This document shows, piece after piece, positions 1-58,248 of a DNA stretch of 58,248 bases (within the stretch, counting starts at the first letter, position 1; every line of letters begins with the position of its first letter). The stretch comes from an uncultured Verrucomicrobiales bacterium (GTDB lineage: Bacteria; Verrucomicrobiota; Verrucomicrobiia; Verrucomicrobiales; Akkermansiaceae): contig CAMQZC010000018.1 in the NCBI GenBank assembly GCA_947039485.1, positions 1 to 58,248 of the forward strand, given 5' to 3'. The notes beneath the pieces were generated by a model. That model searched no databases. It was given only the letters and a program-made list of their open reading frames with translations, and was not told where the DNA came from. Position numbers and translations under genes: made by a program.

Positions 1-135
1 CAACAGGAGCAGCAACAGGAGCAGCAACAGGAGCAACAACAGGAGCAACAACAGGAGCAACAACAGGAGCAACAACAGGTGCAACAGGAGCAGCAACAGG
101 AGCAGCAACAGGTGCAACAGGAGCAACAGGAGCAG
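1..135. repeat. Tandem short repeat coding the Ala-Pro-Val tail of SecG
   Basis: Short units built on CAACAGGAG (variants AGCAACAGG, CAACAGGTG) repeat from base 1 to about 135 on the plus strand. Translated on the minus strand they give Ala-Pro-Val and Ala-Ala-Pro-Val units. Near-identical units suggest the length can change by slippage while keeping the reading frame. Confidence 0.9.
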
Positions 136-526
136 TGAGGATATCAAGAGCCTCTGTGTCTTCGGCGGTCTGCTTCATTTCTTCAGCGAGCTTGACAGCT
201 TCTGTATCGAGTGCAGGTGTAGCAGGAACCACGAGAGCGGAGCCCTTAGGAGCATCGAGAGAGAGTGTGGACTGCTCGCTTTGGAAGCGCTTGTTCATCA
301 GAATGGAGAGCGTGAGGCAGAGAATCATGAAGAAAGAACCAAAGAAGACGGTGCCCTTTTTGAGTACTTCAGAAGTCTGTGCGCCAAAAGCTTGGTCGGT
401 CATATGAGCACCAAAGGAGGCACCGAGACCCTCTTGCTTGGGGCGTTGCATCAGGATGATGAGGAGGAGGAGGGAGCTGACAATAAGCAGCACCGCGAAA
501 ATAATGTAGATAGAGGCGTTAAGCAT
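1..526 (-). CDS. secG: SecG-like preprotein translocase subunit, 3' end outside window
   Basis: Reading the minus strand from the ATG at 526-524 gives a protein starting MLNASIYIIFAVLLIVSS. It has one hydrophobic segment at about residues 5-26, then MQRPKQEGLGASFG, which is the SecG signature (basic/Gln-rich turn followed by a Gly-rich stretch), and a second hydrophobic segment at about residues 62-80. SecG is the small accessory subunit of the SecYEG export channel in the inner membrane. After about residue 130 the protein becomes an Ala-Pro-Val repeat tail that stays open to the window edge, so the stop codon is not seen. It begins 15 bases after panD on the same strand and is probably co-transcribed. 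The family identity is well supported by the first 85 residues; the long low-complexity tail is unusual for SecG, which is normally 75-120 residues. Confidence 0.85.
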   Translation of the reverse strand, partial: MLNASIYIIFAVLLIVSSLLLLIILMQRPKQEGLGASFGAHMTDQAFGAQTSEVLKKGTVFFGSFFMILCLTLSILMNKRFQSEQSTLSLDAPKGSALVVPATPALDTEAVKLAEEMKQTAEDTEALDILTAPVAPVAPVAAPVAAPVAPVVAPVVAPVVAPVVAPVAAPVAAPV

Positions 527-541
527 AAGGACTAGTGGTGA

Positions 542-880
542 TTAGGAAATGATTTCGTTGAGCTCGTTGCAGATAATGCGAGTAGGAATGATCGGCTTGT
601 CATCCATCGCAAAGCTCATGATGACAACTCGCTCACCAGTCTTGATGAGATGAGCAGCACCACCGTTGATGATGATGTGACCCGTATTAGGAGGACCCAC
701 AAGCACGTAAGTTTCAAGGCGGTTACCTGATGTTACTGATGCTACGAGTACTTTTTCGTGAGGCCAGAGACCAGCGGCCTCCATCAGATCTTTGGGGATT
801 TCGATGCTGCCTTCGTATTCGACGTCGCCACGGGTAACCATGGCGCGATGAATCTTGGACTTGAGCTGAGAGACTAACAT
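542..880 (-). CDS. panD: Aspartate 1-decarboxylase proenzyme
   Basis: Makes beta-alanine from L-aspartate for pantothenate and CoA synthesis in the cytoplasm. The start at 880 (MLVSQLKSKIHRAMV) is chosen because it matches the family N-terminus and follows an AAGAAG-type ribosome site; a longer frame to 967 adds 29 residues unlike the family. The self-cleavage site is EYEGS with Gly24-Ser25, which would generate the pyruvoyl cofactor, and the C-terminal part has the usual NGGAAHLIKTGERVVI segment. Length is 112 residues, typical of PanD. It lies directly upstream of secG in a minus-strand run that starts with the gene at 3643. Confidence 0.95.
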   Translation of the reverse strand: MLVSQLKSKIHRAMVTRGDVEYEGSIEIPKDLMEAAGLWPHEKVLVASVTSGNRLETYVLVGPPNTGHIIINGGAAHLIKTGERVVIMSFAMDDKPIIPTRIICNELNEIIS

Positions 881-984
881 GAGCTGAAGCTTCTTCTTTT
901 GAAGCGGACAAGTATGAAACACTGTTTTGAGCAAAAGGTCAAGTAAAATCATGCCTCTGTGCCTCACTCTGCCATTATTTATTT

Positions 985-1458
985 TCAGTAAATTGGCCGA
1001 CCCCGGCCTTCCACCATCCCAAAGGCATCCTTGAGTAGTCGAATTTTGGGGAGCTGAGCAGGCCGTAACCAGAGCTCAATGATGTCAAATCGCAGCACGA
1101 TATGACGATTTTGCGGAGGTAGCAGCATCATCCAGTCACGCGCCCCCTGACGGATGAGATCGCGCTTCTCTCCATCCACCTGACGTGCCGGATGCGCATC
1201 CTCATGGCTGGTGAGCTTCACTTCTGCAAATACCAGCACATTGCCATCTCGGTAGACGATATCGACCTCACCACTGCGCCCCCAGCGAAAGCGCTGCCGC
1301 AGCAGCTTGAGCCCCGAGGCACGCAGCCATGAGGCCGCTAGTAGCTCCCCGTACTCACCCAGCCAGCGGCGTGAGTGATCGCTCGGATCAAAATTCGAGG
1401 GCAAGACACCTCTGTGCAACCGGCCCAAACGAGCGGCGATGATGTGGCGTAATTCCAT
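985..1458 (-). CDS. yraN: YraN/UPF0102 family endonuclease-like protein
   Basis: Small protein with the PD-(D/E)XK nuclease-type core seen in the YraN family: RRWLGEYGELLAASWL, then GEVDIVYRDGNVLVFAEVK, containing the acidic residues and the E-x-K motif. The role of this family is not firmly known. YraN genes often follow rnhB, as here. The start is uncertain: the ATG at 1458 overlaps the end of rnhB by 71 bases, and a TTG near 1406 would avoid most of the overlap. The frame is open further upstream, to 1536, but that part is antisense-like and unlike the family. Confidence 0.85.
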   Translation of the reverse strand: MELRHIIAARLGRLHRGVLPSNFDPSDHSRRWLGEYGELLAASWLRASGLKLLRQRFRWGRSGEVDIVYRDGNVLVFAEVKLTSHEDAHPARQVDGEKRDLIRQGARDWMMLLPPQNRHIVLRFDIIELWLRPAQLPKIRLLKDAFGMVEGRGRPIY

Positions 1459-2044
1459 ACTTAGCGATAGCCTCCATATGCGCCTTGGTGCCATAGCCCG
1501 CATGGCGCGCAAAACCATACTGCGGATAAAGCTCATCGAGCTGCTTCATCTGACCATCGCGCCACACCTTGGCGAGCACACTCGCTGCCGAGATGCTCAG
1601 GCTGCGCGCATCACCCTTGACAAGATTCTGCGAGTCAAAGGGGAATTGCGGCACCGCAAGACCATCTATCAGGCAATAAAGCCCATCCAGACCAAGCCCT
1701 CGAGCTGCGCGCCCCATCGCTAGATGCGTTGCCTTGAGGATGTTGATGCGATCAACCTCCTCCACCGTTGCCGAGGCAATGGACTTGAGCACCGAATCAT
1801 CAGCCATCAGCTGCTCATAGAGCGACTCGCGGCGCTTTGCTGTCAACTTCTTGGAGTCATGGAGGCCTGCGAGCTCATAGCCAGCTGGTAGAATCACAGC
1901 CGCAGCCACCACCTCACCAGCCAAGGGACCACGCCCAGCCTCATCAATGCCACAGACCAAAGCATGCCCTGCAGAGCGTGCCTCATCCTCATAACGTAAA
2001 TCCGGCCAATCTGGCAAATCAAAAATCTGTTTTATACGACTCAT
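1388..2044 (-). CDS. rnhB: Ribonuclease HII
   Basis: Cleaves the RNA strand of RNA-DNA hybrids and removes misincorporated ribonucleotides. The N-terminal motif CGIDEAGRGPLAGEVV carries the Asp-Glu catalytic pair at about residues 34-35. Further acidic residues lie in GLYCLIDGLAVP, and SISAASVLAKVWRD is the usual conserved helix; the C-terminal GYGTKAHMEAIAKYG and HRRSF are also typical. Length 218 residues fits the family. It overlaps yraN downstream and sits 9 bases after the gene ending at 2054. Confidence 0.95.
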   Translation of the reverse strand: MSRIKQIFDLPDWPDLRYEDEARSAGHALVCGIDEAGRGPLAGEVVAAAVILPAGYELAGLHDSKKLTAKRRESLYEQLMADDSVLKSIASATVEEVDRINILKATHLAMGRAARGLGLDGLYCLIDGLAVPQFPFDSQNLVKGDARSLSISAASVLAKVWRDGQMKQLDELYPQYGFARHAGYGTKAHMEAIAKYGITPHHRRSFGPVAQRCLALEF

Positions 2045-2053
2045 ATCAAAAAA

Positions 2054-3643
2054 TTATTTCTCCCGAGGGAGCCCACGCATGCGTGCAGGCAGCTTGGCCT
2101 CAGCCTCCAGTTGGTAGAGTGCCTCCACATCGCGCAGGTAGCGACTCATGGGCGTCGAGACCGCGTCCTGACGACCACGCAGCATCTCCATCGCATCCAA
2201 ATAAGCATTGAAACTCGACTTTTTTGTCGTGCCTGCATGCGTGATTTCATACCAGTCTAGATAATCGCGCGCCCTAATCGAGGTTGTCAGATAAGCCTCG
2301 CGCAGCTCACGCAGCGGCCCTAGCACACTCTGCACATCATCGGGGTCACCCGAGGCGAGTAGCAAATTCATCGCCCTGATGTACTCCAAGATAAAGGCAC
2401 GGTAGCTCGGGAAGCAGCGATTGCTCAGATCCCCCAGACGCTTAGCGAGCATGCCTGTGGCACGCCTCCACTGAGGCAGCTTCACAAAAGAATAGACATC
2501 ATCAAAACTCAGCTGAGTCGGCAGCCCCGACTCGGGATTCAAATAATTGATGGAAAGAGCCTCCACCAGACGCTTCTCCGTCTCCATGGGGCTGTGGACA
2601 TGCGTCATCTTGGGCGACGAGAGATTGGCCAGCTGCAAGACCCACCACTTGCTCAGAGCAGAGTTATCCACTCCAAGGCTGTGGAAATGGCGGCGAATCA
2701 TCTCCTCAGGCTCGCGCTCATCAAGGATCGCCTCAGAGAGCAGCCCAGAGAGAGAAGTCGGGCCAGAGGCCTGATTGAGTAGCCCTAGCACCACCACCGA
2801 GCAGGTCGCATTGTAGAGCTGGCGCGTCGCCGCATCCATATCCCAAGGTCGCTTAAAAGCAATAATCTGATTCGGGGAGAGGAACTCTGATCGCTCAAAT
2901 AAATTCTGATACATCCTCGAGTCCAGCTTGCCCTCCCGCCAGAGCACCGCCTGACCAATACCCGAGATCAGCCAATAAGGCAGCTCAAGCTTGCGATCCA
3001 CACCATCCAAATCAACAGTGCGCAGCGCATACTCATAAAGAATGATCGAGCTAATCGAGCGCGTCAGCTCATTGAGATCAATGCCACCACCCGCATGAAT
3101 CACCAGACGCAGCACAGCTGAGCCTCCAATCAGATCCACCGACATCGACATCTGATTCTTGCGTCGCGAGTCCATGTGCTCTCCCGATATCTCAATGCTA
3201 ATCGGGTACCTAGAATCGCCCTTGAGCTCTAGCATCTTGTCCAGAGACGCCGCAATGGTATCTGCGCGCATCGCAATCGCCCCCACGCGCAACATGTCAT
3301 CCCCACTCACCGAGAATCGGCGGCTCTCTGAACTGAGCTCATGACGACGCTTGAGCTTCCCCTCTGGGCGCAGACGCATCCCATCCTGCTGCAGCGCATC
3401 GCGCAGCGCCTTGAGCTTTTTCTCATCCGCCTCTGGGCGTGCCAGCTCCGCCTGCATATCATCAGCCATCACAGGAGCAGGAGTCACTCCATGCGCCTCA
3501 AGAAACTCAATCTCATCCTCCGCGGTAGCCTCTTGGGAGAAAGGAGTCGCCCCCTCCACAATCGTCTTCGTCTCCGCCCAGAGCATCTGCGCGCAAGTCA
3601 GCCAGCCAAGCAAAAGCACAAAAGTAGGAAAAGGAAAAGGCAT
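2054..3643 (-). CDS. Secreted protein of unknown function, possible inactive peptidase-MA-like fold
   Basis: A 529-residue protein that I do not recognise. It starts with a clear Sec signal peptide (MPFPFPTFVLLLGWLTCAQM followed by WAE), so it is probably periplasmic. Around residues 205-250 it has a hydrophobic helix and LELPYWLISGIGQAVLW, which recalls the conserved segment of gluzincin (peptidase MA-like) proteins, but no HExxH zinc motif is visible, so activity is not claimed. The rest is helical and repeat-poor. It is the first gene of the minus-strand run leading into rnhB, yraN, panD and secG. Signal peptide is sequence-supported; the fold remark is inference. Confidence 0.7.
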   Translation of the reverse strand: MPFPFPTFVLLLGWLTCAQMLWAETKTIVEGATPFSQEATAEDEIEFLEAHGVTPAPVMADDMQAELARPEADEKKLKALRDALQQDGMRLRPEGKLKRRHELSSESRRFSVSGDDMLRVGAIAMRADTIAASLDKMLELKGDSRYPISIEISGEHMDSRRKNQMSMSVDLIGGSAVLRLVIHAGGGIDLNELTRSISSIILYEYALRTVDLDGVDRKLELPYWLISGIGQAVLWREGKLDSRMYQNLFERSEFLSPNQIIAFKRPWDMDAATRQLYNATCSVVVLGLLNQASGPTSLSGLLSEAILDEREPEEMIRRHFHSLGVDNSALSKWWVLQLANLSSPKMTHVHSPMETEKRLVEALSINYLNPESGLPTQLSFDDVYSFVKLPQWRRATGMLAKRLGDLSNRCFPSYRAFILEYIRAMNLLLASGDPDDVQSVLGPLRELREAYLTTSIRARDYLDWYEITHAGTTKKSSFNAYLDAMEMLRGRQDAVSTPMSRYLRDVEALYQLEAEAKLPARMRGLPREK

Positions 3644-3922
3644 AGCCCCATATTAACAAAACGAAGATAAAAGCGCAAGCACCCAGCTCAAAAAGCATCC
3701 GCGCAAGCAAATAAGAGCCCCCCAGCACCAAGCCCTAGCAAAATCCTCTCCCCTCGCCCATATTTTAGATAGTTATCATCTCTGAGCACTTAGCCGCAGT
3801 GCCTCGGGGCAACCCAAGCCGTGAAAACAAGAGAATAAACAGAGATGAATCGTGTATGTATTAGCCCATCTGACCCTTTTTGCTTGCCATCACCCCCACC
3901 TGTTTGATAACCTATTCGCTGT

Positions 3923-6900
3923 ATGAATTTATTTAAAGTCATCACCACAGCCGTGGCCATGTCAGCTAGCTTCGCTCTCGCGCAAGATGCTCCCTACACT
4001 CCAAATCCGGACTGGGAAGCCCCAGAAAACCTTCACCAAAACCGCGAAACAGCCCGCGCATTCTTCGTTCCCTACGCTAGCAACGAAGAAGCATTCAAGG
4101 GGCATCGCGACGACTCAAGCTTCGTCATCCCCCTCAACGGAGACTGGAAATTCCATTGGTCTCCTCAGCCCTCGGCACGTCCCCTCGACTTTGCCAAGCC
4201 AAGCTTTGACGTCAGCAAGTGGGACACAATCGACGTCCCCTCCAACTGGCAGATGCGCGGATATGGCATCCCAGTCTATAGCAACCAACGCTACACCATC
4301 GTACGCAATTGGCCCTATGTCATGACTCCTCCGCGCAACGCTGATGAGAAGAATTACTCTACCCCCAAGGCAGAGCCCAACGCCGTAGGCTCCTACCGCC
4401 GCGACATCGACATCCCTACAGACTGGGACGGTCGCGAAGTCTTCATCCAATTTGATGGAGTAGACTCCTTCTTCTACCTCTTTGTCAACGGAGAGAAAGT
4501 AGGCTTCTCCAAGGACAGCCGCACCGCAGCCATCTTTAACATCAGCCCCTACCTCAAGCCCGGCAAGAACGTCATCGCCGCGGAGGTCTACCGCTACAGC
4601 GACGGCACCTACCTCGAGTGCCAAGACATGTGGAGACTCTCAGGCATCTTCCGCGACGTCTTCCTCTACAGCACCCCTAAGCTCCAAGTACGCGACTTCT
4701 TTGTCCATACCAACTTCCCCCAAAAGGCCGATGGTATGAGCGACTACAGCAGCAGCCAGCTCAAAGTAGACGTCGATCTGCGCAACCTTGCCAAGATCAG
4801 CACTGACTACAAAATCAGCGCCAAACTCTACAACGCCGCCAAGCAAGAAGTAGCCAGCCTCAGCCCCGCTGCAGGCAGCCTTGAACCCGGCAAAGAAAGC
4901 CAAGTGAGCCTGAAGGCTGACATCAAGAACCCCGCCCTCTGGTCCGCCGAGAAGCCAAACCTCTACCGCCTCATCATCAGCTTGGAAAACAAAGCAGGTG
5001 AAAGCACAGAAATCGTCTCCAAGCACATCGGCTTCCGCGACATCAAGCTGCTCAACGGCCGCTTCCTCGTCAACGGCATGCCCGTCAAACTCAAAGGCGT
5101 CAACCGCCACGAGAGCAGCCATGCCAACGGCCACAGCGTCACCGAGGCAGAATGCCGTGAGGAAATCCTCCTCATGAAGCGCGGTAACATCAACCACATC
5201 CGCAACTCCCACTACCCACAGCCTGCCTACTTCTACGACCTCTGCGACGAGTACGGCATCTACGTCTGTGACGAGGCCAACATCGAGTCACACGGCTACT
5301 ACTACGGCAAAGAATCCCTCTCCCACCCCAAGGAATGGGAAGCACAAACACTCTGGCGCAACATCAACATGGTGGAGCAGTCCAAGAATCACCCTAGCAT
5401 CGTCATCTGGTCCTACGGCAACGAAGCTGGCCCCGGCAAGAACTTCGAGGTCGTCCAAGACTGGGTCAAGCAACGTGACCCCTCACGCCTCACCCAATAC
5501 GAGCGCAACAACTCCCTCGCAGACCTTCGCTCCAACCAGTACCCCAGCGTCGACTGGAGCCGCGACACCGCCGCTAAGAAACTCGATAAACCATGGTACG
5601 TCTCCGAGTACGCCCACATCCTCTGCAACTCCATGGGCAACCTCCAGGACTACTGGGATGCCTTTGATAGCAGCGATAGCATCATCGGTGGCGGCATCTG
5701 GGAGTGGATCTACCAGAGCTACGACCAAGAAGTAACCCTCCCCGATGGAAGCAAAGTCAAACGCCAAGCCTACGGTGGCAACTACGGCGACTACCCCAAT
5801 GACGGCATCTTCTGCATCAAAGGCGTCATCTACTCCGACCGCAGCCCCTCCCCAGTCTATGCAGAAGTACGCAAAGCGCAGCAAAACGTCGCCTTTAGCA
5901 TCAGCAAAAACAGCGGCAAAAACGGCGTCGAGCTCAGCATCAAAAACAAGCACCTCTTCACCAACCTTGACGAGTATGACATCAGCTGGACACTCAGCCA
6001 AGATGGCAGCAAAATCATCAGCAGCGGCACCATCGCCGCCGCAGCAGCCCCCCTGCAGAGCGTAACCGTCAACATCCCCGCGAGCGAACTCCTCAAGAGC
6101 CCCCTCGCAGCAGGATACGACTACTTCCTCAGCGTCAATGCCAAGCTCAAGAGCGACACCAACTGGGCCAAAAAAGGCCACGTCATCGCCACCGAGCAAT
6201 TTGAACTCAACAACCTCAAAATCGCAGCAACTGCCCCCGCCATCAGCGGAGGCAAACTCAGCGTCGGCCTCCAAGCCAACGCCCTCTGCATCAAAGGCAA
6301 GAACTTCAGCGTCAACATCGACAAAGCCACAGCAGGCCTGAGCAACTACAAAGTAGGTGAGCAAGAACTCATCGGTAGCACACCCAGCCTACTCATCAAC
6401 GCCTTCCGCGCCCCCCTTGCCAATGACCAGTGGATCATGAACACATGGCTCCAATCTGGCCTCCGCCAGCTTGAGCACAGTGCGAGCCCCCTGCAAGTCG
6501 AGGAACTCCCCAGCGGAGCCGTACGAGTACGCAGCATGGTACGCAGCCAAGGCACACACAAAGAACGCCTTGATCACTACGTCTCCGGCGACGGACAACT
6601 CGTAGAAACAGGTGAACTAGCAGAAGGCGACTTCCACTTCAACACCCAGCTCATCTACACCATCCTCCCCGATGGCAGCATCAACATCCAAAGCAAAATC
6701 GTGAGCAACAACAGCGGACTCATCCTGCCCAAGCTCGGCTTTGCCCTCCAACTGCCCAAACAATACAACCGCACCACATGGTACGGACGTGGCGAGGGAG
6801 AAAACTACCCTGACCGCAAAGCCTCAGCCCCCATGGGCATCTTTGAGCGCAGCGTCAACGCCATGGTAGAGAAATACCCCAAACCCATGGAAATGGGCAA

Positions 6901-7705
6901 CCGCATGGACACCCGCTGGGTCGCCCTCACCAACGAAAGCGGAGCTGGCCTCCTCGTCGCAGCAGCGGCAGGAGACGAGTTCAACTTCTCAGCACTGCCC
7001 TTTAGCGCCGACACCATCCTGCGCGCCTCCCACCCCCAAGACCTCACGCCCAGCGATAGCACCCACCTCAGCATCGACGCGCTCACACTTGGACTCGGCG
7101 GCGCATCCTGTGGACCCGTCCCCATGGCACGTGACATCCCCCGTGCCGTCCCAATCAAGTTCAGCATCAGCCTGCGCCCCCTCGCCGCAGGAGCAGACAA
7201 AGCAGCAATCGGCAGCCGCGCGCTCCCAGCCCAAGCCCAAGGCAAACTCTGGGAACTGAGCAGCAATGAGCAGCAAAAGGAAAGCATCAGCATCGAATTC
7301 GTCAGCTCCGAACTCCCCAACACAGGAGCCGGAGAAAACATGATCGACGGCAAAGTAGAGAGCTACTGGCACAGCATGAAAGGCGTCACCCTCGCCAGCT
7401 ACCCTCATGACGTACGCCTCAAGCTCGGCAAGCCCCGCACGATCGCAGGCCTCAGCTACCAAGCAGCTGACATCAGCGACGCCCAGATCAAGGACTACGC
7501 CATCTACATCAGCCAAGATGGAGAGAACTGGGGAGAGCCCATCCACAAAGGCAGCCTCACCGCAGGAGCTGGCAAACAGCAAATCCTGCTCACAACCCCT
7601 GTTGCCGCAAACTACCTGCGCCTCGTCGGGCTGAGCTCACAAACGGGAGGCGACTCAGCCTCCATCAGTGAACTCCAAGTCATCGAGGAAGAAGAGCAGA
7701 AATAA
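3923..7705 (+). CDS. Secreted GH2 family beta-galactosidase with C-terminal F5/8 (CBM32-like) module
   Basis: A 1260-residue LacZ-type glycoside hydrolase family 2 enzyme with a Sec signal peptide (MNLFKVITTAVAMSASFALA). In order: sugar-binding jelly roll (about 60-220), immunoglobulin-like domain, TIM barrel with acid/base Glu501 in WSYGNEAGPG and nucleophile Glu562 in WYVSEYAH, and a beta-galactosidase small-chain domain (about 800-1080, PLANDQWIMNTW). It ends with a discoidin/F5-8-type module (about 1130-1255, NMIDGKVESYWHS and YAIYISQDGENW). The export signal and binding module suggest cleavage of terminal galactose from host or dietary glycans outside the cytoplasm. It stands alone, strongly C-ending in codon use, with a terminator just after it. 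Confidence 0.95.
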   Translation: MNLFKVITTAVAMSASFALAQDAPYTPNPDWEAPENLHQNRETARAFFVPYASNEEAFKGHRDDSSFVIPLNGDWKFHWSPQPSARPLDFAKPSFDVSKWDTIDVPSNWQMRGYGIPVYSNQRYTIVRNWPYVMTPPRNADEKNYSTPKAEPNAVGSYRRDIDIPTDWDGREVFIQFDGVDSFFYLFVNGEKVGFSKDSRTAAIFNISPYLKPGKNVIAAEVYRYSDGTYLECQDMWRLSGIFRDVFLYSTPKLQVRDFFVHTNFPQKADGMSDYSSSQLKVDVDLRNLAKISTDYKISAKLYNAAKQEVASLSPAAGSLEPGKESQVSLKADIKNPALWSAEKPNLYRLIISLENKAGESTEIVSKHIGFRDIKLLNGRFLVNGMPVKLKGVNRHESSHANGHSVTEAECREEILLMKRGNINHIRNSHYPQPAYFYDLCDEYGIYVCDEANIESHGYYYGKESLSHPKEWEAQTLWRNINMVEQSKNHPSIVIWSYGNEAGPGKNFEVVQDWVKQRDPSRLTQYERNNSLADLRSNQYPSVDWSRDTAAKKLDKPWYVSEYAHILCNSMGNLQDYWDAFDSSDSIIGGGIWEWIYQSYDQEVTLPDGSKVKRQAYGGNYGDYPNDGIFCIKGVIYSDRSPSPVYAEVRKAQQNVAFSISKNSGKNGVELSIKNKHLFTNLDEYDISWTLSQDGSKIISSGTIAAAAAPLQSVTVNIPASELLKSPLAAGYDYFLSVNAKLKSDTNWAKKGHVIATEQFELNNLKIAATAPAISGGKLSVGLQANALCIKGKNFSVNIDKATAGLSNYKVGEQELIGSTPSLLINAFRAPLANDQWIMNTWLQSGLRQLEHSASPLQVEELPSGAVRVRSMVRSQGTHKERLDHYVSGDGQLVETGELAEGDFHFNTQLIYTILPDGSINIQSKIVSNNSGLILPKLGFALQLPKQYNRTTWYGRGEGENYPDRKASAPMGIFERSVNAMVEKYPKPMEMGNRMDTRWVALTNESGAGLLVAAAAGDEFNFSALPFSADTILRASHPQDLTPSDSTHLSIDALTLGLGGASCGPVPMARDIPRAVPIKFSISLRPLAAGADKAAIGSRALPAQAQGKLWELSSNEQQKESISIEFVSSELPNTGAGENMIDGKVESYWHSMKGVTLASYPHDVRLKLGKPRTIAGLSYQAADISDAQIKDYAIYISQDGENWGEPIHKGSLTAGAGKQQILLTTPVAANYLRLVGLSSQTGGDSASISELQVIEEEEQK

Positions 7706-7743
7706 GCCACTAAGCTAACAACAAGCTAAGGAAACAATCAAAC

Positions 7744-7775
7744 AAGACCCCGCCGTCCAAGGATAGCGGGGTCTT
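7744..7775 (+). terminator. Rho-independent terminator after the beta-galactosidase gene
   Basis: Ten-base perfect stem AAGACCCCGC (7744-7753) and GCGGGGTCTT (7766-7775) with a 12-base loop, 38 bases after the stop codon, followed by CTTGTG. It can work for the plus-strand gene. Confidence 0.8.
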
Positions 7776-7870
7776 CTTGTGCCCCAGAAGCGCCCTGAGC
7801 AGCCCCTGAGCAACGCAATAATAGTAGTGCCCACCCAATAAGCACAGAGCCGCACAGAGCCCCCCAACGA

Positions 7871-8112
7871 CCGGGTGCAGGGAGCGAGCTCCCTGCTGGG
7901 TGTCGGGCAAAGCCTGACTGGGAGTGGGCAAAACCCACAAAGAAAAGCTGTGGCTGTGCCACAGCAAGGCTGAGGAACCCACAAGGAAAACCGAAACAAC
8001 AAGCGCCTTGGTAGAAAGAGCGTCACCAAGCGCAGTTCCTCAGCCGCCATCCCTCCCCCTGCGCCGCAGGCGCACAAACATCTAGAGCTGATAGTCGCGA
8101 TAGCGCCCCCAG
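7871..8112. repeat. Dispersed palindrome-rich element, copy 1
   Basis: A gene-free stretch made of short back-to-back palindromes such as GGGAGCGAGCTCCC and TCGGGCAAAGCCTGA, followed by a 68-base segment (8043-8110) that recurs at 17806-17872 with roughly 85% identity by eye. No convincing coding frame is present. It lies between the beta-galactosidase terminator and the end of the CRISPR array, so it may mark the edge of the acquired CRISPR locus. Confidence 0.65.
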
Positions 8113-8130
8113 CCTGCGCCCATGCAAAAA

Positions 8131-8156
8131 GCCCTACCGCGCAAGCGTGATAGGGC
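8131..8156 (-). terminator. Terminator at the distal end of the CRISPR array
   Basis: Inverted repeat GCCCTA (8131-8136) and TAGGGC (8151-8156), with extra pairing inside. On the minus strand it is followed by CTTTTTG, giving a Rho-independent terminator for transcripts leaving the array leftward. This supports minus-strand transcription of the array. Confidence 0.65.
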
Positions 8157-8242
8157 ATAGGGAAAGAAAAAACTGGAGAGTTCTGCATGATGTAGAATTG
8201 ATTTGATGAGGTGTAATGCAAGTTGCTAAAGTTGCTGTTTGT

Positions 8243-8993
8243 TAGTCGTTACTTAAATAGACATTCAGCGTTTGCGACCGCGAGCGTATCCTTGTCGGTG
8301 CTGTCGCCACAGTGCCGCCATCAATTACATAGACATTCAGCGTTTGCGACTTGGCTAACAAACTGCACGTGGAGCCTAGCAAGTTCCGCCATCAATTACA
8401 TAGACATTCAGCGTTTGCGACCTCCCATGGCTCACCCATCAAGTACTCGCCTTGACTCCGCCATCAATTACATAGACATTCAGCGTTTGCGACATTTGGT
8501 GTCTCAGGTAGGAAGAATAAAATACGCACCGCCATCAATTACATAGACATTCAGCGTTTGCGACTTAGAGGGGAACCTTAGCTGAGACTAAATGCTGATC
8601 CGCCATCAATTACATAGACATTCAGCGTTTGCGACCCCATTGGGCAGGCAGAAGCAGGCCTCTAGTGCTTCCGCCATCAATTACATAGACATTCAGCGTT
8701 TGCGACAAAAGCGAAGAATACTACGCTTCGCCCGAATGTAAGACCGCCATCAATTACATAGACATTCAGCGTTTGCGACCCCGCGACGATTATGGTGCGT
8801 GGAGCTACAATTTTCCGCCATCAATTACATAGACATTCAGCGTTTGCGACCCTCTCCAGATTTGATCCGTCACCGCCAGCTGGTGCCGCCATCAATTACA
8901 TAGACATTCAGCGTTTGCGACTAGCCTTGCTGTTGTCCCTCACGCGCTAGACATCAACCGCCATCAATTACATAGACATTCAGCGTTTGCGAC
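8243..8993 (-). CRISPR. Type V-B CRISPR array, 11 repeats and 10 spacers
   Basis: Ten identical 36-base repeats begin (plus-strand coordinates) at 8315, 8386, 8458, 8529, 8600, 8671, 8744, 8815, 8886 and 8958. An eleventh, degenerate repeat occupies 8243-8278. Spacers are 35-37 bases and all different. In minus orientation the repeat starts GTCGCAAACGCTG and ends ATTGATGGCGG; the GTCG start, 36-base length and TGGC near the 3' end resemble known Cas12b repeats. The repeat at the left end has lost its last 12 or so bases, as leader-distal repeats do, so the leader is on the right, beside cas2. I saw no spacer matching elsewhere in this window. Confidence 0.97.
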
Positions 8994-9149
8994 GGCGCGT
9001 GCCTTAACTAGCTTATTAGCAGTAAGAACGAATGACATCTGCGAGTGCTTGTAAATACTTAGCCTTGAAAAGGGGTGGGTATTTACGAAAACTGTATATA
9101 ACTCACTGCATCTCTGATGCCGCGAGCGTGCTCTAGGGATTTGAGCGTC
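8994..9149 (-). promoter_or_regulatory. Probable CRISPR leader
   Basis: Gene-free sequence between the first intact repeat (ending 8993) and the putative tracrRNA. It is AT-rich near 9050-9105 (TATATA at about 9096) and sits at the end where new spacers should be added, judged from the decayed repeat at the other end. A small hairpin GCATC-TCT-GATGC lies at 9109-9121. No exact promoter could be fixed. Confidence 0.5.
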
Positions 9150-9268
9150 ATCGTTGCTCTCGCTATGTCAAATAATCGAGTTACCCCGAAGGCGGAGGTG
9201 TAACGTGAGGTGAACTAAGTCACGTTCAAGATACAATATTGTATCGAGGATGTCAATGTAGAATTGCG
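9150..9268 (-). ncRNA. Putative tracrRNA for Cas12b
   Basis: Between cas2 and the array the minus strand contains pieces of the reverse-complemented repeat in the right order. These are CCGCC at 9195-9191 and then, after a 14-base insertion, ATTA, GACAT, AGCG and GCAAC between 9176 and 9153, about 22 of 36 repeat positions. Upstream are two strong hairpins, the 16-base palindrome GATACAATATTGTATC (9230-9245) and a 7-bp stem AACGTGA/TCACGTT (9202-9208 with 9220-9226). Another antirepeat-like piece, CAATTCTACATTGACAT, lies at 9266-9250. Hairpins first, split antirepeat last, is the known Cas12b tracrRNA layout. The exact ends are not known. Confidence 0.6.
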
Positions 9269-9280
9269 CATTTATTTGAA

Positions 9281-9574
9281 TTAAATAATAGTAATGCGAG
9301 AGCGCTTCATATAAGGGTAGCCCCTAGCCTCAATACTAAAGGGCGTAGACTCATTGTCTAATCCTAAATCAACATAAATCACCTGATCATCATAGTGGTG
9401 AATCACTGAATCAAGCTCAGTCTGAAGCTGAGCTAAAAGCAAGTCATCAAGCGTAGCTTCAAAGACCGAGTATTGAATACGTGAGCCATACGCCTCGCAA
9501 ATACGAGCCGTACGACGGAGTCGCTTAGGGTCGGCAATATCGTAGCATATCAAGTATCGACGTCGTCTACTCAT
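9281..9574 (-). CDS. cas2: CRISPR-associated endonuclease Cas2
   Basis: A 97-residue ferredoxin-fold protein with the Cas2 start RYLICYDIADPKRLRRTARI, where the Asp of YDI is the conserved metal-site residue, followed by GSRIQYSVFEATLD and QVIYVDLG. With Cas1 it forms the spacer integration complex. It follows the cas4-cas1 stop by 6 bases and is the last protein gene before the tracrRNA region and array. Confidence 0.95.
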   Translation of the reverse strand: MSRRRRYLICYDIADPKRLRRTARICEAYGSRIQYSVFEATLDDLLLAQLQTELDSVIHHYDDQVIYVDLGLDNESTPFSIEARGYPYMKRSRITII

Positions 9575-9580
9575 CCTAAG

Positions 9581-11260
9581 TTATCTTGTTGTAAAACCAC
9601 GGTAAATAGAGACATCACCACGGCACAGCCTCCAAAATTGCCTCATCTGCACCTCCATCATACGTCTGTAGCTCATGCGATACCCAAAGGCTGGGTGACT
9701 AACCTCCGTATCCATACGCCTAGTCCATGCTCTCCAAAACTGGCGCCGAGCAGAGTCCCTCATCAGACAGCCACGAGTCGTGTAGATAAAATCATCCTCA
9801 GCTATCTCCCCTCGATTAATAAGAGATAAGACCACAGAATCCACAATAAGAGGGCGAAACTCCTCCATCATATCGAGAGCAAGCGCAGGTCGTCCATAAC
9901 GCGGTGAGTGGAAAAATCCCAAATATGGGTCAAGCCCAACACTATAAGCAATACCAGTAATCTCTTTACTCAAAATAGAATACCCTAAAGACAGCATGGC
10001 GTTAACTGGGTCTTTGGGGGGTCTTCGGTTGCGCCCCTTTAGATGAAACGCAGGCAAATCAGACTTAATCATCGATGTAAAGTGAGCGAAGTAAATGGCA
10101 GCTGCAGCCCCCTCAACCCCTCTCAGGCTGTCGAGATGCTTCTGATTTGAGCAAGAATCGCGTAAAAGGGCTAATTGCTTCAAGTGTTGAGCCTCTGCTT
10201 GACCATTACGCATGAGGTTGACGCGTTGGTTGTGTATTTTGCAGCGGATGAGTTCAGAGGCCAGTTTGAGGCGAGCCGTTGGATTTTCCCAGAGATGAAC
10301 TTGTCCGATACGCGCATCTACACCCGTTGAAGGTAGCCCATGGGATAAGCCAAGAAATCTACCAGCGGGACTAAAATAAGAAATAGATACGTCTTGCTCC
10401 ATCATTGTATGCATAGCCTGAGCGCTCACCTGAACAGCTCCGTAGAGGTAGAGACTTTGCAATTGTTTGATGGGGTGCTTACTAATTTCCTCCCCTTTGA
10501 TCAAGACCCGAATATTGCCCCCGCGGAGAGTGACATAGGCCTGATTATTCTGCACGACAAGAATCTCACCTTGATCATGCTGCGGCATGGGAGGACGTAG
10601 AGCCTCTTGTAGTTTGCAATTGGAGTCATCAGTCCAGTACTTGCTCTCATAGGGCAAGCAAATCGGGTATGCTGAGCAATAAATACAGCGGCCAGACCCG
10701 TCTAATGGTTTGGGACATCGAGCCGATGAAGCAAGGCGTAGAGCCTCAGCAATCATAGATTGACAATTATCAAGTAGCTCAGATGTCAGAGCTACCTCAA
10801 CATGCTTCTTAGCCTGAGCATAGTAAATGCCTGCAGACGTGACATCATGACCTGCCTCACGCAGCAGCAAGGTGTAGGCTGCCATCTGAATGGCATCATA
10901 ACTCTTTGCGCAGTACTGCCCCTGATTATCTCGCCAAGGACTACCTTTTTTGTAATCTACAACGCGCAATTTACTATCATCCGCCACCTCAAGGAGGTCA
11001 ACCACGCCTACCAAATGGAGGAGCTCTGAGGATAGCTCGATAGAGCGAAGCTTGCCCCCCAACGAACTCAGCGCATCCTCACGGCTAAGGCTAGGCTCAT
11101 CCACCCTTTTATGGGTGGATGAGCCACGGACAGTATCGGCGTTCTCAACGAACACCCCCTCGACCCATTGCAAATAGAACAGGCGAGGGCAGTAAGCGTA
11201 ATTATGCAGCCGTCTCACAGGGAGAAGAGGCTGGTCACTATCTGTATTTACTTGATCCAT
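9581..11260 (-). CDS. cas4-cas1: Cas4-Cas1 fusion protein
   Basis: A 559-residue fusion. The N-terminal Cas4 part (about 1-210) has Cys24 in YCPRLFYLQ and the C-terminal cluster Cys192, Cys195 and Cys201 (RCIYCSAYPIC) for an iron-sulfur centre. Its RecB-type nuclease residues are Asp88, Asp102 and Lys104 (VVDYKKG) and Gln125. The Cas1 part (about 220-559) contains LRGGNIRVLIKG, the catalytic Glu in LRGVEGAAAAIYF, and the catalytic His and acidic residues in GFFHSPRYGRPALALDMMEEF. Cas4 trims and PAM-selects prespacers that Cas1-Cas2 integrates. Such fusions are characteristic of type V-B (and some type I-U) loci. The start overlaps the end of cas12b by 13 bases. Confidence 0.95.
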   Translation of the reverse strand: MDQVNTDSDQPLLPVRRLHNYAYCPRLFYLQWVEGVFVENADTVRGSSTHKRVDEPSLSREDALSSLGGKLRSIELSSELLHLVGVVDLLEVADDSKLRVVDYKKGSPWRDNQGQYCAKSYDAIQMAAYTLLLREAGHDVTSAGIYYAQAKKHVEVALTSELLDNCQSMIAEALRLASSARCPKPLDGSGRCIYCSAYPICLPYESKYWTDDSNCKLQEALRPPMPQHDQGEILVVQNNQAYVTLRGGNIRVLIKGEEISKHPIKQLQSLYLYGAVQVSAQAMHTMMEQDVSISYFSPAGRFLGLSHGLPSTGVDARIGQVHLWENPTARLKLASELIRCKIHNQRVNLMRNGQAEAQHLKQLALLRDSCSNQKHLDSLRGVEGAAAAIYFAHFTSMIKSDLPAFHLKGRNRRPPKDPVNAMLSLGYSILSKEITGIAYSVGLDPYLGFFHSPRYGRPALALDMMEEFRPLIVDSVVLSLINRGEIAEDDFIYTTRGCLMRDSARRQFWRAWTRRMDTEVSHPAFGYRMSYRRMMEVQMRQFWRLCRGDVSIYRGFTTR

Positions 11261-14200
11261 CTCTGCTCTATATCCATAGCCTCGGCAAGGAAGCCTGCCT
11301 TCTCAAGCCTCTGCTTGTTGAGTAAATGACAGTAATGCCAACGATTGTGTTTTAGCTGCCCCCAGAACTCCTTACCTAAGCAGAAGCTTATGCTCCGAGT
11401 CTCGGATGAGAGACTAGCAAAACTCCGCAACCCTGAGAGCTCCGCACTGTAGAATGCGGAGATATTGCCCTCCTTAATCTCTAGATAAGCGGCATCATCC
11501 TTGCTGATGTCGGTTTGGAGGCTATAGGTCTTCTTGAGCGATTTCTCCCGCTTGTTTTCGGCTCGGGTTTGGATACCCGTACTCTTTTTAACCAAACGTA
11601 TGCGGTGCAGGAGGTGGTAGGCATCTGGTGCTGCTAGTGCTCGCCAAGCAATATTGCAAGCTGCATTGATATCAGCATTGCGCAGCGTGACCCCCCGCTT
11701 GCTAGACGAGATGAAGTATTCGCCACTATTGCTGGGATGGGGGGCATAGAGAGCAAAGCCTGTAGGAAGCTTTTCACCATTTTCTTGGAGTTTTACAAGG
11801 AGTTGGGCATAGTAAGCTTTTTGGATGAGGAAAAGCTCGGCTTCCTCAAGCTTGTGGAGTGATTTGTTAGCTAGAGCGGCGCATTTTTTGATCTCCTTCT
11901 CATAGAGCGCTTTAACTGCAACCGCGCGGAAACCAGGCTTTGAGCTCAAGCTGTCGAACTTGGAGCTATACATCGGCTGTGCAAAGATTACAGGGATGCC
12001 GTAGGTCTCAGTCAGAATCTGCGTCACCTTGGTGACTATTTGTCGGTGAGACCACTGCATGAGCTGTGAATTCTCGCTCCGCGAGTGGTCAACACTGGTC
12101 AGGTAGCGGCTTAGATTCTCCATCACCACCATGTCCACAGGCTTAATGCCAGACATGGGCTCATACTCGCCATGGTAAATATCCTTGCCATCGCGAGAGC
12201 TTGCCCGCGATGAGGGGATGAGCTTGAGCCCGAGTGCTTGGGCTGCAATGTGGTGAGCAATCTCATGGACTCTGTTGTCGCGCATGTTATTAATCTTCTC
12301 GCGCAGCTCAACACATGGGTCGGTGACCTTGAGCCCTGCCGCGGCACGGCCGTTTTGAGGCTTTGTGCCCGGTGTGACAGAGAGCAGCCTATTGAGTGAT
12401 TGTAAAGTGCGGCGCAGCTTCTCAAGCAATTCAATCCGACCCATGCTCAGCCCACCCGCATCGTAGCATTTTCGACTCTCCTTGATTGGCGAATCAACCA
12501 CAGTCATGCGACCACTGCCGACCCATCCATCCAAGCTCTCGGGAATCCAAGCCCAGCGGCCGCGTTTACGAGGTAATGCCAGCGTCATTGTTTGCTCTGC
12601 CAGCTTGGGTAAGTTAGATTGCATCTCTTGACATATGTCAAGAAGTAGGGTTTGAACTCGGTGGATGTTTTTGTCGGAAATTGCGGTCAATAGAGGCTGA
12701 ACATATGGATATTGCTGAGCCTGATTTCCATAGCTCAGATAAGCTTCCATCAGCGGCATTGTTGCGTCTTGCTTGTTCTCATCCATGATGCGGTATGCCC
12801 AAGAGAGCATGCTGCTGTAACGGGAGAGGTAGCGATGGAATTTCTCCACGAGAGCACGGTTGAGTTCCAAGATGTTGAGATGTTTCGCAACGGAGGCATC
12901 ATTAAGCCATGTGAGCTCAGACCCAAATGCGCAGCTGAGTGCTTTGGCTTCTTCTATCTCGCGAGAGTCTGCCTGCCTGATGCCTGATGCTCTGCCGAGC
13001 TTTGGCATCGTGCTTTTACCCTCACCATCTAGTCGGATGATACCATCTTTGATAGGGCTGCCATACCAAGTAAGTTGATCAATTGTACCTAAGCGTTGAG
13101 ATGGCTTTGTAGGTTGGCTGCTAGCCTCATGGGCTGAGACAGCAATGCGAGACCATGCGGCAGCATAGCGCACACCGAGGTCAATACCAAGGACGGTGAA
13201 GCCGTTTTGTTGTGTAGTCTTGTTATCCCACCATGGGCTTGGCTTGGCGCTGTAGGTGCCTGGCCAATGTAGGGAGGAGAGGTCTTTAGCAACTCCATTG
13301 TGCTGACTAGCCCAGAGCTCAGCCTTGCCGAGCTTCTTGTGCAAGGGCTCGACATCAATAGAGGCCGCAAAGTTCAACCATACATGGATGCTTCCGTGGC
13401 TAGTGCTCTTTATCAAGAGAGAAACAGCGGCAGCACGTTCTAACGTTGCATATGCCTCTGCCTCATCGCCCAGCAGAGAGCGCATCATCGGTTGGAGACA
13501 GGGGGCGCCCACGCGCCCAATCTCAAGACGGTCTCGCTCTGCTCTAGGCGCGCTAAAGATAATCTCAGCCTTTTGCGCCTCCCAACGCCCGCGGTTGTTG
13601 AGCACAACGAGCATCATGTCTAACTGATCGTTTTTTGTCTTGCCGTAGGCGCTAGCCGCAGAGCCTCCTAGATTTGAAATATCAGAGAACATCATGAGGC
13701 GAGCTGAGTAGTTGGGCTCCGCGGCAGTGATGCGTACAGGCTCTGCAAGGCTAGCTGAGTCTTGCTTCATTGATTGATACTGACAGTAATCAATCAATAT
13801 CCGTTTTGATTGCCCCGCTGCCTGACGTTGGCTCAATGCCTCCTCATTCTCCGCCCAAATGGCGTGATAGTCAGGATGAGCTAGAGCCTCGAAGAGTGGG
13901 GCTGAGCCAAATTTATCTTGCAATTCAGCTTGCGCCTCGCGAGTGGCAGCTACGAGGGATTCTTGATTATTGAGGCCTTCTGCAATTAGGTTTTTCCATT
14001 TCTCCATGACGACACCTATGCCCTTGATCGCGCGTCGGCTAATGCTATACTCCTCGGCCTCAGTATCTTTATCAAGCCCAGAACAGAGCTGGGCTGATAA
14101 TTGATTGAGGAGGGTGAATCGTTCATCACCAGCAAAGATGGGGAGGCGAGAGGACTCTTCGTCATCATCTCCCTCTACACTACTCTGCATGTTACCCTTG

Positions 14201-15396
14201 CCGCTCTCCATGAAGTTAATTTTTGATTCCAGCTGCGCACGCTCGTCTCTTCGCTCTTTCATTTTGAGCTCAAAGCCATGGACTGCTTTGAGTGCCTCTT
14301 TGAAGGCTGCAACATCCCATTCTTTAGAATACATGTTAGCATCACCGCCTGTTTCCCAGCACGGAAGCGCGCTATAGCCGAGGTAGACATAGCCGCGTTC
14401 CCCGCGGCAGAGTATAATTGGATCATTATCAAGGGAGTGTAAGCCTGTTGTGTCACTTACTGTCTTAGCTTTTTTCGGCTTGCCTAATCGGATGCGAAGT
14501 AAATTAGCAGAAAGCGTGTTGGGGAAGTAGATGAAGAAAATAGCTGCCCATTTAAGCGGCTTTGCTGCCTTGCTGTTTCTTGCTAGAGGAGTGGATAAAT
14601 CCATAGACTCAAGTCTAGCTCGCGCATCCGATATCTCGGCATAGAAGTCATCGTGGGAACTGTAATGCTCATTCACAAACTCAAGGATACGGGCGTCACT
14701 TTGGTTTGTAACGCTGTTTTTTATTTCGTCCAGTGCTTCTATGATATCAGTAGTTTTCTCACTAACCTCTTTGTACTTCCCTGTCTGAGTTTTGATGCCA
14801 GCCCAGCTTAAATCCATGCCGTTGCTGAAATCCTCAAGCTCTTCTTGGCTGAAATCGCTGTTGAGTAGCTCCATGAGTTGTCGCTTTTTCTCGTCTGCCT
14901 GTTTTTGCTTGTCGCTGAAGAGAAATGTGCCTTTAAAGCTAGAGTCGCAGAGCTTAGGGAGTAGTTCGCGTCCTTTTTGTTGGATAGCTCCCGTTCCTTT
15001 TTCTGTCTCAAGCATGATAAGCTCCAGCACGTGGGGTAGATGCTCAGGGCACGCACATCCATCAAAGAGCGCGGAGACGGCCTCGTCAAAGCTCGGGTTA
15101 CGAAGGGTAAGAGTTCGCGCGATTGATTGTTGTAGTGTTGTGGCGCTGGGGTTGCCCTTGGGGTGCTCTGTCCAGATTGAGCGGATGCGCTCGCTAAAGC
15201 GCGAGCCAATGCTGTCGTCTGCTTCAGACTGGTAGCTTGCCATCCCTGCCATGGCAAGGATGTGGTAGTTCACGGCGTCTTGGTAGAGGCTGTGAGTTTG
15301 CATAAGTGCATCAGATACAGAGATGTTGATTTCCTTGTTGACGAATGCTGAGTTTTTTAGGTTGATGAGACCTTGGTAGATACGTGATATTGACAT
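11248..15396 (-). CDS. cas12b: Cas12b (C2c1) RNA-guided DNA endonuclease, large form
   Basis: A 1382-residue effector. The split RuvC nuclease is recognisable: RuvC-I TVLGIDLGVRYAAAWS with Asp739, RuvC-II MVVMENLSRY with Glu1093 followed by the Cas12b hallmark SENSQLMQWSHRQIV, and RuvC-III NADINAACNIAWRAL with Asp1242. The segment PMYSSKFDSLSSKPGFRAVAV after RuvC-II is also typical of Cas12b. Known family members are about 1100-1300 residues with catalytic Asp near residue 570, so this one carries about 170 additional residues before RuvC-I and a tail of 140 after RuvC-III. All three catalytic acids are intact, so it should cut double-stranded DNA guided by crRNA and tracrRNA. First gene of the cas operon. 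Confidence 0.93.
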   Translation of the reverse strand: MSISRIYQGLINLKNSAFVNKEINISVSDALMQTHSLYQDAVNYHILAMAGMASYQSEADDSIGSRFSERIRSIWTEHPKGNPSATTLQQSIARTLTLRNPSFDEAVSALFDGCACPEHLPHVLELIMLETEKGTGAIQQKGRELLPKLCDSSFKGTFLFSDKQKQADEKKRQLMELLNSDFSQEELEDFSNGMDLSWAGIKTQTGKYKEVSEKTTDIIEALDEIKNSVTNQSDARILEFVNEHYSSHDDFYAEISDARARLESMDLSTPLARNSKAAKPLKWAAIFFIYFPNTLSANLLRIRLGKPKKAKTVSDTTGLHSLDNDPIILCRGERGYVYLGYSALPCWETGGDANMYSKEWDVAAFKEALKAVHGFELKMKERRDERAQLESKINFMESGKGNMQSSVEGDDDEESSRLPIFAGDERFTLLNQLSAQLCSGLDKDTEAEEYSISRRAIKGIGVVMEKWKNLIAEGLNNQESLVAATREAQAELQDKFGSAPLFEALAHPDYHAIWAENEEALSQRQAAGQSKRILIDYCQYQSMKQDSASLAEPVRITAAEPNYSARLMMFSDISNLGGSAASAYGKTKNDQLDMMLVVLNNRGRWEAQKAEIIFSAPRAERDRLEIGRVGAPCLQPMMRSLLGDEAEAYATLERAAAVSLLIKSTSHGSIHVWLNFAASIDVEPLHKKLGKAELWASQHNGVAKDLSSLHWPGTYSAKPSPWWDNKTTQQNGFTVLGIDLGVRYAAAWSRIAVSAHEASSQPTKPSQRLGTIDQLTWYGSPIKDGIIRLDGEGKSTMPKLGRASGIRQADSREIEEAKALSCAFGSELTWLNDASVAKHLNILELNRALVEKFHRYLSRYSSMLSWAYRIMDENKQDATMPLMEAYLSYGNQAQQYPYVQPLLTAISDKNIHRVQTLLLDICQEMQSNLPKLAEQTMTLALPRKRGRWAWIPESLDGWVGSGRMTVVDSPIKESRKCYDAGGLSMGRIELLEKLRRTLQSLNRLLSVTPGTKPQNGRAAAGLKVTDPCVELREKINNMRDNRVHEIAHHIAAQALGLKLIPSSRASSRDGKDIYHGEYEPMSGIKPVDMVVMENLSRYLTSVDHSRSENSQLMQWSHRQIVTKVTQILTETYGIPVIFAQPMYSSKFDSLSSKPGFRAVAVKALYEKEIKKCAALANKSLHKLEEAELFLIQKAYYAQLLVKLQENGEKLPTGFALYAPHPSNSGEYFISSSKRGVTLRNADINAACNIAWRALAAPDAYHLLHRIRLVKKSTGIQTRAENKREKSLKKTYSLQTDISKDDAAYLEIKEGNISAFYSAELSGLRSFASLSSETRSISFCLGKEFWGQLKHNRWHYCHLLNKQRLEKAGFLAEAMDIEQRWIK

Positions 15397-15775
15397 ATGG
15401 TTGTTGTGTTTTTTAGGGTGCTTAAGCTACTAGTTGTGAGTGGCTTGTAATAGATTATAATGTCGTTCATTTATTTCGCCTCACTTATTGAGATATAAGC
15501 GCTCTTTCGATGGCGAGAGAAGAGTGATATGTGGACAGAGCCATTGAGTAGAAGGTATATAGATGCCTTCTATCTCATAAGCTGTATTTAAGCATATTGC
15601 GTGTGGCTTGTCAAAATAAAATGTCCTGTTGGTACAATATAATGAATAAAATAGAGCCAAGCAAACAAGGAACAAGCCCCGCAATTCCAACAACTGCGAG
15701 GCCTCTTTGTCGCTACAGAGTAGCAAAAGAACAATAAGCTAAAATAAGCTAAAGAAGAGGAAAGAAGAGGAAAGA
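15397..15775. other. Intergenic region between cas12b and cimA
   Basis: Holds the upstream region of cas12b and the downstream region of cimA, both read leftward. A TATAAT on the minus strand (15459-15454) is a possible -10 for the cas operon, but its -35 is weak. Two short open frames here (around 15481-15818) have no family features, no ribosome site and overlap the cimA terminator, so they are not called. Confidence 0.4.
15671..15694 (-). terminator. Terminator after cimA
   Basis: On the minus strand GCCTCGCA pairs with TGCGGGGC (one G.U-type or mismatched position) around a GTTGTTGGAAT loop, then TTGTTCCTTGTTTG. It lies about 80-100 bases after the cimA stop. Confidence 0.5.
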
Positions 15776-17365
15776 CTAGCAACGAGGAGCCACGCCCTTG
15801 AGCATTAATCCAAAGCAAATAGCATCAATCAAGGCCAGAAAACTCGCCTCATCAATATTCGCACTCACACCCACCGTATCCCAACTCTGAGTACCATCTG
15901 ACGTGGTGATATGCACCCTCGTCTTAGCTCCCGTCGCATGCTTCGCATCCAAAATACGAACCTTGTAATCAACAAGCTTAAAACAATCAATCAGAGGATA
16001 CACATCAGCCAAGGCCTTGCGAATCGCACGATCCAAGGCCTCAACTGGTCCATTGCCATCAGACACCGTATGCAACTCCACATTGGCTACCCGCATTTTA
16101 ATAGACGACTCCGCCACAACCGCACCAGCCCCACGGTGCAAACTATCACTAATCATGCGAAAGCCCAGTAGCTCAAAATAACTAGGCTTTTGCCCCGAGA
16201 CCTCCATGAGCATCAGCTCAAAAGAAGCATCTGCCGCCTCGAAACTATAGCCTTCCCACTCCCTCTGCTTCAAGCATAATAGAGCCTCGCGCAGCTGCCC
16301 CTCTTGATACGTTGCCCCTAAGCGCAATTTGGCAAGCTTGTTCTTAAAACTCGCCAGCCCTGCTTGATCGCTCAGCAGCACACGCCGCGTATTACCCACA
16401 AGCTCTGGCTCGATATGCTCATACGTTGCCGAGTGCTTCATCACGCCACTTGCATGAACGCCCCCCTTGTGTGTAAACGCGCTCCGCCCCACAAAAGGAG
16501 CATCACCATACAATTTTTTATTAGCTATCTCGCTGACATGCTGTGCCGCCTGAGCCAAACAACTCAAGCGATTCCCCAGCACACGATAGCCCAACTTGAG
16601 CTCAAGATTCGCAATCACTGAGCACAGGTTCGCATTACCACAGCGCTCCCCATAACCATTGATTGTACCCTGTACCTGATACACCCCAGCGGCCACAGCT
16701 GCGATGCTGTTTGCCACCGCCATATCGGTATCATTGTGAGCATGGATACCCAGCACCGCATCAGGCAAAAGCAAGCGCACAGCACTAGTAATCTGATCAA
16801 TCTCGTGATAAAGAGAGCCGCCATTTGTATCGCAAAGCACAATGCGCTCTGCGCCCGCCATATGAGCTGCGCGGAGAGCCTCGATAGCATAAGAGGCATT
16901 TGCCTTGTACCCATCAAAAAAATGCTCTGCATCAAAAAAGACGCGCTTGCCCGCTGCCTTTAGATAACGCACACTATCCGCAATCATTGCCAGATTCTCC
17001 TCAAGAGATACGCCCAGCGCATGCGTCACCTGAAAATCCCATGACTTGCCAAAAATCGTGACAATCGGAGTCTGCGCAGCCAACAGCTCACTCAATACCT
17101 TGTCATCCTCAGGCCGACAATCAGCGCGCTTGGTGCAGCCAAAAGCACAAATTTGAGCATTCTTCATAGGGATTGAGCGCAAGAGCTCAAAGACCTCCAC
17201 GTCCTTGGGATTCGCCCCTGGCCAGCCAGCTTCAATATAATCCACCCCCAAATCATCTAAAATTCGAATAATATTCAGCTTATCTTGCGCAGAAAAAGCA
17301 ATTCCCTCCGACTGCGCTCCATCACGCAACGTGGTATCATAAATTTCAATTATGCTTGTCTTCAT
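15776..17365 (-). CDS. cimA: (R)-citramalate synthase
   Basis: Condenses pyruvate with acetyl-CoA to citramalate, the entry to threonine-independent isoleucine synthesis. The N-terminus EIYDTTLRDGAQSEGIAFS is the DRE-TIM metallolyase signature; GVDYIEAGWPGANPKDVEVF, rather than the leuA or nifV forms, points to CimA. The C-terminal LeuA-type allosteric domain (about 390-529) is present and would allow isoleucine feedback. Length 529 fits. The strand composition of this gene matches the vertically inherited left flank, unlike the island that begins just upstream of it. Confidence 0.9.
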   Translation of the reverse strand: MKTSIIEIYDTTLRDGAQSEGIAFSAQDKLNIIRILDDLGVDYIEAGWPGANPKDVEVFELLRSIPMKNAQICAFGCTKRADCRPEDDKVLSELLAAQTPIVTIFGKSWDFQVTHALGVSLEENLAMIADSVRYLKAAGKRVFFDAEHFFDGYKANASYAIEALRAAHMAGAERIVLCDTNGGSLYHEIDQITSAVRLLLPDAVLGIHAHNDTDMAVANSIAAVAAGVYQVQGTINGYGERCGNANLCSVIANLELKLGYRVLGNRLSCLAQAAQHVSEIANKKLYGDAPFVGRSAFTHKGGVHASGVMKHSATYEHIEPELVGNTRRVLLSDQAGLASFKNKLAKLRLGATYQEGQLREALLCLKQREWEGYSFEAADASFELMLMEVSGQKPSYFELLGFRMISDSLHRGAGAVVAESSIKMRVANVELHTVSDGNGPVEALDRAIRKALADVYPLIDCFKLVDYKVRILDAKHATGAKTRVHITTSDGTQSWDTVGVSANIDEASFLALIDAICFGLMLKGVAPRC

Positions 17366-17468
17366 ATATTAATACTCATGCTAACACATCGCCCCCCTCA
17401 GTAAAAGAGCTTAATAAGCAATTCGTATTTTAAAATTAGGGAGCTTGTCATCCGATCTGTCCAAGGGG

Positions 17469-17751
17469 GCGCAGGCTTGCAAAGTCTGAGTGGCGGCAAG
17501 GTGGCTCAACTGCTGTGTGCTCAGTAATTGAGATTATTTGCAGAAATCAAATTAGGCGTGCTTTGTATGCCTTTCTTTATGGTTGCCAGCTTTGGGGCGA
17601 TGCCTCGAAGATCGATATCTGAACTGCGTACGCTCTTGACTCGCTTTAGCGTGATTGTGCGGCACAGCTTGGTAAAGATGTTCTCTGTGGTGAGCGAGAA
17701 CGCGCGGGCGGTACTTGTCTGGATGGGGGCTGTATTCCAAGCAAGGGCTGC
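17469..17751 (+). pseudogene. Decayed 5' fragment of lpd with its promoter region
   Basis: Bases 17469-17603 match 21939-22073, the region just upstream of lpd, with about nine differences in 135 bases. After a divergent stretch, 17665-17751 matches codons about 23-52 of lpd (22154-22241), including the GGTACTTGTCTG of the active-site region, but with substitutions that break the protein (for example TGT for CGT and altered residues after the first Cys). The -35 element TTGCCA is kept but the -10 and the ATG are lost. A frame open from 17528 to 18001 crosses this remnant but does not encode a recognisable protein. Confidence 0.8.
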
Positions 17752-17872
17752 AAGGAGCTCGCGCCCTGCTGGGAGAGGGCAAAGCCCACCAAGGAAAGAT
17801 GTGGAGCCGCCATCCCCTAATGTTGCCGTAGGCGCACAAATACCTAGAGCCGATCGTCGCGATAGTGCCCCC
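17752..17872. repeat. Dispersed palindrome-rich element, copy 2
   Basis: Contains short palindromes (GAGCTC, GGGAGAGGGCAAAGCCC context) and the 67-base segment 17806-17872 that matches 8043-8110. It sits directly after the lpd remnant. Confidence 0.6.
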
Positions 17873-17883
17873 TTGCGTAGGCA

Positions 17884-17911
17884 AGAAAACTCGCCTCATC
17901 AATATACGCAC
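17884..17911 (+). repeat. Short fragment duplicated from the 3' end of cimA
   Basis: 28 bases match 15837-15864, inside the 3' end of cimA, with one mismatch (AGAAAACTCGCCTCATC shared exactly). Chance is unlikely at this length. Together with the lpd remnant it makes this 480-base stretch a mosaic of copies of both neighbouring genes. Confidence 0.7.
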
Positions 17912-17997
17912 GCAGGCACATCAAGCATCGCGTCCGCCCAGCTCATGGTGCTGCGTGAAATAAACGCCCATTATTTACTGTTATGGGCAGCTACTAA

Positions 17998-20394
17998 TTA
18001 GTAGTAGCTAGTTGTTATATAGTATGATGTAGTATATGAACCTCCATCCATTGATTTGGTGCCTGCGTATTTTCTTACGGATCCAACGGCCACGGATGCG
18101 ACGATGCGGTATGTGTCATTGGGTAATGAAATAGAACTCGTGGTATGCGGTTGCAGTACTAATTTTTTACTCGCAGACCCGCTATACATGATAACCAATA
18201 CATATTCTGTATTATTAGATACACGGATAGATGTTGTTGTAGACCCATAAGATGAGCCTACTTTGCTCATCGTTGGCATCGCTTCGTAATCACCTTTGAG
18301 AGCCTCGTCAACTTCAAGGTCAATTATTGATTTTTCCGCTTCTTCTACCCATACCCCATTTGGGTATTTGTCTAAATACTTTTTGAAATGACTAACGGCG
18401 CCCAAGGCCGTTGCTGTTTCCCAAGCTTTTGAGTCGCTGCCCCAAAGCCTTTCTTCTCGTTCGGTTTCAGCAAGCTCTTTTCTTCGTTTTTCCGCGGCAA
18501 TTGCTTCTTTTAGCATAGCCGATCCATTTTTGCAAAAGTTAAGGGGCACTGTTTCCAAGAAATCTCTCCACTCTGCTATGCTGCTTAGATCACAAGCTTT
18601 TTCGTATAGTTTATTAGATTTATTTCGAGATATCGCAAAAGCCTTTTTGCCTTGTGATGTTTTCGGGAATGCTAAATGAAATTCGTAAATTTGTTTTATT
18701 GATCCATCTGATTTGATGTTTTTTAATTGATTGGAGAGTAATTTGTTTTTATATTTACTTGTTGGGTATTTGCGGAGGAATACCTGACAAGAAATTAAGC
18801 TAGTATCAGCTCCTTGAATCTTTTGGTAATCTCTGCTCTCTTTCATCAATTCGTTATAAATGAATAATCCAGCAAAAAACATGACGCCGATGATGAATAA
18901 GGAACGATGCCTTTTCGGTTGGCGCTTTTGGGCGCTTTGGTCTAGTTCTTTCATCGCCGCTGATTTGGCAATGTACGTGAAGTCGCTCGTCGCTTGCTTC
19001 AATGTGGCCTTTAATTCGTGATCTATATATAATTGCTCTATTTCCGCGATGACAAGTAGAGCATTCATGGCAAATGCTGCTACCTCTTTATAGTTGGGTT
19101 GTTTTTCTTCTTTGTTTAAGCTTCTTGCAATTTTATTATAGGCGGATATGGCTGTATACTTAGACGCGGTTGCATATTCGGGGCTAGATGAACCTGCTGT
19201 ATTTGAAATTTGGCTGAGTATGGGTTTAGCGGCTTTTAAAAATGATATCGTACTACTCAATGCATTAGTACTTTGATTTAAGTCATCAGTCAAGGAGTTC
19301 AATTGAGAAATATGCGCTCCTATACTATTTTTAACAAGAGGCCTTTGAATTAAATTAAAGTTGTGATTGCAATGTTGTTGAGCTGCTGCGCCCCTAGCAA
19401 GATGCCTAGCTTTATCTAAGTGATTAACTAGTTTTATTCTTGATGTTTTATCTTGAGCCCCACCTTTATTGTGGTAGTCGGTACCAATAGCAACAATTAG
19501 CAATGCTATCTTATCTGCTATTTCCATGTATTGCAGGGAGTCACAGCCGGCACTCATTTCAAGTAGATTTAAATTGGAACGGGTCTCATTTTGCAGTTTG
19601 TCTATGAGCTCTAAGCTGGAATTAATATGAGCTTGCCCCTCGTTTCTATATTGGGTTAATATCTCCTCTAGCTGGTCGATGAACGTGACGCTATACTCCT
19701 TCATGTATGCTTCTTTTGCCTCAAAGTCGAGTTCGGCTAGGCAGCTTAAATAACTCAGGTCGTTATAATTTAATTCATAGGCGATTGTACGGATTGTTCG
19801 CAAATGAATCAATTGTAGTTGTATTTGTGTTAATTCTGGATGGCCCCCAGCAATGATGTCTTTGAGAGATTTCCAATATGGGCTTTGTAGTAAATCTATT
19901 TTTAACGCAAGGGCAGTTTTAAATACAGCAAAGTCGGAGCTCGATTTCCAAAGAAGTAAATTTGATAGGTTCTGATATGAAGGAAAGCTACGCTGATCAA
20001 CACCGTGGTGCCTTGCTATGACTCCAGACCAAATACTAATCGCTTGCTCGATATTCCCTGATTCCAGCCGTTTAAGCGCTACTGAATCCGAAGAGGAGTA
20101 TGCATTGATAAACCAAAAAGAGCCATGTTCAATGCGGCTTTTTTCTGAGCTCAATTCAGCTTGAGCTTTTTCTATGTTGTCAGAATCTCTTTTAGACCAG
20201 TGGCCTAAATAAGCAAAAGAGTAATCATCTGTTATCTCAATGTTGGCATCTATGGATTTAGAGAGTCGATTTAAGCTCATCGTGAGCTCTCTTGGCTTGC
20301 AGTCAGCAAGCACCCCAATGACGCGATACGGGTTCTGGTCAAATATATTGATGGCGGCTGCTTCTTTTTGTTGAGTCTCGAGAGTTGCGTTCAT
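17998..20394 (-). CDS. Large single-TM protein of unknown function
   Basis: 798 residues, family not recognised. The N-terminus (FDQNPYRVIGVLADCKPRELTMSLNRL, about residues 18-50) resembles the J-like opening seen in some uncharacterised bacterial proteins. Residues about 50-490 are helical and TPR-like in texture. One membrane segment lies near residue 500 (SLFIIGVMFFAGLFIYNEL), followed by more helical repeats. A C-terminal beta-rich domain (about 715-798) ends in a Ser/Tyr-rich tail TTSYYITTSYY. Codon and base use are clearly AT-richer than the flanks, consistent with transfer. It stands alone, convergent with the lpd remnant. Confidence 0.7.
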   Translation of the reverse strand: MNATLETQQKEAAAINIFDQNPYRVIGVLADCKPRELTMSLNRLSKSIDANIEITDDYSFAYLGHWSKRDSDNIEKAQAELSSEKSRIEHGSFWFINAYSSSDSVALKRLESGNIEQAISIWSGVIARHHGVDQRSFPSYQNLSNLLLWKSSSDFAVFKTALALKIDLLQSPYWKSLKDIIAGGHPELTQIQLQLIHLRTIRTIAYELNYNDLSYLSCLAELDFEAKEAYMKEYSVTFIDQLEEILTQYRNEGQAHINSSLELIDKLQNETRSNLNLLEMSAGCDSLQYMEIADKIALLIVAIGTDYHNKGGAQDKTSRIKLVNHLDKARHLARGAAAQQHCNHNFNLIQRPLVKNSIGAHISQLNSLTDDLNQSTNALSSTISFLKAAKPILSQISNTAGSSSPEYATASKYTAISAYNKIARSLNKEEKQPNYKEVAAFAMNALLVIAEIEQLYIDHELKATLKQATSDFTYIAKSAAMKELDQSAQKRQPKRHRSLFIIGVMFFAGLFIYNELMKESRDYQKIQGADTSLISCQVFLRKYPTSKYKNKLLSNQLKNIKSDGSIKQIYEFHLAFPKTSQGKKAFAISRNKSNKLYEKACDLSSIAEWRDFLETVPLNFCKNGSAMLKEAIAAEKRRKELAETEREERLWGSDSKAWETATALGAVSHFKKYLDKYPNGVWVEEAEKSIIDLEVDEALKGDYEAMPTMSKVGSSYGSTTTSIRVSNNTEYVLVIMYSGSASKKLVLQPHTTSSISLPNDTYRIVASVAVGSVRKYAGTKSMDGGSYTTSYYITTSYY

Positions 20395-20506
20395 GAGTCT
20401 TATTCCTGAGTTTGTATGGTGGATATCTCAAATAAACGGCATTCGTACATAATACAACTGCGTCGTGATAGATGATATTTAACAGAATGTCGTTTCTTGG
20501 GTGTGG

Positions 20507-20546
20507 CTAAAAAGGCTAGAAGTTATTATGCTTCTAGCCTTTTTAG
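20507..20546 (-). terminator. Strong terminator after the nuclease gene
   Basis: Perfect 16-bp stem CTAAAAAGGCTAGAAG (20507-20522) with CTTCTAGCCTTTTTAG (20531-20546) and an 8-base loop. It can act in both directions. A second inverted repeat, CATTGGTT/AACCAATG, lies at about 20550-20575. Confidence 0.8.
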
Positions 20547-20602
20547 TCGCATTGGTTGCTTGATGCGAACCAATGGGCTGATGGTTAATAGGTGGTTATT
20601 GC

Positions 20603-21697
20603 TTACTCAAAGCGCGCCGCATTCTCCAACAACGCATCAGCGTAGTCGTAGATGTCATCCAATGACTGGATGGGGTGACGGGTCTCTTTTTTGTCTTCTC
20701 CGATAATACCAATATATTTCTGCTTGGCATTAAAGTGTAGGCGGCAAAGAGGCTTGCGGTTGTTATCATCTAAAAGAATACCGAAATAGCTTTGGGTGTC
20801 GCGCTGCATGATTCTGGATACATCAAAGCGCTTGCGGAGGATGGCGCGCACAATATGGAAGCCATCGAGCTCTTCTTGCGTGGTATCCACGCGTGATACT
20901 TCGCCTTCGGGTTCTACTGTGGCTTGGCTTGCGGGTGCATTCATCATCACGATAGGTGCAGGAGCATCGTCATCGTCACCAATAGCTGATTTGAGGCGTG
21001 CATTGACGCTATCGCTGAGGAACTGCTTGAGTGCTTTTTGTGTGAGTGCTGAGAACTGGGCTTTGATTTTTGGCGTCTGTATTCCAGTGTAGACCAGCGA
21101 TGTTAAAAAGCGTACTAGTTCTTCACCGGGATTGAGGAACTGAGCGGCAAGTGCTTTTTTGAGTAGGCTCAAGTATTTCAGCTCTCCTGCTGCGTCAACG
21201 ACAGAATCAATGTTGAACGATGTTTTTGTCAATTTCTTAACCTCTGGTACGATGCTCTTGTCCAAGTCGGCTAAGTTGAGGATGAGGAATGGTAATTCAT
21301 CCATGACGTTGGGCTTGTCTAAATCCGTGAAGAATTCGTAGATCATGCCATTTGTTAAGATGCCAATGCGTGCCTTCGATACGGAAAAGTAGCGGAATAA
21401 TTGACTTGCGTGTTTAATCGAAAGAGGTTCGCCAAATTTTTTGCACTCAATGAGAATCTGAACTTCGCCATCCTTTAGAATTGCATAGTCTACCTTTTCA
21501 TTCCTTTTCCCAGGAGTATCGGCAGTGTATTCTGGGACTACTTCGCTAGGGTCAAAAACATCATAACCCAACACTTGGTGTAAGAAGGGCATGATGAGAG
21601 CATTTTTTGTGGCTTCTTCTGTGCTGAGCGTTGCGGATACTTGTGCCGTTTTTCGTATCAAGTTGTGTAATCGTTCTGTAAAATCAATCATTTCCAT
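20603..21697 (-). CDS. Orphan type I restriction HsdR N-terminal-type nuclease protein
   Basis: 364 residues. The N-terminal half (about 20-160) is the HsdR_N-like PD-(D/E)XK domain: STEEATKNALIMPFLHQVLGYDV, then EVVPEYTADTPGKRNEKVDYAI with the catalytic Asp, and VQILIECKK with the Glu-x-Lys pair. FRYFSVSKARIGILTNGMIYEFFTD is the usual C-terminal strand of that domain. There is no helicase, specificity or methylase gene beside it. The C-terminal half (about 250-364) has LCRLHFNAKQKYIGII, similar to domains found in stand-alone versions. Likely a defence or regulatory nuclease; the exact role is unknown. Part of the AT-rich island. Confidence 0.8.
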   Translation of the reverse strand: MEMIDFTERLHNLIRKTAQVSATLSTEEATKNALIMPFLHQVLGYDVFDPSEVVPEYTADTPGKRNEKVDYAILKDGEVQILIECKKFGEPLSIKHASQLFRYFSVSKARIGILTNGMIYEFFTDLDKPNVMDELPFLILNLADLDKSIVPEVKKLTKTSFNIDSVVDAAGELKYLSLLKKALAAQFLNPGEELVRFLTSLVYTGIQTPKIKAQFSALTQKALKQFLSDSVNARLKSAIGDDDDAPAPIVMMNAPASQATVEPEGEVSRVDTTQEELDGFHIVRAILRKRFDVSRIMQRDTQSYFGILLDDNNRKPLCRLHFNAKQKYIGIIGEDKKETRHPIQSLDDIYDYADALLENAARFE

Positions 21698-21938
21698 AAG
21701 AGTTGTTATAGTGTTATATCAAGCTAATGTACACAGGGACTCCTGCAAATGCAAGTTGATTTTCTTGTTAGATGTATTTATTATTCTTTTAGAATGAGAG
21801 ACTAGACTTGTTTTATGCAGATTCTCTTCGTGGTAGATCCTTGTACATGTGACGCTGGAGCAATTATGCTGACATGAGGACTGTCCCTACACCCCTAGTT
21901 GGGAGCTCAAGAGAGGTTACACCCTTGATATTCTATTG

Positions 21939-22073
21939 GCGCGGGCTTGCAAAGTCTGGGTGGTGGCAAGGTTGCTCAACTGCTGTGTGCTCAGTAAATG
22001 AGATTATTTGCAGAAATCAAATTAGGCTCGGTTAGTATGCCTTTCTTTATGGTTGCCAGCTTTGGGGCGATGC
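21939..22073. repeat. Right copy of the 135-bp direct repeat flanking the island
   Basis: Matches 17469-17603 in the same orientation with about nine mismatches. The two copies bracket the 4.3-kb AT-rich segment that carries the 798-residue protein and the nuclease. Confidence 0.85.
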
Positions 22074-22081
22074 GGTATGAT
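22053..22081 (+). promoter_or_regulatory. lpd promoter
   Basis: TTGCCA (22053-22058), 17-base spacer, TATGAT (22076-22081). The -10 ends 6 bases before the lpd ATG, so transcription would begin at or beside the start codon. Confidence 0.65.
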
Positions 22082-22087
22082 AGCGCC

Positions 22088-23473
22088 ATGACTTATGACT
22101 TGATTATTGTTGGTGGCGGTCCTGCTGGTTATGTTGGCGCGATTCGTGCAGCTCAGCTTGGCAAGAATGTTCTCTGCGTTGAGCGTGAACGCGCTGGCGG
22201 TACTTGTCTGAATTGGGGCTGTATTCCTACCAAGGCGCTGCTGCGTAATGCTGAGCTTTATCATATGATGGATAAGCGCGCGGCTGAGTTTGGGATTGCG
22301 GTTGATGGCTTGTCTTTTGATTGGTCGGCTGTGGTGGCGCGCTCGCGTGCTATTTCTGAGCGTTTGAGCAAGGGGATTGAGTTTCTCTTTAAAAAGAATA
22401 AGGTTGAGATGATGTCGGGCGAGGCTCGCATCTTGGCTTCGGGTGCGGTTGAGCTGACGGCTCCTGATGGCTCGGTGTCTGTGCTCTCGGCGGCTAAGGT
22501 GCTGATTGCAACGGGTGCTCGTGCTCGTGAGGTGCCTGTGTTCCCTTTTAATGGTAAGACGATTATTGGTAGTCGTGATGCGCTGGTGCGTGAGCAGCAT
22601 CCTAAGAGTATGATTGTGATTGGCAGTGGTGCGATTGGGACGGAGCTTTCTTATGTGTATCACTGCTTTGGTACGAAGGTGACGCTGGTTGAGGCGTTGC
22701 CTGCTATTTTGCCTAATGAGGATAAGGATAGTAGTACTGCGGTGGAGCGTTCGTTTAAGAAGCAGGGTATTACTTGCATGACGAAGGCTCGTGTGGAGTC
22801 TCTGCAGGATCATGGCGATTCTGTGACGGCTGTGATTACTTCTAAGACGGGTAAGCAGGTTGAGCTGAGTGCTGATTGTGCTCTGGTGGCTGTGGGCGTT
22901 GTGCCTGTGGTGCCGGAGTCTGAGGGGCTTGAGCTTGATGAGCGCGGTTTTATCAAGGTGGGTGCTCGTTATGAGACGAGTATTGCTAATGTGTATGCTG
23001 CTGGTGATTGCATTGGTGGGATTCTCTTGGCTCATACGGCTAGTTTTGAGGCTGTGCAGGCTGTGGAGGGGATGTTTAATGCTGAGCATACTCCTCGTAC
23101 GCCGGTGAATGTGCCTAGCTGCACGTATTGTCATCCTCAGGTGGCTAGTATTGGTAAGCGTGAGCAGCAGTTGAAGGATGAGGGCGTGGAGTATAAGGTG
23201 GGTAAGTTCCCCTTCCAGGCTCTTGGCAAGGCTGTTGCGGCTGGTGAGACTGAGGGCTTTGTGAAGTTGCTTTTTGGCAAGGAGCATGGCGAGTTGCTGG
23301 GCGCTCACATTGTGGGTGAGAATGCGACGGAGCTGCTGACGATGCCGGGTCTGGCGATGGAGTCTGAGTTGACTGATGAGGATATTCATCAGATGATTGT
23401 GGCTCATCCTACTCTATCTGAGGCGATTCATGAGGCTGTGCTTGCGGCTGATGGTTGTGCGCTGCATGCTTGA
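22088..23473 (+). CDS. lpd: Dihydrolipoyl dehydrogenase (E3)
   Basis: FAD flavoprotein that reoxidises the lipoyl groups of pyruvate and related dehydrogenase complexes using NAD+. The start MTYDLIIVGGGPAGYVGAI gives the classic FAD-binding N-terminus; the upstream in-frame extension to 21998 is promoter DNA. Redox pair Cys40 and Cys45 lie in GGTCLNWGCIPTK, the NAD site is VIGSGAIGTELSYVY, the second FAD motif is NVYAAGDCIGG, and the active-site His-Glu pair is in HPTLSEAIHEAV. 461 residues is normal. It lies apart from the pdhA-pdhB-E2 operon but converges toward it. Its 5' region has been duplicated at 17.5 kb. Confidence 0.95.
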   Translation: MTYDLIIVGGGPAGYVGAIRAAQLGKNVLCVERERAGGTCLNWGCIPTKALLRNAELYHMMDKRAAEFGIAVDGLSFDWSAVVARSRAISERLSKGIEFLFKKNKVEMMSGEARILASGAVELTAPDGSVSVLSAAKVLIATGARAREVPVFPFNGKTIIGSRDALVREQHPKSMIVIGSGAIGTELSYVYHCFGTKVTLVEALPAILPNEDKDSSTAVERSFKKQGITCMTKARVESLQDHGDSVTAVITSKTGKQVELSADCALVAVGVVPVVPESEGLELDERGFIKVGARYETSIANVYAAGDCIGGILLAHTASFEAVQAVEGMFNAEHTPRTPVNVPSCTYCHPQVASIGKREQQLKDEGVEYKVGKFPFQALGKAVAAGETEGFVKLLFGKEHGELLGAHIVGENATELLTMPGLAMESELTDEDIHQMIVAHPTLSEAIHEAVLAADGCALHA

Positions 23474-23490
23474 TTGAATGTTTTTTTGTG

Positions 23491-23862
23491 ATGTCACGTA
23501 GTTTTTTTTACGATACGGGTGAGGAGAAGTTGGGTCCTGTGACGGGGGCTCAGTTGCTGCGTTTGCAGGCTCAGGGCGAGATTTCGGCTGAGACTTGGGT
23601 GCGTGCAGAGAGTTCTTCGACTTGGCGCCAGTTGGCGAATGTTGATTTGCAGGAGGAGCAGCAGCGTGAGCAGAAGCGCTCGTTCTGGTCGCATCTCTGG
23701 CGCTCGATGTCGCCGGGTGCGATTATGGGCTTGATTTGCTTGCTGATGTTTATTGGCGGTATGGTTTACCTCTCGGCGTTGACGATTAAGTTGATCTGGC
23801 CTTTTTTGCTGTTTGTGCTGATGATTTGGTTCTTTAAGCGCTTGCTGAGTGGTGGCTCGTAG
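23491..23862 (+). CDS. Small membrane protein with GYF_2 (DUF4339) domain
   Basis: About 123 residues. The N-terminal part, MSRSFFYDTGEEKLGPVTG then LLRLQAQGEISAETWVRAE, is the GYF_2 pattern (aromatic start, G-P-V/I, Leu-rich helix, G-x-I, T-W-V), usually a protein-interaction domain. Two hydrophobic segments follow (about 72-92 and 98-116). The start at 23491 is chosen to match the domain start; the ORF is open to 23455, overlapping the end of lpd. Role unknown. Confidence 0.75.
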   Translation: MSRSFFYDTGEEKLGPVTGAQLLRLQAQGEISAETWVRAESSSTWRQLANVDLQEEQQREQKRSFWSHLWRSMSPGAIMGLICLLMFIGGMVYLSALTIKLIWPFLLFVLMIWFFKRLLSGGS

Positions 23863-23909
23863 GGGCTTTTCATTTGTAGAGCTGCGTTTTTGTGCGTGGT
23901 GATTTCAAT

Positions 23910-23935
23910 GCGCTGGCTGTGTCAGCGCTTTTTTT
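23910..23935 (+). terminator. Terminator after lpd and the GYF_2 gene
   Basis: GCGCTG (23910-23915) pairs with CAGCGC (23923-23928), loop GCTGTGT, then seven T. Confidence 0.85.
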
Positions 23936-23967
23936 GTGGCGTTGCTGGTGGTGATGGGTGCGCTGGA

Positions 23968-24248
23968 CTGTGATGGCTTGGCTAGGTCTGGGACGCTGTC
24001 GCGACTACTGGCGAGGGGGTTTGTGCCCTGCGGGCAGGGTGATGGGGCTCCGAGTAGCTGGGCAGGGTGCAGGGGCTTGTTTGGGCGGCCTGCAGTGCTG
24101 GCGTTTTTTAGGGGCTCCTCGGAGGGCAATTGCTAGGGCAATTGTTGCTGATAGGGGCGTTGCCCCTTGCCCCCAGCAGGGTGTTACCCTGCACCCACCA
24201 AGGGAATGATTCCCTTGGATTCCCTTGAGGGGCTCGCGCATGGGGGTG
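23968..24248. repeat. Palindrome-cluster direct repeat, copy A
   Basis: Begins CTGTGATGGCTTGGCTAGG and repeats almost exactly at 24320-24602 (offset 353 bases). It carries a chain of small hairpins: CCCTGCGGGCAGGG, GCAATTGC..GCAATTG, GGGGCGTTGCCCC, GCAGGGTGTTACCCTGC and AAGGGAATGATTCCCTT. No protein is supported; open frames in it are by-products of the GC content. Confidence 0.85.
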
Positions 24249-24319
24249 TTGCTGGCGTTGCTGTTGCTGGCGCTGGTGTTGCTGGCGCTGGTGTTGCTGG
24301 CGCTGGTGTGTACGCTGGC
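24249..24319. repeat. Short tandem units between the two palindrome clusters
   Basis: About five imperfect units of TTGCTGGCGCTGGTG run from about 24249 to 24310 and separate the two long direct-repeat copies. Confidence 0.75.
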
Positions 24320-24602
24320 CTGTGATGGTTTGGCTAGGTGTTGGGACGCTGTCGCGACTACTGGCGAGGGGGTTTGTGCCCTGCGGGCAGGGTGATGGGG
24401 CTCCGAGTAGCTGGGCAGGGTGCAGGGGCTTGTTTGGGCGGCCTGCAGTGCTGGCGTTTTTTAGGGGCTCCTCGGAGGGCAATTGCTAGGGCAATTGTTG
24501 CTGATAGGGGCGTTGCCCCTTGCCCCCAGCAGGGTGTTACCCTGCACCCACCAAGGGAATGATTCCCTTGGATTCCCTTGAGGGGGTGGCGCATGGGGTG
24601 TT
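24320..24602. repeat. Palindrome-cluster direct repeat, copy B
   Basis: Second copy of 23968-24248, differing at only a handful of positions, with the same chain of hairpins. It ends 16 bases past the stop of lpxI on the other strand, so the cluster sits between two convergent operons. Confidence 0.85.
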
Positions 24603-24618
24603 GGCGAGCGGTGCTTGG

Positions 24619-25803
24619 TTAGCTGGCGCTGGTGTGGATGCTTTGGATGCGGTGTTTGCGGAGGAGTTGCTCTTCGCGCTCGCTGAGCTCGTTGTTGTAG
24701 GCGAGGATGATGGGGCAGGGTGGGCTGTTCTTATAGCCAAAGATGAGTCCTATGATCCAGTTGATGATGCGCCCTATTCGCAGGTTTTTCATATAGCTTG
24801 CGGCTCGGAGTATACATTTCTCTGTGCCTTGTCTGTCGCCTACGGCGATGATGACGCCGTCACAGACTGCGGCGCAGTTGCCGATTCCTCGCTCTTGTAG
24901 GATTTTACAGATGCTGCTGGCGAGCTCTCTGTCGTTGGCTTGTCGAGGGAGGGTTGGGATGTGGCTGTGGCTTTCTTCTCGTTCGATTGCGATGAGGCTG
25001 ATGCCGTTAGCTCTACATTGCTCTAGGACTTGGTCTTTTTGCAGGAGGATGCAGCGGCCTGCTTCGATGATGATGCTACTCACGCCTGATGCTTGGCAGT
25101 TGTGGATGCTGTTGATGCCGATGCAGGGGATGTCAAAGCGCATGTCATGCTGGCTTTTGCAGATTTTGCTCAGGGTTTTGCGTGGTTGCTCAGGGGCTGG
25201 GTAGTTGCCGTTTTTGATGCAGTTGTTGGTGCCTTGGAAGCCTTCTACACAGAGGAGTTGCTCGCCTTGCATGAGGATGCTTTGCCCGATGTCGAGCTCT
25301 GCGATGTCGCGTGCATAGTTGCTGCCGATGCGTGCGATGCGTGCGAGTTGTTCATCGGGGGCTGGGCCTGCGATGTGTCCTGCTGCAGGGATGTGGTCGT
25401 CCATGTAGCTGTGGGAGGGTAGGACGTGGAGTCCTTTGCTCTCGATGTAGTCGCAGATGGCGCCAAAGATGCTGTGGGCGTTGCGTCTGTCGAGGCTGCC
25501 GATGATGCGTCTGGCTGTGGCGTCTGGCCACATGGTGTAGAGGCAGGCTGGCTTGATTTGCCCAACGAGGATGAGTTCTTTGCATCCATGTTGTTTGGCG
25601 AATTGGATGGGCCCATCGATGGATCCGACGCGTTGGCTGTTGTATTCATCACAGAGGGCGATGAAGTCAGGCTGGACGGCTCCTTTGAAGCCTACGCCGA
25701 TGATGCGTCTCCCTGCGCGTTTGGCGCCTTGGGCCATGAGGCGTGGGTAGTCTCCTGCGCCGGCGATGATGCAGAGGGGGGCTTGGCTGCTGGGCTGGCT
25801 CAT
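24619..25803 (-). CDS. lpxI: LpxI-family UDP-2,3-diacylglucosamine pyrophosphatase
   Basis: Hydrolyses UDP-2,3-diacylglucosamine to lipid X and UMP in lipid A synthesis, replacing LpxH in some lineages. The start (LCIIAGAGDYPRLMAQGAKRAGRRI) and the C-terminal half match the LpxI/DUF1009 pattern: DIGQSILMQGEQLLCVEGFQGT, then CKSQHDMRFDIPCIG (the RFD.P.IG motif) and SIIIEAGRCILL. Beyond about residue 275 it has a C-terminal extension of about 110 residues that is not usual for the family. It is the last gene of the pdhA-pdhB-E2 minus-strand run, 50 bases after the E2 gene. Confidence 0.8.
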   Translation of the reverse strand: MSQPSSQAPLCIIAGAGDYPRLMAQGAKRAGRRIIGVGFKGAVQPDFIALCDEYNSQRVGSIDGPIQFAKQHGCKELILVGQIKPACLYTMWPDATARRIIGSLDRRNAHSIFGAICDYIESKGLHVLPSHSYMDDHIPAAGHIAGPAPDEQLARIARIGSNYARDIAELDIGQSILMQGEQLLCVEGFQGTNNCIKNGNYPAPEQPRKTLSKICKSQHDMRFDIPCIGINSIHNCQASGVSSIIIEAGRCILLQKDQVLEQCRANGISLIAIEREESHSHIPTLPRQANDRELASSICKILQERGIGNCAAVCDGVIIAVGDRQGTEKCILRAASYMKNLRIGRIINWIIGLIFGYKNSPPCPIILAYNNELSEREEQLLRKHRIQSIHTSAS

Positions 25804-25852
25804 GCTTGGCTGGGGCGGTGCTGGGCTTAGCTGTGCTGAGCCTTAGCGGTGT

Positions 25853-27082
25853 TTAGAGGACGTCGGGGTGCTCGAGGTAGTAGGCTATGCGCTGCATGAG
25901 TCGACCGATGTCTCCGCCATCGACGACGCGGTGGTCAAAGGAGGCGACGATTTGGGCTTTTTCTACGGGGATGAAGCATTCTACTTCGTCGCTCCAGACG
26001 GGTTCTTTGACGACGGCTCCGACTCCGAGGATGATGCTTTCGCTGGGTAGGGGCATGGGGGTGGCGTTGGTGAGTCCAAAGCCGCCAAAGTTGGTGACGG
26101 TGGCGATGCCTCCTCCCATGTATTTTTTGTCGAGTCGGCGGTGGCGGGCTTGGTCGATGACTTTGTTGTATTCCTCGATGAGTTCTCCCATGGTGTATTC
26201 ATTGACGCGTCGCAGGACGGGTACCATGACTCCGTCTCCTACTTGGCAGGCGACGCCAAGGTCGATGTTGCGGGGGGTGAGGATGCGGCCGCCGACCATG
26301 TAGCCTGCGCACTCGGGTGCTTCGGCGAGGGCGAGGGCGAGGGCTCTCAGGAAGTAGAGGGTGATGCCCGGTTTGCGCTCTTGGCGCTTGCGGTGCAGCA
26401 GGATGGGGGCCATGAAGATGGGGCGACTGCTGCTGGCGATGGGGCGTCTCCAGGTGCGCTGCATGCTGTTGGCGACGGAGCGTCTCATGGGGGAGGCGGG
26501 GCGTGATGGCCAGCCGTCGACGTAGTCCATGAAGTTCTCAAAGTCCTCGATGGTGATGCGGCCGCCTACTCCTGTGCCGGTGATGTAGGCGAGGTCGGCT
26601 TCGTTGATGCCCATTTCGTCCATGCGGGATTTGAGGCGTGGGGAGAGGTAGTGCGCTCCTTTGATTGCGACGGGGACGGGGAGTCCTAGCCCTGCGTGGT
26701 GCTGCTTGTTGCTTTCTCGGTATTCTCCGATGGTTTGGAAGTGGGCTCCTGCTTGGCTTTCTGCTGGGTTGCTGGGGGCTGCTGCTGCGGGGCTTTCGTC
26801 GGGCTCGGGGCTGCCGGCGCCTCGGAGTTCGATTTCTTCTTCGCTGGCTTCTATGTAGCCGAGTATGGAGCCTACGGCGACGCTTTCGCCTTCGCTGCTG
26901 CAGAGGCTGCTGATGGTGCCTCCGCAGGTGGCGGTGACGCCCATGACGGCTTTGTTGGTTTCCACTTCGATGATTTCTTGGTCGGCCTCGATGCTTGCTC
27001 CGGGTTGTACGAGCATGTTGAGGATGGTGGCCTCGGTGATGGATTCCCCGAGTTGGGGCATGATGATGGGTACTTGGGGCAT
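25853..27082 (-). CDS. pdhC: Pyruvate dehydrogenase E2, dihydrolipoamide acetyltransferase
   Basis: Core acyltransferase of the pyruvate dehydrogenase complex. N-terminal lipoyl domain with the lipoylated Lys44 (EVETNKAVMG), a linker, the peripheral subunit-binding domain at about 145-185 (LSPRLKSRMDEMGINEADL, GTGVGGRITIEDF), and the catalytic domain ending in FDHRVVDGGDIGRLMQ with the active-site His and Asp. 409 residues, one lipoyl domain. The upstream region on the coding strand is nearly pure pyrimidine with runs of 8 and 5 C before the ATG, and I see no Shine-Dalgarno. Confidence 0.93.
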   Translation of the reverse strand: MPQVPIIMPQLGESITEATILNMLVQPGASIEADQEIIEVETNKAVMGVTATCGGTISSLCSSEGESVAVGSILGYIEASEEEIELRGAGSPEPDESPAAAAPSNPAESQAGAHFQTIGEYRESNKQHHAGLGLPVPVAIKGAHYLSPRLKSRMDEMGINEADLAYITGTGVGGRITIEDFENFMDYVDGWPSRPASPMRRSVANSMQRTWRRPIASSSRPIFMAPILLHRKRQERKPGITLYFLRALALALAEAPECAGYMVGGRILTPRNIDLGVACQVGDGVMVPVLRRVNEYTMGELIEEYNKVIDQARHRRLDKKYMGGGIATVTNFGGFGLTNATPMPLPSESIILGVGAVVKEPVWSDEVECFIPVEKAQIVASFDHRVVDGGDIGRLMQRIAYYLEHPDVL

Positions 27083-27130
27083 GGGGGAAGGGGGGGGTAA
27101 AGGGGCTGCTAGGCTGGCTAGAAGGGGGGC

Positions 27131-28135
<1,005 letters not shown>

Positions 28136-28138
28136 GGC

Positions 28139-29137
28139 TTAGGATTGGGGGATGTAGGAGTAGGCTTGCCAGTCTTCGTTGTTGGGGTTGGGGCTGGCTT
28201 CGCGTTGGGCTAGGGTGATTTGGGCTTGGACGTCATCGATGCATTCGCGGCGTTGCTGCTCGATTTCCTCGGCGCTCATCCAGCCTTGCTCTTGGAGCTG
28301 CTGGCTGCCTGTGATGAAGGCGTTGTGTTGTTGGTAGTCTTCTTTGAGCTCGCTGGGGATGTAGGCTGCATCATCGTGCTCACCGTGGCCGCAGGCGCGC
28401 AGGGTGTGGGCGAGTACCCATTGGGGGCCTTCTCCGGCGCGGGCGGCGGCGATGGCGCGCTGCATGCAGCTCAGTGTGTCGAGAAAGTTGCGCCCATCGC
28501 ATTCGTGGGTGCGCATGCCGTAGCCTTTGCCGCGGTCGTTGAGGCTCTCGCAGGCGAATTCTTGACTGTTGGGGGTGGAGTAGGCGAATTGGTTGTTGGT
28601 GATGACGCTGACGATGGGTAGCTTCTCAACGGCGATGAGGTTGGCGGCCTCGTGAAAGGCTCCTGTGGAGGTGGTGCCATCTCCGCTGCAGATGACGCCG
28701 ACGCTGCCGCTCTCGCCGCGGAGTCGCTTGGCGAGCATCATGCCTGCGATGACTGCTCCGCCGCTGCCGAGGTGGGAGATGGGGGCTGGGTTGCCCAGAT
28801 GGGGCTTGCCCCAGTGGACGTTGCCGTCGCGACCGCGCGTGATGCCTTCTACGCTGCCAAAGTAACTGCGTGCTGCATCAAGGATGCTATCGCCCCACGC
28901 AAAGTGACCTGCCATCTCTCGGATGAAGGGCGCGTAGCAATCTTTGCCTTGGGTGAGAAAGACGCCTTGGCTCGCTGCAATCGCTTCATGGCCGCGACCT
29001 AGGAAGACGCCGCCCATGATTTTACCTCCTTTGTAGAGGGCTGATATTTTGTTGTCAAAGGCTCTCGCGAGCTCCATGGCTCGGTAGGCTTTGAGCGCAG
29101 GTTCGCGGAGGGTCTCAAGTGGGGCTATACCATTCAC
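28139..29137 (-). CDS. pdhA: Pyruvate dehydrogenase E1 component alpha subunit
   Basis: Thiamine diphosphate-binding half of E1. The ThDP motif is VICSGDGTTSTGAFHEAANL; GGVFLGRGHEAIAASQGVFL and RGRDGNVHWG are typical of E1alpha, and the C-terminal TLRACGHGEHDDAAYIPSEL carries the conserved His region of the phosphorylation loop in related enzymes. 332 residues. First gene of the minus-strand operon pdhA-pdhB-pdhC-lpxI; E3 (lpd) is encoded 5 kb away on the other strand. Confidence 0.95.
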   Translation of the reverse strand: MNGIAPLETLREPALKAYRAMELARAFDNKISALYKGGKIMGGVFLGRGHEAIAASQGVFLTQGKDCYAPFIREMAGHFAWGDSILDAARSYFGSVEGITRGRDGNVHWGKPHLGNPAPISHLGSGGAVIAGMMLAKRLRGESGSVGVICSGDGTTSTGAFHEAANLIAVEKLPIVSVITNNQFAYSTPNSQEFACESLNDRGKGYGMRTHECDGRNFLDTLSCMQRAIAAARAGEGPQWVLAHTLRACGHGEHDDAAYIPSELKEDYQQHNAFITGSQQLQEQGWMSAEEIEQQRRECIDDVQAQITLAQREASPNPNNEDWQAYSYIPQS

Positions 29138-29306
29138 GGGCTTATTTTACGCTCTTTGTGGAGTTAAGGCAAGCATCTTATTTGTCTTGTTGGGGGGGCT
29201 TGTCTGCAGTTTTTGCCTTTGTTTTATGATGGCAATATGGGCTTATTGTTTTAGATTGCTTGACAGGGGGCACTCTGCTGCTTAGAATGGGGATGGAGGC
29301 TATTTT

Positions 29307-30335
29307 ATGATGCGCTGGGATTCTATCAATCAACTTAATCAGGCAGCTGCCCAAGAGGCGGTTCAGGGGGGCATTTTTGTTCAGTTAACAGATCGATTTG
29401 AGAAGTTGACGAAGTCGGGTAAACCGTATTTGGAGTTGCAGTTCGCTGATACGACGGGGATGTTCTCTCTGAAGGTTTGGGATAATGCGCCTTGGTTCGC
29501 TGATTGCGCGGCTTTGGCTTCAGATGCAGCGCTGGAGTTGTGCGGGTGCTGGTCACTATCTGCTTACGGGCTAGAGCTTGCGGCGCTTGAGATGAGGCCG
29601 CTCTCGCCTGATGAGCTCAATTTGCTCTTGCAGGGCTCGGCTGATGATTTGGCTCGCCAGCAGGCGGATTGGGATGCTATTTGCTCGATGGTGGCCTCGA
29701 TGCGTGATCCGCGTTTGCGTTTGCTTTGTGAGGAGTTGATGGCTGTTTTTGGCGCTCGTTTTCGCCGCGCGGCTGCTGCTCGGAGTTATCACCATGCGCG
29801 CCGCGGTGGCTTGGTGGAGCATAGCGCGGGGATGATGCGCGCTGCGAAGGCGATTTGCACGGTGTATGCTGATGTGAATGAGGATTTGCTCTTGGCTGGG
29901 GCGTTATTCCATGATTCGGGTAAGATGTGGGAGAATTGCTATCCTGAGCAGGGGCTGTCGATGGATTATTCGTTGCCGGGTGAGTTACTGGGTCATATTC
30001 CTATGGGTATTGAGATTATTAATTCGCTTTGGAAGCGTGTTTATACGCCTGAGCGCAAGGCTGAGTGGTCGCTCTGTGTGCCTAGCTCTGAGTCGATGCG
30101 TTTGCATTTGCTCCATATGGTGGCGGCTCATCATGGCGAGCTTCAGTTTGGCTCGCCTGTGCCGCCTAAGACTCCGGAGGCTATGTTGCTCAATCGCTTG
30201 GATGATATGGATGCTAAGATGGAGATGTTCCGCTTGGCTTATCAGAGTTCTCCTGAGTTAGCTCAGGGTATTCAGCAGCGCCGTATGCCGCTGCCGGGTA
30301 ATGTGGTGGCGCCTTTGCCTTCGTTCGAAATTTGA
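29307..30335 (+). CDS. YhaM-like 3'-5' exoribonuclease (OB fold plus HD domain)
   Basis: 342 residues. The N-terminal OB-fold part (about 15-100) reads QLTDRFEKLTKSGKPYLELQ and FSLKVWDNA, as in YhaM/CBF1 proteins. The HD phosphohydrolase domain has His residues in HHARRGGLVEHSAGM, the His-Asp pair in ALFHDSGKMW, and a further His pair in HMVAAHHGE. YhaM removes 3' nucleotides from RNA and single-stranded DNA. Codons are strongly T-ending. A second ATG at 29310 is equally possible as start. Probably transcribed with ppk, 18 bases downstream. Confidence 0.85.
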   Translation: MMRWDSINQLNQAAAQEAVQGGIFVQLTDRFEKLTKSGKPYLELQFADTTGMFSLKVWDNAPWFADCAALASDAALELCGCWSLSAYGLELAALEMRPLSPDELNLLLQGSADDLARQQADWDAICSMVASMRDPRLRLLCEELMAVFGARFRRAAAARSYHHARRGGLVEHSAGMMRAAKAICTVYADVNEDLLLAGALFHDSGKMWENCYPEQGLSMDYSLPGELLGHIPMGIEIINSLWKRVYTPERKAEWSLCVPSSESMRLHLLHMVAAHHGELQFGSPVPPKTPEAMLLNRLDDMDAKMEMFRLAYQSSPELAQGIQQRRMPLPGNVVAPLPSFEI

Positions 30336-30353
30336 TTTCTAGTTTTTTTGCTT

Positions 30354-32462
30354 ATGTATGTGAATCGTGAGTTGTCTTGGCTGGAGTTTAATCAGCGTGT
30401 GCTGGCGCAGGCGATGCGCGCGGATTTGCCTCTGTTGGAGCGGTTGAAGTTCTTGGCGATTTCGTCGAGTAATATGGATGAGTTTTTTCAGGTGCGTGTG
30501 GGTGGCTTGATGTTGCTGCGCGGGTCTGTAAAGGGTGTTACTGAGTTGGCTGGTTTGAGTAGTTCTCGCCAGTTGCGTCTTATTCGCAAGCGTGCGCAGC
30601 GCATGATGCGTGAGCAGTATCGCTTGCTGAATCGTGAGCTGCTGCCTCTGCTGCAAGCGGCTCATCTTGCGCCGACGCGTGTGGCTGATTTGACTGAGTC
30701 TCAGCGTGGGATTATGGAGATTTATTTTGATAATCAGCTTGCGGCGGCTCTCTCTCCTTTGGCGATGGATGTGCCGAAGCCTCCGATTCTGCCGTCTCTG
30801 CATTTGATTGTGGGGCTGGAGCTTTATGATGAGGATGAGCGCTCATCGCGTTTTGTGGCGATTCCTTTGCCTGATTCGCTGCCGCGCCGTATTCATTTCC
30901 CTGGTGCGGGGCGTGATGGCTATGTGCTGATTGAGGAGCTTGTATGTGCTTTTGTGGAGAAGTTTTTTCCGGGTGAGCGAGTACTCCACAAGAGTCCGTT
31001 CCGTGTGACTCGCAATGGCGATATTCTCCTTGAGGAGGAGGGGGGCGATATGGCTCGCGAGATGGGGGAGGTGCTGGTGGCTCGTCAGTTCTCTGATTGT
31101 GTGCGCTTGGAGTTGCCTGCTGATACGCCAAAGTCTTTTACAAAGAGGATTGCGGTGGTTGTGGATGCTGATGAGGATGCTATTTATGAGCTGGCGGGTC
31201 CGCTGCGGTTGGCTGATTTTATGGCTCTGGCTTTTGAGCCTGGTAATGATGCGCTCAAGGTGCCTGCTTGGAAGCCTGTTGATGCGGCAGGCGTGGATCG
31301 GACTCTGAGTATGTTTGAGAATATGGCTCTGGGCGATATTCTGATTAATAGTCCTTTTGAGGGGTATGAGCCTGTGCTGCGATTGGTGGAGGAGGCTGCG
31401 GCTGATTCTGATGTGATTGCTATTAAGCAGGTGCTGTATCGGACTTCTCGTGATTCGCGTTTTGTGCGTGCTCTTTGCCGTGCGGCTGAGGCTGGCAAGC
31501 AGGTGACGGTGCTGGTGGAGATTAAGGCGCGCTTTGATGAGCAGCGCAATTTGCTACAGGCACAGTTGCTCCAGCGCTCGGGTGTGCAGGTGGTTTATGG
31601 GGTGAAGGGCTTTAAGACTCATGCAAAGGTGCTGCTCATTGTGCGCCGTGAGCAGGGTTCACTGCGCCGATACTGCCACTTTGGCACGGGCAATTATAAT
31701 GAGTCAACGGCTCGCTTGTATGGCGATTTGTCCTTGCTAACTTGTGATGAGTTGCTGGGGGCTGATGCGTCGCAGTTTTTTAATTCGGTGATGGGTTTGA
31801 CTCGTTTAACGCATTTTCGCCGTATTTATCCTTCTCCTGTGATGATGAAGCAGCGTCTCGTGGCGTTGATTGATGCGGAGGCTGCGCGAGCTGCTTTGGG
31901 GCAGCGCGCGGAGATTAAGGCGAAGCTTAATTCTCTCAATGATATGGAGATGATGGCTGCGCTCCAGCGTGCGGCTGAGGCTGGCGTGCAGGTTTCTCTC
32001 AATATTCGCGGTGTGTGTTGCTGGGCTCCTAGTACGCCTAATGAGGTTGCCAATACGCGTATTGTGAGTATTGTTGATACTTATTTAGAGCATGCACGTA
32101 TCATTAGTTTTTATAATGATGGCAAGACGCTTGTTTATTTGGCGAGTGCGGATTGGATGGCGCGCAATTTAGATCGTCGCGTGGAGTTGATGGTGCCTAT
32201 CTCTGATCCGAAGCTGGCGAAGCGGGCGCTGGGGATTTTGGATGCTTGTCTGCGTGATAATACGCAGGCTTATGAGTTGATGGCTGATGGTTCTTATACT
32301 GCGGTGGCGGCTTTGCAGCGCAGTAGATCAATGTTGCCCAACTTGGTGATGCCCAAGCCTTTTAGGATGCAGGAGTTCTTGCATAAGCAGGCTGCTGCGC
32401 GGGCTGCTGCGCGGGCTCTCAGGCAGACGCTAGAGCCGCATCGACCTAAGGAGATGGGCTGA
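30354..32462 (+). CDS. ppk: Polyphosphate kinase 1
   Basis: Reversibly transfers ATP gamma-phosphate to polyphosphate. The N domain begins YVNRELSWLEFNQRVLAQA and contains FLAISSSNMDEFFQVRVGG; the catalytic domains have the autophosphorylated His in FKTHAKVLLI and the second phospholipase-D-like motif HFGTGNYNESTARLYGD. 703 residues from the ATG at 30354; the frame also has a TTG two codons earlier, which I do not use. The C-terminus HKQAAARAAARALRQTLEP is basic. It follows the YhaM-like gene closely. Confidence 0.95.
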   Translation: MYVNRELSWLEFNQRVLAQAMRADLPLLERLKFLAISSSNMDEFFQVRVGGLMLLRGSVKGVTELAGLSSSRQLRLIRKRAQRMMREQYRLLNRELLPLLQAAHLAPTRVADLTESQRGIMEIYFDNQLAAALSPLAMDVPKPPILPSLHLIVGLELYDEDERSSRFVAIPLPDSLPRRIHFPGAGRDGYVLIEELVCAFVEKFFPGERVLHKSPFRVTRNGDILLEEEGGDMAREMGEVLVARQFSDCVRLELPADTPKSFTKRIAVVVDADEDAIYELAGPLRLADFMALAFEPGNDALKVPAWKPVDAAGVDRTLSMFENMALGDILINSPFEGYEPVLRLVEEAAADSDVIAIKQVLYRTSRDSRFVRALCRAAEAGKQVTVLVEIKARFDEQRNLLQAQLLQRSGVQVVYGVKGFKTHAKVLLIVRREQGSLRRYCHFGTGNYNESTARLYGDLSLLTCDELLGADASQFFNSVMGLTRLTHFRRIYPSPVMMKQRLVALIDAEAARAALGQRAEIKAKLNSLNDMEMMAALQRAAEAGVQVSLNIRGVCCWAPSTPNEVANTRIVSIVDTYLEHARIISFYNDGKTLVYLASADWMARNLDRRVELMVPISDPKLAKRALGILDACLRDNTQAYELMADGSYTAVAALQRSRSMLPNLVMPKPFRMQEFLHKQAAARAAARALRQTLEPHRPKEMG

Positions 32463-32471
32463 AGCTTTGTT

Positions 32472-32981
32472 TTAAGGCTTCTTATTGCTTTCTTTGTTGA
32501 TGGATTTATGGAGGTCGACGGATTGTTTGAAGAGGCTGCCAAGTCCGCTGGTGATGGCGCTGTTGGCGGTGGTTTTGGCGGCGTAGGCGTCGTTGCGTGT
32601 GTTGGCTGCGTCGATGAGTGCTTGGTTGCGGACGTTGTCGGCATTTTGCAGCGCGCTGTTGGCGTTGTTGTTGATCTCGTCTTGGAGTCTGGTGGCGAGG
32701 TCGCGGTCGCGCAGGTGGCTGCTTCCGTCACCTGCGATGTTGGATGAGGCGGTGTCGAGTCGTGCGGCTCCCAGTTCTCCCTCTGCGTTGCGTGCTGCGC
32801 GCTGGGCATTGCTGCGCGCGGTGACCATCATGGCGTCAGATTGCGAGAGGCCTGCGGCCTCCTGCGCTGAGGCAATTTTGTTGAGCTCTTTGCTCTGCTT
32901 CTTTCCACTGCTGTATTCGTTGTAGCTGGAGACGGCTGTTGTTATTAGGCCAGCGGCGGCCATGGCTGTAGTAAATCCCAT
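32472..32981 (-). CDS. Small Ala/Asn-rich protein, possibly phage-virion-like
   Basis: 169 residues, not firmly recognised. It opens with a weak hydrophobic segment (MGFTTAMAAAGLITTAV) and continues as a long Ala/Asn/Gln/Asp-rich helix: SQSDAMMVTARSNAQRAARNAEGELGAARLDTASSNIAGDGSSHLRD in outline. This texture, and the G-D/N-S followed by Arg-Asp in mid-protein, recalls internal virion proteins of podophages, but this is only a resemblance. No other phage gene is near. It lies convergent to ppk and separate from ribE by 83 bases. Codon use matches its neighbours. Confidence 0.55.
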   Translation of the reverse strand: MGFTTAMAAAGLITTAVSSYNEYSSGKKQSKELNKIASAQEAAGLSQSDAMMVTARSNAQRAARNAEGELGAARLDTASSNIAGDGSSHLRDRDLATRLQDEINNNANSALQNADNVRNQALIDAANTRNDAYAAKTTANSAITSGLGSLFKQSVDLHKSINKESNKKP

Positions 32982-33064
32982 AGCCAGAGCTTAGCAGTTT
33001 GTTGCATCCTTGGCGAGCAGGACACTCCTGCTGCGCATGCAGCCCATGTTGGGCTGGGTTGCTT

Positions 33065-33655
33065 TTAGCTCTTAGGAAAGAGCTTTTCTACGTATTTGGC
33101 AATCATGTCGACTTCAATGTTGACGATGCTGCCAATCCCGTAGGCTTGCATGTTGGTGCGCTGCCAGGTGTGGGGCGTGATCCAGAACTCAAGCTCGTTG
33201 CTCTGGATGATGCTGGCGATGGTCAGGGAGATGCCATCAATGGTGATGCTGCCTTTGTCGATGATGTAGCGACTGTAGTCCGCAGGGATGCGGATGCGCA
33301 CCATGTGGTCCTGTCCGACGGGGCGGATGCTTGTGACCTCGGCTGTGGTGTCGATGTGTCCCATGACAAAATGTCCGCCAAAGCGGCCGTTGCCTCCCAT
33401 GGCTCTCTCGAGGTTGCAGATGCTGCCCTCCTTGAGCTGCCCGAGTGAGGTGACTTGCAGGGTCTGACTCAGGAGGTCAAACTCCACGCATTCATCGCTG
33501 AGGCTGTCAACGGTGAGGCAGCAGCCGTTGACGGCGACTGAGTCACCTAGCGCGAGCTCTGTGGTAAAGGGGGTTTCTATGCGATAACGAGCCCCGCCTT
33601 CGATGGCTTGGGTGCTGCGTATGACGCCTGTACATTCGACGAGTCCGGTAAACAT
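33065..33655 (-). CDS. ribE: Riboflavin synthase alpha chain
   Basis: Dismutates two 6,7-dimethyl-8-ribityllumazines to riboflavin. The N-terminus MFTGLVECTGVI is diagnostic. The two homologous barrels are visible: GDSVAVNGCCLTVDSLSDECVEF in the first and KGSITIDGISLTIASI in the second, with GGHFVMGHIDTTAEV between them. 196 residues. Starts 3 bases after the antiporter stop, so it is translationally linked to it. Confidence 0.95.
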   Translation of the reverse strand: MFTGLVECTGVIRSTQAIEGGARYRIETPFTTELALGDSVAVNGCCLTVDSLSDECVEFDLLSQTLQVTSLGQLKEGSICNLERAMGGNGRFGGHFVMGHIDTTAEVTSIRPVGQDHMVRIRIPADYSRYIIDKGSITIDGISLTIASIIQSNELEFWITPHTWQRTNMQAYGIGSIVNIEVDMIAKYVEKLFPKS

Positions 33656-33658
33656 AAT

Positions 33659-35380
33659 TTAGAGTGCAAAGAACATGATAAACATGATGAGTGTGGGAAA
33701 GAGAGCCCAGATGAAGAGCTTGGCTGCGCTGATGCCTTTGAAGTGCTTGGCTAGGATGGCCTGACCTGCTGGGTTGGGGGCGTTGGCTATCACGGTGAGA
33801 CCGCCGCCGGTGACGGCTCCTGCTACGATGGCATAGCGGATATTCTCGGGTAGGTCGGGCACGGTGCTTGCTAGGAAGGTGACCGCGGCGTTGTCGTTAA
33901 AGGCGGTGAGGACGCTAGAGAGTCCCATGGTGGCGGCTGTTCCAAGCTCTGCAAGCGTTTGCAGGACGGGCTGCATCCACCAGCCTTGGCAGCCTCCGAG
34001 GATGAGGAGACCTGCTAGGAAGAATGCGACAAGCATGGGTATCTTGATGGAGAATGCGTTTTGGTACTGCGGCGTGGCTGTAGCAAAGCCGATGAAGAAG
34101 AGGAATCCGCCGATGAAGATGGCTGGGTGGTGGGCGAAGTAGACGGTCCAGCCGAGGAAGAAGATGGCGGTGGCGTAGACCCAGATGGGGATGTGGTCTT
34201 GGCGGTCCTCCCACGCGGTAGGGACGGCGTCGGCGAAGTCTTCGTTGGCTTGCTGGACTTTGCCCAGGCGTGCAAACTCCTTGCGGAAGAAGGCGAAGTA
34301 GGTGCTATTGGCGATGATGATGCCAATGAGGGCCTTCCATCCAAAGTTGGAGATCATAAAGGCGGTGTCCCAGTCCCATTTGCTTGCGACCATGATGATG
34401 GGGGGGGCTGCAAAGTGGGTGAAGGTGCCACCGACGGAGATGTTGACAAAAAGCAGGGCGATGGTGGCGTAGCTGAGTGTCATGCTGGGCTTGAGCAGGT
34501 AGAATTTCTTGCTCAGTAGGATGGCTGCCAGTGTCATGGCTGCTGGCTCGGTGATGAAGGAGCCGAGGATGGGGGCGATGGTGAGTACTGCTATCCACCA
34601 TGCTGCAGGGCTGCCCTTGCCGAGGCTGGCGGCTCCGCGCAGGCTGTTCTCCGCCAGACGGTAGATGGGGCGGGAGGAGGCGATAATCATGATGACGGCG
34701 ATAAAGAGGGGCTCAATAAAGCTGGTGTCGTAGTCGATGTAGCGCAAAAAATCGTCCAGTGAGTAGTAGTGCTCGCAGACGAAGGCGAAGGGGATAATCC
34801 AGAGACCAAAGACGACCTCTACCTCGCCAAGAAAGTGGAAGAGCGAGGAGATGAAGGAGACGGGGACGCGCTGCTCTGGGTGGAGGATGCGGAATTTCTC
34901 GCGGCGCAGCTTTTCTTTATGTTCGTCGTCGAGCTTATGGGCAATGCGCTGGAAGACGGGTGCGAAGAAGGTGTGCAGGATGGCTGCGAGGAAGATGAGG
35001 CTGGCTGCGAGGTTGAAGGGGTCGAGGCTCATGCGGTGCTTGAGCTTTTGCGCGAGGCTCATGCCCTCCTCGTGGGGGGCGTAGAGGCGCAGGGGGAGGG
35101 GGAAGCGACTGTACTGCGCTCCCTCTCCTGTCTCGGGGTGCTTCCACGCGGGGGTGGTGCCGATGTATTGCTCCACGGGGGGGAGTTCGGCGTTGGCGCT
35201 GGAGATAAGTCGCTCTCTTTCGCTGATTGCTTTCTTGCTCGGCTGCGCTATCTGTTCGCTGCTGGCTGCTGGCTGCTGCTCGAGAGGTGCCGCTGGGCGC
35301 TGGTCCTCTGCGCTGACGGAGAGGCTCAGCGTCAGAAGGACTATGAGGCACATGAGTAGCGCTTGGGTTTTAGATTTCAT
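33659..35380 (-). CDS. Putative Na+/H+ antiporter (IT superfamily-like)
   Basis: 573 residues. Possible signal peptide at the start, then a charged periplasmic segment of about 100 residues, then about 12 hydrophobic segments (examples FAHHPAIFIGGFLFFIGFA and LFIWALFPTLIMFIMFF). The pattern LTIAPILGSFITEPAAMTLAAILL and the paired VLTAFNDNAAVTFLAS, each with a Asn/Asp/Glu-bearing broken helix, is that of putative Na+/H+ antiporters related to NhaD and ArsB. Substrate is inferred. It lies between the HtrA-like pair and ribE. Confidence 0.75.
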   Translation of the reverse strand: MKSKTQALLMCLIVLLTLSLSVSAEDQRPAAPLEQQPAASSEQIAQPSKKAISERERLISSANAELPPVEQYIGTTPAWKHPETGEGAQYSRFPLPLRLYAPHEEGMSLAQKLKHRMSLDPFNLAASLIFLAAILHTFFAPVFQRIAHKLDDEHKEKLRREKFRILHPEQRVPVSFISSLFHFLGEVEVVFGLWIIPFAFVCEHYYSLDDFLRYIDYDTSFIEPLFIAVIMIIASSRPIYRLAENSLRGAASLGKGSPAAWWIAVLTIAPILGSFITEPAAMTLAAILLSKKFYLLKPSMTLSYATIALLFVNISVGGTFTHFAAPPIIMVASKWDWDTAFMISNFGWKALIGIIIANSTYFAFFRKEFARLGKVQQANEDFADAVPTAWEDRQDHIPIWVYATAIFFLGWTVYFAHHPAIFIGGFLFFIGFATATPQYQNAFSIKIPMLVAFFLAGLLILGGCQGWWMQPVLQTLAELGTAATMGLSSVLTAFNDNAAVTFLASTVPDLPENIRYAIVAGAVTGGGLTVIANAPNPAGQAILAKHFKGISAAKLFIWALFPTLIMFIMFFAL

Positions 35381-35443
35381 AGTTCAGAGAGTATTGTAGC
35401 AAGGTTATCGCTAATTAGCTAGCGAAAAGGAAAAGCGGGGCTT

Positions 35444-37105
35444 TTATGGATTGCTTTCCTTGTTGCTACAGGGGAGCTGTCGCAGCTTGGGGATGCCGCG
35501 TCGGCGCAGGCTGTCGTTGCTCTTCTCGACGCTGTTGCGGTCGAGGTAGATGGTGTAGGGGGCCTTATTGATGCGGATGCTGGTGAGTCCGTTGGCTGTG
35601 GCCGCATCGAGGAGATTTGCTATCTCGCGGATGTTGCGCGCAGGTTGCCCGTTGACTTGCTCAATGAGGCTGAAGCCGAGTTTCTCGTAGCCGAGGGTGG
35701 CTGGGGTGGGGATGATGCGGCTAATGATGCAGAGCTTGTCATATCCTGCTGCTTGGAGTTCCTTGAGGCGGTCTTCGATTTGCAGTAGTTGGAGGGGGAG
35801 GTTATTGCTCTTGCTCTTGAACTCTTGGAGGTAGTCGAGGCTGAGTTCTTGGATGACGATCCCGCCGTGGATGATGTAGTTGGGGGGGGTGTCAGGGAGG
35901 TTGCGCGCGAGCAGTCCCTTGCTCTCTGTATCGCGGCTCAGGGGGATGTCGATGCTCTGGAGCTTGCCGTTGCGGCAGATTTGGATGGGTAGTGTATCGC
36001 CTACTTTTCTCTGGTGGCGCATGATGCTTCGGGCGTTGATGGCGCCGTAGAGGGGGTGTTTGACGAGCCCTTTGTTGTCGATGCTCATGCCGTCGATTTG
36101 GGTGATGACGTCGCCTTTTTTCAGCCCTGCTTGCTCGGCGGAGCCATGGGGGGTAAGCTCGCTGATATAGATGCCCTGGCTGCCCTCAGGCATATTGAGG
36201 TAGCGACTCAGCACGGGGTCGTCGAGGGGGACGGTGGTGATGCCAATGATGGGCACGATGCTTTCCTGACTGCGCTGCGCGAGTATGCCTGCGATGGTCT
36301 CAGCATTGATGCCATAGAGGCTCTGGCTGTCGCGATTGTAGCCCTCAGATATGCCTGCGAGTTTGCCATTCTTGATGATGGGTAGTCCGTAGCTGTCGCG
36401 TGAGGTGAGGGTCTGCTCGCTTTGTAGGTGGAGGCGTGGCATTTTTGCGGAGCTCAGGCCGCTGCTCTTTACTTGCAGCTCTGTGCTCTTGGGGATGCCT
36501 CCCTCGATGAGGTACCAGTACTCTGCCTTGTCGCCGAGTTTGAGGGGCTCTCCGAGGCTCAGGGGGGAGCGGCTCTCAAAGATGCTCTGGTCCTTCTCGT
36601 GGATTGGCTCAAGGATACTCAGCCCGAGTTCGGTGTCGTGGTAGCTTCGCTTGGCGCTGATGCGTTGGGATTGGTCGGGTAGGCTGATTTCGATAAAGCT
36701 GGGTGCCTTCATCACCATGCCGAGGCTTAGTACTTTGCCATCACCGAGGTAGATTCCATTGAGCATGTGCTTGCTACCTTTGCCTTTCTCCCACGGAGTC
36801 ATGCGGTTGTATGGCTGGTCGCTCACTTGGATCGTGAGTATGCTGCGCGAGGGGTCGGTGATGATGGCGGGCTTGATGGCTGGGGCTGTCTTTGCTTGCT
36901 CCTCTTTGGCTGCAGGTTCATCTTTGGGCGTTGGCTCTGCCTTGGGGGCTGGGTCTTCTTTTTCTGTGGGCTCCTCGATGTTAGCTTCTTGGCTCTGCTT
37001 CTCCTTGTCGTTTTTGTCGACGGCTGTGCGAGGGGTTGGCTCGCAGCTGCTGAGTATGATGCCTGAGATGATGCCGCTGAGCAGGAGTGTGGATGATGTG
37101 CGCAT
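35444..37105 (-). CDS. Lipoprotein HtrA/DegP-like paralogue lacking the catalytic triad
   Basis: 553 residues from the ATG at 37105, chosen because it starts a lipoprotein signal (MRTSSTLLLSGIISGIILSSC, lipidated Cys21); the longer frame to 37459 is out-of-frame overlap with the gene upstream. A Lys/Glu/Pro-rich linker (about 25-75) precedes a trypsin-fold domain and then a PDZ domain (QGIYISELTPHGSAEQAG, KKGDVITQIDGMSI) and a second PDZ-like region near the C-terminus. The triad seems lost: NGIYLGDGKVLSLGMV is where TNAHVV would be, ELGLSILE replaces DLALIE, and SRDSYGLPII replaces GNSGGPV. It begins 19 bases after the active paralogue. Likely a pseudoprotease partner or scaffold. Confidence 0.75.
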   Translation of the reverse strand: MRTSSTLLLSGIISGIILSSCEPTPRTAVDKNDKEKQSQEANIEEPTEKEDPAPKAEPTPKDEPAAKEEQAKTAPAIKPAIITDPSRSILTIQVSDQPYNRMTPWEKGKGSKHMLNGIYLGDGKVLSLGMVMKAPSFIEISLPDQSQRISAKRSYHDTELGLSILEPIHEKDQSIFESRSPLSLGEPLKLGDKAEYWYLIEGGIPKSTELQVKSSGLSSAKMPRLHLQSEQTLTSRDSYGLPIIKNGKLAGISEGYNRDSQSLYGINAETIAGILAQRSQESIVPIIGITTVPLDDPVLSRYLNMPEGSQGIYISELTPHGSAEQAGLKKGDVITQIDGMSIDNKGLVKHPLYGAINARSIMRHQRKVGDTLPIQICRNGKLQSIDIPLSRDTESKGLLARNLPDTPPNYIIHGGIVIQELSLDYLQEFKSKSNNLPLQLLQIEDRLKELQAAGYDKLCIISRIIPTPATLGYEKLGFSLIEQVNGQPARNIREIANLLDAATANGLTSIRINKAPYTIYLDRNSVEKSNDSLRRRGIPKLRQLPCSNKESNP

Positions 37106-37124
37106 GATGGGGTAGAGCGGGTGG

Positions 37125-38795
37125 TTAGGGTTGGCTATGCAGGCGAGCGTGCTCGGGGATGGCGTAGTTGGTATGGATGCGTCTGTTGGCATCCTCGATG
37201 GTCTTGCGCTCAAAGATGAGGGGCAGGGCGGCGTCTTTGAGCTCGATGATGCAGTACTCGCTATCATCCTTCGGGGCGTAGAGCTGTTGGTAGAGCTGGC
37301 TGAGACCGGAGACCTCAACACCGTTGACCTTGGTGACGATGTGGTTGCCATAGTCGCTGAATCGCGCATTGACCTCATCGGGGAGGGTCTGGGTGAGGAT
37401 GACGAGGTCTTGTTTGTCCTTGGAGCCACCGCGCTGGACGAAGTGCTCGACATCGGCAAGCACGCTCTGAGGTTTGATTTTATGCGCTATAATCTCATTG
37501 AGAGTGAGGGGCTGGAAGACGAGTCCACCGTAGACGACGTAGCGTGGCATCTTGTCAAAGCTCATGGAGGTGAGCTCCTGCTGAGGGGGGGGGCGCAGGG
37601 TGGTGATCAGCTCTAGCTGCTTGCCATCGCGCAGGATGCTAAACTGGAGCTGGTCGCCCATAAAGGATCGCTCGGCAAGCTCACTGAGAGGGACGCGCTC
37701 GCCGTCAAGCTCAATCATAGCGGAGCTATCCACGGGCAGTCCATTGATCGCGAGGACGACGTCGCCTATCTGGAGGATGCCATCGCTACTGCCTCCCACG
37801 ATGATGTCGCCTACGAGGACTCCTTGCCCGTTATTGGGCAGATTGTAGTGCTTGCGCATGGCGGGGTTTTGGATGGGAAAGAACTCGGCACCGATGTTGA
37901 CGTATTTGTCGTAGTGTCCATCGCTCACGTCCTTGAGGAATCTCTGGATGACGGGTGCTGGGATGATGTAGCCTGTGCTGTTGGCGCTGATGAGGCCTTG
38001 GAATGCGACGCCGATGACCTCGTTGCCTTTGAACACGGGTCCTCCGCTATTGCCAGGGTTGATGGCGGCATCAATTTGGACGGTGAGATGCTCATTATTG
38101 CGGCTGTGGGCGTAGCTGTTGGTCTCGATACGTGAGACGATACCGCGTGTGACAGAGAGGCGGCTGCCTCCCACGGGGTAGCCTATCGCGCGCACCTCTT
38201 CTTCTAGGCGTGGCAGCTCGTCGCTGATGGTGAGCTGCTTGACATTGACAAAGCTCGTCTCACTTTCATCAATCTCAATGAGGGCGAGGTCGCAGTCATG
38301 GGCGATGTGACGCACTTTGGCTGGTATCTTGCGCGCGTCGCCGTACTTGGAGATATAGATGGTCTCAGCGTTGGCGACAACGTGGGCGTTGGTCATGAAA
38401 AGATTGGGCGCGACGAGGAAGGCCGTGCCTGTGCCCTGTGCAAAGTTGCCTGCCTGCCATGGGATGGCGTAGTTGGGCTTTTTCTTTGAGTTTTCAACGC
38501 GTACGATGCTCTCGTAGTGTTTAGGAATTTGCTTGTGCTGGCGAGCCTTGGGCTTTTCTTGCGGGGAGGCTTCTTTGGCAATCTCTGCGGCATCGGCGGA
38601 TTTGGCAACGGGTGTGGCTTTCTCTACCTCAGAAGCCGCTGCTTCTGGAGCTGCTTCTGGAGCTGCTGTTGGCATGTTTTGAGCGGCTTGCTCGGCTAGT
38701 GGTACACCCTCGCCGCCGATTGCGGATGTTGTTGACCATGAGACTGATGCGAGAAGCAAGATGCTGGATTTGGTGATACGGACGAGGTTTTTCAC
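37125..38795 (-). CDS. HtrA/Deg-family serine protease with PDZ domains
   Basis: 556 residues with a probable signal peptide (MKNLVRITKSSILLLASVSW), an Ala/Pro/Glu-rich linker to about 90, then a trypsin-like domain with a full triad: His138 (TNAHVV), Asp169 (HDCDLALIEI) and Ser250 (INPGNSGGPVF). After it come PDZ-type regions (GDIIVGGSSDGILQIGDVVLAI and a C-terminal one near VNARFSDYGNHIVTKVNG). Deg proteases degrade or refold damaged exported proteins. The PDZ arrangement resembles Deg9-like proteins more than E. coli DegP. It is the first gene of the minus-strand run to ribE. Confidence 0.88.
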   Translation of the reverse strand: MKNLVRITKSSILLLASVSWSTTSAIGGEGVPLAEQAAQNMPTAAPEAAPEAAASEVEKATPVAKSADAAEIAKEASPQEKPKARQHKQIPKHYESIVRVENSKKKPNYAIPWQAGNFAQGTGTAFLVAPNLFMTNAHVVANAETIYISKYGDARKIPAKVRHIAHDCDLALIEIDESETSFVNVKQLTISDELPRLEEEVRAIGYPVGGSRLSVTRGIVSRIETNSYAHSRNNEHLTVQIDAAINPGNSGGPVFKGNEVIGVAFQGLISANSTGYIIPAPVIQRFLKDVSDGHYDKYVNIGAEFFPIQNPAMRKHYNLPNNGQGVLVGDIIVGGSSDGILQIGDVVLAINGLPVDSSAMIELDGERVPLSELAERSFMGDQLQFSILRDGKQLELITTLRPPPQQELTSMSFDKMPRYVVYGGLVFQPLTLNEIIAHKIKPQSVLADVEHFVQRGGSKDKQDLVILTQTLPDEVNARFSDYGNHIVTKVNGVEVSGLSQLYQQLYAPKDDSEYCIIELKDAALPLIFERKTIEDANRRIHTNYAIPEHARLHSQP

Positions 38796-38882
38796 AGGTT
38801 TTATTTTGCGCCTATCTTAATGACAAGTCAAGTTAAAGTTACGTATTAGCAGACATTGGGCTAGGTGGGGCGCAATAGGGGG

Positions 38883-38911
38883 TTGCACCTGATGCAGAAA
38901 TGCGTTAGTAT
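38883..38911 (+). promoter_or_regulatory. Promoter of the penicillin-binding protein gene
   Basis: TTGCAC (38883-38888), 17-base spacer, TAGTAT (38906-38911). The -10 is only 7-10 bases before the GTG/ATG start cluster. Confidence 0.55.
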
Positions 38912-38920
38912 AGCTACGTG

Positions 38921-41155
38921 ATGATGCGCAAATTTCTATTGCTCTTTGCTTGTTCCTTAACTTGGAGCCTCTCGATGAGCTTCGCTCAGGATGATGTTTT
39001 AGCTCAGCCTCTCAGCGAGGAGGAGGAGGAGGGTATTGTCGAGACGGTGAAGCTCGGCGGTGAGGGTTTAGAGCAGCAGGCCGCTGGTGCCGTGCAAGAA
39101 GCCGAGCCACAGGTTGCTATGCCTCAGAGCTTGGAGGATGTAGGAAATGAGGAGGATGTGAAGATAAGCCCACCTAGCTCCAGCCTGCCTCCAGCCCCGA
39201 TCAAGGATGATAAGCAGACAGCTAATCCCTCCTTGCTTGACCCATCACGTGTCGCCTATGCGGCTACTCGACGCAATGCGCGTACGATGTCTCTCTCTGT
39301 CCCTGCACCCCGCGGGATGATTACTGACCGCGATGGGCTTGCGATGGCCTACTCCGAGGTAGCTTATCAGCCCGCTATTCGCTTTGGTCAGTTGAAGAAT
39401 GGGAGCGATGAGCAAGTGCTTGCTATTGCCAAGAGGGTGATTGATCGCTACACGGAGCTAGATTTGCGTATGATTGCGCGCACGGAGAACTACATTCTCA
39501 ATCACTACCGCTACCGCCGCTGGCTGCCCTTGCCCGTGGGCATGGTGCTGCGCAAGGATGATGCCGATGCTCTGCTTGCTAAAGTAGGGGTGCTGCCTTA
39601 CTCTGAGTTGCTGCCGGTCTACATCCGCAAGTACCCCGAGGCAGGGCTAGCAAGTCATATCTTGGGCTACACGGGTACGCAGGCAAAGCTGCCTATTGGC
39701 CCAATCAATCACAATGACCCCATCTTTGAGCGGCAAGAGGGTCGCTCAGGCTTGGAGAAAAGCTTTAATCAACAACTCACGGGCAATGACGGCATCTGGC
39801 GTCTGATGTTTAATGAGCGGGGCGATAAGATTCTCGATGAGCTCCAGCAGACTCCACGTCCCGGTGGTACGCTGGTGACGACGCTCAATCTCCCATGGCA
39901 GAAGGCTGCTGAGGAGGCGCTGCGTGATCACACCAATGGGCGTGGTGCCTTTGTTATGCTGGACTGCCACACGGGTGAGATTGTCGTGATGGCGACGATT
40001 CCGAACTTTGACCCCAATCAGTTCATCCCCTTCATCACACAAAAGGACTATGATGCACTACGTGAGAACCCAGCAAAGCCGCTGGTCTCGCGCGCCTACG
40101 CTGGTGTTTACCCCCCAGCCTCAACCTTTAAGCCGGTGACAATTGCTGCGGCTCTGCGCCATGGTGTCATTGCGGAGGATACTTATATTTTTTGCCCCTA
40201 CAGTGTGCGCATTGGTGGGCATGAGTTTCGTAATCACTCGCGTTTCACCGGCTCAATCAACTGTGTGACCGCCTTGGTGCTTTCGAACAATCCTTTCATG
40301 TACATTACGGCAGCGAGCGCGACAAATAGTCTCGGAGCTGCGCGTCTCTGCGCGATGGCTCGCCGTATGGGCTATGGTCAGCGCTCGGGTATCCCACTGC
40401 CTGATAAGGCAGGTAATGTGCCTGATGAGAACTGGATGTTTCGCAGTTATGGTCGCGGATTTATGCAGGGGGATGCGGCCAATATGGCAATTGGACAGGG
40501 TCCCTTGCTGGCGACGCCTTTGCAGGTTGCACACTCCGTTGCCGCTATTGCTAATGGTCGCTACCTGCCCAAGCTGCAGCTGGTGCGCCAGATGCTGGAT
40601 CGTGATGGTAATGTGGTTTATCAATTTAGCCCTGAGGTGCAGAGTAATCTCTCTGACATGGCATCATCCTTTGCGGTTGTGCGCCGCGGTATGCAGGGTG
40701 TAGTTAATGGTGGTACAGGTCGCCGCGCGGCTCTGAGTTATACCTCCAACGCAGGTAAGACAGGTACGGCCCAGTGGGGTAGAGCCTCGGATGATTGCCG
40801 TCTGGCGTGGTTTGCTGGCTTTATGCCTGCAGATAAGCCCCGCTATGCCTATGTGGCCCTCTATGAGGGGGAGCCTCATCAGCGTATTGCTGGTGGGCGC
40901 ATGGCGGCGGCTATTGTAAAGACCTTTTTTGAGTCCATCAGCACGAGTATGAAGCTTGTGTTGGAGGGCGGTGATGCTCAGATTGATATTGATCTGGGTG
41001 AGCTTGAGGGTGAGGATCTGGGCGCTGAGGATGTCAGTGAGCAGGATGCCGCGCTGATTCAAGAGAAAATAAAGCAGGAGCAAGAGCTGCGCAAGGCGCA
41101 AGAGCGCCGTAATCGGACCAAGGGCTGGCGCTCTGGGCGTAGTCGCCGCCGATAA
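38921..41155 (+). CDS. mrdA: Penicillin-binding protein 2 (class B transpeptidase)
   Basis: 744 residues. Signal-anchor/signal peptide ([20 protein letters not shown]), an acidic linker (about 25-120), the class B PBP dimerisation domain ([44 protein letters not shown]), then the transpeptidase with SxxK in [11 protein letters not shown], SxN in VLSNNPFMY, and KTGTAQW. These fit PBP2, which cross-links side-wall peptidoglycan. A Lys/Arg-rich tail closes the protein. GTG 38918, ATG 38921 and ATG 38924 are all possible starts; the promoter position favours 38918 or 38921. No rodA or mre gene is beside it here. Confidence 0.88.
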
Positions 41156-41230
41156 GGTTTTTTTTGCAAAGCCTTGTTGGGCGACTGAGCCAGCCACTGG
41201 CATCTAGATTGCGCATCTTTGTGATGCTGC

Positions 41231-41258
41231 TTGACTTTTGCTTGCGGCTTGCTATACT
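41231..41258 (+). promoter_or_regulatory. prfB promoter
   Basis: TTGACT (41231-41236), 16-base spacer, TATACT (41253-41258), ending 9 bases before the prfB ATG. Confidence 0.6.
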
Positions 41259-41267
41259 CCTCCTCGT

Positions 41268-42387
41268 ATGGAAAACCAGACGACTAATGTTGATCTCTCG
41301 ACGCTTGACACGGCCGCAATGCGCAGCCGTCTTTCCGAGCTCGGGAGCTATCTTTGACCTCGCTAACCTTGAATCAAAAGTAGTCCAGCTCGATGAGGGC
41401 ATGGCCGCCCCCGACTTCTGGGATAATCCTGAAAAAGCTCGCGCTTTGATGAGCGAGCTCAATCCTCTCAAACGACGTCTGGAGAAATTCCGATCGCTTG
41501 AGAGTGGCATTGAGGATGTTGAGGTAGCCATTGAGATGGCGGCCGAAGATGATGATATGGAAATGGCTCGCGAGGCCAAGGCTGAATATGATGCTTGGAG
41601 TAAGCGTCTCAAAGATTTTGAATTACTCACGCTACTCAATGGCGCCCACGATAACGCGGGCTGCTATATTACCATCCATGCTGGTGCCGGAGGTACCGAG
41701 GCTTGCGACTGGGCCAGTATGCTTATGCGCATGTATCTGCGATACTGCGAGCGTCATGGCTTCAAGACCGAGGTGATGGAGAGTACTGATGGTGATGGTG
41801 CGGGTATCCGCTCCGTGACCATCAAGATTGAGGGAGAGTACGCCTATGGTTATCTGAAGAATGAACGCGGTACCCACCGCCTTGTACGCATGAGTCCCTT
41901 TGACTCAGCAGGCAAGCGTCATACTTCCTTTACCTCTCTGGATGCAACTCCTGACATCAGTGACGATGTGGATCTCGAGGTGCGTGAAGCCGATGTAAAG
42001 ATGGACAGTTATCGCGCAGGCGGTAAGGGTGGTCAGAACGTGAACAAGGTTGAGACCGCAGTACGACTGACCCATCTTCCATCAGGACTCGTCGTCGCCT
42101 GCCAGACGCAGCGCTCGCAGCTTCGCAACCGCGAAGAAGCCATGCGCATGCTCAAGGCTAAGCTCATTCAACTCGAAGAAGATCGCAAGCGCGCTGAGGC
42201 TGATCGCCAGTACTCTGAGAAGGGTGACATCGCTTGGGGTAATCAGATTCGCTCCTACGTCTTCCAGCCTTACCAGATGGTAAAGGACCTCCGCACGGGG
42301 GTTGAATCAGGCAATATTCATGACGTGATGGATGGTAACATCGATGCTTACATCGAGGGTATGCTCCGTCACGGTACTCAGGCTTAA
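41268..42387 (+). CDS. prfB: Peptide chain release factor 2, made by programmed +1 frameshift
   Basis: Terminates translation at UGA and UAA. The first frame, ATG 41268, reads [20 protein letters not shown] and stops at TGA 41355-41357 as codon 30. Reading continues in the +1 frame from GAC 41356 ([12 protein letters not shown]) to 42387. The main protein has the RF2 domain order, the peptidyl-transferase loop [19 protein letters not shown] with GGQ, and the SPF anticodon-like motif in [14 protein letters not shown], which identifies RF2 rather than RF1. Joined protein is about 372 residues. A single-frame reading from 41164 is an artefact that skips the real start. Confidence 0.93.
41341..41358 (+). 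promoter_or_regulatory. prfB: Programmed +1 frameshift site in prfB
   Basis: TATCTTTGAC, with CTT at 41352-41354, TGA at 41355-41357 and C after it, is the classical RF2 autoregulatory slip site. Upstream GGGAG (41343-41347) is a modest internal Shine-Dalgarno, weaker than the usual AGGGGG. Low RF2 lets the ribosome slip on CUU and continue. Confidence 0.92.
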
Positions 42388-42401
42388 AAAAACTTGTAGA
42401 G

Positions 42402-42439
42402 AGAAGACCGAGCCGCGCAGCATGCGCGCTCGGTCTTCT
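42402..42439 (+). terminator. Terminator between prfB and trmD
   Basis: 12-bp stem AGAAGACCGAGC (42402-42413) with GCTCGGTCTTCT (42428-42439); the loop itself can form a GCGC/GCGC extension. A poor T run follows, so readthrough is possible. Confidence 0.7.
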
Positions 42440-42469
42440 TGCACAAGTGGCTAAGAAGAAACTACGAGA

Positions 42470-43249
42470 ATGCTTGAGATTGATGTAATCACGCTTTTTC
42501 CCGAGATTGTTACGGCACCCCTTGCTCAGAGCATCATGGGGCGCGCTAGCGATGGGGGATTGGTCGCCGTGAGAGCGCATAATTTGCGCGACTGGACGAC
42601 TGATAAACACCACCGCACCGATGACTATCTCTGCGGTGGAGGGCAGGGCATGCTGCTCAAGCCCGATCCGCTATTTGCGGCCATTGAGGAGCTCTCACGT
42701 CCGAGCACTCAGGTCATCCTGATGACCCCACAGGGCCATAGCTTTGACCAGCCCATGGCTGAGGAACTCGCAGCCCCCTGCATGGATGGATCGGATGCTC
42801 ACTACATTATCCTCTGTGGTCACTATGAGGGCGTTGATCAGCGTGTGATTGATTCCCTTGTTCACCGAGAGATATCCATAGGCGACTACATTCTCACCAA
42901 CGGAGCCATTGCGGCCGTCATTCTCATTGACGCCGTGGCGCGACTGCTGCCAGGAGCTCTGGGCGATGCCCGTAGCTCGGAGGAGGAGTCGTTTTCTAAT
43001 GGGCTGTTGGAGGCTCCAGCCTACACCAAACCCAAAATTTTTCGCGATATGGCCGTACCGCCAGTCTTTCTCTCAGGCAATCACGGGGCAATCGCTCAGT
43101 GGAAGCTGGAGAAATCGCTGGAGCGAACCAAGCAGAACCGCCCCGATCTCTACGAAGCTTGGGTGTCAAAGAATCCCGAGTACTTTTCAAAGAAGGCGAT
43201 AGCAAAGCGAGCGAAGCTCCAGCAAACAGCCTACCGCGAGAAAAACTAA
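42470..43249 (+). CDS. trmD: tRNA (guanine37-N1)-methyltransferase
   Basis: Methylates G37 of tRNAs reading codons that begin with C, using S-adenosylmethionine; it prevents +1 frameshifting. Family motifs are the start IDVITLFPEIV, RDWTTDKHHRTDDYLCGGGQGMLLK, the trefoil-knot cofactor loop IILCGHYEGVDQRVID and the helix ISIGDYILTNGAIAAVILIDAV. 259 residues. A ribosome site AAGAAG precedes the ATG. Confidence 0.96.
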   Translation: MLEIDVITLFPEIVTAPLAQSIMGRASDGGLVAVRAHNLRDWTTDKHHRTDDYLCGGGQGMLLKPDPLFAAIEELSRPSTQVILMTPQGHSFDQPMAEELAAPCMDGSDAHYIILCGHYEGVDQRVIDSLVHREISIGDYILTNGAIAAVILIDAVARLLPGALGDARSSEEESFSNGLLEAPAYTKPKIFRDMAVPPVFLSGNHGAIAQWKLEKSLERTKQNRPDLYEAWVSKNPEYFSKKAIAKRAKLQQTAYREKN

Positions 43250-43307
43250 GAAGCTCCCCCCCTTCTCGCATAATTTAATGCGTTGTTTTGGCGCGGCGAC
43301 TGCGCTC

Positions 43308-43336
43308 TTGCGGCCCGCCCCCCTGTGTGTTATAAT
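43308..43336 (+). promoter_or_regulatory. psd promoter
   Basis: TTGCGG (43308-43313), 17-base spacer, consensus TATAAT (43331-43336). The -10 ends 12 bases before the ATG at 43349. Confidence 0.6.
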
Positions 43337-43348
43337 CATCCTACATCT

Positions 43349-44251
43349 ATGAAGGAGGGAATCCATTTTTACAATCGCTATACGGCTCAGGTCGAGAAGG
43401 AAAAAGTGCTCGGTGAGAGTGCTATTCGCTGGGTTTACGGCAGCTGCGTAGGTCGCCTGAGCCTACATCTGATCATCAAGCGCGCCTTCTTCTCCCGTCT
43501 ATTGGGCTGGCTTAAGGATAGACCCTCCAGCGTGAAGTCCCTGCCCTCCTTTGTCGAGGAGTACGGGATTAATATGGATGAGTCCGTGAAGTCACTGGAT
43601 GCGTTTACAAGTTTTAATGACTTCTTCTATCGCAAGCTCAAGCCTGGCGCTCGCCCAATTTGCGCCAAGGGAGAGGTTGCTTTTCCGGCCGATGCCCGTC
43701 ATAGCGGCTGGCAGGATGCTTCTGAAATGGAGGGTGTCTTTGTCAAAGGTCAGCAATTTTATCTTGAGGCTCTCTTGGGCAGCAAGGAGCTCGCCGATCG
43801 CTATGCTGGAGGCTCCATTGTGCTCTCTCGCCTTTGTCCCGTGGATTATCACCGCTTTCACTTCCCCTTGGCTGGCACGCCTGAGCCTGCCCATCGCATT
43901 GATGGCCCTCTGGCGAGTGTCTCACCATACTCTCTCTCACGCCAGCTCTCATGGCTTTGGACCAATAAGCGCGAGTTAACTATTCTCCATACACAGGAGG
44001 CTGGTGATGTACTGCTACTGGCAGTGGGTGCTACGGGTGTGGGGGCGATTTATCAGATGTATGAGCCCCATTGTGAGCTTGAGATGGGTGATGAGCAGGG
44101 CTACTTTGCTTTTGGAGGCTCGACCGTGATGACTTTCTTCTTGCCAAATCGCGTTGAGCTTTGCGAGGATTTGCTGCTCACAACTTCTCGTGGTCTTGAG
44201 CTTTTTGCCCGACAGGGAGACCGTATGGGGGATGTGCTTTGCTCGGATTGA
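43349..44251 (+). CDS. psd: Phosphatidylserine decarboxylase proenzyme
   Basis: Makes phosphatidylethanolamine at the inner membrane with a self-generated pyruvoyl group. The ATG at 43349 (MKEGIHFYNRYTAQVEKE) is preferred over an extension to 43283, which contains the promoter. Core segments: SFNDFFYRKLKPGARP, then LSRLCPVDYHRFHFPLAG with the catalytic His, and the cleavage motif FGGSTV (Gly-Ser) near the C-terminus, which yields a short alpha chain. 300 residues, a standard single-chain Psd. Stands alone between trmD and a secreted protein. Confidence 0.93.
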   Translation: MKEGIHFYNRYTAQVEKEKVLGESAIRWVYGSCVGRLSLHLIIKRAFFSRLLGWLKDRPSSVKSLPSFVEEYGINMDESVKSLDAFTSFNDFFYRKLKPGARPICAKGEVAFPADARHSGWQDASEMEGVFVKGQQFYLEALLGSKELADRYAGGSIVLSRLCPVDYHRFHFPLAGTPEPAHRIDGPLASVSPYSLSRQLSWLWTNKRELTILHTQEAGDVLLLAVGATGVGAIYQMYEPHCELEMGDEQGYFAFGGSTVMTFFLPNRVELCEDLLLTTSRGLELFARQGDRMGDVLCSD

Positions 44252-44314
44252 TATTTTCTGCTTGCTTTGGCAGGCTGGGCTTGGTAGATTAATGAGCTAT
44301 TAAGGATAATTTTC

Positions 44315-45118
44315 ATGAAAAAACGTTTTTTTGCATTAATGCTCACCGCTCTTGTTCTGGCCTGCCCTGTGCAGGCTCAGTCAGCTGAATCTGAATCGGA
44401 GAAGGAGTCTACGGGGCTCGTTACAGCAAAGCCCGCATTGAGCGGTGTTCGCTTAACCTCTAGCTCTGTCTCGGGGGTATCGCTGCCACCGGTCCTCTAT
44501 TATCAGTATGGCAAGGGTTTTGCGAAGGTATCTATCCGCAGTGCCTCGCTCACGCAGCGTATCAATTTCAAGAGTGGGCGCATTCAGTTATGGGCAGAGA
44601 TGCCAGAGGAGGTCAAGGGTGATAAGCTCGTCACTCCCGACATTGACATTGAGATACCAGCAGGGACGGCTAAAAAAGCCATTTGCATTTTGCAGCCCTT
44701 GAAGAAGTCTAAGAAGTCGGGCAAGTTGCTGGTCTCGCCGCTCTTTATTGATGAGGCTCGCCTGCCACTAAGCGGTCAGCATATCATTAATCTCTCACCA
44801 TACCCTCTCTCTCTCAAAACCTCTAAGAAGGGTGATTACAGCGATTCGGTGGTAGTGAAAATTGCTCCACGCGCCAAGGGTCGTAACATTGCGCCCTCCT
44901 CCATGTGCTCCTTTACTGGTAAATCTGGTGAGAAGGTGGCCTTTATGCTGAGCTGCAAGGTGCCTAGCATCAAGGAGCCTGTGCGTGTGAAGTCCTCACG
45001 CTTTGCTTTCTCTAGTCGTCAGGCTCAGATTTCTCTCGTCTTCAAGGATCCCAAGGCGGATAAGGTGAAGATTAATACGCTGCGTATCCTGCCTCCTAAG
45101 AGGGTAATCCGCAAGTAA
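44315..45118 (+). CDS. Secreted protein of unknown function
   Basis: 267 residues with a Sec signal peptide (MKKRFFALMLTALVLACPVQAQ). The mature part is Lys/Ser-rich and predicted beta-rich, with no motif I know. The ATG is supported by AAGGA upstream at good spacing. A terminator follows directly, so it is a single-gene unit. Confidence 0.8.
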   Translation: MKKRFFALMLTALVLACPVQAQSAESESEKESTGLVTAKPALSGVRLTSSSVSGVSLPPVLYYQYGKGFAKVSIRSASLTQRINFKSGRIQLWAEMPEEVKGDKLVTPDIDIEIPAGTAKKAICILQPLKKSKKSGKLLVSPLFIDEARLPLSGQHIINLSPYPLSLKTSKKGDYSDSVVVKIAPRAKGRNIAPSSMCSFTGKSGEKVAFMLSCKVPSIKEPVRVKSSRFAFSSRQAQISLVFKDPKADKVKINTLRILPPKRVIRK

Positions 45119-45144
45119 GCGCATCTTGATTAAGTCAATTTTTA

Positions 45145-45171
45145 AGCCCACGACTCTCTGAGTCGTGGGCT
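45145..45171 (+). terminator. Terminator after the secreted protein gene
   Basis: AGCCCACGACT (45145-45155) and AGTCGTGGGCT (45161-45171) form an 11-bp perfect stem with a 5-base loop, followed by TTTT G TTTT. The opposite strand also has A/T flanks, so it may serve rdgB as well. Confidence 0.9.
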
Positions 45172-45199
45172 TTTTGTTTTCGTGGGCTTTAGTCGGCGT

Positions 45200-45796
45200 T
45201 TATGCCTGCAGCTGCTCGAGCTCAACCCTGAGCATACTCAGGGCGTTGGCTCGGTGGGAGATGCTGTTTTTGCAATCTGCAGGGAGGATGGCAAAGCTCT
45301 CGCTGTAGCCGGTTGGGATGAAGAGCGGATCATAGCCAAAGCCACCAGCACCTGCGGCATCAAGGCTGATTGAGCCCTCGACATACCCTTCAAAGGCTGC
45401 GAGTTGCTTGCCGCCGCTAGCGAGACACATGGCGCAGACGAAGCGCGCGCTGTAGGGGGCTGGTAGGGGGCTAAGCTGCTGGATGAGCTTGGCGTTGTTT
45501 GCGCTGTCATTTCCATGCTCTCCTGCGTAGCGTGCCGAGTTGATGCCTGGGGCTCCTTGCAGCGCGTCCACGCAGAGGCCTGAGTCATCCGCGAGGACGA
45601 GACCGTTGATGAGTGCTGAGATTTGGAGCGCCTTGAGGGCTGCATTGCCTGCAAAGCTATCACCATCCTCAATGACCTCGGGGGCGTCGGGGTAGTCGGC
45701 AAGACTCTTGATCTCGTAGATGTCGGGCAGGATAGCGGCGATTTCTTGCGTTTTGTGGGCGTTGCGGGTGGCGATGATGAGGGGGATGCGTGTCAT
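45200..45796 (-). CDS. rdgB: Non-canonical purine NTP pyrophosphatase (RdgB/HAM1)
   Basis: Hydrolyses ITP, dITP and XTP to keep deaminated bases out of nucleic acids. Start IPLIIATRNAHKTQEIAAIL is the family motif (ATxNxxKxxE), followed by VIEDGDSFAGNAALKA, LVLADDSGLCVDALQGAPGINSARYAG, and GGFGYDPLFIPTGY near the C-terminus. 198 residues. The start lies 8 bases after the stop of the MATE exporter gene, so they form an operon. Confidence 0.95.
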   Translation of the reverse strand: MTRIPLIIATRNAHKTQEIAAILPDIYEIKSLADYPDAPEVIEDGDSFAGNAALKALQISALINGLVLADDSGLCVDALQGAPGINSARYAGEHGNDSANNAKLIQQLSPLPAPYSARFVCAMCLASGGKQLAAFEGYVEGSISLDAAGAGGFGYDPLFIPTGYSESFAILPADCKNSISHRANALSMLRVELEQLQA

Positions 45797-45804
45797 GGTT
45801 TTAT

Positions 45805-47205
45805 TTAGTGACTATTGAGGGGGATGTTATGCTTGTAGGCGTGCTTCATAAAGCGGCGCAGCAGGTAGAAGCAGGTGATGGCAGCAAGGATATCTGCGAG
45901 AGCGGGAGCCCACCAGATGCCTGGAACACCCCAGATGCGTGGCATGATGTAGAGCAGGGGTACGAGGTAGAGGAGCTGACGTGAGATGCTCAAGAAGATG
46001 CTCAGGAGGGGCTTGCCGATGGATTGAAAGAATCCACCAACGATGATTTGAGCCCCGACGATGGGGGTGAAAATCATAATGATGCGCATGCCCTCACTAC
46101 CAATCGTGATGATGCGCTGTGCGCTGGGGTCATTAGCATCGGCAAAGAGTCCCATGATGTGCTGGCTAAAGAGCATCGCCATGACAAAGGCTAGTGTAGT
46201 GACGCCCGATCCTGCAAGCATCCCGCGCCAGAGGGCGGCCTTGCAGCGTGCGTAGTTGCCGATGCCATGGTTGAAGCCGATGATGGGTTGAAGCCCTTGA
46301 GAGAGGCCCATGACAATCATCACGTAGAGGAACATCACGCGGTTGACGATACCAAAGGCGGCAACGCCCATCTCGCCCTCATAGGAGAGGAAGAGGAAGT
46401 TGTAAAAGACGATGACGATGCAGCTACAGACGTTCATCAGGCAGGGTGCGAGGCCGATGAAGTAGATTTTCTTAACGATGTTCTTGCTGAGTTTGTAGAC
46501 GCGCCAGCGTAAGTGGACGGTGTGCTTGCTGTTGCAGAAGTGCTTGAACACAAAGATAAGACCGATTGCCTGAGAGATGACGGTGGCGGTTGATGCGCCG
46601 ATGATACCCCAGTCGAGGTAGTAGATAAAGATGGGGGCGAGGATGATGTTGGCGCCCACGGTGATGAGCATGTTCCACATGGCTTTGAGGGGGTAGCCTG
46701 TGGAGCGCATCACGAAGTTGAGATTCATGAATGTGGCGCTGATGGGGAAAAATACCGCGCAGATGGACATGAAGTCGTAGGCTTCCTGGGCACTCTGAGC
46801 TCGCGCGCCAAAGAGCTGGAGGATGTCCCAGAGATTGAAGTAGATGATAGCCCCGATGGTGCAGCCCCCAATGAGCCCTAGGATGAGTCCGTGCTCTAGG
46901 ATGCGAAAGGCGAGTGCCTTGTCCCCTTTGCCCAATGCAATGGAGCTGTTGGCGGCTGTGCCAATCCCAGTCATGGAGGCGACCGCGACCATGATGTTCA
47001 TGATGGGGAATACCAGCGCAAGTCCCGTGATGGCGTAGGCGCCGCACCAGAGCCCGATGTAGTAGGCGTCGATGAGGTTATAGAGTGACATGGCTGCCAT
47101 GCCGATGATGGATGGCAGGGAGTACTTGAGCAGCAGGGGGAGGATGGGAGCTTGCTCTAACTCGGTTAATCGTGCACGGTCGCTCATAGGTTGAGCGCAA
47201 GACAT
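45805..47205 (-). CDS. MATE family multidrug/organic cation exporter
   Basis: 466 residues with about 12 hydrophobic segments. The opening LPLLLKYSLPSIIGMAAMSLYNLIDAYYIG and repeated ATVISQAIGLI / GLSQGLQPIIGFNHGIG motifs are typical of MATE transporters of the DinF/NorM type, which exchange Na+ or H+ for drugs or cations. Met1 (47205) or Met7 (47187) could be the start. Substrate is not predictable. Confidence 0.88.
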   Translation of the reverse strand: MSCAQPMSDRARLTELEQAPILPLLLKYSLPSIIGMAAMSLYNLIDAYYIGLWCGAYAITGLALVFPIMNIMVAVASMTGIGTAANSSIALGKGDKALAFRILEHGLILGLIGGCTIGAIIYFNLWDILQLFGARAQSAQEAYDFMSICAVFFPISATFMNLNFVMRSTGYPLKAMWNMLITVGANIILAPIFIYYLDWGIIGASTATVISQAIGLIFVFKHFCNSKHTVHLRWRVYKLSKNIVKKIYFIGLAPCLMNVCSCIVIVFYNFLFLSYEGEMGVAAFGIVNRVMFLYVMIVMGLSQGLQPIIGFNHGIGNYARCKAALWRGMLAGSGVTTLAFVMAMLFSQHIMGLFADANDPSAQRIITIGSEGMRIIMIFTPIVGAQIIVGGFFQSIGKPLLSIFLSISRQLLYLVPLLYIMPRIWGVPGIWWAPALADILAAITCFYLLRRFMKHAYKHNIPLNSH

Positions 47206-47289
47206 TACGCCTGCCTAGGTCTCTTGTCAAGCCTTGTCGCTGTGGTAGGGGTGATTCTAACGGCGGGCGCGCGCTGTTCGCTACGTAAA

Positions 47290-47320
47290 AAGCGCCCCTC
47301 TCAGCTGAGAAGGGCGCCTT
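47290..47320 (-). terminator. Terminator after the pseudopilin gene
   Basis: Long imperfect stem AAGGCGCCCTTCTCAG / CTGAGAGGGGCGCTT with TTTT following on the minus strand. Confidence 0.85.
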
Positions 47321-47345
47321 GTAAATAATGAGGTTAGCTGTTAGC

Positions 47346-48116
47346 TTAGATCTCAGGGCTGAGGATCACGTAGCGGTCAGCCATGTTGCGGCCGCGCTTG
47401 TTTTGAGGGAAGATGGACTTGCCTTCAACAATGTTGGCGCGTTCTGGGTCTTCATCGTTTTCGACGAGGTCTTTTTCCAGATCCTTAACTGAACCATCAG
47501 CGCGAAGCACGAAGAAGTGGCCCTTGAAGGAGGTGTTGTCGATGTTGAATTGGTCTCCGACGTAAGGAGTGTCGCTGGGGTAGATGGAGGACATTGCGAG
47601 CGGGGCGTTGGTGGCGGAGATGCTCAGCTTGACTGTTGGGTCCTCTATGCTCTTGCGCATGACGTAGGCCATGCCATTCTCACCGGGTTGGAGAGCTTGA
47701 CCGTTGGCAATCTTGTCATCACCTTCTTGGTCGGCCGTCTTACCAGCGCAGATAACCTTGGCGAAGAAGTTTTTCTCCGAGTTGTTAACTGAGGTGTAGA
47801 AGAATTGGCGGAAGTAGTCGTTGGAGTAGTTGCCCTTGAGCTCACCGAAGTTGTAGCTAGCCTTGGCTGGATCATCGCTAAAGTCGTCAGCGGTCGCGTC
47901 GCAGGGGTACTGACCGTTGTCTTGCTTGAACTTCATGAGCATTGAGCCTACCTGAGTGAGGTTGGAGGTGGCCTTTTGTCGGTCACCGTCATTCATGCGG
48001 TCCATGATGGCTGGGTAGCCGACGGATGCTAGCGTAGCGAGAATAGCGATAACGACCATGAGTTCAATCAGAGTGAAACCGCCTTTGAGTTTTGCGTGTG
48101 TGTATGCTGCTTTCAT
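47346..48116 (-). CDS. Type II secretion/type IV-like prepilin (pseudopilin)
   Basis: 256 residues. The leader MKAAYTHAKLKGG is cut before FTLIELMVVIAILATLAS, the N-methylation motif with Glu5 that prepilin peptidase recognises. The rest is a globular domain with DGDRQKATSNLTQVGSMLMKF following the helix, and a C-terminal HFFVLRADGSVKDL as in GspG/GspH-like proteins. It stands alone with its own promoter and terminator, with no assembly genes in view. Such isolated pseudopilins are common in Verrucomicrobiota. Confidence 0.88.
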   Translation of the reverse strand: MKAAYTHAKLKGGFTLIELMVVIAILATLASVGYPAIMDRMNDGDRQKATSNLTQVGSMLMKFKQDNGQYPCDATADDFSDDPAKASYNFGELKGNYSNDYFRQFFYTSVNNSEKNFFAKVICAGKTADQEGDDKIANGQALQPGENGMAYVMRKSIEDPTVKLSISATNAPLAMSSIYPSDTPYVGDQFNIDNTSFKGHFFVLRADGSVKDLEKDLVENDEDPERANIVEGKSIFPQNKRGRNMADRYVILSPEI

Positions 48117-48143
48117 AGAAAAATGCGTAGTTTTTGTAAGGTA

Positions 48144-48172
48144 GATATATCATGCTGGGATCGCTTTGGCAA
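48144..48172 (-). promoter_or_regulatory. Pseudopilin promoter
   Basis: On the minus strand TTGCCA (48172-48167), 17-base spacer, TATATC (48149-48144), 27 bases before the start codon. Confidence 0.6.
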
Positions 48173-48351
48173 GCATCAAATTGAATACATTATTGTTTGG
48201 TCGCTAAAATAGTTGAGAGATGTTGTCAGATTGCTATATTTGCACTTGAAATCAGAAACCTTAGGGTCTACAATACGCAAAGCAAATACAGAAATACATC
48301 TGCATACGACCTAGGTCAATCTCTACCCCTAATAAACTTTATTCATCTGCT

Positions 48352-49494
48352 ATGAAAACTCTCATTACAAATGCACATATCATCTCACCCGGTATCGATA
48401 TCGTTGGTGGATCCGTCCTCATGGAAGGCAAGCTTATCACTGGTGTCTATCCTGCGGGAATGACGCCAGAGTCTGACAAAATTATTGATATTAAGGGTAA
48501 TATGATTTTACCAGGCTTTATCGACATCCACTCCCATGGTGCTGGTGGCTGTGATACCTGCGATTGCGAGATCGAGAGCATTCGCAAGATTGCTGACTGC
48601 AAGATGAAGGAGGGCGTGACAAGCTGGCTGCCAACGACCCTCACGCTTGGTACCAATACGCTTGCTGATGTCTGCCGCACGGTCAAGCAATATGCCGCAT
48701 CGCCCAATGGCGCCAAGACTCCAGGTATTCACCTTGAGGGACCCTACATCAACCCTAGGCAATGTGGAGCGCAGAATCCCGCCTTTGTCCGCCCTGCTGA
48801 CATGGAAGAGGTGCAGATGCTCTCCGATATTTTCCCAGTCTCCCTGATCACTCTTGCGCCTGAGACTCCTGGTGCGATGGACTTCATCGCTGAGGCCTCC
48901 GCTGCGGGCATTACTTGCTCTGCTGGTCACTCCGCGGCTAGCTACGATGACTTCCTGACGGCCAAGGCTGCAGGACTTAAGCACCTCACGCACTTCTGCA
49001 ACCAGATGAGCGCACAGCATCACCGCGAAATCGGTCTTGTCGGCTCAGGTATGGTTGATGGCGATATCAAAATTGAGCTCATCTGCGACAAAATCCATCT
49101 CTGCCCAGACATGCTCAAGCTCACCTTTGCCAACAAGGACGCGCGTCAGCTCCTCTTGGTGACTGACTCTCTGGCTTGCTCTTGGATGCCTGATGGCCCT
49201 AGCTCATTGGGTGGTCTTCCTATCTTTGTCTCTGGCGGCGTTGCTCGTCTCGAATCAGGCAACCTGGCAGGATCAACCCTGCACTTTGCCAAGGGTCTAC
49301 AAAATGTGCAAGAAGTCACAGGCCTTGCCCTGAGCGATATTGTACGCTGCTCCTCACTCAATCAAGCTGAGTCCCTCGGTCTGACTGGCTTGGGCAAGAT
49401 TGCCCCCGGCTACACCGCTGATATGGTCGTGCTGGAGAGTAACTTTGACACTCTGCAGACCTACATCGATGGAGAGCTGCGCTACGAAGCCTAA
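48352..49494 (+). CDS. nagA: N-acetylglucosamine-6-phosphate deacetylase
   Basis: Removes acetyl from GlcNAc-6-phosphate, feeding amino-sugar catabolism and recycling. Amidohydrolase motifs: PGFIDIHSHGAGGCDT with metal His residues, HLEGPYINPRQCGAQN with the conserved Glu, AGHSAASYDDF with His, KHLTHFCNQM, and LLVTDSLACSW with the catalytic Asp. 380 residues is typical. Consistent with mucin or peptidoglycan sugar use together with the beta-galactosidase; nagB is not in view. Confidence 0.95.
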   Translation: MKTLITNAHIISPGIDIVGGSVLMEGKLITGVYPAGMTPESDKIIDIKGNMILPGFIDIHSHGAGGCDTCDCEIESIRKIADCKMKEGVTSWLPTTLTLGTNTLADVCRTVKQYAASPNGAKTPGIHLEGPYINPRQCGAQNPAFVRPADMEEVQMLSDIFPVSLITLAPETPGAMDFIAEASAAGITCSAGHSAASYDDFLTAKAAGLKHLTHFCNQMSAQHHREIGLVGSGMVDGDIKIELICDKIHLCPDMLKLTFANKDARQLLLVTDSLACSWMPDGPSSLGGLPIFVSGGVARLESGNLAGSTLHFAKGLQNVQEVTGLALSDIVRCSSLNQAESLGLTGLGKIAPGYTADMVVLESNFDTLQTYIDGELRYEA

Positions 49495-49513
49495 TGATTA
49501 TTCACCTCAGCTG

Positions 49514-50287
49514 ATGAAGAGCCCCCTCACGAGTCCCCTTGCAAAGAAGCTGGCTGCAACAGCCTCGCTGGACCTCGCGTTGCTGCGAGGCACAGGGCCG
49601 CGTGGGCGCATCATGGCGCAGGACGTGCGCCGAGAGATCGAATCTCCCTCCACGAAGAATACTTCGAGGGAGGGAGTGAGCGCTGTAGCGGCTGATCTCA
49701 TCCCTACCACTCGCCCCGAGAAAGCTGGCTATTTTGTCTACGACTGCGAGGTTGATATGCGCGCGCTTGCGAGCATTAGTCGCCCCATCGCAGTTCAGTG
49801 CGACAAGCTCTTAGAGAGTCGCTACTCATTGATGGACTACATTGTAAGGGCTGCGGCTAAGTCATGTTCTGCTGCTGCGTGTATGCAGGAGAAACGTCTT
49901 GATATCGTGCTTTTTGAGTCGGATGGTCAGACCATTGACTCTATCTGCGACGCTGCCGATATGAGCATCTATCAAATAGCGCGCCATATGCAACAGCCAC
50001 CAGTTACACCTGATGACTTTTCCCCCAAACTTGTCATCTGCGATGCCAATACAACGCGTGAGCAGGTGGCAAATATGATTGGTATGGAGCAGCGACCTGA
50101 TTTTGCGATGGTCATCCGCGGGCGCTGCCCCAAGGTTGGCATCCGAGTCGGAGCTGATCTCAGTAGTATGATTTTGCCCTATACCTTCTATGTCTCCACG
50201 CGCCTCTCAAGTCAGGATGCGAGTCGTGTAGCCGCTCGTCTGCGCGCGCTGCTCTATGATCCTGTGAGTCTGTTGCTCATCAAATAA
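49514..50287 (+). CDS. E2-like protein: E3-binding domain plus inactive acyltransferase domain, no lipoyl domain
   Basis: 257 residues from the ATG at 49514, 19 bases after nagA. The N-terminus, SPLAKKLAATASLDLALLRGTGPRGRIMAQDVRREIE, is a peripheral subunit-binding domain of E2 enzymes. The rest is a 2-oxoacid dehydrogenase acyltransferase fold (about 85-257) ending LSSQDASRVAARLRALLYDPVSLLL, where active E2 proteins have the sequence DHRVVDG followed by the same helix. The catalytic His is replaced, and no lipoyl domain precedes the binding domain. Compared with the E2 at 25853-27082 it looks like an E3-binding-protein paralogue. A longer frame back to 49400 overlaps nagA and is rejected. 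Confidence 0.8.
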   Translation: MKSPLTSPLAKKLAATASLDLALLRGTGPRGRIMAQDVRREIESPSTKNTSREGVSAVAADLIPTTRPEKAGYFVYDCEVDMRALASISRPIAVQCDKLLESRYSLMDYIVRAAAKSCSAAACMQEKRLDIVLFESDGQTIDSICDAADMSIYQIARHMQQPPVTPDDFSPKLVICDANTTREQVANMIGMEQRPDFAMVIRGRCPKVGIRVGADLSSMILPYTFYVSTRLSSQDASRVAARLRALLYDPVSLLLIK

Positions 50288-50314
50288 CACCTACCCTTTA
50301 ATATACAAAACACC

Positions 50315-51133
50315 ATGTCTTTTACCATTAAAAATGTTGAAATTGGGGGCGAATCGCCCTTCTACCTCCTCGGTCCTTGCTCCCTTGAGAATGAGGCCTT
50401 TGCCTGGGAAATGGCTCGTGAAATCAAGGCTATTTGCGATGCGCTCAAGCTGCCCTTCATCTTCAAGGGCTCATTTGACAAGGCCAACCGCACCAGCGTC
50501 AGCAGTCAGCGAGGTCCAGGCCTCGTCGAGGGCTGCCGCATCCTTTCTGAGATTGGTAAGGAGCTGGGCATACCTGTCGTTACAGACATTCATACCGAAC
50601 AGCAAGCTGAATACGCCGCTGAGTATGTAGATTTACTGCAAATCCCAGCCTTTCTCTGCCGTCAGAGCGACTTGCTTGAGGCCTGCGCCAAGACGGGTCG
50701 CCCTGTCAATGTGAAGAAGGGTCAATTCCTCGCAGCTGGTGATTGCAAGAACATTTGCGAAAAGATGGAAGCCTTTGGCTGCACCGACTACATGCTCTGT
50801 GAGCGTGGTACCACCTTTGGCTACAACAACCTCGTCGTTGACATGCGTGGCATGTACTGGATGAAGGAATTTGGCTGCCCCATCGTCTTTGACGCAACGC
50901 ACTCTGTCCAGCGCCCAGGTGGCCTTGGCGGCACAACGGGCGGTGATCGTGACCTTGCCCCAGTTCTAGCCAATGCGGCAATGGCAGTCGGTGTTGACGG
51001 TATCTTTATGGAGGTGCACAAGGACCCAGATAACGCCATGAGCGACGGACCTAACCAGATTCACCTCTCTGAGCTCAAGCGCGTCTTGACCAATCTGCAA
51101 ATCATGCGTGATGCTTACAAGCGCATGAGCTAA
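50315..51133 (+). CDS. kdsA: 3-deoxy-8-phosphooctulonate (KDO-8P) synthase
   Basis: Joins arabinose-5-phosphate and phosphoenolpyruvate to give KDO-8-phosphate for the LPS inner core. Family motifs: YLLGPCSLENEAFAWEMA, FIFKGSFDKANRTS, RGPGLVEGCRILSEI, VVTDIHTEQQAEYAAEYVDLLQIPAFLCRQSDLL, and DATHSVQRPGGLGGTTGGDR. 272 residues. First of an apparent operon with the lptC-like, lptA-like and lptB genes; the next gene begins at the base after the stop. Confidence 0.96.
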   Translation: MSFTIKNVEIGGESPFYLLGPCSLENEAFAWEMAREIKAICDALKLPFIFKGSFDKANRTSVSSQRGPGLVEGCRILSEIGKELGIPVVTDIHTEQQAEYAAEYVDLLQIPAFLCRQSDLLEACAKTGRPVNVKKGQFLAAGDCKNICEKMEAFGCTDYMLCERGTTFGYNNLVVDMRGMYWMKEFGCPIVFDATHSVQRPGGLGGTTGGDRDLAPVLANAAMAVGVDGIFMEVHKDPDNAMSDGPNQIHLSELKRVLTNLQIMRDAYKRMS

Positions 51134-51628
51134 ATGATGAGTATCGTGCCTATCCTTCACAGACTGCCTGCCCAGCTTCTGCTTCCGCTAATGGCGGTGG
51201 GTGCGCTTGGCTGTGCGCTTGGCGTAGAGCCAGGGAAGACAGGCGAGGGTGACTTCCCTGCATTGCAGTTTTTGCCTGTTGGCAGTGAGGTCTATGGCAT
51301 CAGCCTGCCGCGCTACAAGGGTGCTAAGCCAATTTACCTGATTAAGGCATCTAAACTCAAGGTTGTTAGTCGCAAGAGTGTTGTCATTGAGAAGCTTGCC
51401 GCCTCACTTTACGGTGATGGTACGGATGTCACCTCAATTAAGTCTGAGGGCGGCAAGATGGACTTTAGCAGCAATCGACTCCAGACTCTGGGACTCACCA
51501 GCATCGGTGACCCTCGCTTTCGCGCGCAGGGTGATGGCGTGATTTACGACACAGAGCGCAAGCGTGGCCTCATGCTTGGGCCAGTGCGCTGTATTATCCA
51601 AGCTAAGCCCAAGGAGAAAACCCCATGA
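51134..51628 (+). CDS. LptC-like membrane-anchored LPS transport protein
   Basis: 164 residues with an N-terminal hydrophobic segment (LLLPLMAVGALGCALG) and a beta-rich C-terminal region where the sequence GGKMDFSSNRLQTLG and GDGVIYDTERKRGLMLGPV resembles the LptC/OstA-type jelly-roll fold. LptC bridges the LptBFG extractor and LptA. The call rests mainly on position: kdsA is directly upstream and an OstA-like gene overlaps its end by four bases (ATGA), followed by lptB. Confidence 0.6.
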   Translation: MMSIVPILHRLPAQLLLPLMAVGALGCALGVEPGKTGEGDFPALQFLPVGSEVYGISLPRYKGAKPIYLIKASKLKVVSRKSVVIEKLAASLYGDGTDVTSIKSEGGKMDFSSNRLQTLGLTSIGDPRFRAQGDGVIYDTERKRGLMLGPVRCIIQAKPKEKTP

Positions 51629-53958
51629 TGAGCCCCCCTCGCTGCTTGCAGTTACTTCTTCTTTTTCTGCTGCTCAGCCCCAGCATCAGCTCGGCCAACA
51701 TCCCTGCTTCTCTGCTCAAGGAGGAGCCCATGGATGAGATGGTTAGGCAAATTAAGACTTTTTATGAGAAGAGTGGGGCCAAGATGCGTGCCCTGCATGA
51801 TGAATCCTGTGAGCTGCTCCTTGAGATTGAGCAACGAGAGGAGATCATCACACTACCGCCCTCAGACGCCAAGGATGGCGAGAGCGTGATTGAATGCAGC
51901 AAGGGGCTCTACTTTGAGCCAAGCGAGAACCGACTGAGCTATTTGGGCGATGTGCGTTTGCGTAGCGATAGCATGCATGTGCTCTGTACGAACCTGCATC
52001 TTTTCCTTGAGCGCAAGGAACTTGATAAGGAGGCTCAGAATGTTGAACAGAGTGTTTCGGGAGGCACTCCCCCCGCTGACACAGAGGCTCCCGAGGAGGT
52101 GGAGACCAACTTTACAAGAAGCCCCATGATAATCAAAGCTGAGGAGGTTGTGCTCGATCTGAGCCAAGAGACTCTCTTTGCCGAGGGGGCGGTTATCGAG
52201 CTTTTGCATGAGCGGCTCAACCTGCGCGCGCAGGGGGCCAACCCACGCCTAATTCTCCTTGATAATGAGGGATTCGTCTGCTTGCTCGCAGAGCACATCA
52301 GCGGTAACTTCCTCGATGCAGAGGGCAAGAAAACAGATTTTGAAACGCAGGGGGCTCTCATTTTTTCCCAGCAAATGGGAGCGCTATTACTCCAGAAGCA
52401 GGCGCGAATCACGAGCTCGCAAGTTGATCTGAGCTCCGCTGGCTCCTTGCGCGTTGGATTACTTGCCTCGCTGAAGCAGACCAAGGTGGCTCCAACAGAG
52501 GTCTTTGACCGCCTCCGCCGCCGCTATGATCGCATAGGGCTGATTAGCGCGCAGGATAAGGTTATCTTCAAAGGCAAAGACTCGAATGGTGAGCCCATAC
52601 TCATGACAGGTGACTGGCTCTGCTATGATGGTCAGAGTGGTGCTATTGATCTCAAGGCCGAGCAGCATGCCAAGCTTTCATTTGCTGGTAATCATGTCGC
52701 ACTGCAGCGAGATGCCCATGCTAGCCTTAGCCCCGAGGGCGATATCAGGCTGAGAGGCGAGCAAATCAGTGGCGAGTACCAGCGTACAATTAAGTCAGAT
52801 AACCCCGATATCCCTGTGCGTGAAATTGTCGGTGAGTTCCGCAGCCAGAAGGAGATATACTACCATGCCCAGACTGCGCTCATACACTTCCCCTACGGCT
52901 TAGAAAGCCGCGATGAGCTCAGTGAGCTCATCTGCCGCGGCAAGCTGGACATTAAGCTCGTTGCTTCCCCAGCACCTGTTAAGCCAGTTGAGCAGAGTGA
53001 TGTGTTTCGCTTGCCTACGCTTCCGATGACTAATGGGCTGGATGTGCAGAGTATTGCGGCGCAAGGTGGAGTCAAGGCTCATAGCGAACAATCGCCACAA
53101 TTTTCACTTGCTGGCGATAGCCTCTACGCCGACCTCCTCGTGGGCAGCGTTGAGCTCACCTCGCTTGCTGGGCAGCTCGCTCATATCAACTACCAAGGCT
53201 TTGATATCAAGGCTCAGTCAGAGCAGCGCGTCTCTCAGGTGGAGCTTCTGCCCAATGGCGACATCCTCGCTACTGCTGATCAAATCAATACAAGTATCCC
53301 CAGTAAGGATAAGTCGGGCAAGCCGCAATTACTCAGCTGCAGTGAGGGCCTTGAGCTCAATGCTGAGCGCGCGGAGCTCATCCTGCGAAAGAATGTCACG
53401 ATGAGTGGCAGTCAAGGAATCTTTAGCAGCCCCTCAGCGCTGAGCCTCCTGCTGCGCCGTGATGCTAGCAAAAAAGCCCCAGCCAAATATCCCAAGCATC
53501 ACTACAACTATGTTGGCATCCATCGCGCCACGAGTCCTGCTGGTGCCCAGCTGCAAAGCGAGCTCGCCTCCATGCAGTCCGATGGGCCCTTTAGCCTACA
53601 GATGTGCGATGAGAGCCTCCCTGTGGCTGACCAATCACTCAAAGGGATTGAATCAGCCACGGCATCAGGCAATGTACGTATCGCTATGCGAAGCAAGGAT
53701 GGCGGATTCTACCGTGCTCGTGGGGCGCACCTGGATGTCGATGGGCGCAGTGGCGTTAAGAGACTCTCAGGCTCCCGCGTCATGATGCAGGATGCCCTCA
53801 ATATCCATACAGCAAGTGGAGCTGGCGCAGCCGTCATCGTGGATAAGAATAACAATGTCCGCATCACTGGCGAGCAGCAAAGCACCTACCTCTCTGAGGT
53901 AGACAAGCAGACAAGCAAGAAGGAAAAGACTAGTCGTCAAAAAAGCAAGAAACCATGA
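51625..53958 (+). CDS. Large LptA/OstA-like periplasmic protein
   Basis: 777 residues with a signal peptide (MMSPPRCLQLLLLFLLLSPS). The mature part contains several stretches in the OstA/LptA style, GLYFEPSENRLSYLGDVRLRS, EEVVLDLSQETLFAEGAVIEL, and DKVIFKGKDSNGEPILMTGDW, each a beta-rich jelly-roll unit that can hold acyl chains. LptA is normally about 185 residues, so this protein is about four times larger and has a Lys/Ser-rich tail. It overlaps the lptC-like gene by 4 bases and lptB by 4 bases, so translation is coupled. Likely the periplasmic bridge carrying LPS. Confidence 0.7.
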   Translation: MMSPPRCLQLLLLFLLLSPSISSANIPASLLKEEPMDEMVRQIKTFYEKSGAKMRALHDESCELLLEIEQREEIITLPPSDAKDGESVIECSKGLYFEPSENRLSYLGDVRLRSDSMHVLCTNLHLFLERKELDKEAQNVEQSVSGGTPPADTEAPEEVETNFTRSPMIIKAEEVVLDLSQETLFAEGAVIELLHERLNLRAQGANPRLILLDNEGFVCLLAEHISGNFLDAEGKKTDFETQGALIFSQQMGALLLQKQARITSSQVDLSSAGSLRVGLLASLKQTKVAPTEVFDRLRRRYDRIGLISAQDKVIFKGKDSNGEPILMTGDWLCYDGQSGAIDLKAEQHAKLSFAGNHVALQRDAHASLSPEGDIRLRGEQISGEYQRTIKSDNPDIPVREIVGEFRSQKEIYYHAQTALIHFPYGLESRDELSELICRGKLDIKLVASPAPVKPVEQSDVFRLPTLPMTNGLDVQSIAAQGGVKAHSEQSPQFSLAGDSLYADLLVGSVELTSLAGQLAHINYQGFDIKAQSEQRVSQVELLPNGDILATADQINTSIPSKDKSGKPQLLSCSEGLELNAERAELILRKNVTMSGSQGIFSSPSALSLLLRRDASKKAPAKYPKHHYNYVGIHRATSPAGAQLQSELASMQSDGPFSLQMCDESLPVADQSLKGIESATASGNVRIAMRSKDGGFYRARGAHLDVDGRSGVKRLSGSRVMMQDALNIHTASGAGAAVIVDKNNNVRITGEQQSTYLSEVDKQTSKKEKTSRQKSKKP

Positions 53959-54686
53959 GCACACTACTTCACGCCGAAGGACTCTGTAAGTCCTACAACG
54001 AACGCAAGGTCGTCGACCAAGTAACCCTCCATGTTGAGAGTGGGGAGATCATCGGTCTCCTTGGCCCCAATGGTGCAGGCAAGACAACCTCCTTCTACAT
54101 GGTCGCTGGCCTTGTCCGTCCCGATGCAGGTAGCGTCAACTTTATGGGGCAGGACATCAGCAACCTTCCTATGCACCTGCGCGCGCGCCTCGGTATGGGC
54201 TACCTGCCGCAGGAGGAGTCCATCTTCCGCAAGCTCAGCGTCATGGAGAACCTCATGGCCATCCTTGAGACCCGCAAGGATCTTAATGGCAAGCAGCAAA
54301 AGGAAAAAGCTGAGGAGCTCATGGAGCGATTCAATATCGCCAAGCTGGCAAAGAGTCAGGCGATTCAACTCTCTGGAGGTGAGAAGCGCCGCCTCACCAT
54401 CGCACGCGCGCTGGCAACCAACCCCAAGTTACTGATGCTCGATGAGCCCTTTGCTGGTGTTGACCCGATTGCGGTGCAGGATATTCAGCAAATTGTAGCC
54501 TCCCTGCGCGACAGCGACGGGCTCTCCATCCTGATTACTGATCACAACGTGCGTGAGACTCTCGGCATCGTTGATCGCGCCTATATTCTCTTTGAGGGGC
54601 GCGTCATTAAGCAGGGCACTGCAGAGGAAATCGCTAATGATCCCAAGACTCGCCAGATTTATCTTGGCGAGCACTTCAAGATGTAA
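53955..54686 (+). CDS. lptB: LPS export ABC transporter ATP-binding protein LptB
   Basis: ATPase of LptBFG that extracts LPS from the inner membrane. Walker A GPNGAGKTTSFYMVAG, Q-loop region GMGYLPQEESIFRKLSVMENLMA, signature LSGGEKRRLTIARAL, Walker B LLMLDEPFAGVDPIAV, switch His in ILITDHNVRETL. 243 residues, typical LptB. lptF and lptG are not in the window. Confidence 0.96.
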   Translation: MSTLLHAEGLCKSYNERKVVDQVTLHVESGEIIGLLGPNGAGKTTSFYMVAGLVRPDAGSVNFMGQDISNLPMHLRARLGMGYLPQEESIFRKLSVMENLMAILETRKDLNGKQQKEKAEELMERFNIAKLAKSQAIQLSGGEKRRLTIARALATNPKLLMLDEPFAGVDPIAVQDIQQIVASLRDSDGLSILITDHNVRETLGIVDRAYILFEGRVIKQGTAEEIANDPKTRQIYLGEHFKM

Positions 54687-54710
54687 AAATATTGGATCAA
54701 CGCCTTATTT

Positions 54711-54757
54711 AAACAGGAAAACCGCAACAGTGTTAAGCTGTTGCGGTTTTCCTGTTT
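54711..54757. terminator. Bidirectional terminator between lptB and tRNA-Ser
   Basis: 20-bp perfect inverted repeat: 54711-54730 (AAACAGG...GCAACAG) with 54738-54757 (CTGTTGC...CCTGTTT), loop of 7. A and T runs on both arms let it stop transcription from both sides, lptB from the left and the tRNA from the right. Confidence 0.92.
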
Positions 54758-54760
54758 GCG

Positions 54761-54845
54761 CAGATGGGGTGGGATTCGAACCCACGGAAAGTTCCCCTTC
54801 GACGGTTTTCAAGACCGTTGCATTCAACCGCTCTGCCACCCATCC
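54761..54845 (-). tRNA. tRNA-Ser(UGA)
   Basis: 85-nt cloverleaf on the minus strand: acceptor 5' GGATGGG with 3' CCCATCT, discriminator G and no encoded CCA. D-arm GCAGAGCGGTTGAATGC, anticodon stem-loop ACGGTCTTGAAAACCGT with anticodon TGA, a long variable arm (CGAAGGGGAACTTTCC region) as in serine tRNAs, and T-arm GTGGGTTCGAATCCCAC. Confidence 0.97.
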
Positions 54846-55175
54846 ATAGATGTCTTGGAGACATCTCGTGGAGAGATTGTAGCGGAAGCGTAGGGTTTGT
54901 TCAAGCTTTTTTTACGTAGAGAGAGGAATGTTGCGCATAGGCGGCTTTAATATTTCGCATTGGGTGGCTTATTAAGGGCTCTACGCATGAGGAGTGTGCC
55001 GTTTGCTTAGAGCAAAATAGGCTCCAAAAAAAACAATACCAGTTACACGTAACACGTAATACATGATGCATATGAGAATTTATTAAAAGTTGACTTTTGG
55101 CTAGCGTTGGTGTAGCATTTGCTTACTAATGGCAAAAGAGGATAGTTCTCTTGTCGCTACTATTTTTTAACGATT
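54846..55175. other. Gene-free region before gmd
   Basis: 330 bases, AT-rich. It contains a plausible gmd promoter, TTGACT (55090-55095), 17-base spacer, TAGCAT (55113-55118), about 57 bases before the gmd ATG. No RNA gene or ORF is supported. Confidence 0.45.
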
Positions 55176-56258
55176 ATGAGTAAAGTTGCCCTTATTACAG
55201 GCATTACGGGTCAAGATGGGTCATTCTTGGCCGAGTTTCTTCTCGGAAAAGGTTATGAAGTCCACGGTATTATCCGTCGATCTTCCTCCTTTAACACCGA
55301 GCGCATCGAGCACCTCTATCTCGACGAGTGGGTGAGAGATATGAAAAAAAAGCGCCTCGTTAATCTCCACTACGGGGATATGACGGACTCGAGCTCCCTG
55401 ATTCGTATTATCCAAGATATCCAGCCAGATGAGATTTATAATCTTGCTGCGCAGAGTCACGTAAAGGTCTCCTTTGATGTGCCTGAGTATACAGCTGAAT
55501 GCGATGCTGTAGGTCCCCTGCGTATGCTTGAAGCCGTGCGCATGCTAGGTCTAATCGACAAGTGTCGCATCTATCAGGCCTCCACCTCTGAGCTCTTTGG
55601 CCTTGTGCAAGAAGTGCCTCAGCGCGAGACAACGCCATTCTACCCCCGCTCCCCCTATGGTGTTGCGAAGCAGTACGGCTTCTGGATCACTAAGAACTAC
55701 CGCGAGTCCTACGGGATGTATGCGGTTAATGGCATCCTCTTTAATCACGAGAGCGAGCGCCGCGGCGAGAACTTTGTCACACGCAAAATCACCCTTGCAG
55801 CTAGCCGCATCGCGGTAGGTTTACAAGATAAGCTCTACATGGGCAATATGGACTCCCTGCGTGATTGGGGCTATGCTCGCGACTACGTGGAGTGCATGTG
55901 GTTGATGCTGCAGTACGATACCCCCGAGGACTTTGTAATTGCAACAGGCGAGATGCACACCGTGCGTGAGTTCTGCACCCTCTCTTTTGCGCAAGCCGAT
56001 ATCGAGCTTGAGTGGAAGGGCAAAGGCGTTGATGAAAAGGGTATCGACAAGGCAACCGGCCGCGTGCTGGTTGAGATTGATCCCAAGTACTTCCGCCCCA
56101 CAGAGGTTGAACAGCTGCTTGGGGACCCCACCAAGGCACGTACGCTGCTAGGCTGGAATCCAACCCAGACATCGTTCAAGGAGCTTGTGCGCATCATGAT
56201 GACGCATGACATGGCCAGTATTAAGAAAGTCTGCGAAGACCGCAGTCGCCGGAACTAA
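55176..56258 (+). CDS. gmd: GDP-mannose 4,6-dehydratase
   Basis: Converts GDP-D-mannose to GDP-4-keto-6-deoxymannose, the first step to GDP-L-fucose. NADP Rossmann motif [38 protein letters not shown], active-site Tyr-x3-Lys in [13 protein letters not shown], and the GDP-mannose site [17 protein letters not shown]. 360 residues fits. Paired functionally with fcl downstream, with a terminator between them. Confidence 0.96.
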
Positions 56259-56269
56259 TTAATTTCAGC

Positions 56270-56297
56270 AAGCCTGCTTCTCTCCAGAAGCAGGCTT
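56270..56297 (+). terminator. Terminator after gmd
   Basis: AAGCCTGCTTCT (56270-56281) with AGAAGCAGGCTT (56286-56297), loop CTCC, followed by TTCTCATTTTA. Makes fcl a separate transcript. Confidence 0.9.
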
Positions 56298-56299
56298 TT

Positions 56300-56625
56300 C
56301 TCATTTTAGGATAGGCTACAAGGGAAGTACTAGCAATAAGCCCCCCCCTCAGATTTTAGTTGTTTTTGACTTACTAAGAGCCAATTTATTTGATATCATA
56401 GCTGTAAGATGCAAACGTTTATCGCATCGGTGAACGGTGCCACCAAATCTAAATAAAAGGAGAAAATAGGTCTAGAAACGCGTAAATTTAGCGTTTTTTT
56501 GTAGTAAAACTGGGTGAAATCAGTGAAATTACGACTGAAATTTACAATTCGTGAAGACCTTGTCATCTTATTGATCGAACAAAGACTAATTGCTAAAACT
56601 CCCCCCACAACTCATTCTTTAACAT
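56300..56625. other. Gene-free region before fcl
   Basis: About 326 bases, AT-rich, with an inverted repeat CGCGTAAATTTAGCG at about 56480-56494 followed by a seven-T run (possible small hairpin). It probably contains the fcl promoter, but no clear -35/-10 pair could be chosen. No coding frame is supported. Confidence 0.4.
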
Positions 56626-57702
56626 ATGAAAAAAAACAGCAAAATCTACATCGCGGGCCATCGTGGGCTTGTAGGATCCGCCATCTGGCGTAACCTTGAG
56701 CGCAAGGGCTACAACAATCTCATCGGGCGCAGCCACCGCGAGCTCGACCTCATGGACGGAGCGGCCGTCAAGAGCTTCTTTGATGATCAGCAGCCCGATT
56801 ATGTGATTCTCGCCGCAGCCCATGTAGGTGGTATTATGGCGAATAATACCTACCGCGCGGATTTTATCTTTAACAACCTTCAAATTCAACAAAATGTTAT
56901 CGGTGAGAGCTTCAAGCATGGGGTGAAGAAGTTGCTCTTCTTGGGCAGTACCTGTATCTATCCCCGCGACGCGCATCAGCCTATCGCAGAGGACGAACTA
57001 CTTACAGATACTTTAGAGTACACCAACGAGCCCTATGCGATTGCCAAAATTGCAGGTTTGAAACTCTGCGAGAGCCTCAATATCCAGTACGGTACCAATT
57101 ATATTGCCGTGATGCCTACCAATCTTTACGGTCCTTTTGATAATTTTGATTTGGTGAAGAGTCACGTACTGCCAGCAATGATGCGCAAGGTGCATCTCGC
57201 CAAGTGCCTCATGGAGGGCAATTGGGGTGCTATTTTGCGAGATTTGCATCTATTACCCATTGGTGAAGTCAATGAGCAGAGCTCTCGAAAAGAGATTGTC
57301 GATAGCCTCGCTCACTACGGTATTACTGAGTCTAAGGTAGAGCTCTGGGGTACGGGTACCCCAATGCGCGAATTCCTCTGGAGTGAGGATATGGCTGATG
57401 CGAGCGTCTACATTATGGAGAATATAGATTTCTCTCAGATGCAGGGTAACGGCGATAAGGCTGAGATTCGAAATTGCCATATCAACATTGGCACAGGCAA
57501 GGAAATTAGCATCCGCGGTCTGGCTGAGCTTATTGTCGAGGCTGTGGGCTTCCAAGGCGAGCTTGCCTTTGACAGCAGCAAGCCTGATGGAACAATGCGT
57601 AAGCTGACTAATGTGGATAAGCTGCATTCTCTTGGCTGGAAGCATCAGGTGGAGGTGCAGGAAGGCATCGCGCGGATGTATGATTGGTATCTTGCACGCT
57701 AA
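56626..57702 (+). CDS. fcl: GDP-L-fucose synthase
   Basis: Epimerase-reductase finishing GDP-L-fucose. Starts KIYIAGHRGLVGSAIWRNLE with the NADP motif, then DFIFNNLQIQQNVI, FLGSTCIYPRDAHQPI, the Tyr-x3-Lys pair in EPYAIAKIAGLKLCE, and GTGTPMREFLWSEDMADA, all typical of the WcaG/Fcl family. 358 residues, about 40 more than the E. coli enzyme; an insertion at about 195-225 explains it. Fucosylated surface glycans are likely. Confidence 0.94.
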   Translation: MKKNSKIYIAGHRGLVGSAIWRNLERKGYNNLIGRSHRELDLMDGAAVKSFFDDQQPDYVILAAAHVGGIMANNTYRADFIFNNLQIQQNVIGESFKHGVKKLLFLGSTCIYPRDAHQPIAEDELLTDTLEYTNEPYAIAKIAGLKLCESLNIQYGTNYIAVMPTNLYGPFDNFDLVKSHVLPAMMRKVHLAKCLMEGNWGAILRDLHLLPIGEVNEQSSRKEIVDSLAHYGITESKVELWGTGTPMREFLWSEDMADASVYIMENIDFSQMQGNGDKAEIRNCHINIGTGKEISIRGLAELIVEAVGFQGELAFDSSKPDGTMRKLTNVDKLHSLGWKHQVEVQEGIARMYDWYLAR

Positions 57703-57773
57703 TTGTGCTGCAAGAATGAATGAACATGGGACTTGAGCCACATGGCGAAGTCTCACCAAATTTAATCTAGAGG

Positions 57774-58145
57774 ATGAAATTAATTTTACTTATTGGCTGT
57801 GGGAGTTTTCTCGGGGGAGTGCTACGCTATGTGCTTAGTCGCTCGCTGCAAAATATGCTCGGAGGAAGCTATCCTTGGGCTACTCTGAGCGTGAATGTGC
57901 TGGGTTGCTTGGCTCTTGGGGCGCTTTCTGCGGCTTTGAGTCGTCATTGGACCTTGCCTGAGGAGTGGCGTTTAGCCCTTACTGTGGGTCTTTGCGGTGG
58001 TTTTACAACTTTCTCTACATTTGCACACGAGGGGATGTTACTTTTTCACTCTGGAGGCATACTTCATTTGTTTTTCTATAGCTTGCTTAGTATTAGTCTT
58101 TGTCTCGCGGCTATGTTCCTCGGTTACTATCTTGTGATGCGTTAA
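57774..58145 (+). CDS. crcB: Fluoride exporter CrcB/Fluc
   Basis: 123-residue four-TM fluoride channel. GCGSFLGGVLRYVLSR, ATLSVNVLGCLALGAL (Asn in the pore), and the signature GLCGGFTTFSTFAHEG are all present. Works as an antiparallel dimer. The 71 bases upstream do not show a fluoride riboswitch consensus. Confidence 0.95.
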   Translation: MKLILLIGCGSFLGGVLRYVLSRSLQNMLGGSYPWATLSVNVLGCLALGALSAALSRHWTLPEEWRLALTVGLCGGFTTFSTFAHEGMLLFHSGGILHLFFYSLLSISLCLAAMFLGYYLVMR

Positions 58146-58180
58146 TTTTACGTTTTTTTCAAAAAACATCAAAAAGCTTC

Positions 58181-58209
58181 TTGACGTGAGGGACTTTTAT
58201 CTATATAAT
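58181..58209 (+). promoter_or_regulatory. Strong sigma70-type promoter at the right edge
   Basis: TTGACG (58181-58186), 17-base spacer, consensus TATAAT (58204-58209). It reads out of the window into an unseen gene or stable RNA; the downstream GGGAAAGCCC is palindromic. Confidence 0.75.
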
Positions 58210-58248
58210 CAGCGGCACCCCAACACGGGAAAGCCCGAAAGGCTCCGA

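Follow-up and report, generated by a model that had tools for sequence, protein, structure and literature searches.

The window, that is, the whole stretch of 58,248 nucleotides that was analysed, carries a CRISPR-Cas locus that probably comes from an Akkermansia species. Read along the minus strand, cas12b is followed by a cas4-cas1 fusion, cas2, a further 287 nt and the CRISPR array (Table 1). A first-pass annotation had placed all parts of positions 8243-15396 on one strand, and cas12b, the cas4-cas1 fusion, cas2 and the 11-repeat array indeed all lie on the minus strand; the terminator that it had also listed is not clearly above chance, with 11 terminator-like sites compared with 7.0 ± 2.8 in shuffled sequences. 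The Cas4-Cas1 protein belongs to the NCBIfam family NF049935 (cas4g_cas1g; 608 bits, cut-off 560) and matches the solved Cas4/Cas1 fusion 7mi4 from end to end (365 bits). Together with Cas2 it adjoins the effector, as in other type V-B loci; Cas4/Cas1 fusions of both I-U and V-B systems are on record in the available part of PMC5704561.

Table 1. Features of the locus, in window coordinates.
Feature	Position	Strand	Remarks
cas12b	11248..15396	-	effector nuclease, 1,382 aa; RuvC acids D739, E1093, D1242
REC1 expansion, main block	14317..14802	-	Cas12b residues 199-360, 162 residues; about 94 above A. dauci (W198-D361)
acidic low-confidence loop	14152..14187	-	Cas12b residues 404-415, pLDDT under 50
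cas4-cas1 fusion	9581..11260	-	559 aa, spacer acquisition; 13 nt overlap with cas12b
cas2	9281..9574	-	97 aa; PF09827 66 bits, PADLOC Cas2g 84 bits
promoter-like site of tracrRNA	9228..9256	-	TTGACA, 17 nt, TATCTT; 10/12 consensus bases
predicted tracrRNA	9120..9223	-	approximate, inferred ends; relatives have a homologous element, about 200 nt before the array
tracr stem-loop with CCGCC	9179..9206	-	by comparison with relatives
tracr CCGCC	9191..9195	-	complements repeat 3' end GGCGG; predicted second repeat:antirepeat pairing
antirepeat	9156..9180	-	aligned with relatives' antirepeats; predicted interrupted helices with repeat
leader	8994..9120	-	CTCGC at 9041-9045, 52 nt before first repeat
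CRISPR array	8243..8993	-	11 repeats of 36 nt, 10 spacers of 35-37 nt

The array consists of ten exact repeats and a degenerate end repeat (8243-8278, 7 mismatches), an arrangement far beyond chance, and its 36-nt repeats with spacers near 35 nt are those of type V-B. With the degenerate repeat at the distal end, the leader was taken to be on the cas2 side, which puts the array, the tracrRNA candidate and the cas genes all on the minus strand; from this layout we infer that the array is transcribed on that strand. No protospacers were found for the spacers tested in the sequences scanned. The same genome holds a second CRISPR-Cas system on contig 14 (17222-18205, L069), of type I-C by its Cas1c and Cas7/Csd2 and accompanied by a Cas4. 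Elsewhere in the window, a 798-aa open reading frame (17998-20394, minus strand) has a G+C content of 39.9% as against 52.9% for the window and matches nothing in Pfam or PADLOC at 1e-5; the open reading frame after it (20603-21697) encodes a type I restriction R N-terminal domain.

The effector scores 541 bits against the NCBIfam Cas12b model NF033949 (cut-off 150) and 414.5 bits against the PADLOC Cas12b model, the best model of any other subtype reaching 19.8 bits, and Pfam recognizes the C2c1 RuvC-like domain and the first helical domain. Asp739, Glu1093 and Asp1242 (codons 13180-13182, 12118-12120 and 11671-11673) correspond to D570, E848 and D977 of AacCas12b and form a single split RuvC domain, as expected of Cas12b; this D/E/D set is aligned in all 82 rows of our Cas12b alignment. 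The predicted fold of residues 1-1200 (pLDDT 84.4, pTM 0.78) matches AacCas12b and BthC2c1, with Cas12o and Cas12X scoring close behind Cas12b in the fold search. Identity to the Cas12b of Alicyclobacillus dauci is 29.6% across only 27% of the protein. Both the intact RuvC acids and the type V-B reading of the first-pass annotation are thus borne out by the model scores, the active site, the fold of residues 1-1200 and the expected parts. Assignment to V-B3, whose Cas12b3 is a nuclease-inactive V-B variant according to the accessible text of PMC12669027, was ruled out, the RuvC acids being intact and not substituted.

Measured against a yardstick of about 1100-1300 residues, the effector had been described as unusually oversized, a claim that we could not uphold. 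In a protein search that scored 7,990 candidates, 46 of the 47 other homologues span 1,328-1,399 aa and the remaining one 1,267 aa; the closest 43 are 36-43% identical to the window Cas12b. A scan of genome contigs gave 35 loci, 32 of them named as Verrucomicrobiota or groups within, two as Lentisphaerae/Lentisphaeria and one as Planctomycetota, and wherever cas12b is uncut by a contig end it encodes 1,340 to 1,485 aa. Within the window's genus, 11 of 76 genomes match: ten, among them the window's own genome, encode the protein at full length, and one has a fragment of 57 residues. In the phylum sample 15 of 387 genomes match, 12 of these above the cut-off. One homologue (P0010) already bears the NCBI name 'type V CRISPR-associated protein Cas12b [Akkermansia sp.]', and ChCas12b is a solved Cas12b of 1,496 residues (PDB 9kln). 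Because its relatives are similar in size and ChCas12b is larger still, size does not set the window Cas12b apart: it is large like its gut and environmental relatives, and no outlier.

We placed the protein in a quick maximum-likelihood tree of the 82 rows, which comprises Cas12b relatives only, is midpoint-rooted and has several long branches. Together with P0008 (support 100), the window Cas12b forms the basal pair of a clade of 52 rows, in which every named member is Akkermansia or Akkermansiaceae. Around it lies a larger clade of 78 rows, drawn from Verrucomicrobiota, Lentisphaerota and Planctomycetota, which stands apart from P0048, L037, L038 and A. dauci (support 99). Membership in the ChCas12b lineage (L037, L038 and P0048) was considered and rejected, as the window falls outside that branch with a support of 99 in this quick, long-branched tree. 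L037 belongs to that lineage by its score of 970 bits to 9kln and was not matched by phmmer at 1e-5 with the window Cas12b as query; a profile alignment between the window Cas12b and the lineage extends over 1,149 columns (probability 100%). Among the relatives, L014 (12158-14744) and L025 (12266-14851) are 86% identical in DNA from 6 nt past the cas12b stop, a stretch that takes in cas4-cas1 (95%), cas2 (99%), the tracr, the leader and the array. Their Cas12b proteins, however, are only 40% identical. This suggests that the effector alone was exchanged and the guide scaffold kept.

Where, then, do the additional residues sit? With Asp739 facing Asp570 of AacCas12b, the first-pass estimate of about 170 extra residues before RuvC-I proved accurate: the window Cas12b is longer by 169 residues before RuvC-I, by 76 from RuvC-I to RuvC-II and by 20 to RuvC-III, and shorter by 12 thereafter (positions from the alignment; AacCas12b length as given in the available part of PMC6255809). 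The cas12b of A. dauci lies on a plasmid (L055, 5233-8597) and is annotated as two overlapping reading frames. Against its N piece, offsets counted by eye on a profile alignment (probability 97.4, much of it low-confidence) grow from +21 by residue 134 and +50 by W198 to +144 by D361, +161 by R455 and +163 by G497. The main block is predicted to be mostly helical, with a mean pLDDT of 84-96 per ten residues and a dip to 63 at 311-320. Across the 78 rows of the clade, two of which are cut by contig ends, the block (198 to 361) measures 144-179 residues, and D325 and R331 occur in every row; of all 82 rows, 51 fit a strict pattern for the DP..RG.RG..P.W stretch. In the ChCas12b lineage (three rows) the block is longer, at 212-282 residues, and has a looser RG..G stretch. 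Neither residues 1-357 nor residues 741-1082 contain a Pfam family above cut-off; the highest scores below it come from unrelated families, at 16 and 17 bits. Since the ChCas12b lineage is also long here, we take the block for an enlarged part of REC1, not for a new domain. Of the suggestion that the recognition lobe has gained domains, the extra residues therefore stand and the domains become further REC1 helices. Altogether, an expanded REC1 and a longer RuvC-I to RuvC-II stretch account for the large size, which is common to the Verrucomicrobiota-centred clade.

An antirepeat-bearing region had also been reported; it is real, though it could be placed only with the help of relatives. Upstream of the array these have in common a promoter-like stretch, a stem-loop with CCGCC and an antirepeat. 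After L013 was left out of the 28 loci examined for having too few repeats, a complement to the last five repeat bases occurs in the 420 nt upstream in all 27 array-bearing loci, with a copy at -189 to -268 in 26 and more than one copy in ten. The pair is GGCGG/CCGCC in 25 of the 27, and both divergent loci keep the pairing, as GACGG/CCGTC in L026 and GGCAC/GTGCC in A. dauci. In a duplex-energy test on 18 of the 28 loci, which are related to one another, matched repeat-antirepeat pairs averaged -33.3 kcal/mol, a value as low as which none of 5,000 random pairings gave. Of the 18 duplexes, that of the window is the weakest (-19.6 kcal/mol), and 2,000 shufflings of the repeat attained it 53 times; hence we make no strong tracrRNA claim from the window locus alone. 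Duplex energy by itself is uninformative within the window, where the tracrRNA was placed by comparison. Its promoter-like site is the joint best of 10 consensus matches in 7700-15800, a total not above chance (8.8 ± 3.1 in shuffles), and relatives have a TTGAC stretch upstream of the tracr, as read by eye. No Rfam family covers the tracrRNA at the window locus. A tracrRNA with an antirepeat near the array, as V-B loci have, is thus present as a predicted sequence element; other V-B loci have putative tracrRNAs between cas12b and the array, and 5', T-rich PAMs, according to the accessible text of PMC6342934.

The leader holds a further common element. CTCG occurs 51-54 nt before the first repeat in all 22 leaders compared, A. 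dauci included (the window, L002-L008, L010-L012, L014, L016, L018, L020, L023, L025, L027-L029, L032 and L055), and extends to CTCGC in 16, as against 2.3 of 22 on average and at most 6 in shuffled leaders. The motif was defined on these same 22 leaders, which include close kin (L014 and L025; L011, L012 and L029). In a second set, made up of the remaining six loci, it recurs in three, with a chance of 0.016 per leader; the misses are L017, which has an N run and a repeat remnant upstream, L013, with only two repeats in view, and L042, for which we know no excuse. The motif is possibly a signal for spacer insertion. A 16-nt leader word at window positions 9033-9048 (plus strand) is, in antisense, identical to part of the antirepeat in the Akkermansia loci L002-L005 and L010; in sense, its predicted pairing with the window antirepeat equals that of the repeat, at -17.2 kcal/mol each.

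Genes, intact RuvC acids, array and a tracr-like element with kept repeat-end pairing are read directly from the sequence, and the window very probably holds a type V-B locus that encodes a likely dual-RNA-guided immune nuclease acting on PAM-flanked foreign DNA through a single RuvC site. By analogy with their families, Cas4-Cas1 and Cas2 would add spacers at the leader end. The tracrRNA is predicted to pair with the repeat twice, through the antirepeat and through CCGCC with GGCGG. Cas12b would bind this dual-RNA guide, open DNA beside a 5' T-rich PAM and make a staggered RuvC cut, as AaCas12b does at targets with a 5'-TTN PAM (PMC6255809, available part). The extra REC1 helices would most likely brace the guide or the guide-target duplex, and not add an activity.

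It is unlikely, in our judgement, that the REC1 expansion amounts to a genuine extra domain, with an activity or partner of its own, which would make the clade a functionally different V-B variant. The number of residues gained over A. dauci (about 163 by G497, 94 of which fall between W198 and D361), the confidently modelled helices and the conservation of block length, D325 and R331 throughout the 78-row clade would suit such a domain, but the lack of a Pfam family above cut-off in residues 1-357 and the long, loosely similar block of the ChCas12b lineage argue for a region whose length varies across Cas12b. A related proposal, which we rate as doubtful, is that the Verrucomicrobiota-centred clade makes up a V-B variant of its own. 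Its enlarged REC1, which has a conserved stretch (DP..L.RG.RGYVY.GFTALP.WE), would then hold guide and target in an altered way, and a leader box at a fixed 52 nt from the first repeat would direct spacer insertion.

Another reading has the effector retained but used without cutting, or the locus inactive. The spacers tested gave no target, the repeat-antirepeat duplex is weak and nuclease-inactive V-B variants are on record (Cas12b3; PMC12669027, accessible text), yet the RuvC D/E/D is intact, the genes are open, ten repeats are exact and Cas4-Cas1 and Cas2 are present, so that we regard this as distinctly improbable. That the locus represents a new subtype beside V-B is very improbable indeed: the short, low-identity match to A. 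dauci Cas12b and the separate clade in the Cas12b tree might hint at it, but the NCBIfam and PADLOC Cas12b models are far ahead of all others, the profile alignment joins the protein to the ChCas12b lineage with full probability, and repeat, tracr and Cas4-Cas1 architecture are as in V-B.

The window locus extends the group of large Cas12b proteins, which come in many cases from gut samples, by a deep-branching member. Patents list a Cas12b of Verrucomicrobiaceae UBA2429, the organism of L017, among Cas12b orthologues. Among the matches listed in the open-licence literature, Cas12b with Akkermansia gave nothing on the subject (only reviews, by title and abstract), ChCas12b with its PDB codes and Cas12b with Hydrogenedentes gave nothing relevant, and there was no description of the large-Cas12b group. 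Should the clade prove active, it would offer Cas12b enzymes whose recognition lobe differs. The fixed-distance leader motif raises the testable question of which signal marks the site of insertion in a V-B array, and the apparent effector exchange with a kept scaffold that of how freely Cas12b proteins share guide RNAs. As background, type V makes up a comparatively large share (8-13%) of CRISPR-cas loci in Verrucomicrobiota and three further phyla, according to the 2025 classification (PMC12669027, accessible text), and Strecker et al. describe 27 Cas12b members scattered among bacteria (PMC6342934, available part).

Compared with known systems, the window Cas12b shares its fold and RuvC acids with AacCas12b of Alicyclobacillus (5u30, 5wqe) and BthC2c1 of Bacillus (5wti), but has 1,382 aa where AacCas12b has 1,129 (PMC6255809, available part). 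The A. dauci locus is alike in its 36-nt repeat starting with GTCG, its tracr between cas2 and array and the pairing of the repeat 3' end with the tracr. The Cas4/Cas1 fusion 7mi4 is an end-to-end homologue of the 559-aa protein, although the window's fusion serves a V-B effector. ChCas12b (9kln-9klq) and its lineage are likewise large, with a long region before RuvC-I and the same active-site acids, yet they form a separate branch and match the REC1 stretch of the window's clade only loosely. Nearest are the Cas12b proteins of Akkermansia metagenome-assembled genomes and other Verrucomicrobiota, Lentisphaerota and Planctomycetota (L002-L036, P0002-P0047), which share clade and size range with the window Cas12b and whose arrays, where present, mostly have repeats ending in GGCGG and a tracr with CCGCC, as in the window; from these, the window differs by its identity of 36-43% to the closest 43 and by forming, with P0008, the deepest pair around Akkermansia.
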